From IMG/VR virus record IMGVR_UViG_3300028654_000501, positions 1 through 26,269 of that record: a DNA stretch of 26,269 nt. The stretch is one strand, 5' to 3'. The translations under genes and the position numbers were made by a program. The notes under the pieces were generated by a model. It had not been told where the DNA came from. It was given only the letters and a program-made list of their open reading frames with translations, and did no database searches. Shown here piece by piece: positions 1 to 26,269 of the stretch. The stretch's first letter is position 1; the number at the start of each line of letters is the position of its first letter. The DNA comes from a virus.

Positions 1-1254
1 GGTCCCGGTGACGCCTTGAGTACCTTGAAGCCCGGTCCCGGTAATACCCTGCGTTCCCTGAGCCCCGGTCCCGGTGGTACCCTGCGTTCCCTGAGCACCC
101 GCTCCGATAGCTCCTTGCGTGCCCTGAGTCGCGACTCCGGTTAGGCCCTGGGTGCCTTGAGCCCCGATCCCGGTGACGCCTTGAGTACCTTGAAGCCCGG
201 TCCCCGTTATGCCTTGGGTGCCTTGAATACCTACAAGCCCCGTAGCAAGAATAGTCCAAGCAGAAAAAGAACCCGACCCATTTATAAGATCCACTAACAC
301 GGTGAGGTTGAACCCCGAATAAGCCGTGCAGAAACCTTCCATCCAATTGGATGGCGAGCCAGCAGCTATAATGCGTATTCTGCTACCAGGGGCAAAAGCG
401 TCGATGTTCGAGCCTACCTCAAAAGTCTTTGACCCGGTGGCTATGGTTACGGTGTCAAAACTAGCATCTTCAAACGTAGAACCTGCAGGCCCGTCATTCC
501 CCTGTACGCCCTGCATTCCTATCCCGGTAGGCCCCTGTATGCCTTGAGGCCCGTCAGCAGGGCCTTGGATTCCTTGTAGGCCTTGCAGCCCTTGAATCCC
601 AGGATCACCGCTCACGGAGACATTCCATATACTGTAGGTGCCGGAGCCAATAGTAAAGTCTATGAGCACAGTGAGTGCGAAGCCGATATAGCTAGAGCAA
701 TAACCCTCCATCCAATTAGAGCCGTCATGCGCGATACGCACTCTGCTGCCAAGCGCAAAACCATAGCTGGAAGATCCTAGAGTAACAGTTACTGACCCGG
801 TCGATATAGTCTTTGTGTCGAAGCTGGCTGCAGTAAGTATCGTGCCGTTGGCACCGTTGGCTCCTTGTATACTAGTCCCTGCTCTTCCCTGCGCTCCGCC
901 TTGCCCTTGTACGCCGATGCTGCCTTGAGCGCCATCGGCTCCTTGAATGCTCTCTCCCATGGAGCCTTGGATACCAGTACCGTCGGCTCCCTGTGCCCCG
1001 TCGGCTCCCTGTGCCCCGTCGGCTCCCTGTGCCCCAAAACCGGGAGGTCCATCTCCTCCAATAATGCCTTGAGTTCCTTGTGGTCCGTCGGCTGGACCCT
1101 GCGGGCCGGCAGGACCTTGTGCGCCAGAACTTAGAAACGGTGCCGCGGTATCGAACATGGCGCCCATGCACCCGCTCGTATCCTCTGTCGGTATAATAGA
1201 GTTCTTAGCATGAAGCGCGGCCATGATCGCAGAAACCATTGCTGTGTCGGCCAT
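1..1254 (-). CDS. Collagen-like tail fibre protein, C-terminus outside window
   Basis: The frame stays open for 418 codons from ATG 1254 to the window edge, so the 3' end is missing. The start has a GGAG 7-8 bases upstream and lies one base after the stop of the spike gene. After about 40 N-terminal residues there is a Gly-X-Y stretch (residues ~43-137), an ~80-residue globular module (~140-217), a second Gly-X-Y stretch, a second related module (~260-338), and then a very regular array of the form GTQGxTGxGxQ. The two modules share an SFDT start, GSR(V/I)RI and NWMEG(Y/F)C, so they are an internal duplication. Collagen-like trimers are common in phage fibres, and the position after hub and spike fits a host-binding fibre or baseplate appendage. 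The fibre role is inferred from repeats and position; the receptor-binding tip is not in view. Confidence 0.85.
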
Positions 1255-1255
1255 C

Positions 1256-2182
1256 TTAGTCTCCTATCTTCAGCCTACCAGATCCTGAAGTGATCTTTCC
1301 CTTGAGCCCCTGAGTATCCGAATTAAACGGAATACCAAATATAGAGCATACAGCCTGAAGAGCCTCTATATTGGCGGAGTCAGTACCGTCATCGACTCGT
1401 ACATCGTCGCCCTCTCGAGCTACATCTTTTGCACCAATTTTTTTAATGTAAAATACGCTTCCTTCTGCTCCCTCTATGTCGACATCACCTTGGGTATCTA
1501 CATCAAGATCGCCTTCCAAATCCATAACGATGGCAGACTCAGGACCACTCGTCTTAATATGTAGCGCATTTCTAAACTCTATCGACACTGGGGATTGTCT
1601 ACCAAATAAGAGCGTAATCGGTGCGTCAGGACCAGGAGTCTCCGCGTCGATTCTAGGAGAATCGAACACAAGAGACACCGCGCTCTTAAAAGCCTGCATC
1701 ACGCGCGCGGCTGTCTGAGAATCTACATAAGGCCCACTGTCGTCCTGCCCGTAGTGAACCGATGAGGGGGCTCTCGTATTCGAGGTCTTAGCGAGTATTC
1801 CGACGCCTGAGAACATGCTGTAGCGGTTCATGCTGTCGTTGACGTTCTGCAAGGTCGAGACGCCATCAGGATCTATTTTTGATCTCGCCTCGGAATCGAG
1901 GAACATCAAATCGTCATGTGAGCGTAAAAACAGAAGAAGAACACTGTCGTGCTCCTGTGGCTGCACAGTCTCCTCGACAAGTTTCGAGGAGCCTGGCCAG
2001 ATGAGGCGAACGGTGAAAACATTGTTCACCTGCCCTTCTTGCACGAGGAGGCGCACCTTGACCGTGTTGACATCGAAGACTTCGACGACTTCGGCGTATT
2101 CGACGATGAGGAGGTTCTTAATCCAGTCAAGCATATTGCTACGAGCGCTATACTTGAATAGTTCAAATCCGTCCTTATCCAT
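1256..2182 (-). CDS. Putative baseplate central spike protein (Gp138/gp5-like)
   Basis: This is a 308-aa protein. The N-terminal ~100 residues alternate hydrophobic and polar residues ([20 protein letters not shown]; then a [10 protein letters not shown] segment), as expected for the OB-fold that plugs a spike into the hub. The region from about residue 190 is beta-rich, with short Asp/Gly turns ([18 protein letters not shown]), consistent with a beta-helical needle. In contractile phages this protein caps the tail tube and punctures the outer membrane. It sits between the hub gene and the fibre gene, the usual place. The start ATG 2182 overlaps the end of the hub gene by 8 bases, with AGGAG about 10 bases upstream. 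The family call rests on pattern and order only; a simple baseplate protein is the alternative. Confidence 0.65.
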
Positions 2183-4175
2183 TCAAGGTGACTCCTGTCT
2201 GTTCATAGCCTGGGAGGTATTTATTCTTGTAAGGATGCCTGATTACTACAATCTTATTATCAAAGAGCCAAGGGATCTTGAACGATAATCCGCTCACGCG
2301 ATCATTATCGGGAGAATAGTCCTCGAGAGCAAGGCCGGCAGTCACCGTCATAGGTCCGTCTGCCCATGCCCCAGGTGAGTTCCATGTGGCAAGATCGGTG
2401 AGCGCGCGGGCTAGATCAGGGAGATGGACTACACCGTGCTCGTCGGTCCAATCGACGGGGCTCGCGGTCTTTAATAGTTGGTTGGCCACATCAACCCAAC
2501 TGTGATGTGCACTGTCGTAAGGATACACCCCGACCGTTACGGTCAGCGTTATCCACGCCTTTTTTACCATGTCTTGCGCCGAGGCGGGATTGTCGGTGTA
2601 GGATTGCTTACTCGGATGAGTACCCGGTACAACCGTGACAAGCCCTGTCTCGTAATCGACCACTGGAGCGTCTTCGTCAGGTATATCAACGCATGAAAGC
2701 GTCATCTCGTTGTCGTCGCCTACTGTGGAGAACTTGACGGAGCTCAATAAAACCAAGAACGCATGATGAGTCTCCTTTGGTTGATAGAAACTACCAACTG
2801 TGTCGAGTATACGATACCTACTCACGAACAACACCGTCGTCATGGGATTTATGAGCTGCCTGAACGGACAGCGGATTATCCTCAAGCCAGACATCGTTAT
2901 ATCGTAGACCGCCGCGAGCTTAAGCACCTTGCCGTTCTTCTGCCGCTCTTTTATCACCGGGTCCTTGAAGAGGCCCTTGGTGCTCTGGCTCGTCTTATAA
3001 ACAAACAGTGAACCATCCAACGACATATACCAGCGGATATAATTGAAGTGGTTCTTGATGGCATTGAGCTGCGATTCTAGCGTCTCGTGCGCCTCATCGA
3101 ACAACTGAAATCCAGCATTGAGATCCTGGAATGCGGAGGCTATCTTCTGCACCTGAGCAGCAACTTGCTTATTCGATTGCGCGAGGTTAGGCTGAAACAC
3201 GCCATACTTGGGTATGTCGGCGACGCTCGTCATGGAACTAAGCTCTTCCGAGCAGGACACCGGGACTCCCAGGAACCCGGCGTCGAACGGAGTCAAGAGA
3301 CCATCACCATCGGGAATAAGTTTCGTCCACTGTTTGTCTGGCTTCATCGCCTTACCTACGAGATAATTATAATTCCATACCAATATCTGCACATCATCGA
3401 CGATAATGTCATCCGTCAATTTTATGTGGGTAACCTGTACCAAATGCTCGATGCCAGGCCTGATGAACCTCCGCGTTATCCACTGATAGAACATCATCCC
3501 TATCTTCGACATGCCCTTGGGGAAATTATTATTATTATACCCTGGCACTAGATCGTCTTTGGTATGGCTCCACGGTATGCCCGTATCCAAGTGCGCCACA
3601 GTGCCCACAAAAACCCACTCACGATCGGGTGGATTATTCTCAGGATAACAGTTGAGTATCTGCACAATGAGCTGTTTACCCGACAGCATCCCTCCGAAGC
3701 CGTCCAACGAGTCATTGTCCATGTCATAAAATGCATCAACGTCACTCGCGCCCGCTACCTTGTCCCATCTCGGAAACTCGTCTATATAGCCGAGCTGCAC
3801 GACCGCAGACATGATGGGATTCTCCGCAGCGGAGTCTATCCTCTCGTCCGCCACTTCACGATCGATAAAGAGTCCCGTGATTCTTATCTGGACACTAATC
3901 GCTATCGTATCGGCGACTTGATTATAGGTTATCGTTATCGCGGGCGGAAAAGAGCACCTGACGAACTGCACCGTACCATCGCTGTGATAAACTGGCTCAT
4001 AGTCACTGCGAATGCAGAAGCTCCTATCTCCGTTCTTGTCCGCGTATTTTCGAATGAACTTTACATTTATGATCCTACCAAACATAAGCGAGCTCTCAGG
4101 AGAATTGACGAGCTCCTTTCCCTCTACTATCTGAGAGGCGCTTGCGAGGCTATCGATGCCCCTCGTATCATTCAT
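2175..4175 (-). CDS. Putative baseplate hub protein (gp27/gpD-like)
   Basis: I start this 666-aa protein at ATG 4175, which overlaps the preceding gene by 8 bases. A GTG at 4241 would overlap it by 74 bases and add an atypical N-terminus. Early residues (an N-x-V-A-D-T-I-A-I-S-V-Q-I pattern, then VQLGYID and VFVGTVAHLDTGI) resemble the first hub domain, which defines a tube-like ring and its field of action. The middle third has a helical, coiled-coil-like segment (LAQSNKQVAAQVQKIASAFQ). The C-terminal part (ITMSGLRIIRCPFRQLINP, a VSRYRILDTVGSFYQ stretch, then HHAFLV) matches the hub pattern in which a test function is evaluated against reference coordinates. Hubs form the trimeric base that docks the tube and spike, and the spike gene follows directly. 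Confidence 0.6.
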   Translation of the reverse strand: MNDTRGIDSLASASQIVEGKELVNSPESSLMFGRIINVKFIRKYADKNGDRSFCIRSDYEPVYHSDGTVQFVRCSFPPAITITYNQVADTIAISVQIRITGLFIDREVADERIDSAAENPIMSAVVQLGYIDEFPRWDKVAGASDVDAFYDMDNDSLDGFGGMLSGKQLIVQILNCYPENNPPDREWVFVGTVAHLDTGIPWSHTKDDLVPGYNNNNFPKGMSKIGMMFYQWITRRFIRPGIEHLVQVTHIKLTDDIIVDDVQILVWNYNYLVGKAMKPDKQWTKLIPDGDGLLTPFDAGFLGVPVSCSEELSSMTSVADIPKYGVFQPNLAQSNKQVAAQVQKIASAFQDLNAGFQLFDEAHETLESQLNAIKNHFNYIRWYMSLDGSLFVYKTSQSTKGLFKDPVIKERQKNGKVLKLAAVYDITMSGLRIIRCPFRQLINPMTTVLFVSRYRILDTVGSFYQPKETHHAFLVLLSSVKFSTVGDDNEMTLSCVDIPDEDAPVVDYETGLVTVVPGTHPSKQSYTDNPASAQDMVKKAWITLTVTVGVYPYDSAHHSWVDVANQLLKTASPVDWTDEHGVVHLPDLARALTDLATWNSPGAWADGPMTVTAGLALEDYSPDNDRVSGLSFKIPWLFDNKIVVIRHPYKNKYLPGYEQTGVTLNG

Positions 4176-4479
4176 AAAGATCCACCACGCAGCTTTGCAT
4201 ATTCGAACTCGATAAAAGGAGCCCAAGCAGAGAAGAATCACTCGTGGTCACGGCGACGTTTTCGTCCCCGAGCCCTATGACGAGGGAGCCGAACTTTTCC
4301 GCGACGAGCCTACTTGACGTGTCGAATGTCTGTATATCGCAAATCATCCTCGCCACTCGCGCGCTCGAGGGACCAGACTCGTAGGTCTCGTCGATTATGG
4401 TGAAAATTGCACTCTTAAGGCCGTAGTTTACTGTATAAACGCCGTTCGTGAAGAGGCTCGGTACCAGGGTGAACTTCAT
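4168..4479 (-). CDS. Small baseplate or tail protein, possibly a plug
   Basis: The product has 103 aa. ATG 4479 overlaps the previous gene's stop as TAAATG and has GGAGG 7 bases upstream, so it is a real, translationally coupled gene. The sequence is beta-rich with small residues (FGSLVIGLGDENVAV) and has no signal peptide or obvious membrane helix. Its place between a Dit-like protein and the hub is where simple contractile phages encode small baseplate plug or LysM-type proteins. I see no LysM motif. The plug idea is a guess from position and size. Confidence 0.75.
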   Translation of the reverse strand: MKFTLVPSLFTNGVYTVNYGLKSAIFTIIDETYESGPSSARVARMICDIQTFDTSSRLVAEKFGSLVIGLGDENVAVTTSDSSLLGLLLSSSNMQSCVVDLYE

Positions 4480-5325
4480 TTAGTTTCCTCCAAATTGGCC
4501 GAACTGATCGACCCCGGTTATTCGATCGAGCACCGTAGAGAGCGGGGTGAGGAACGACGACGGCATCTTTATCGTCGCGCCGCCCTGTGGCTTATTGACG
4601 CAGAGCACCGGCATCTCCTGTACCCGTAGAGATCCGCGGAACACATCGTCCTCTTTCGGCTCCTTTGAGATATCCATGTCGGAAATCATAACGAACTCGT
4701 AGTACATCCCCGTCCACATTTTCATCACGAGAAAGTGGGATCTTTTCCACATGGTCTCCAGGGATATCTTATTCACATACGATAGACCGTCGGTATTCGG
4801 AAGCTGGAGCGCTGTCTGAACCGCCTCATTCGCTGTAGCGACTCTATTTTTATATACACTGCTTACGAAGTTCGCTATCTGGTCGTGGAGCGGCGTTGCG
4901 CCGAGCATATAGGCGAACGTGTCGATGGCGCCGGAAAAAGCAGAAGCAAAGTCCATCATGCCCCTATCAATCGGGGTGAAGGGGAGCACCACGTCGAGCG
5001 TGTACTGCTTTGGATCTCGTACCGCATTGTCAGTGATGGCGCGCAAGACTGAGGGACGGATCTGCTGTGCGTGTGCCTCCGCCGAAATATTTTCCTGCGG
5101 CTCGTAGAGAATAACTCTCTTCGTGGATATGTTTGTTTTACCGATCTCGTGCATCTTCGTCACCCGGAACATGGCTATGGGGAGTGTAATGACTCCCTGG
5201 TCCGGAGCCCAGTTCACGTCGTATAGGCAGGTGAGACTCGTGATATAACGCAAGAGATCAGAGGAGGTTTGAATGAGCGTCGGGATTATTATTCCCGAAG
5301 CATTGCCACTAAGCGGTCCACCCAT
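4480..5325 (-). CDS. Dit-like baseplate/tail protein
   Basis: The product is 281 aa. ATG 5325 has AGGAG with a 6-base spacer. The N-terminal third has a KRVILYEPQENISAEAHAQQIRP stretch followed by YTLDVVLPF, and the C-terminal third has YEFVMISDMDISKEPKED followed by GSLRVQEMPVL. This 'label, then describe, then target' beta pattern ending in an EM/EIR-like strand is typical of Dit-like domains that form the ring joining tube and baseplate. The central part is helical and poorly defined. It lies directly after the tape measure gene, where Dit-like genes normally sit. Assignment is by resemblance and gene order, so a generic baseplate wedge protein remains possible. Confidence 0.6.
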   Translation of the reverse strand: MGGPLSGNASGIIIPTLIQTSSDLLRYITSLTCLYDVNWAPDQGVITLPIAMFRVTKMHEIGKTNISTKRVILYEPQENISAEAHAQQIRPSVLRAITDNAVRDPKQYTLDVVLPFTPIDRGMMDFASAFSGAIDTFAYMLGATPLHDQIANFVSSVYKNRVATANEAVQTALQLPNTDGLSYVNKISLETMWKRSHFLVMKMWTGMYYEFVMISDMDISKEPKEDDVFRGSLRVQEMPVLCVNKPQGGATIKMPSSFLTPLSTVLDRITGVDQFGQFGGN

Positions 5326-5334
5326 ATAAATCTC

Positions 5335-7770
5335 CTATTTACTGGAGGCTTTTTGTAAATTAAACCCACCGAGCGCGGCATTTATTATATTGTTCTCGTT
5401 GTCGCGGTTAATGGTGAAACTTCGCACTAGATTACCCGCGTCCTGGTCATTGAGTTCAGTCTGAGCCAAGATCTTCCCGTGGTCCATCAGGTCCACTATA
5501 ACCTGAAAAGTCCCTCCGGCGCCAGGTGCTCCTATTTTATTGAATTCAACTTGATAGCCCTTACTTATGGCATCAATGAGGCTTGTGACACCGAGACTCT
5601 TGTTACTAGCCAAATCTAGTCCTACTTTTCCTATAAGTTCGTAAACGTCAGCAGAGCTTATGAGCCTCTCTTGTAAATCGGAGCGCATTTTCCTTCCAGC
5701 CGGAGTATCGCCTGCACCATTCGCCGATCTCAGGGCATTCGCATCCAGGTAAGCTTCCACGGCGGGGTCTAGATAAACCGGCTTATGCCCAGGGAGACTT
5801 TCCAAATCTTTCTTATTTTGCGCGAGTATAGCGGCAGCCACGAGCGCCGTTACCTGCATCTGTCCTAATATACCCATCGTCATACTCGCCTGAGACAGAG
5901 AATCATTGGCATGCGTGGCGTTGGTATAGACTACAAGCCTCGTACCGTCTTTCGTGGTAGCGGTTCCTAAATCACGTATTGCTCGAAGCGTGTCCGAGTA
6001 AGCCCCTATGTCGCCAAAGAAATCAGCATCAGTTATCGCCTTGGCAAAGTTCTCGAATGTCATACCTATCTTCTTGTAGTCCTGACTTCTAATAAGAGAT
6101 TGCAATTCATCAGGTCTGTCCTCCCATCCTGGGGCGGCACCATACAGTGCTAGTTTTTTAGCGAGAGCTGCTCGCTCTACAGGGGCATTGACGCCTGCTA
6201 ACCTGTTCGCATCCAAGTTAGAGGCCACGTTTCTCAATTCCTCGTGCTCGACCCACGAAGGGAAAAACCTCTTTGCTATCTCAGATCGGGCTATCCACCC
6301 ACGAAAATCCTCTATCCACTGTCCCGTATTCCCCACTATCTGTCGGAGTAGCGTCTCCGCGACGGACATTATGGAAGTACCCGCGCCTCGGAATCTATTA
6401 CCCGTTTCCACATCTGCATGGGTCGTAGCCGGAGGTGTCAGAAGAGATTTCGGTACATCGGGATTATTGGTATAAAAATCACTGGGAGGCATATAGTTGC
6501 CACTGCCCACCTTATCGCGCTTCTCGTACCAATAATTGTATAGAGTATCACCCGCCTGCCCACCGAGAGCCTCAGTGAATAAGCCGGCGTTGACGGCATA
6601 GGCCTTATCTGGAGTTGTCACCGGAAGACCAGGTGCTATGCCGGCTTCACTAGACTTCACTATACTTTTTATCATGATATCGAAGACACCAAGAGCATTT
6701 TGATCCCCGCCAGCTTTAACCATATCAACTAACTTGGCGGTATCTATACCGAGAATGGGCGCGAGTTTATTCCATGGAGCGTTGTCAAACGCAAGAGGAC
6801 TAGCGAAATTTGACATAATAGCGCCTATGGCACCGGGAAACATATTCTTATCGTAGCCCTTCGATGACGCTATTTTTTCCCAAGACTGCATAGTGCCAGG
6901 AGCAAAATTATACCTCTGGTCACCGAGAGCCTGCCTTCTTGCGTTACTAACGATATCTACTATGCCTTCACGTATTTTACCAAGTAGCACTACCGTGGCA
7001 GTCATTTTAGCGACAAGTAATCCAATCTCCGTTGATATACCGGAGAGCACGTATTTTCCCATTTTACCTGACGTACCACCACTCTCTTCTTTTATTGCAT
7101 CATCATCAGGATGCTCTTTGGCATATTGCTTTTTATAGCCAACCATCCGCGATCGTCGAGCGAGAGCGGCATAGGCTATAGATCGCTCATCAGACAATGA
7201 AACATCACCTATATCCCCCTCAGCACCTCCATTAACAAGTACCTCACCCAATGTCTTTTTGTATTTCTGTTCGGAGTTCGATATCTTGCCCCAAATGACG
7301 CGATTCAAGTTTTTATCATCGAAGTTAATTGAGGTACCGATGCCCCACTCCACGGCGCTTCCTTTGCCTTGAGAAAAATATCCACCATTCTGTCGAACGA
7401 GATTAGCAATTTCCGCTCGAGTACGAGGATCATGTATATTGCTCGTATGAACCCTAAATCCATTGTCCGAAGCAGAAGAGATATCTATACCGAGACTACT
7501 CTTACGGCGCCTATCACTAACTCGCGCGAACTCTTCTTCGACGGTTTTCTTGATGATCGGAAGGTGCTGGGAGGGCACAAAATAATCCGTAATGCGAATA
7601 TTCCCTTGTATGCTCCGCTGCGTCCTGAGCACTTTGTCGCTCTCGGATTGGAATTGACTCACGACCTGCCGCAGGAAGCTCTCGAAGCTCTTCGACATTG
7701 CCACGGCGTCAGGATTTGACATATCCATCGAGTAGCGCAGCGTGCCATACTTGTCGTTGGAACTGGGCAT
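5335..7770 (-). CDS. Tail tape measure protein
   Basis: This 811-aa protein starts at ATG 7770, one base inside the TGA that ends the frameshifted chaperone (TGATG); a GTG at 7773 is an in-frame alternative, and AGAGGAG upstream can serve either. It is the longest late gene and directly follows the tail chaperone pair, the diagnostic place for a tape measure. It has long helical stretches at the N-terminus (SFESFLRQVVSQFQSESDKV) and two hydrophobic segments, around residues 245-270 (IGLLVAKMTATVVLLGKI) and 645-665 (MQVTALVAAAILAQ). Such segments are usual in tape measures, which set tail length and enter the host membrane on DNA delivery. By the common ~0.15 nm per residue rule the tail would be about 120 nm; this is an estimate only. 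No lytic transglycosylase or peptidase motif was recognised. Confidence 0.8.
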   Translation of the reverse strand: MPSSNDKYGTLRYSMDMSNPDAVAMSKSFESFLRQVVSQFQSESDKVLRTQRSIQGNIRITDYFVPSQHLPIIKKTVEEEFARVSDRRRKSSLGIDISSASDNGFRVHTSNIHDPRTRAEIANLVRQNGGYFSQGKGSAVEWGIGTSINFDDKNLNRVIWGKISNSEQKYKKTLGEVLVNGGAEGDIGDVSLSDERSIAYAALARRSRMVGYKKQYAKEHPDDDAIKEESGGTSGKMGKYVLSGISTEIGLLVAKMTATVVLLGKIREGIVDIVSNARRQALGDQRYNFAPGTMQSWEKIASSKGYDKNMFPGAIGAIMSNFASPLAFDNAPWNKLAPILGIDTAKLVDMVKAGGDQNALGVFDIMIKSIVKSSEAGIAPGLPVTTPDKAYAVNAGLFTEALGGQAGDTLYNYWYEKRDKVGSGNYMPPSDFYTNNPDVPKSLLTPPATTHADVETGNRFRGAGTSIMSVAETLLRQIVGNTGQWIEDFRGWIARSEIAKRFFPSWVEHEELRNVASNLDANRLAGVNAPVERAALAKKLALYGAAPGWEDRPDELQSLIRSQDYKKIGMTFENFAKAITDADFFGDIGAYSDTLRAIRDLGTATTKDGTRLVVYTNATHANDSLSQASMTMGILGQMQVTALVAAAILAQNKKDLESLPGHKPVYLDPAVEAYLDANALRSANGAGDTPAGRKMRSDLQERLISSADVYELIGKVGLDLASNKSLGVTSLIDAISKGYQVEFNKIGAPGAGGTFQVIVDLMDHGKILAQTELNDQDAGNLVRSFTINRDNENNIINAALGGFNLQKASSK

Positions 7771-8464
7771 CACGTAGCTCCTCTTAAGGCCTTGGCGTGC
7801 TCTTCTAGCCTCTGCTGTAGTATATTCTTCGTTTTCTTATACCGCAAGAAGTCAAAGAGCATATCATAGTCAGAGGGCTCTCTCTTGAACTCCTCCATGA
7901 ACTCAAAGCACAAGTAATAGACCTCGTTGCCAAAATTAGCTTTTATGATCGCGGCTTGATCGACGCCCCCTTGCCACCCCTGGTCTTCTTCGGCGCTGTC
8001 GCTGGCGTGGCGGCTTCTTTCCCAGGCAGCGGATATTTTTTTAGCAGGTCTGCCGCGATGAACTCAGCGAGCCATGTAACGAGGATCGGATACTTGTCGA
8101 TCACATCGACACCGCGGAGATTCTGAAACCGATCGGTGACGTGAACCTCGCAGAGCGTCGTGACCGATCCGTCGTTATTCCTCATCTTGATGGTAAGGTC
8201 TTTATCCACGAGTAGCTGCATGGTGATGTCATACATCGCCTGAAAATCGTCGAGCATAGTCAGCGCGCGACACTCCTCGAAGAGAGACAGCTTATTGAAG
8301 CCCGAGGGAAACTCGTAGATCATCCTTGATTGCTTGATATCTTCCCGTATCGCCTTGTGCGCTTCCTCGAACTCTAGCGACGATGCGTCGAGAGCCAGAA
8401 ACTCGTGCGGCCTCTTTACCCCCGTCATTTTCTCTGCCATCTCTTTATTCACCATGCCGGCCAT
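7770..8464 (-). CDS. Tail assembly chaperone G-T fusion made by -1 frameshift
   Basis: A second frame, -1 relative to chaperone G, is open from before the end of G to a TGA at 7772-7770 that overlaps the tape measure ATG. A shift at the run of five G residues (7970-7966) would join 166 residues of G to 65 residues of T, giving 231 aa. The T part begins GVDQAAIIKANFGNEVYYLC and continues as charged helices with FEFMEEFKRE and LQQRLEEHAKALRG, typical of a helical T domain. It has no start codon with an SD of its own near the frame opening. In lambda-like tails the G-T fusion binds the tape measure and recruits tube subunits while G coats it; this gene pair sits exactly there. The exact slip codon is inferred. 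Confidence 0.75.
7943..8464 (-). CDS. Tail assembly chaperone G
   Basis: The product has 173 aa. ATG 8464 has a strong AAGGAGG with a 4-base spacer. The chain is mainly acidic helices (LEFEEAHKAIREDIKQ; LFEECRALTMLDDFQAMYDI) and then ends in a low-complexity basic tail (PKKTRGGKGASIKPRS) that the frameshifted form does not share in full. It lies between the tube and tape measure genes and has a -1 overlapping frame downstream, so the lambda gpG-type role is well supported: it should chaperone the tape measure during tail assembly and be absent from finished virions. The 74-bp gap before it holds a strong hairpin that may set its level relative to the tube gene. Confidence 0.8.
   Translation of the reverse strand: MAGMVNKEMAEKMTGVKRPHEFLALDASSLEFEEAHKAIREDIKQSRMIYEFPSGFNKLSLFEECRALTMLDDFQAMYDITMQLLVDKDLTIKMRNNDGSVTTLCEVHVTDRFQNLRGVDVIDKYPILVTWLAEFIAADLLKKYPLPGKEAATPATAPKKTRGGKGASIKPRS
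7964..7972 (-). promoter_or_regulatory. Programmed -1 frameshift site of the tail chaperone
   Basis: In the G frame the codons read AAG GGG GCG. Moving back one base inside the five-G run lets the GGG decoder re-pair perfectly and continue as GGC GTC GAT in the T frame. It is not a canonical X-XXY-YYZ heptamer because the A-site codon would not re-pair well. I saw no convincing downstream pseudoknot. The GGGG 9 bases upstream could act as an internal SD-like stimulator. The site is placed by overlap of the two open frames. Confidence 0.6.
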
Positions 8465-8484
8465 AAGTCCTCCTTACAATGGCA

Positions 8485-8515
8485 ATGCGGCCACCCTACT
8501 AAGGGGTGGCCGCAT
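8485..8515 (-). terminator. Hairpin after the tail tube gene, terminator- or processing-like
   Basis: There is a perfect 12-bp inverted repeat, ATGCGGCCACCC with GGGTGGCCGCAT, around a 7-base loop. It is GC-rich and lies between the tube stop (8539) and the SD of chaperone G. Leftward transcripts lack a long U tract after it, so full termination is doubtful. Partial termination or a 3' stabilising/processing stem that raises tube over chaperone is the likelier role. On the opposite strand the stem is followed by ATATTTT. Confidence 0.65.
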
Positions 8516-8538
8516 ATTTTGAACTACTAAATCCTAGG

Positions 8539-9306
8539 TCACGAGGGCCACGTCACCCCGGAGGGAACGACCACGGGATCGAGACCGTCGCCCGCGGCAG
8601 GAGTAGCGCCGTTGTCGATATCTCCGTCGGGAGAATCTACATCGTCGACGCCACCCACTATGCCGCTTTGCACGTTGGAGGCAGAGAAGAGATCACCCTG
8701 GCCAGCCTGGATCGCGTAGGGGCGGTATTTGGCCGAGATCCCGTTCTTGTTACCCACCGCCCAGATCGTCTGCTCGTCCAGGTTGTCAGCACCTACGCCC
8801 TCGAAGAAGCCAGAGTAGAGCATGACGGCCGCGTAGGGCACGATCGCGTTACCTGCGAGGATGAGGTGGGGCACGTTCTGGACGCTCACGCCGTAGAAGA
8901 CGGTGATGATCCGCTTGCCGTTGACCATGCGGATGATGGTCAGCGTCCCCCCAAGTGAGTCCTTGGAGGCGATGATGAGCTGCAAGGCGGCGATGAGGTC
9001 GCCCGAACCCACAAGCCCGGTGGTGCGGAGCACGTTGAGCGTGGCCCGGCCAGCGAGCATGTGGTTCGTGATGGTGATCGTCGAGCCGTCGACGAGCGCC
9101 TCCATCACGGCGCTGTCCTGCAAGGGCACCGCCGAGAAGAAGGTGTCGTTGAGCCGAACGGATTTCGACACATCGATCTCATCGACTGGTGACGCATCGC
9201 TCACCTGGCCGGAGAGGTAGGGGTGCCGAAACTTGATTATGATCCCACCAGAGGTCTGGAACGACGCTCGCTGCTGCGGCGCCGCTCGGTTAGTTCCAAA
9301 AGCCAT
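8539..9306 (-). CDS. Tail tube protein
   Basis: This 255-aa protein starts at ATG 9306, after a purine-rich AAGGGGGG SD. The sequence is beta-rich with little charge clustering: an early IDVSKSVRLNDTFF segment, then ITITNHMLAGRATLNV and GTLTIIRMVNGKRIITVFYGV, as in the single-domain tube proteins that follow sheath genes. The C-terminal ~50 residues are acidic, Gly-rich and probably flexible (VDDVDSPDGDIDNGATPAAG). It would form hexameric rings inside the sheath. The sheath gene lies immediately upstream in transcription and the chaperone gene follows, the classic sheath-tube-chaperone-tape measure order. A hairpin just after the gene suggests high and separately controlled expression. Confidence 0.75.
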   Translation of the reverse strand: MAFGTNRAAPQQRASFQTSGGIIIKFRHPYLSGQVSDASPVDEIDVSKSVRLNDTFFSAVPLQDSAVMEALVDGSTITITNHMLAGRATLNVLRTTGLVGSGDLIAALQLIIASKDSLGGTLTIIRMVNGKRIITVFYGVSVQNVPHLILAGNAIVPYAAVMLYSGFFEGVGADNLDEQTIWAVGNKNGISAKYRPYAIQAGQGDLFSASNVQSGIVGGVDDVDSPDGDIDNGATPAAGDGLDPVVVPSGVTWPS

Positions 9307-9321
9307 GGTATCCCCCCTTCC

Positions 9322-10941
9322 CTACGCGGCGGTGATCCCGCCAGAAATGTTGACCGTGTCGAGGTCGTCCACGTAGATCGCGCTCCACGAGCTCGAAGCC
9401 TCGAGCGCCGTCCTCCCCACTTTAGCTCTCTCGAAGGACGGAAAGTTGGCGACGATGTTCGTTATTCTCCCGGTTATGGAGAACTTCGACACGTTACCGA
9501 TTACGATGTTCTGTATTTTTCGATATGCCTGGTTGTCGGTCAGGACCGGGTTCGTGAGGGTCCCCTTGTCAGCAATCACGTCCGCCAAATCCTGGCTCGA
9601 CTGGTAGTCGGCCCACTTGGCGATCATGAGGGCGCCGATCGGTATGCCCGTCACACCGCGGCACATGGAGAGGCAACTGTCTCCGTTGTTCGATCCGGAT
9701 ATCGGCTCGAGACAGCCCACGTTCTTCGAATCGAAAATGTCGTAGCCATCCGTGTCCCCGGCATTGAAAGAGGCGTTGATGGAAGACACGGGACCGAAGC
9801 ATTTTTCGTTCGTGATGCGGATGAGGGATAGCTTGTTCCCCACGTACTCGCCCGAACCGTTCTTGGAGGCGAACCAGTCGTAGAGCACGAGGGCGATGAT
9901 GTTCCTGGTGGGCTCGCAGTCCACCGCGACGAACGTATTCTCCGCCTGCATCAGCGACAGTGCCCCCCAGAAATAACTCGTCGTATCTCCGCCCGTGATG
10001 CTCGTCATCGCGACCGACTCTTGCGCGGCCGTCGCGAGTCGAATCTTGCAGGGATTGGTATCCGTCCCGGCCACATCGTCGATGAGATCAAAGTCGAGCA
10101 TGACTATTGACCAGAACGCGGAGAGCTGGATGTTCGTCTTGCACTGGTAGGCAAGGGCTAGGGCGAGGTTGAAATAGGTCGACGATCTCGTCGTATCCGC
10201 TGTACCCTGGGCCACGGCCGAGATGGCGATCGTGAGGCCCGCGTTGAGCGCGGGAGTAAACGAGGCGTAAGTCAGGGGAGTCGAGGTAGCAGCGGTCGTC
10301 GTACCGTGCGCGGTCGCCGTTGCCACGATGCCGGCAAGCGTCTGGCCTGCGCCTATGGTCTGCGCCGTGGCGAGAACGAACCCGTAGGTCTTGTTTCCTG
10401 CCGGCACCGAGTATGCCCCTGCGAGAAGCGTTATCGCGCCACCCGTGGGATTCGTGATCGACAGCGTGACCGTCGACGGCGTGCCAGCGATCGTGACCGG
10501 ATTCGACCCATCGTAGGTCGGGTCGAAGAGCATCTTGACATACGACAGGAAATAGAGCGCCTGGAAAGCCGTGGTGAGCGGCTTGAAGGTGATCCAGTCA
10601 GAGCCCTTCGCCCAGTAGGTGGGACTGGTGTCGGTGTCGAGGAACACGATAATGTAGACCGTGAGATCCACGTTCGTGTCGTCGACGAACATTGGCGCGA
10701 TCTGGGATAGAAGATTCCCTTGCGCCTCGCTCTTGTAGTTGTCGAGCGTCATCGCGATAAGCGCCGGCTCATCAACGGTTACGCTCGCCGAAAATCCCAC
10801 AAGATTCGCCGCGGCAAAGGAGAGCGGCATGTAGATAGAGACCGCGTTGAAGATGTCAGAGTTCGCGACATTCTGGACATCCACGACGGAACTGAATTTC
10901 AGTTTCCGCTGGGCCACGCTGCCCACATAGTTCACGTTCAT
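9322..10941 (-). CDS. Contractile tail sheath protein with inserted beta domain
   Basis: The product is 539 aa. ATG 10941 has AGGAGG with a 6-base spacer, and the gene ends with TAG. The C-terminal half holds a sheath-like core: a Trp-rich NIQLSAFWSIVMLDF segment, later IGALMIAKWADYQSSQDLAD, and a final ITNIVANFPSF strand region. The combination with a following tube gene makes the virion a myovirus. Residues ~165-265 break the core with a Thr/Ala/Gly-rich beta segment (ITNPTGGAITLLAGAYSVPA; TATAHGTTTAATSTPLTY) resembling Ig-like or baseplate J-like surface decorations. The sheath contracts to drive the tube into the cell. The family is close in style to DUF3383 proteins, but this could not be tested. 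Confidence 0.75.
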   Translation of the reverse strand: MNVNYVGSVAQRKLKFSSVVDVQNVANSDIFNAVSIYMPLSFAAANLVGFSASVTVDEPALIAMTLDNYKSEAQGNLLSQIAPMFVDDTNVDLTVYIIVFLDTDTSPTYWAKGSDWITFKPLTTAFQALYFLSYVKMLFDPTYDGSNPVTIAGTPSTVTLSITNPTGGAITLLAGAYSVPAGNKTYGFVLATAQTIGAGQTLAGIVATATAHGTTTAATSTPLTYASFTPALNAGLTIAISAVAQGTADTTRSSTYFNLALALAYQCKTNIQLSAFWSIVMLDFDLIDDVAGTDTNPCKIRLATAAQESVAMTSITGGDTTSYFWGALSLMQAENTFVAVDCEPTRNIIALVLYDWFASKNGSGEYVGNKLSLIRITNEKCFGPVSSINASFNAGDTDGYDIFDSKNVGCLEPISGSNNGDSCLSMCRGVTGIPIGALMIAKWADYQSSQDLADVIADKGTLTNPVLTDNQAYRKIQNIVIGNVSKFSITGRITNIVANFPSFERAKVGRTALEASSSWSAIYVDDLDTVNISGGITAA

Positions 10942-10958
10942 TATCCGCCTCCTCGAGC

Positions 10959-11570
10959 CTAGCTAATGCTTCCTGCGGCGATTGAGATGAGCCCCAATAG
11001 CTCTCCTGGCAATCGTATCACTTCGATGTATTGTAACATCATAACTATATCATACGCAACTGCCGTATTTTGGGCTCCAAAATAGTCGATATTTATAGGC
11101 CGTATCGGCCCAATATACTCGAGCGATTGTGCGTTACAGTACTCGTAGAAAAGATGCGCCACCTCTGGACGCTTCGTAAGGTGGTGAAAGAGCTTCGCCC
11201 AGGCCTCGGCGCTTCGTCCTATAAACCGTACCGTTACCCGAGCTAGCTTCAAGCACTCATCGGTTTGGAAAAAATCCTTGCCGTCGGGCGTCTGTATGGT
11301 CGACATCCCCTTGGTGTCCTGGGTGAGCCTGTCGTCCTCGTCGATCCAATACTCGATGAAGGTATCCTTGGCCGTGATCCCTTTTCTCTCGTCTAAGACT
11401 ATTGGATTATCGATATTGTGCTGCATCGGCACTACATAGTTTTCTGCCCTCTTCCACTGTTCTTGACTCATGCCGTCATAGCCAAAATAGATGAAGGCGA
11501 GTACCGCCTGGATAGTGCCGAAAGTGACACCCTCGGTGATAAGATGACTTATATCAGGGGGCCTATTCAC
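10959..11570 (-). CDS. Tail/neck terminator protein
   Basis: The product is 203 aa with a GTG start at 11570, chosen because AGGAGG lies 4 bases upstream; it overlaps the previous stop as GTGA. The central part has VTVRFIGRSAEAWAKLFHHL, then EVAHLFYEYCNAQSLEYIGP and an AVAYDIVMMLQYIEVI strand. This is the pattern of gp12-like neck terminator proteins, which form the ring that ends tube polymerisation and joins tail to head. It is placed directly before the sheath gene, where such genes are normally found. The N-terminus is less typical. The call is from remembered family features. Confidence 0.6.
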   Translation of the reverse strand: MNRPPDISHLITEGVTFGTIQAVLAFIYFGYDGMSQEQWKRAENYVVPMQHNIDNPIVLDERKGITAKDTFIEYWIDEDDRLTQDTKGMSTIQTPDGKDFFQTDECLKLARVTVRFIGRSAEAWAKLFHHLTKRPEVAHLFYEYCNAQSLEYIGPIRPINIDYFGAQNTAVAYDIVMMLQYIEVIRLPGELLGLISIAAGSIS

Positions 11571-12295
11571 GCTACCTCCTCCAGCTCGACATAAATCTTG
11601 AGATGCTCAATAAGCTGGCCGGAAGCAAAAAAGAATTTATCCTTGCCCAGTCCTATGAAACGGTTCCGCTTAGCCCTCGTCGAATCGGATACGGCGCTTT
11701 TCCGAAGCGGTATTCTCCCGGCTGCGAGGCACGATACTATGTCGCGCTTTATTTTTTCAGCCACGCGAGTGCACTCACTCACTCGAACCGGATTTTTCCA
11801 GGCCTTGAGCGCAGCATAGCGCTTATTGACAGTGTACCGCATATCGAGTTCTCCACTCTTTCGCTGTACGAGGCTCTCCTCGAGGAGAGCCTTTTCCTCT
11901 TCGATGTCGTATACTATAGAGTCATTTATTTGACTCAACTCATACGACACCGATCTCGTGTCGAAGATGGCGGCGAAGTAGGTGTCGATGAAGTATTCAC
12001 CGCCATTGAAGGCCTCGCAGAGAAACTCGTAGAGCAAACGAAAGGAGATCCCTGATACACCGTACTCACCAGCACCGCCCGACATCGTAGCGAAGCGGTT
12101 ATTCCTGACCGCACGAGAAAAGCTATAGGTGACATGAGCCCCTCCACCGATATTGCGCGCGTCCACGACTTTCCTCGTCGTCATCTCGGAAGGCACAAAA
12201 TAATTGAGCCCCGCTTCTTCGGCGAGGCCCAAGAATATCTTCTCCTTTCCAGAGAGCGCGGCCATCTGCGGTCGGTAGAACTTACTCGTAACCAT
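11567..12295 (-). CDS. Head-tail connection region protein, unknown function
   Basis: This 242-aa protein has ATG 12295 overlapping the stopper-like gene by 14 bases and a weak AAGG 6-9 bases upstream. It overlaps the terminator gene by 4 bases, so it is part of the same coupled set. It begins SKFYRPQMAALSGKEKIFLGLAEEAG, has an aromatic beta region (YGVSGISFRLLYEFLC) and a Lys/Arg-rich C-terminal half (VAEKIKRDIVSCLAAG; STRAKRNRFIGLGKDKFFF). No known domain was recognised. Position between stopper and terminator suggests a tail-completion or neck protein. Confidence 0.7.
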   Translation of the reverse strand: MVTSKFYRPQMAALSGKEKIFLGLAEEAGLNYFVPSEMTTRKVVDARNIGGGAHVTYSFSRAVRNNRFATMSGGAGEYGVSGISFRLLYEFLCEAFNGGEYFIDTYFAAIFDTRSVSYELSQINDSIVYDIEEEKALLEESLVQRKSGELDMRYTVNKRYAALKAWKNPVRVSECTRVAEKIKRDIVSCLAAGRIPLRKSAVSDSTRAKRNRFIGLGKDKFFFASGQLIEHLKIYVELEEVA

Positions 12296-12695
12296 GGAGC
12301 GCCTTCTGGATCACCGACCTATCTGGTCTCTGCTGGTCTGTTGGCCCAGGCACGATAGCGGCCACGAACCTGACATAACCACCCTCGCGAAGATAGTCAT
12401 TGTCTTTCGTGAGGATGAATATTTCCTTCCCCACCTCGAGATACGAACCCTCGTATATCCTATTTGCCTCGTCGGCGTAGACCCAAAACGATCCGACTTC
12501 GTTAGGCTGCCGGTTCTCCGCGACCACAGACAACTTGCCGCCAGGAACTCGACGGAATATGCCTTCGACTACCCTCTTGTCGTGCCGCGCGCCGTAGCCA
12601 CCTCCTGGCGTAGCTTCCATGTCGAATATGCAATATTCCCCAATGAGCTCAGAGAAAGCCGCGAGCATATCGCCATAGATGCCGCCATCTTCCAT
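12282..12695 (-). CDS. Stopper/head-closure-like protein
   Basis: I take ATG 12695 (137 aa, begins MEDGGIYGDML), which lies 4 bases after the upstream stop; a longer frame to 12776 would run far into the 92-aa gene. The chain is short and beta-rich, with FRRVPGGKLSVVAEN, then YEGSYLEVGKEIFILTKD and GGYVRFVAAI, and ends in a hydrophilic QQRPDRSVIQKALH tail. This fits the small beta-barrel that closes the portal after packaging (SPP1 gp16 type). The place between adaptor and terminator genes agrees. The SD is weak, so expression probably depends on coupling to the gene before it. Confidence 0.6.
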   Translation of the reverse strand: MEDGGIYGDMLAAFSELIGEYCIFDMEATPGGGYGARHDKRVVEGIFRRVPGGKLSVVAENRQPNEVGSFWVYADEANRIYEGSYLEVGKEIFILTKDNDYLREGGYVRFVAAIVPGPTDQQRPDRSVIQKALHGYE

Positions 12696-12699
12696 GGAT

Positions 12700-12978
12700 C
12701 TACTCGTGGTCAGCGAACTCGGTCGGCGCGGGCACTTCTTGGGGGGTGTCGATAATGGTCGGAACAACGGGGGCAATTTCCTCTCGGACGGCGCCGTTCA
12801 CGAAGCGAACCGGGTGATCGTAGAGCTTTATAAGGCCCTTCGCCTCGAACTCCTGCATCTTCTCGAGCCCCAAGGAACCCCTCGGGTAGCACACGCACGG
12901 GACCCGCTTCTGATCATTGATGCGAACCGGCCTTGTCACCGAGTAGTAGCCGTACAGATTCTCTAGGCTTTCCGTCAT
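12700..12978 (-). CDS. 92-aa protein of the head-tail module, function unknown
   Basis: ATG 12978 has AGGAGG with a 5-base spacer and the gene ends with TAG. The N-terminal half has short beta-like segments with two cysteines (VPCVCYPRGS) and a helix (LEKMQEFEAKGLIKLYD). The C-terminus is Pro/Glu/Val-rich and likely disordered (IIDTPQEVPAPTEF). I do not recognise a family. Small proteins of this kind between adaptor and stopper may be minor virion proteins, but nothing in the sequence proves it. Confidence 0.75.
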   Translation of the reverse strand: MTESLENLYGYYSVTRPVRINDQKRVPCVCYPRGSLGLEKMQEFEAKGLIKLYDHPVRFVNGAVREEIAPVVPTIIDTPQEVPAPTEFADHE

Positions 12979-12987
12979 GTCATCCTC

Positions 12988-13461
12988 CTAGATATCCTTG
13001 GCCACGATTACCGAGATCTTGAACCTCGCAGGAGCGCTTCGAATCATCATAAGCGCCATCGCCCCGTAAGGATTCGCCTTAAGGCTTTCAAGGATCGAAT
13101 CGGTCGTGGTCAGGTGTGACGTGTCCATGTAGTTGATGGTCACGTCACCTATTTTTTTACTCCGAATGGGCATACCACCTGTTGACTGCACGCCGGCCGC
13201 CATTCGTGGGTACAGATTCACGATGTACCATGCCACGAGGAGCAGATAGCAGCGAATGGTCTTTGCTATCCAGGCCTCATCCCCAGCTCGCTTCCACAGC
13301 GTACTGACGCCATCGAACATGGTATATACCGCGTCGATGGCGTCAAATAGAATCTCGTCGTACTTTGCATCCGCGAACTTAGGAAACGCGGCGAGATAGT
13401 ACCGCTTGAAGTCGGCGGCCGTTATACGATCGGGCACTCCACCTACTAAAACGGCCGCCAT
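12988..13461 (-). CDS. Head-tail adaptor protein (DUF4054-like)
   Basis: The product is 157 aa. ATG 13461 follows AAAGGAT. The start pattern ITAADFKRYYLAAFPKFADA, with an AFP-x-F-A core, then a helix (LFDAIDAVYTMFD), a long middle helix (CYLLLVAWYIVNLYPRMAAG) and a late RSKKIGDVTINY strand, matches small helical adaptors such as the DUF4054/gp6 group, which dock under the portal ring. In those families the 'xKxxGDVxVxY' strand near the end is characteristic. The gene comes soon after the capsid gene, the usual place. This is one of the clearer small-protein calls in the window. Confidence 0.7.
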   Translation of the reverse strand: MAAVLVGGVPDRITAADFKRYYLAAFPKFADAKYDEILFDAIDAVYTMFDGVSTLWKRAGDEAWIAKTIRCYLLLVAWYIVNLYPRMAAGVQSTGGMPIRSKKIGDVTINYMDTSHLTTTDSILESLKANPYGAMALMMIRSAPARFKISVIVAKDI

Positions 13462-13464
13462 GGC

Positions 13465-13974
13465 TTATCCTTTGCTGAAATCGGGAGTACCCTCGTCCCC
13501 CGCAAACTCTTGCTTCTCGCTTCCAGAATCGACCGAAGTCTTGTCGGAGGCCGCGGCGTCGACCTGGGCCTGGAGATCCCGCAGTTGCATCGCGTATGAG
13601 GCAACTTGAGCCTGGAGAGAGGCCTTATCGGAGGCAAAGGCGTCGATCTGGGCCTGGAGCGCGCCCTTGTCGGCCTCGAGCTGCATGATGCGCTGTGCAT
13701 CCGTAAAGGCGTCCGCGGGCGGCAGGTCGTACTTCACGAAGCTCTTCTTGTCGATGAAGCTCTTGAAGATTTTTGAGCCATCCATGAGCTGGTCGTACTC
13801 TTCATCCGTGATCCTCGTGTAGCCGTTGCTCATGAGGCGCCCGGAGTCCTTGTCAGTCCGCAGCCGCGAGAACTCGATCTTAAGCTCACGCTTGCTTCCA
13901 TCGTCCGTCTTAAGCTGGACGATGGCCCTGACACCCTGATTCAGGTTATTTTTGATCCATACGAACTTCGACAA
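13465..13974 (-). CDS. Coiled-coil head-region protein
   Basis: I start this 169-aa protein at TTG 13974 because a perfect AAGGAGG lies 6 bases upstream; the longer frame's start at 14007 lies in the loop of the hairpin after the capsid gene and has no SD. Residues 1-95 are mixed and charged. From about residue 110 there is a long coiled coil with repeats of LQAQ(I/V) and A(S)SDK (MQLEADKGALQAQIDAF, then SLQAQVASYAMQLRDLQAQ). It ends in an acidic tail. No family was recognised; the position right after the major capsid gene suggests a minor head or head-fibre protein. Confidence 0.75.
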   Translation of the reverse strand: MSKFVWIKNNLNQGVRAIVQLKTDDGSKRELKIEFSRLRTDKDSGRLMSNGYTRITDEEYDQLMDGSKIFKSFIDKKSFVKYDLPPADAFTDAQRIMQLEADKGALQAQIDAFASDKASLQAQVASYAMQLRDLQAQVDAAASDKTSVDSGSEKQEFAGDEGTPDFSKG

Positions 13975-13995
13975 TTTCTGCCTCCTTGCAGGAAA

Positions 13996-14022
13996 GGGGC
14001 GCCTCAACTATCGAGGCGCCCC
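13996..14022 (-). terminator. Hairpin after the major capsid gene, terminator- or processing-like
   Basis: There is a perfect 10-bp stem, GGGGCGCCTC with GAGGCGCCCC, and a 7-base loop, 11 bases after the capsid stop. On the leftward transcript it is followed by UUUCC, a poor U tract, then the SD of the next gene. It likely attenuates read-through or protects the capsid mRNA 3' end. It matches the hairpin after the tube gene in design. Confidence 0.7.
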
Positions 14023-14032
14023 GATGGATGGA

Positions 14033-15535
14033 TCACTGAACCCCGAAGCCCCGGATGATCTTGATCGTCCCGTCGATGGGGGCGATGACGGAGCCCATGC
14101 GCTTGAGCATGGTTCTCTGGAGCCCGCTACGCTGCGGGAACGAGGGCAGGATGAAATTCTCAATCGCCATGGGAGCGATGACGACTCCCTCCTGGGGATC
14201 GAGGGCGCTCTTGAGCGTCGGGAAGGTGATGAACATAAGGTCGGAGGCGTGATCGTTCCAGGGCGTGTGGGGCGCGCAGAACGGGTCCGAGACGAGGACG
14301 AGCTCCTCGAGGCCACCGTTGTTCGGGCCGAAGCCCACGCCAGTGCCGAATCCGTTCGAGCGAATCATCTCGTAGTCCTTGAACGCGCTCTTGAAAATCT
14401 GCAAGGGGCTCTTGTCCGAGTAGACGTTGGACTGCATAGTCCACTTGAGCGCCTTGTAGACGGTGGGGGAACAGTTGATCCTCACCGAGGAGGGCAGGAA
14501 GGAGAGCTCCTCCTGCATATTGCCGACTTCCCGCTGCAAGGAGGTCACGATCGCGGCGCCCTTGGATACGTCGGTGTCATCGGCCCAGATCGTGTCGGTG
14601 GTGGCACCGCTCCACGTGTCCTCGTTAACGAGCTGCTCGAGACCGTCGAAGCCCGACTCCGCGTCGCCGAAGAGGATGAGCGCGTTCGCGAGCTGCTCGA
14701 GCATGAGCCGCGCGTACCGCTCGCGATCGCCGATGCCCATGGGGGTGAGGAAGTTCCCCGGCTGCCCGGCGACGAGGTTTTCGTGGAAGCTCGTCTCGTA
14801 GTCAACAACGAGGTTGACGAACTGCGACACGAGCATGTCGAATCGGTTGCGGACGCTGGCCGAGTCGTTGAACTCGCCATTGCCCTTGGCCACGCCGGAG
14901 ATCCTCGCGAATCCCTCGAAGGTCTCCTTGTACATGACGATGGCGTCCGCCCAGATGTTGGGGACACCCATCACGTCCACGAGGTTTCTCGCCATGCCCT
15001 GGATGAAGGGCTGCTTGAAGACCCTCGTGGAGTAGGACACGTCCCAGTAGGGCATCGAGAGGTTCGACAACAGGCTATCCTTGGCCCTTCCCGTGGCCAC
15101 TATGGGTTCGCCGATGTACTTTCTGACCTCGGGATCGTAGTGACCGATCCGAGTGAGGCTATCGCGCACGCGCTTTTTGGCCTCTTCCTCAGTCATGCCC
15201 TGGGCGCGAAATGCTCGCTCGGAGATGAGAATCGCTTCCTTGACAGAGTCCGAGACTCGGGTGCCGAAGGTCTCGATGCCCGCCTCGTTCCAGTTCTTGA
15301 CCTGCCGCGCGGTGAGCTGCCGGTCGGGAACCTCGAGATAGCTACCGCCACCCATCGAGGACTCCCCGGTGATGCGGAAGCCGTCTCTCGAGCCTGGGGC
15401 CGCGTCCTTGTTCCGCCCGATGCTGATCCCCCGGACGAAGCCGTCGACGAGGGAAGGGTATTGGGCGCCTAGAAAACTTTCGGCCTTGCGCGCGAAGGAC
15501 GTGAAAGGCTTCGAAGCTTCGATGAATCCGTTCAT
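14033..15535 (-). CDS. Major capsid protein
   Basis: The product is 500 aa. ATG 15535 has AAAGGAG about 7 bases upstream. It lies after the protease/scaffold and cement genes and before the adaptor, which is the major capsid position. The N-terminal ~120 residues contain a helical charged region (EEEAKKRVRDSLTRI) that could be a delta-like domain. Further on, an Asp/Glu-rich helix (LMLEQLANALILFGD) and a domain with SSVRINCSPTVYKALKWTM and LEELVLVSDPFC look like an HK97-fold P/A region; the end (VIAPIDGTIKIIRGFGVQ) is a typical beta strand close. Strong SD, biased codons and the hairpin after it suggest very high expression. A DUF2184-like family is possible. The reverse strand is open for 506 codons only because of codon bias. 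Confidence 0.8.
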   Translation of the reverse strand: MNGFIEASKPFTSFARKAESFLGAQYPSLVDGFVRGISIGRNKDAAPGSRDGFRITGESSMGGGSYLEVPDRQLTARQVKNWNEAGIETFGTRVSDSVKEAILISERAFRAQGMTEEEAKKRVRDSLTRIGHYDPEVRKYIGEPIVATGRAKDSLLSNLSMPYWDVSYSTRVFKQPFIQGMARNLVDVMGVPNIWADAIVMYKETFEGFARISGVAKGNGEFNDSASVRNRFDMLVSQFVNLVVDYETSFHENLVAGQPGNFLTPMGIGDRERYARLMLEQLANALILFGDAESGFDGLEQLVNEDTWSGATTDTIWADDTDVSKGAAIVTSLQREVGNMQEELSFLPSSVRINCSPTVYKALKWTMQSNVYSDKSPLQIFKSAFKDYEMIRSNGFGTGVGFGPNNGGLEELVLVSDPFCAPHTPWNDHASDLMFITFPTLKSALDPQEGVVIAPMAIENFILPSFPQRSGLQRTMLKRMGSVIAPIDGTIKIIRGFGVQ

Positions 15536-15562
15536 TGCTCTCTCCTTTATCCTCTCGCCGGC

Positions 15563-16396
15563 CTAGAACCGAAGCTCGACGAGCACTGACTCGTCCTCGG
15601 GATAGACGTTGACGATGTCGCCGCCGTAGGTGCAGCCCGTGAGGGTCGGATGCGCCCCGGTGAGCACCATGGAACCCGATTGGAGCAGTGCTCCGACCGC
15701 CGCCGCCGTGGGGGCATCGAGCCCAACCGTGGCGAGGACTACTGCGCTCAAGTGCGTGATGAGATTCGGCACCGTGGTGTCCCCGGTGAGAGTGGGGAGC
15801 GTCACAGCGTGCGTCTCGAGGGCCGCGATGAGGGCCGCCTTCTGCACGTCGGTGAGCCCCGTGAGAGCGGCCGTGCCCCAGGAGGTCGGCGTAGCGATGA
15901 CGGGGTCTCCTGTGGAGTTTTCGAAGAAAAGCTTCATGGTCGTGTCGTCGATGTCGGCAAACGCCCTGACGGCGCCGGACGCGGCGACCTTGGCGGTCTT
16001 GTACCGCACGAAGCCGCGCTTGACTATGGTGCCCTTGTTATAGTCCATGAGCCCCAGAGAGTTTGCGGGCTGCATGGAGGTGAGGGCGGGATCGTATTTG
16101 ATGATGCCGGCGAGCTTAGGCTTGGCGCTTCCGGCCGTCGGAACCCCCGCGTAGATGTGATTGGTCTGCCCCGCCACGTTGCGGTCGTACCACACGGCAT
16201 TGCCGAAAGGCACTGCGACCACGCCTTCCCCGGCGAGCTCCGCGGCGAGAGCCGTACCCACCGTAAGGCCCGAGTAGCCAACCGACAGATCAAACGAGTT
16301 GATCTTCTCGAGCTGGCCATTGGACTTGTTCTGGCCCCTCCAGATACCTTTGCCGGTGAGGCTTAAGTTCCCGGAGCTGGACTGTAGATTGGACAT
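15563..16396 (-). CDS. Capsid cement/decoration protein
   Basis: This 277-aa protein starts at ATG 16396 (AGGAGG upstream) and stops with TAG. It is Ala/Gly/Thr/Val-rich with few charged residues. It has a beta-rich first half (VGTALAAELAGEGVVAVPFG; then AGIIKYDPAL and an IVKRGFVRYKTAKV strand), as in structural cement proteins that begin with 'early use of a neutral barrel' and control surface trimer contacts. An Ala/Leu-rich helical insert (LTDVQKAALIAALETHAVTL) and a late GSMVLTGAHPTLTG stretch follow. The place directly before the capsid gene agrees. Attachment to the capsid exterior is inferred from family behaviour. Confidence 0.65.
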   Translation of the reverse strand: MSNLQSSSGNLSLTGKGIWRGQNKSNGQLEKINSFDLSVGYSGLTVGTALAAELAGEGVVAVPFGNAVWYDRNVAGQTNHIYAGVPTAGSAKPKLAGIIKYDPALTSMQPANSLGLMDYNKGTIVKRGFVRYKTAKVAASGAVRAFADIDDTTMKLFFENSTGDPVIATPTSWGTAALTGLTDVQKAALIAALETHAVTLPTLTGDTTVPNLITHLSAVVLATVGLDAPTAAAVGALLQSGSMVLTGAHPTLTGCTYGGDIVNVYPEDESVLVELRF

Positions 16397-16412
16397 GCTT
16401 TCCTCCTATTCC

Positions 16413-17669
16413 TTACATGCCGCTCGAGTGGCCGAAGATGCCCTCGAGCGCATAGTCCACGCTCTCTTCGGTTCCGATGAGGCCAATGCCTGAATCGATC
16501 GCTCGGGTGCCACGCGGTCCTTCCGCGCCCCCTGCTCCCAAGGTCTTCTTGAGGATCTCGGTGATGAGATCGGGGAGCAGGGCCTTAAGCCGCTCGTCGA
16601 CGAGAGCAGCGGTATCCTTGGCGCGGGACTTCTTTTCCTCGTCCTTCTCGCCTTTTTCCTCTTCCTTCTCGCCGACCTTCTCTTCCTTTTCCCCGGCCTT
16701 CTCTTCCTTCTCCCCGGCCTTCTCTTCCTTCTCGCCCTTCTTGGCTTCCGCCTCGCCTTTGCCGGCGTCGGTCACCTTAGCGAGAAGCTCCTTCTCGGAA
16801 TCCATGCACCTCGCGTAGACTCCGTCGATGAGCGTCGCCGACTTCTGCCAATCAGCGAGGGCCTGCTCGGCATGCAGGAAACTGTCGCGCACGACGCCCT
16901 CGAGCGCGCTGCGCATGTCCGAGGGAGTAAAGCCGGCTACTCTCTCCAGAACCTCGCCCACGATTACCTTCTGGCGCTCCGGCGTGGCCGACCTCATCTC
17001 CGCCAGGGAATCCTTGATGACCGCGGAGAATTTCTTCTCACCCGCGCCACCGATGCCAAGGATGCTGGATAATAGTCCCATATTCTCCCTCCCGATCTCG
17101 TCGAACGTATGACCCGTAAACACGGAATCCTGGATTCTTACGTCCTTGCCACCCCGACCCATGGCCGTTATCGCCACGTTATTGACGGATGTGATCTTCG
17201 TTAACCTAAGATCATATCCTACCTCATCAGGGTTGTCTACAAGAACCGATTCGGAAACGTAGTCCGCCGAAGTTTCCCTATTGCCCGCCTTGTAGTAGTC
17301 ATGCGCGTCCTTCGTGTAGAAAACTATTCTTCCCTGGAGCCCAATATCGAGACCATTGGGCATCGGCACGACCGAAATCGGCCCTCCTATAATCGCCGAG
17401 GAGAAATCGTGGAAGTTATCGCTCCCTATCTCTACATCGATATGTTCCTTTTTCGTCACGGGTATCATATCGAAAAGCCCAGCCGACGCCGCGATCACGC
17501 CAGCCGGCCGGAACTCGGTGTAGAAATCCTTGACCCGAGTCGGTTTATGCCCCCGCGCGAGGACTTCCTCCCTCGTGTAGGTGTACATGCCCGACCGGGC
17601 CACGATCACATCCTTGACCTCGATATAGGGCTTCTTATCCTGCACCCGCGTCAAAAACTCTCTACTCAT
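16413..17669 (-). CDS. Prohead protease fused to scaffold (DUF2213-like)
   Basis: The product is 418 aa; ATG 17669 overlaps the portal stop by 4 bases. Residues 1-185 resemble DUF2213 proteins: VIVARSGMYTYTREEV at the start, a VTKKEHIDVEIG segment carrying the candidate catalytic His, an ETSADYVSES segment with candidate Ser, and VAITAMGRGGKDVRI at the end of the domain. The rest is helical and scaffold-like: a helix-rich middle, then about 40 residues of Lys/Glu repeats (EEKAGEK units, residues ~310-350), then a final acidic-helical region. One chain can thus both scaffold the prohead and process it. No separate scaffold gene exists between portal and capsid, which supports the fusion. The catalytic residues are proposals. 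Confidence 0.7.
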   Translation of the reverse strand: MSREFLTRVQDKKPYIEVKDVIVARSGMYTYTREEVLARGHKPTRVKDFYTEFRPAGVIAASAGLFDMIPVTKKEHIDVEIGSDNFHDFSSAIIGGPISVVPMPNGLDIGLQGRIVFYTKDAHDYYKAGNRETSADYVSESVLVDNPDEVGYDLRLTKITSVNNVAITAMGRGGKDVRIQDSVFTGHTFDEIGRENMGLLSSILGIGGAGEKKFSAVIKDSLAEMRSATPERQKVIVGEVLERVAGFTPSDMRSALEGVVRDSFLHAEQALADWQKSATLIDGVYARCMDSEKELLAKVTDAGKGEAEAKKGEKEEKAGEKEEKAGEKEEKVGEKEEEKGEKDEEKKSRAKDTAALVDERLKALLPDLITEILKKTLGAGGAEGPRGTRAIDSGIGLIGTEESVDYALEGIFGHSSGM

Positions 17670-19519
17670 AGCTTCTTCCCCTGGGCCTTCTGGAGACCCT
17701 CCCTCCTGGCTGATGCCCCGCGCGTCTTCTCGTGCATACGCTGCTCGAGCTTCGAATAGCCCTTTTCCTCACCTTTCGGCTTGGGGGCAGAAGAAGATGG
17801 TGTTCCGGGCGCGGAGACCGGGGCGTCGATCTGCTTCTGCTTGAGCTCGGCGTCGAGCCTGTGGTCCTCTTCCTCTCGCTTGTCGATCTCTTTCTGGTAC
17901 TCCGCGATCTTCGCTATGACTTCCGCCTTGGGTGCCAGGTGCATGTCCCCATAAGGCATCACTATGTCAATCGCCGCTGCGAGCTTCATACCGGATGCGA
18001 CGAGGTTGAACGTACCTTCCGACAGATCCTTGACGACTTTCGCTCTCTTCTCGGCGTTCTCGATCCTGGGTGGGAGGATCTGCACCCTCGTTGCCGCGAG
18101 GGCTCTTCTGATGTCTCTGTCCTTGCCTAGGGCGTTTATGACTTCGAGCATCGCTAGGTTCCTACAGCGATCCTCGATCTCGCCGTGGATGTACTTCATT
18201 CCTTCCCATTGGCGTTCGTTGACGCCGTCGGACTGATCCCCGGAGGAAAAGGCCCCTCTATCGGATGACCAGAACGACTCCTCGGGCATGTTCGTCCGCA
18301 TGGAGAAATCCTGGCGCACGATCCGGGTGAGCTCCGCCACAGCAGTAAAGTCTCGCTCGATCGCCTTGAGGTCCCCGATGACATCCATCGTGATCGGGTT
18401 CTCATTCGAAGCCATCCTGATCGTTTCCATGTCGTCGAGGTCCATGTCCTTGAGGCCCACTGCCCCATTGAGCGCGTTCGAGAGGTCCACGTTGAAGGTC
18501 CTCACGAGGATCGACATCTGGCTTATCATTCGGGGCAGCGCGTCGGCGACGCCCTCATAGTTGCACTTCGCGCGGTACCAGTTCTGGATGTCTGAGACGC
18601 CCCAGCCCATCGTCATGATGGCACCCCAGTAGCCAGCCTGCGGAAGTGGCACGATCCTCGCAAGCCTCTGTCCCGCCACGTCACATCCGAGGTAGGGTAT
18701 AAAATAAAACCTTGGGTTCAAAAAATCCTCGGCGGTTGGATTCCAATTTGGGATATGGATCGCATTGTTTCTATCGAGCGTCACGTAGCGGGCTATGCAA
18801 TCCTTCCCGACGACATCCAGTTTCGCGAGCATCCCGATATCCATGAGAAGCGTCGCCGGAATGTCTTTCTTGAACATCGGAAAGACGATTGAGCCACCGT
18901 AGGTAAGCCCATCCCTCGCTCCGTTGGCGAGCGCTCGTGCGAATCCCGTCTTTTCCGCCGACTCGTTCACTCTCTCCATTTGCTCTGCCGAGAGCTCGGG
19001 GTTCACGATCTTGACGCCATGATAGGCGATCGGCTTGCATTTCCTGTTTATCGCGAGGGTCCCCAGGCCACCCTCGGCGTAGATCACCGCGGCCTTTCCT
19101 GGGTCGATCCAGAGATTTGGCTCCGTCATTCCCCCGAACTGTGGCGCGGTATTCAGATTATACCCATTAGGCATCATGCCAGCGGCAGCGTTGAAATTCG
19201 CGCCGGAGAAGCTATCGAGCACTCGGCCCACGAGCTCGTTGCCTGAGCCGATGCCCTTGGCCGCATAGCCACGTAATGGGGCGAGGGCCTGAATCGACTG
19301 CTTCTGAACGTCATCCGTGCTGATGAGACTCTTACCGAGCCTTTTTTCTATAAGTCCTCGTTGCTCGTTTTCGACTATGCTGACGACCTCTTCGTGCGCA
19401 TTTAGCGACATCGAGTGGAAGTGGAACCCATCTTTTATGCGCGCATAGCCGTCGGCGCCGCGCCAGGTGGACGTTTTATTGCCCTTTATGATGTTCCAGA
19501 CTGATCTCCAGTATTCCAT
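17666..19519 (-). CDS. Portal protein
   Basis: The product is 617 aa. ATG 19519 has AGAGG 2-6 bases upstream. Between the large terminase and the protease it can hardly be anything else. Central residues have GYWGAIMTMGWGVSDIQNWY, then helices LPRMISQMSILVRTFNVDLS and DDMETIRMASNENPITMDVI, then AELTRIVRQDFSMRTNMPEE with SSDRGAFSSGDQSDG, the pattern of the DUF1073/phage_portal_3 type (wing, stem helix, crown). The C-terminal ~70 residues are highly charged and helical (QKEIDKREEEDHRLDAELKQ) and Lys-rich at the end. The dodecameric portal is the DNA gate of the head. A possible promoter ends only 7 bases before this start. Confidence 0.75.
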   Translation of the reverse strand: MEYWRSVWNIIKGNKTSTWRGADGYARIKDGFHFHSMSLNAHEEVVSIVENEQRGLIEKRLGKSLISTDDVQKQSIQALAPLRGYAAKGIGSGNELVGRVLDSFSGANFNAAAGMMPNGYNLNTAPQFGGMTEPNLWIDPGKAAVIYAEGGLGTLAINRKCKPIAYHGVKIVNPELSAEQMERVNESAEKTGFARALANGARDGLTYGGSIVFPMFKKDIPATLLMDIGMLAKLDVVGKDCIARYVTLDRNNAIHIPNWNPTAEDFLNPRFYFIPYLGCDVAGQRLARIVPLPQAGYWGAIMTMGWGVSDIQNWYRAKCNYEGVADALPRMISQMSILVRTFNVDLSNALNGAVGLKDMDLDDMETIRMASNENPITMDVIGDLKAIERDFTAVAELTRIVRQDFSMRTNMPEESFWSSDRGAFSSGDQSDGVNERQWEGMKYIHGEIEDRCRNLAMLEVINALGKDRDIRRALAATRVQILPPRIENAEKRAKVVKDLSEGTFNLVASGMKLAAAIDIVMPYGDMHLAPKAEVIAKIAEYQKEIDKREEEDHRLDAELKQKQIDAPVSAPGTPSSSAPKPKGEEKGYSKLEQRMHEKTRGASARREGLQKAQGKKL

Positions 19520-19526
19520 AGCCTCT

Positions 19527-19555
19527 ATGGTAGGAGTAGTTTACCAATATGTCAA
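19527..19555 (-). promoter_or_regulatory. Possible promoter just before the portal gene
   Basis: TTGACA (19555-19550) and TACCAT (19532-19527) are separated by exactly 17 bases. The predicted start of transcription is at or beside the portal ATG, which would make a nearly leaderless message lacking the AGAGG SD. The -10 matches consensus at only four positions, so this may be chance. Confidence 0.3.
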
Positions 19556-19574
19556 TATGCCATAACGCTTTTTC

Positions 19575-20936
19575 CTATCCGACCGCATAGTACCCGGCGC
19601 CCAGCTCCTCGACCCCCGTCTGCTCCTCTTCGATGAGATCAAGCTTCCGGTCGAGCACGAGATGCTTGATATTGAAAAACTCCTTTCTATTGCACACGAT
19701 GAAGAAACACATCATCCTGAGGCCGTCTATGTCATGGATGGGACTGCGAGGCCCCACGCCCTTGGGTATCATTCCCTTATCGTCCCGCTCTCCCCTGGAC
19801 ACCGCATCCGCCGTCTCGGTCGCTCCCCCGGTGATGAGCAGCTTCTGTATATAGAAAAGCTTGTTCACGAGGAACGCGGTATCCTCGACCGATGGGTTCT
19901 TTGAACGCAATACTATCTTGATCTTATTGTGCCTTAGCTCCTTGTAAAAGTGCGTAATCTCATCCTTAGCCGTCGCGTCAGGAATCCAGAATATCCTCTG
20001 AAACGGAAAATCGTGACGTATGACCTTAGGCGCCTCCCTGATATCGGGAAACTCGTACCTTTTGACAATGATGATGACGCCATCCCTGATGACGCCCACG
20101 CAGCCGCGATGGTAGCCCTGGTTGAAGTCCTGCCCCCAGTAGAGCGTCTCGTCATCTCCCACCGATCGATCGAACTCCTCTTTCGTATAGTTCCGGTCCC
20201 AGGAAAAATCAGAGAAGATCTTCCCGCGCGCGATCGCTAGGAACTCACCCTCGAGGTATACGCGCTGCTCGGTCTCAGTGTACAGCGCTGCGAGTTCGTC
20301 GGCGTATCCTGGTGGGTTGTAGATATTATCGCGCGTGCGACCCCTGATCTTTACAAAGCCAGCGCCGGTCTTCTTGAACTGCGTGTAGAGCCTATAGAGC
20401 CCGAGCTGCCCCTGGCTCGTCGACGCCATTGATATGAACGGCATCCTCATGCCGGGTATCTGCTGGCGCACGCGCTCGTTGACCGCCTTGACCGCCTCGA
20501 AGGTCGTATCCTCGGCCGTCGAAATACCCAGATCATCGACCTCGTCTAGGTCCGCCGACCATACATCGAAGCCCATTATTTCTTTGGGGTTCTGCAATGG
20601 AGTCGCAAGCACGTCCACGGTGCCTATGGAGAGCACGCTGTTCTTCGAATCCCATGAGTAATCGGTCTTTGAGTTCTCAAGGTCCTGCACTATGTAGGCG
20701 AGCGTCGTCTTCACAAGATGGCCCAATGTAACGCCGCCTAAGAGAAGCCTGGGCCGGTGGCCTTCTCTATCCTTTCGACCTTGAAGCAGTGAAGCCTTGT
20801 ACTCTATTGAGGTCGCTATTGAGGAAGTCTTTCCCGCGCCATAACCTGCGACGAGTATGTGGAACCGTCTATCGGTAAAAATGAAAGGTGACTGCAAATA
20901 AAGCCCCTGATGAGGCAAAAGAAGCTTTTTTATCAT
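19575..20936 (-). CDS. terL: Terminase large subunit
   Basis: The product is 453 aa, a normal length. ATG 20936 overlaps the preceding gene by 4 bases and has AGAGG upstream. The ATPase has a Walker A-like GYGAGKTS (residues ~31-38), a Walker B-like WSADLDEVDD (~128-137) and a coupling SMASTSQG motif (~168-175). The nuclease half has YWGQDFN (first catalytic Asp, ~268), a WIPDATAKDE segment (~318) and a late HDIDGLR (~415), which fit the three-acid RNaseH-like site. It cuts the concatemer and pumps DNA into the prohead through the portal encoded next. This is the most secure call in the window. Confidence 0.95.
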   Translation of the reverse strand: MIKKLLLPHQGLYLQSPFIFTDRRFHILVAGYGAGKTSSIATSIEYKASLLQGRKDREGHRPRLLLGGVTLGHLVKTTLAYIVQDLENSKTDYSWDSKNSVLSIGTVDVLATPLQNPKEIMGFDVWSADLDEVDDLGISTAEDTTFEAVKAVNERVRQQIPGMRMPFISMASTSQGQLGLYRLYTQFKKTGAGFVKIRGRTRDNIYNPPGYADELAALYTETEQRVYLEGEFLAIARGKIFSDFSWDRNYTKEEFDRSVGDDETLYWGQDFNQGYHRGCVGVIRDGVIIIVKRYEFPDIREAPKVIRHDFPFQRIFWIPDATAKDEITHFYKELRHNKIKIVLRSKNPSVEDTAFLVNKLFYIQKLLITGGATETADAVSRGERDDKGMIPKGVGPRSPIHDIDGLRMMCFFIVCNRKEFFNIKHLVLDRKLDLIEEEQTGVEELGAGYYAVG

Positions 20937-21706
20937 ACATCCTCTACCATGATATCTTCGCCCATCTCGTTTTCCTCATAGTGAAATCCAGCTACGCTTA
21001 CCTCTCGCGAAGTGGTGGCCTTGAGAATCCTGGAGCCGACGGCGATCTTTGCCCCTTGACTCAAGGTTCCCTCGAACTCCGATTTCGCGGCCGTACCCTC
21101 AGATATCTCCACAGTGCTCAGTTTTTCGAATTCCTCTTTCGTGACGGGTATGAAGAAAATATTCATTGCCTCGTCTTCTCTATCTTCACTGCCTTTTTCC
21201 GCATCCATTATCTCTCGACGCTGAGATAGGAGCTTGAGGCGTGTCTCTATCTTTGTCTTGTCGAACTTGACTCGGGGCCTTCCTGGAGGCCTTCCTACTG
21301 GTTTCTTTGCCTTATCGGGTTTCTTGTCTTTCTTTTTTGGCTTCTTTATCGCGCCTCTGATGTCGTATTCATCTATTGGAGGCTGTTCTTCCTCCTGGAT
21401 CTCTTCATCTTCTTCCTCAACATCTTCTCTTTTTGGTTCATTAGCGGCTTTTCTCTCCTCTTCCTCGAGCTCATCTATGCTTGATAGAAGAGTATCTACT
21501 TCTTTGAGGTCCTTTAGTGTCCTCTGGGCCTTGAGCTTCCGCGTCTCACACTGATAGTAGTCATCTTCTAGTATGAGTACCCTCTGTTTTCCAATGATCC
21601 CCAGTGAGTCAAGCGCCGTCGTGTCATTATAGACTACCGAATACGCCTTAACGCACTTTTTCACGAGAGTCAAGAATGCATCGTCTTCGTTTGTGGTTGC
21701 AGCCAT
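20933..21706 (-). CDS. Putative terminase small subunit with AT-hook-like motif
   Basis: I start this 257-aa protein at ATG 21706 (MAATTNEDDAF); the frame extends to a TTG at 21775 that lacks an SD and lies inside the folded leader. No good SD precedes 21706 either, so translation may need the leader. Residues 1-70 are helical (DAFLTLVKKCVKAYSV, LGIIGKQRVLILEDDYYQ). A strongly charged linker with many Glu and Lys follows (EEDEEIQEEEQPPIDE; KKPKKKDKKPDKAKK), then a VGRPPGRPRVKF motif near residue 145, which resembles an AT-hook that binds the minor groove of AT-rich DNA. The C-terminus is beta-rich and acidic. Being directly upstream of terL, it should recognise the packaging site. The family is not recognised by sequence. 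Confidence 0.6.
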   Translation of the reverse strand: MAATTNEDDAFLTLVKKCVKAYSVVYNDTTALDSLGIIGKQRVLILEDDYYQCETRKLKAQRTLKDLKEVDTLLSSIDELEEEERKAANEPKREDVEEEDEEIQEEEQPPIDEYDIRGAIKKPKKKDKKPDKAKKPVGRPPGRPRVKFDKTKIETRLKLLSQRREIMDAEKGSEDREDEAMNIFFIPVTKEEFEKLSTVEISEGTAAKSEFEGTLSQGAKIAVGSRILKATTSREVSVAGFHYEENEMGEDIMVEDV

Positions 21707-21753
21707 TTCATGACTATAGACCCGTATAGCTTTCGCCGTCAAGGTAAAGGTAA

Positions 21754-21846
21754 GCCCACCATGGGTCGCTAGCAAGGAGGACTATCCGAACTAGCCTTTG
21801 CGCGGCGTGAGTGCTGCGTTCTCAGCACACGGCTCCCATGGTGGGC
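21754..21846 (-). ncRNA. Folded 5' leader RNA of the late operon
   Basis: The transcript from the promoter at 21854-21882 would begin almost exactly at this element. A perfect 12-bp closing stem (P1) joins 21846-21835 to 21765-21754. Inside, P2 pairs 21831-21823 with 21816-21812 and 21809-21806 around a 6-base loop with a 2-base bulge. P3 pairs GCAA 21801-21798 with UUGC 21775-21772 and an inner GG-CUA/UAG-CC stem around a 7-base loop. Together they give a three-way junction of about 93 bases. The 3' side of P3 has CCUCCUU, the same as the 16S anti-SD. Possible roles are translational control of the small terminase, a packaging RNA, an RNase or regulator site, or a free small RNA. None is proven; the DNA palindrome could also bind protein. 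Confidence 0.55.
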
Positions 21847-21853
21847 GAATATA

Positions 21854-21882
21854 AATATAAATCATGGTGGGTATTGTGTCAA
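21854..21882 (-). promoter_or_regulatory. Strong sigma70-like promoter for the packaging/late operon
   Basis: A perfect TTGACA (21882-21877), 17-base spacer and TATATT (21859-21854) predict a start near 21847-21846. It lies 150 bases upstream of the small terminase start and reads into the folded leader. A dyad lies 27 bases upstream of the -35 box (21909-21925), suitable for a regulator. Confidence 0.7.
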
Positions 21883-21908
21883 CTGCCTATTTTGTTACTA
21901 TAGAATAA

Positions 21909-21925
21909 CGTGATATTAGTGTCAC
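21909..21925. promoter_or_regulatory. Operator-like dyad, copy 1
   Basis: The sequence CGTGATATTAGTGTCAC is an imperfect dyad and is identical at 14 of 17 positions to the site at 22042-22058. It lies just upstream of the late promoter -35 box. Two similar dyads in one intergenic region suggest a regulator-binding pair. Confidence 0.4.
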
Positions 21926-22086
21926 TATGGTGGAATTTATGCTTTTATGCTCGTGTCGCGCGGGGATCACCGTTCCTACCCCTGCATCGAAGTTTCAAGG
22001 TAACATTCTCACAGACTATTTTATTATTACATTGTCATAACCGTGATATTATAATCACGGCGGCATGGCGTCATATAATCTTTGTA
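21926..22086. other. Rest of the 22087-21707 intergenic region
   Basis: Apart from the dyads, promoter and leader RNA listed separately, this stretch has a locally GC-rich patch (about 21955-21985) in AT-rich surroundings. A 60-codon plus-strand frame has no SD and no likely product. I see no gene here. No U-tract terminator follows the 217-aa gene, so leftward transcripts may run through. Confidence 0.5.
22041..22060. promoter_or_regulatory. Operator-like palindrome, copy 2
   Basis: CCGTGAT and ATCACGG are 7-bp perfect arms around ATTATA. The core is nearly the same as the dyad at 21909-21925. It lies 27 bases past the stop of the 217-aa gene on the minus strand. A TATAAT lies across the centre on both strands, but no good -35 is seen. 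A terminator is less likely because there is no U tract. Confidence 0.45.
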
Positions 22087-22740
22087 TCATGATACATGCT
22101 CCCTTAGCAAATACACAAGCTCGCGAGTAGTTACTCTATCCGCCATTGGGAAATTATGATGTAAATACTTCGCTGCCTTGGCCATTTTCGTCGTCTGGGG
22201 TGTCTTGGCCGACATGATAGCATCGACACTGTACGCGCTATGTACCATGTCACGTATGGATGCCCGTGCCGTCTTTGACAATCGCGTAACGTAGTCGCGT
22301 ATGTATGCATCAATCGCGGCCGATACTAACGTTTCAATACCTATGGCGCTTGATTGTATCGCTCCCTCGATCTCTACGTATAGCGTACCGAGTACCTTAC
22401 CCATGTTCCGCTTGTGCGATTCTCCTTTGCCTCCCTGCGTATCATTAATTCTATTTATTCGCCGAACTTCACGATTGATCGACGCCTCGCCGTGTACCGA
22501 TACTGCGCGGTCTCCGACCTGCTCCGCCTCATATCGCTCGAGTGCGTCAACGATTGTCCTAGTAGTACCACGCCTTACCGAGGCTTTACACGCGCCCACA
22601 ACGTACATACGCGCCGCATCGTCCTCCGATACTGCTCGCTCTTGCGCAATTTTAATCACTTTCGCCGCTTTTTCCGCCCGGAGTATCGCCGCGCATGCGC
22701 CAACACGCGCATCCCATTCCCGTTTTCCCATCCTTTGCAT
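22087..22740 (-). CDS. 217-aa basic helical protein, function unknown
   Basis: ATG 22740 has GGGAGG with a 5-base spacer, so it is preferred to the ATG 3 codons downstream. The protein is rich in Ala, Arg and Lys and mostly helical: a KREWDARVGACAAILRAEKA start, an ERAVSEDDAARMYVVGACKA segment and a C-terminus with HHNFPMADRVTTRELVYLLR. No signal or membrane segment is present. The final 25 residues look like a small helix-turn-helix or adaptor-like domain, which is only a suggestion. It is separated from the late operon by a 380-bp control segment and joined to the 49-aa gene upstream, so it may be a regulator or DNA-binding protein of early or middle expression. Confidence 0.7.
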   Translation of the reverse strand: MQRMGKREWDARVGACAAILRAEKAAKVIKIAQERAVSEDDAARMYVVGACKASVRRGTTRTIVDALERYEAEQVGDRAVSVHGEASINREVRRINRINDTQGGKGESHKRNMGKVLGTLYVEIEGAIQSSAIGIETLVSAAIDAYIRDYVTRLSKTARASIRDMVHSAYSVDAIMSAKTPQTTKMAKAAKYLHHNFPMADRVTTRELVYLLREHVS

Positions 22741-22751
22741 TGCATCCTCCC

Positions 22752-22901
22752 TTACACCGCTACACGGGCGCGGACTGGCCGAATGATGAATTCGTGCGTG
22801 CCATACTCGGCATTGGCGAGAGCCTCGACTTTTTTAGCCTCTGCGAAACTCTTGTACGTCCCGATCCGTCGCCCCGTCGTCACGTGAATAACATCGTACA
22901 T
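22752..22901 (-). CDS. 49-aa small protein
   Basis: A short frame opens at ATG 22901 after a GGGGG SD 5 bases upstream and ends at TAA 22754-22752, whose bases lead into the next gene's SD. The product begins MYDVIHVTTGRRIGTYKSF, continues with an AEAKKVEALANAEYG helix, and ends in FIIRPVRARVAV. This strand-turn-strand-helix-strand arrangement with a 'TGR-x-GTY' turn resembles many tiny phage proteins that occur near regulatory regions, but I know no function. Good promoter, SD and coupling to the 217-aa gene make it a credible gene despite its size. Confidence 0.7.
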   Translation of the reverse strand: MYDVIHVTTGRRIGTYKSFAEAKKVEALANAEYGTHEFIIRPVRARVAV

Positions 22902-22935
22902 ATATCCCCCTTGCTGCGTCTAATCTCTATTAAAA

Positions 22936-22964
22936 AGTATAGCACTAGTCGATTATTAAATCAA
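22936..22964 (-). promoter_or_regulatory. Extended -10 promoter for the 49-aa/217-aa unit
   Basis: TTGATT (22964-22959), a 17-base spacer ending in TGC, and TATACT (22941-22936) form an extended -10 sigma70-like promoter. The predicted start near 22929 leaves a leader of about 28 bases before ATG 22901. Confidence 0.65.
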
Positions 22965-23047
22965 ACGTTTTACCAATAAAGTTGTGAATAAGCAAAAAGA
23001 AAGCGTTTTGGTGCAATGTTTTACTCGAGTTAGTATTTATTCTTGTT

Positions 23048-23070
23048 TATATATAACCTATGTATTTCAG
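23048..23070 (-). repeat. 23-bp inverted repeat, left arm
   Basis: Read on the minus strand, this starts CTGAAATACATAGG and ends in TATATATA; it equals the plus strand at 23443-23465 without a mismatch. It lies upstream of the leftward promoter at 22936-22964. The two arms face outward, so each could serve one of the divergent units. Confidence 0.75.
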
Positions 23071-23312
23071 TTCGGATTGATTTTTAGGGAAAAATAAAAA
23101 ATGCTTAATTATTTTTGAGCGGATATATTAAAGCTATGAATTTTCGAGTTAGTTGATTCCCTAAACCAACTTTACTATATTAAAACGATACATATCATTG
23201 TGTAATAATGACATATCATAAAATAACTGTATCAATATAACCCATGACGTTGTGCATATTTAATACACTGCACTATGTAATTGTTTGATAACACTCGACT
23301 CTATATTTTTAA

Positions 23313-23341
23313 TTGACACTATCAATCTTAAATGGTAATAT
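23313..23341 (+). promoter_or_regulatory. Rightward promoter in the control region
   Basis: TTGACA (23313-23318), a 17-base spacer and TAATAT (23336-23341) point toward the rightward gene block. The start would be near 23348, giving a leader of about 430 bases before ATG 23779. The -10 box is imperfect but keeps the key A and final T. Confidence 0.5.
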
Positions 23342-23442
23342 CCTATCCGTATCTAAAAACCTATCGAGCTTGTCGGATTTGAATCCAACCATTGACTACC
23401 AAATCTCCAATATATCAAACGGGGTAGTAAAATCAAATGGAG

Positions 23443-23465
23443 CTGAAATACATAGGTTATATATA
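23443..23465 (+). repeat. 23-bp inverted repeat, right arm
   Basis: This is an exact reverse complement of 23048-23070. Both copies end in a TATATATA run, which would melt easily. It lies downstream of the 23313-23341 promoter and upstream of the rightward genes. Confidence 0.75.
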
Positions 23466-23689
23466 TACAAAAAAAAATAATCACTCCAGTATTTATTTAC
23501 CTTAATAATATTTATACCGCTTATACACAAGCATTTTAAAACATTAGTTGATTTAATACCTACCATAAAACACATATACGACTATCATACCAAGAGCATA
23601 TTTTTAGATTATTTAAGAATCGCGCCGATTTTTTAGACTTTTCAAGGCATTCCCCGCCTATACGTTGTAACCGATTTACTAAGCAAAGC

Positions 23690-23703
23690 GCCTAAGCTTA
23701 GGC
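23690..23703. promoter_or_regulatory. 14-bp perfect palindrome upstream of the rightward genes
   Basis: GCCTAAGCTTAGGC is a complete palindrome 76 bases before ATG 23779. A related AAGCTTTTAGGCCG follows at 23733, so part of the motif is repeated. It could be an operator or a small RNA stem; no regulator is identified. Confidence 0.4.
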
Positions 23704-23764
23704 CGTAGAAAATCCGAGTGTGGCACTAGTCAAGCTTTTAGGCCGCCCTTTCTTCTCTGCTTAC

Positions 23765-23792
23765 AAGGAGCAAAGCCAATGCACAAGCCCAA
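23765..23792 (+). repeat. 28-bp direct repeat, copy 1 (SD and start codon)
   Basis: The stretch covers AAGGAG, the spacer, ATG and the first codons (Met-His-Lys-Pro). It is identical to 24285-24312 at the next gene. It marks the left side of a duplication that includes the translation signal. Confidence 0.85.
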
Positions 23793-24132
23793 TCAGGTCA
23801 TAAAGGCCGACGACGAGTGGGACAAGGCCCGCGCCGAGTGGGAAAAGGCCCTCGCCGAGTGGGACAAGGCCGACATCGAGCTGAACAAGGCCGACGCCGA
23901 GTGGGACAAGGCCGACGACGAGTGGGACAAGGCCCGCGCCGAGTGGTACAAGGCCGACGCCGAGTGGGACAAGGCCCTCGCCGAGCTGAACAAGGCCCGC
24001 GCCGAGTGGTACAAGGCCAGCGCCGAGCTGAACAAGGCCCGCGCCGAGTGGGACAAGGCAGCCGCCGAGTGGTACAAGGCCGACGCCGAGTGGGACAAGG
24101 CCCGCGCCGAGTGGGACAAGGCCCTCGCCTAG
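23779..24132 (+). CDS. Trp/Ala heptad-repeat coiled-coil protein
   Basis: The product is 117 aa, with ATG 23779 after AAGGAG (8-base spacer). After MHKPNQVIKADD it consists of 15 heptads of the form E-(W/L)-(D/Y/N/E)-K-A-x-(A/D/I). With Trp or Leu at position a, Ala at d and Lys/Glu flanking, it should form a regular coiled coil of Trp-zipper type. The underlying DNA is a 21-bp tandem repeat. A TAG at 24130, in place of the GAG seen in every similar heptad, stops it; five more heptads follow in frame to TGA 24250-24252. TAG is an ordinary stop in this genome (sheath, tape measure, cement, 92-aa genes), so this is a true truncation unless suppressed. Flanking duplications suggest it arose from the gene downstream. 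The function is unknown. Confidence 0.7.
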   Translation: MHKPNQVIKADDEWDKARAEWEKALAEWDKADIELNKADAEWDKADDEWDKARAEWYKADAEWDKALAELNKARAEWYKASAELNKARAEWDKAAAEWYKADAEWDKARAEWDKALA

Positions 24133-24240
24133 TGGGACAAGGCCGACATCGAGCTGAACAAGGCCGACGCCGAGTGGGACAAGGCCGACGCCAAGTATGA
24201 CAAGTCCCTCGCCGAGTATGTCAAGGCCTACGCCGAGACG
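23809..24240 (+). repeat. 21-bp tandem repeat array coding heptads
   Basis: About 20 units of roughly GCCGAGTGGGACAAGGCC plus one variable codon continue through the amber codon and decay toward the right end (Tyr replaces Trp, units diverge). The clean centre and diverged end suggest expansion by slippage or unequal exchange. Confidence 0.85.
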
Positions 24241-24252
24241 TATCTATGCTGA
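24133..24252 (+). pseudogene. Heptad-repeat continuation beyond the amber codon
   Basis: The same frame stays open for 39 codons after TAG 24130-24132, with heptads ELNKADA, EWDKADA and then degenerate Tyr-containing units, ending at TGA 24250. Full read-through would give 157 aa. Either a recent G-to-T change truncated the gene or amber read-through makes a long minor form. Confidence 0.5.
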
Positions 24253-24283
24253 AGCTACGCGCCAGTATGGCAACGAGAAACGG
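24243..24283 (+). repeat. 41-bp direct repeat, copy A
   Basis: This segment is identical to 24588-24628, the 3' part of the next gene, where it encodes YAEATRQYGNEKR. Here it lies after the heptad array in a frame +1 from that array, so it is not translated as in the parent. It marks the right side of the duplication. Confidence 0.85.
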
Positions 24284-24284
24284 A

Positions 24285-24312
24285 AAGGAGCAAAGCCAAT
24301 GCACAAGCCCAA
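24285..24312 (+). repeat. 28-bp direct repeat, copy 2 (SD and start codon)
   Basis: Identical to 23765-23792. It supplies the AAGGAG and ATG of the gene at 24299, and it immediately follows the 41-bp repeat copy A, as expected for a head-to-tail duplication. Confidence 0.85.
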
Positions 24313-24658
24313 AGCCCCGCGCGCCTACTACGTAGGCGGATTTGGTGTCGGTTGTGGAGTGCCGAGAGTCGAAATTCTCGAGCGCATTCCGGCCGGTACG
24401 TATCTTCACCTCATGACCGACGAGCGAAACGATCAGTACAAGCTCCGCGTGGTGTCGAAAAAAGCATACGGCTTTCCCTTCGGCGATATTTTCTATCGCA
24501 AAGCCGACGAGCTTTACGATCATATCTCGTTCATTCAAGGCCCAAAGGTACAACACTGGGGCCGCGAATGGATGGAAGCTTTCGAGGTCTATGCTGAAGC
24601 TACGCGCCAGTATGGCAACGAGAAACGGCTCTTTTCATTAAAGGAGACTGATATATAA
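24299..24658 (+). CDS. 119-aa early protein, function unknown
   Basis: ATG 24299 is chosen because AAGGAG lies 8 bases upstream and the leader is identical to that of the heptad gene; the frame itself extends to 24197 through duplicated DNA. The sequence starts MHKPKAPRAYYVGGFGVGCG, is then a mixed alpha/beta domain (VEILERIPAGTYLHLMTDE, YKLRVVSKKAYGFPFGDIFY) and ends with a helical AFEVYAEATRQYGNEKR tail followed by a short extension. No family is recognised. The fold looks like one small cytoplasmic domain. It is the likely parent of the altered copy upstream. Confidence 0.75.
   Translation: MHKPKAPRAYYVGGFGVGCGVPRVEILERIPAGTYLHLMTDERNDQYKLRVVSKKAYGFPFGDIFYRKADELYDHISFIQGPKVQHWGREWMEAFEVYAEATRQYGNEKRLFSLKETDI
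24588..24628 (+). repeat. 41-bp direct repeat, copy B
   Basis: In-frame copy within the 119-aa gene, 345 bases after copy A. The two copies show no mismatch, so the duplication is recent or maintained. Confidence 0.85.
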
Positions 24659-24707
24659 AGGAGGTAAGCAGAATAGAAAAGCCGAGGATTGAGGTCTCAT
24701 CGAAACG

Positions 24708-25133
24708 GTGAGAGTGGCGAAGCTTCCGGGCACGAGGAGAATAGGACACTCTTCGCGCCCATGCTTGGCTAATTTCAAGGAGGACACCACGAAATATCGC
24801 CTAATCAACTACTTCGACGTATGGGGCAACAAAAAAGACGGCTATGAGATAAATAACCTCTGCGAGGATGCTATCGTCTGTTTTCCGGACGTTCCTGACA
24901 AGCGCGAGATTCTCTCCAAGCTGAAGAGAATCGGCTTTCTCAGAAAGTCCTGCCGCATGGCGTCAATCGTCGAGACTAACCAGGGAGACGGTGACTTCAT
25001 CGACTTCGAGGACGCCTACGGCAGGCCCATATTCCGGCTCGAGAGAAACGATGGCACGGAAGAGGAAGACTGCTACCACAAGGAATATCAGGGTATCAAT
25101 ATCCGCAAGGTCTACGATGAGGCGCAAGTATGA
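24708..25133 (+). CDS. 141-aa acidic protein, start uncertain, function unknown
   Basis: The frame opens after a TGA at 24690, and GTG 24708 is the first usable start, but its SD (GAGG, 13 bases upstream) is poor. A perfect AAAGGAGG at 24657-24664 has no start codon at a suitable distance, so the 5' end may be altered. The protein has a NYFDVWGNKKDGYEINNLC segment, then a helix with ILSKLKRIGFLRKSC and an acidic FIDFEDAYGRPIFRLE part, ending YDEAQV. The D-x-W-G-N-x-x-D-G-Y-E-[IV]-N start is frequent in small phage proteins of early regions, although I know no function. It overlaps the next gene by 4 bases. Confidence 0.75.
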   Translation: MRVAKLPGTRRIGHSSRPCLANFKEDTTKYRLINYFDVWGNKKDGYEINNLCEDAIVCFPDVPDKREILSKLKRIGFLRKSCRMASIVETNQGDGDFIDFEDAYGRPIFRLERNDGTEEEDCYHKEYQGINIRKVYDEAQV

Positions 25134-25591
25134 TCTACCAGACTACGGCCACGGTACGAAAGGAGGATATCCTTTCGGATGCCGAATACCTGGAACTCTC
25201 GGCGCGCAACGACCGCTTCTGTAGGTGGGTGGACAACAACCAGATAAAGGCCTACAAGCCGGAAGAGGTGCCAGAAAATGCCCGAGTCACGAATGAGGAG
25301 CGCAGCAAGCTAGAGGTCTATCTCTTTTTGCTTTCTCCTCCCGACAGATACTTCTGCTATATCTCCGAAGGCAAGAAGAGCGCCGCTACGTGGATGGGGC
25401 AGAACCTTTCTCATTGGTGCATACTCGGCCGAGAGTGGCGATCGAACATGGGCGACAAGAGGCAGAACGTGATTTTCCGCGGCATCAACGGCAGATTCTA
25501 TTCCGGGATCTACTACAAAAGTTCAGGAGAATATGCGCGCGTTCGCGCTTTGTCTATCCGTTCCGTACACGCTCGCAACATCGCGCGGTGA
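25130..25591 (+). CDS. 153-aa early protein, function unknown
   Basis: ATG 25130 overlaps the preceding TGA as ATGA, so translation is coupled. The first half is helical and charged (VRKEDILSDAEYLELSARND; then a VPENARVTNEERSKLE segment). The second half is richer in beta strands and aromatics (RYFCYISEGKKSAATWMG; KRQNVIFRGINGRFYSGIYY), with repeated Gly-Arg turns. No known domain is recognised. The final residues are basic (SIRSVHARNIAR). The pattern 'FRGINGRFYSGIYY' suggests a small beta-sheet domain; a host-interaction role is only inferred from position. Confidence 0.75.
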   Translation: MIYQTTATVRKEDILSDAEYLELSARNDRFCRWVDNNQIKAYKPEEVPENARVTNEERSKLEVYLFLLSPPDRYFCYISEGKKSAATWMGQNLSHWCILGREWRSNMGDKRQNVIFRGINGRFYSGIYYKSSGEYARVRALSIRSVHARNIAR

Positions 25592-25606
25592 AAGGAGGGT
25601 TTAATA

Positions 25607-25807
25607 ATGGGAGGATGGATTCTCTATCAATCACTAAGCTCAGGCGCCAGGAAGGCGCTAAAGCGCGGGAGCGGAATATATCGCAGATATGCGGTCTCCA
25701 AGGGAGGAAGCACGACGTATATCGCAGGGGTCAATCTACAGGACCCTAAGAGATGGTATGCCGTGATACACGGTGTCGGGAAGGTCATAAAGGAGAAGAC
25801 CGCATGA
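25607..25807 (+). CDS. 66-aa basic small protein
   Basis: ATG 25607 follows AAAGGAGG by about 10 bases. The product is strongly basic (GARKALKRGSGIYRRYAVSK) with a short C-terminal beta pair (YIAGVNLQDP, WYAVIHGVGKVI). It ends as ATGA on the next start. It has no family I recognise. Size and charge would suit binding to nucleic acid or a host enzyme, but that is a guess. Confidence 0.75.
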   Translation: MGGWILYQSLSSGARKALKRGSGIYRRYAVSKGGSTTYIAGVNLQDPKRWYAVIHGVGKVIKEKTA

Positions 25808-26142
25808 AAATATCGGTCGGAATCGCGCTTGTGTCTTCGACACTAACCGGCGCGAAGCTGGGGCGATTCTATGCTTTCGCCGAGTCGAAGGATTTCGCCT
25901 ACTTTGGGACCTATCAGGAAGGCTCCCCAGTGAATGCGCTTTCGATACCACTCTCGAGCTCTCCTCAGGTGGCCAGGCGCATCAAGTTTATGCGCTCCCT
26001 CATGCTCGAGTTCCAGGACGCATTCGATAAGGTCATGCTAAGTTCCGACTATGACGATTTTAAGGCGGGAAGGCTCGCGCCGATCGCTGCGAACCTCTAT
26101 TGGGAGGCGCGAAAGGCGATCGAGACAAGGGAATTAAGGTAA
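25804..26142 (+). CDS. 112-aa early protein, function unknown
   Basis: ATG 25804 is preferred (AAGGAG 8 bases upstream, 4-base overlap with the 66-aa gene); the frame extends to 25753 without an SD. It begins with a hydrophobic strand (MKISVGIALVSSTLTGAKLG) that could be misread as a signal peptide but lacks a typical basic N-region and cleavage site. Later parts are helical (QVARRIKFMRSLMLEFQDAF; LYWEARKAIETRELR). The function is unknown. Confidence 0.75.
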   Translation: MKISVGIALVSSTLTGAKLGRFYAFAESKDFAYFGTYQEGSPVNALSIPLSSSPQVARRIKFMRSLMLEFQDAFDKVMLSSDYDDFKAGRLAPIAANLYWEARKAIETRELR

Positions 26143-26153
26143 AGGAGGACTAG

Positions 26154-26269
26154 ATGCTCAAATCAATCGAGGAGGAGCTCGAGGACTGCCGAAAGCGATT
26201 TGAAGGGGTAGGCGTCGGCGCTCTGGTATGGTGCTGCCATCATAGTATAGAGCTCGAGATGCTGACCGA
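26154..26269 (+). CDS. Small protein running off the right edge
   Basis: ATG 26154 has AAAGGAGG 5 bases upstream. The 38 visible codons give MLKSIEEELEDCRKRFEGVG, then VGALVWCCHHSIELEM. The acidic start helix and the 'VGxLVWxxHH' step resemble a widespread family of short phage early proteins with no assigned function. The end is outside the window. Confidence 0.8.
   Translation, partial: MLKSIEEELEDCRKRFEGVGVGALVWCCHHSIELEMLT

Follow-up and report, generated by a model that had tools for sequence, protein, structure and literature searches.

In phage lambda, the late leader consists of pR', 6S RNA and tR', which together give a short terminated transcript. Trans-acting small RNAs encoded by phages exist as well. 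Published packaging RNAs (pRNAs), of which that of phi29 is the reference here, share right- and left-hand loops that are paired by 3–4 covarying nucleotides (PMC12670572). The locus described below was compared with each of these systems.

The DNA analyzed (the window) is IMG/VR record IMGVR_UViG_3300028654_000501, a virus record of 26,269 bases (positions 1–26,269) representing a fragment of a phage genome. Because the packaging genes are located on the minus strand, the element under study is to be read as the reverse complement; the first-pass annotation had left this strand unstated, while the inverted repeat and the promoter that it reported are real. From 5′ to 3′, the minus strand carries a gene at 22740–22087, a cos-like motif (~21990–21953), a promoter P1, a 93-nt stem element, a spacer, a second promoter P2, terS and terL. 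The terL gene (19575–20936, minus) matched phrog_2 with an E-value of 8.2e-18. The putative terS (20933–21706, minus; ATG at 21706) adjoins terL and can be called a small terminase from this position only: Pfam and PHROGs gave no terminase match, and assignment to a known fold was rejected following fold comparison, which yielded no significant similarity. Elsewhere in the window, an ORF at 23779–24132 (plus) consists nearly entirely of heptad repeats (EWDKARA-like) and is open in more than one frame.

Relatives of the terS region were collected using several queries. Only four contigs were obtained with terL; a portal profile gave 27 loci and a capsid profile one more, the group-A portal profile and the capsid profile adding only L063. 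Bacterial genomes held no close relatives, and neither did named phages when queried with terS, with the upstream gene (22087–22740) or at the DNA level; a search using the upstream gene as query returned nothing. In the portal tree, the window grouped with L002, L005 and L004 (support 100/99). L004 begins inside terL and is uninformative for the element region, leaving L002 and L005 as the two nearest phages holding it. The terL gene of L005 contains a long in-frame insert (3333–5855) that appears intein-like, with a second, homing-endonuclease-like ORF inside it in another frame. A DNA pattern of the paired stem arms, searched in viral contigs, was matched only by L006. This phage is unrelated, the arms enclose a simple hairpin in it, and the match was taken as chance.

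Scanning both strands of the 26-kb window for promoters yielded a single match of at least 11/12. This promoter, P1 (21854–21882, minus), reads TTGACA-17-TATATT, with boxes at 21882–21877 and 21859–21854. Its predicted start (21847/21846) falls on the opening base of a perfect 12-bp stem, in agreement with the first-pass annotation. The arms of this inverted repeat, GCCCACCATGGG on the 5′ side (21835–21846, minus) and CCCATGGTGGGC on the 3′ side (21754–21765, minus), are separated by 69 nt. When the intergenic region was subjected to dinucleotide shuffling, a 12-bp repeat arose in 5 of 2000 cases. The stem would close a putative noncoding RNA of 93 nt (21754–21846, minus), for which a fold z-score of −4.05 was obtained, compared with −3.80 for the plus strand and −0.62 for the 69 nt between the arms alone. 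With the plus strand folding nearly as well, the fold does not settle the strand. The two inner hairpins can be drawn by folding but are no better than chance, so that the three-way junction described earlier rests on the 12-bp stem. The evidence for the element is this closing stem together with its promoter. The anti-Shine–Dalgarno (anti-SD)-like segment CCUCCUU, complementary to SD sites, is indeed present at 21780–21774 (minus). Between the stem and P2, an 11-nt spacer (TTACCTTTACC; 21743–21753, minus) forms a weak U-tract, and an RNA started at P1 may therefore read through into terS.

P2 (21713–21742, minus), located between the stem and the terS ATG, had been overlooked; of the earlier promoter picture, P1 stands. 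P2 reads TTGACG-18-TATAGT, and transcription from it is predicted to begin at the A of the ATG (21706). The terS start carries no SD of its own, as had been noticed before, whereas most other genes in the window have one. With the start of P2 on the ATG, terS looks leaderless, which explains the absent SD. A −10 box located 6–9 nt before the terS ATG, with a promoter score of 8–11 out of 12, was found in 13 loci, comprising the window and 12 relatives (L002, L005, L013, L016, L017, L018, L020, L021, L024, L026, L028 and L029). The first ATGs of 228 ORFs in the same 13 loci, terS among them, were scored, and only 17 reached at least 9. For L063, a promoter of the same type was recognized by eye at the terS start. 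In a more distant group (L023, L025, L030–L032, L035 and L036), terS is preceded by an SD leader instead. Across much of the clade, terS thus looks to be read from leaderless mRNA, judging from these start regions. A leaderless terS does not need the upstream element as its leader, and as the packaging genes have P2 as their own promoter, the RNA is probably not their leader either. This promoter, which lies downstream of the element and is common to much of the clade, weakens the earlier suggestion that the element is a leader regulating the packaging operon in cis. A further promoter, TTGACA-17-TACCAT (19527–19555, minus), ends 7 nt ahead of the portal ATG (19519); the portal mRNA may also be leaderless.

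At the place of the element, L002, L005 and L024 carry a promoter, ∼80–140 nt, a terminator-like hairpin and then the next promoter. P1, P2, the stem, this layout and its recurrence in the three phages are established from the sequences. In L002, ∼86 nt separate the promoter (4123–4151) from a 12-bp terminator hairpin with TTTTATATAG, after which comes P2. L005 has two tandem units (2112–2284 and 2288–2413) ahead of P2, and L024, from another branch, has one unit closed by a long stem resembling that of the window. Fold z-scores were −4.9 for L002, −3.8 and −5.2 for L005 and −2.6 for L024; the part before the terminator alone gave −3.66 in the first L005 unit and −2.78 in L002. The distance from the hairpin end to the next −35 box is 11 nt in the window, 10 nt in L002 and in the first L005 unit, 9 nt in L024 and 42 nt in the second L005 unit. 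By this matching spacing, the window stem, with its 3′ arm, stands at the position of the terminator of the relatives. The intrinsic terminator is good in L002 and L005; in the window, the U-tract after the 12-bp stem is poor. The RNA sequences of the window, L002, L005 and L024 units are unrelated and could not be aligned. The layout recurs and the sequence does not, which does not show that the RNAs of these units share a function across the clade. No comparable unit was seen beside terS in L003, L013, L016, L017, L018, L020, L021 and L022; in L026, a promoter-like site and a terminator precede a small ORF, at a greater distance upstream.

A promoter followed by a terminator before late genes, as found in L002, L005 and L024, is the arrangement of lambda pR'-tR'. 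Accordingly, P1 could be a late promoter and the hairpin a terminator that requires an antiterminator or activator to be passed, read-through then transcribing the packaging operon. The promoter, short RNA and terminator of these three phages lie directly before the packaging genes, and an RNA of unconserved sequence is what would be expected if termination alone mattered. P2, however, comes after the terminator and would feed terS regardless of termination; the stem of the window itself has a weak U-tract, and no antiterminator gene was identified in the window, which is a fragment. An attenuated late leader is thus considered a serious but unlikely explanation.

The recurrence pattern also bears on the proposed analogy to phi29 pRNA. 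Like a pRNA gene, the element has its own promoter beside packaging genes, and a stem around two hairpins can be drawn. Related terL and terS genes are nevertheless present in L003, L013, L016, L017, L018 and L020–L022, where no unit was seen beside terS, and in the terS neighborhoods examined, phages with a terL 55–60% identical to that of L002 have no such unit. The terL gene (phrog_2) indicates a TerL-type motor, and the inner hairpins are at chance level (z −0.62). Loop pairing carries no weight either way here, since a match of 3–4 nt between the loops of one sequence is expected by chance. The Rfam search that the first-pass annotation had proposed was carried out and gave no match for the element, either at the gathering threshold or at E-values up to 10. 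A packaging RNA is therefore highly improbable here.

A different explanation places the function in the DNA. CCACCAT occurs five times in the 26 kb (both strands), and four of these copies lie within 21756–21933, at 21756 (plus) and at 21838, 21864 and 21927 (minus). Two are part of the stem arms, one is located in the P1 spacer (21864–21870, minus) and one (21927–21933, minus) upstream of a further promoter-like site (21925–21897). Boxes clustered in this way suggest a site for protein binding. TerS or a late regulator would bind to them, the stem arms included, as an operator or cosB-like site, and the RNA pairing would be a by-product of two facing boxes, although such a site may coexist with an RNA. 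An extra 9-nt copy of the stem arm, found in only 11 of 2000 shuffles, points the same way, as do a fold that does not favor the RNA strand and the cos-like motif with direct repeats just upstream in relatives. Boxes alone fit less well with arms that are perfect over 12 bp and a promoter that starts at their first base, or with L002 and L005, in which the same place is taken by hairpins of unrelated sequence with U-tracts and no CCACCAT boxes. We judge a purely DNA-level element unlikely.

The cos-like motif, around CGCGCG(A)TTTTC, is found between the upstream gene and terS in the window (~21953–21990), L002 (~4000–4030) and L005 (~1890–1920), and also in L013, L018, L020, L022 and L024. In several phages it is followed by direct repeats of 20–56 nt. 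In the window, near-palindromes CGTGATATTA(G/T)(T/A)(G/A)TCAC flank it on either side, at 21909–21925 and 22042–22058. The upstream gene (22087–22740, minus) encodes a conserved helical protein with homologues in L002, L005, L013, L016, L017, L018 and L022. No significant family or fold match was obtained for this protein; many of its weak fold matches were to sigma factors (E-values of 0.7 and above), and a weak sequence match was to FliA. Some phage late regulators resemble sigma factors, and the protein is a possible late regulator.

In eight more distant loci, a small RNA gene was found on the opposite strand, divergent from terS. Its members, each on the minus strand of its contig, are L023:3821-3908, L028:3851-3938, L029:3179-3273, L030:1293-1370, L031:488-584, L032:549-631, L035:2213-2309 and L036:3877-3964. 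They consist of a promoter-like −10 box, a first hairpin, an invariant unpaired UCUUUUCCUU, a terminator hairpin and a U-tract. UCUUUUCCUU is identical in all eight and its extended form CUCUUUUCCUU in seven, and the terminator hairpin changes in sequence while its pairing is kept. Fold z-scores ranged from −3.5 to −6.0. A sequence profile of the family recovered each member with an E-value of 1e-8 or below, scores that are not independent evidence, as the profile was built from those sequences. The profile scores sequence only, its consensus fold containing no pairs and the changing arms not being aligned. Counting pairs on the alignment for a 4-bp helix drawn by hand did not support it, as the arms are out of register. 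The family had no Rfam match, and its profile found no comparable copy in the group of the window. With an invariant unpaired segment between hairpins of changing sequence, it stands out as a clear candidate new family of phage sRNAs and is a stronger result than the window element itself.

In the 25-kb contig of L023, the complement of the invariant segment, AAGGAAAAGAG, has three copies, one at the sRNA and one in the SD of each of two structural genes. These are X, which follows the capsid gene, and Y, which precedes the presumed tape measure gene; tblastn identified the homologues of both in the window. When the window RNA was compared with the SDs of 26 gene starts, the longest complementarity was to Y (10 nt; 8466–8475, minus), followed by X (9 nt; 13981–13989, minus), the next best being 7 nt. 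Y and X thus rank first both for the window RNA and, independently, for the L023 sRNA. Complementarity of at least 9 nt to both was obtained with 1 of 5000 shuffled RNAs and 32 of 19,777 random contig segments. These matches are only suggestive, since that to Y had been seen before L023 was examined and AAGGAGG SDs occur in the window at X and Y only; both sites are weak candidate targets. The match to Y and X was not repeated in L002, L005, L024, L029 and L030. The idea that all units share a generic anti-SD seed was not supported, L002, L005 and L024 having no special SD match. In the window (~8478–8540 and 13985–14035, minus) and in several relatives, Y and X each have a strong SD and begin immediately downstream of a terminator-like hairpin.

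Taken together, the element is probably a separate short noncoding transcription unit rather than the leader of terS. This reading draws on the start of P1 at the stem, the separate P2, the layout in L002, L005 (twice) and L024, and the spacing of 9–11 nt in four units out of five. That such a unit exists and its RNA also acts in trans in some way is plausible, at slightly under an even chance for the two combined. Counted against both are the poor U-tract of the window, RNAs that cannot be aligned across the clade, the unrepeated SD match and the CCACCAT repeats, which suggest a DNA role. Among the three functions offered by the first-pass annotation, a stable small RNA fits best, as the relatives hold a promoter, a structured RNA, a terminator and then a separate terS promoter.

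Transcription of the RNA, its termination beyond the stem and its mode of action are inferred as follows. P1 would give rise to an untranslated RNA of ∼93–105 nt, whose 5′ end, locked in the 12-bp stem, would be protected from decay. The 3′ arm of the stem lies at the terminator position of the relatives, directly ahead of P2, and P2 would independently give the leaderless terS-terL mRNA. As a trans-acting sRNA, the RNA would pair through CCUCCUU with SDs on a few mRNAs of late structural genes, Y and X being the best candidates, and lower their translation. Such SD pairing is the likeliest mode of action but a tentative proposal that, taken by itself, we hold to be rather doubtful. More speculative still, and improbable in our view, is that sRNA genes of unrelated sequence, located on one strand or the other, have repeatedly been placed by phages of this clade beside a terS promoter that is mostly leaderless, damping translation of late structural genes via SD pairing. 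Such an arrangement, of which no description was found, would be a timing device between assembly and packaging. In the open-licence literature, no paper describing an RNA at this place was found. If real, the element would extend packaging control in a clade of uncultured phages by a small RNA gene and by a terminase mRNA that is leaderless, and it makes concrete predictions, namely two RNA starts and two target genes.

In comparison with known systems, phi29 pRNA is alike in being a short RNA gene beside packaging genes for which a stem around two hairpins can be drawn, whereas the window element has no Rfam match, lies beside genes for a TerL-type motor, is missing in related phages and has a junction not above chance. 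Like the lambda late leader, the element would give a short terminated transcript from a promoter of its own immediately ahead of late genes; unlike in lambda, the packaging gene here has its own leaderless promoter past the hairpin, and no antiterminator was identified in the window. Compared with the trans-acting sRNAs of phages, the window RNA is a prediction from sequence, its targets are candidates and its sequence is not conserved in the nearest phages. In its predicted form it nevertheless resembles them in being a short untranslated RNA with its own promoter P1, separate from the downstream gene promoter P2, with a 5′ end held in a stem, a terminator-like 3′ stem and an unpaired CU-rich segment capable of pairing with SDs.
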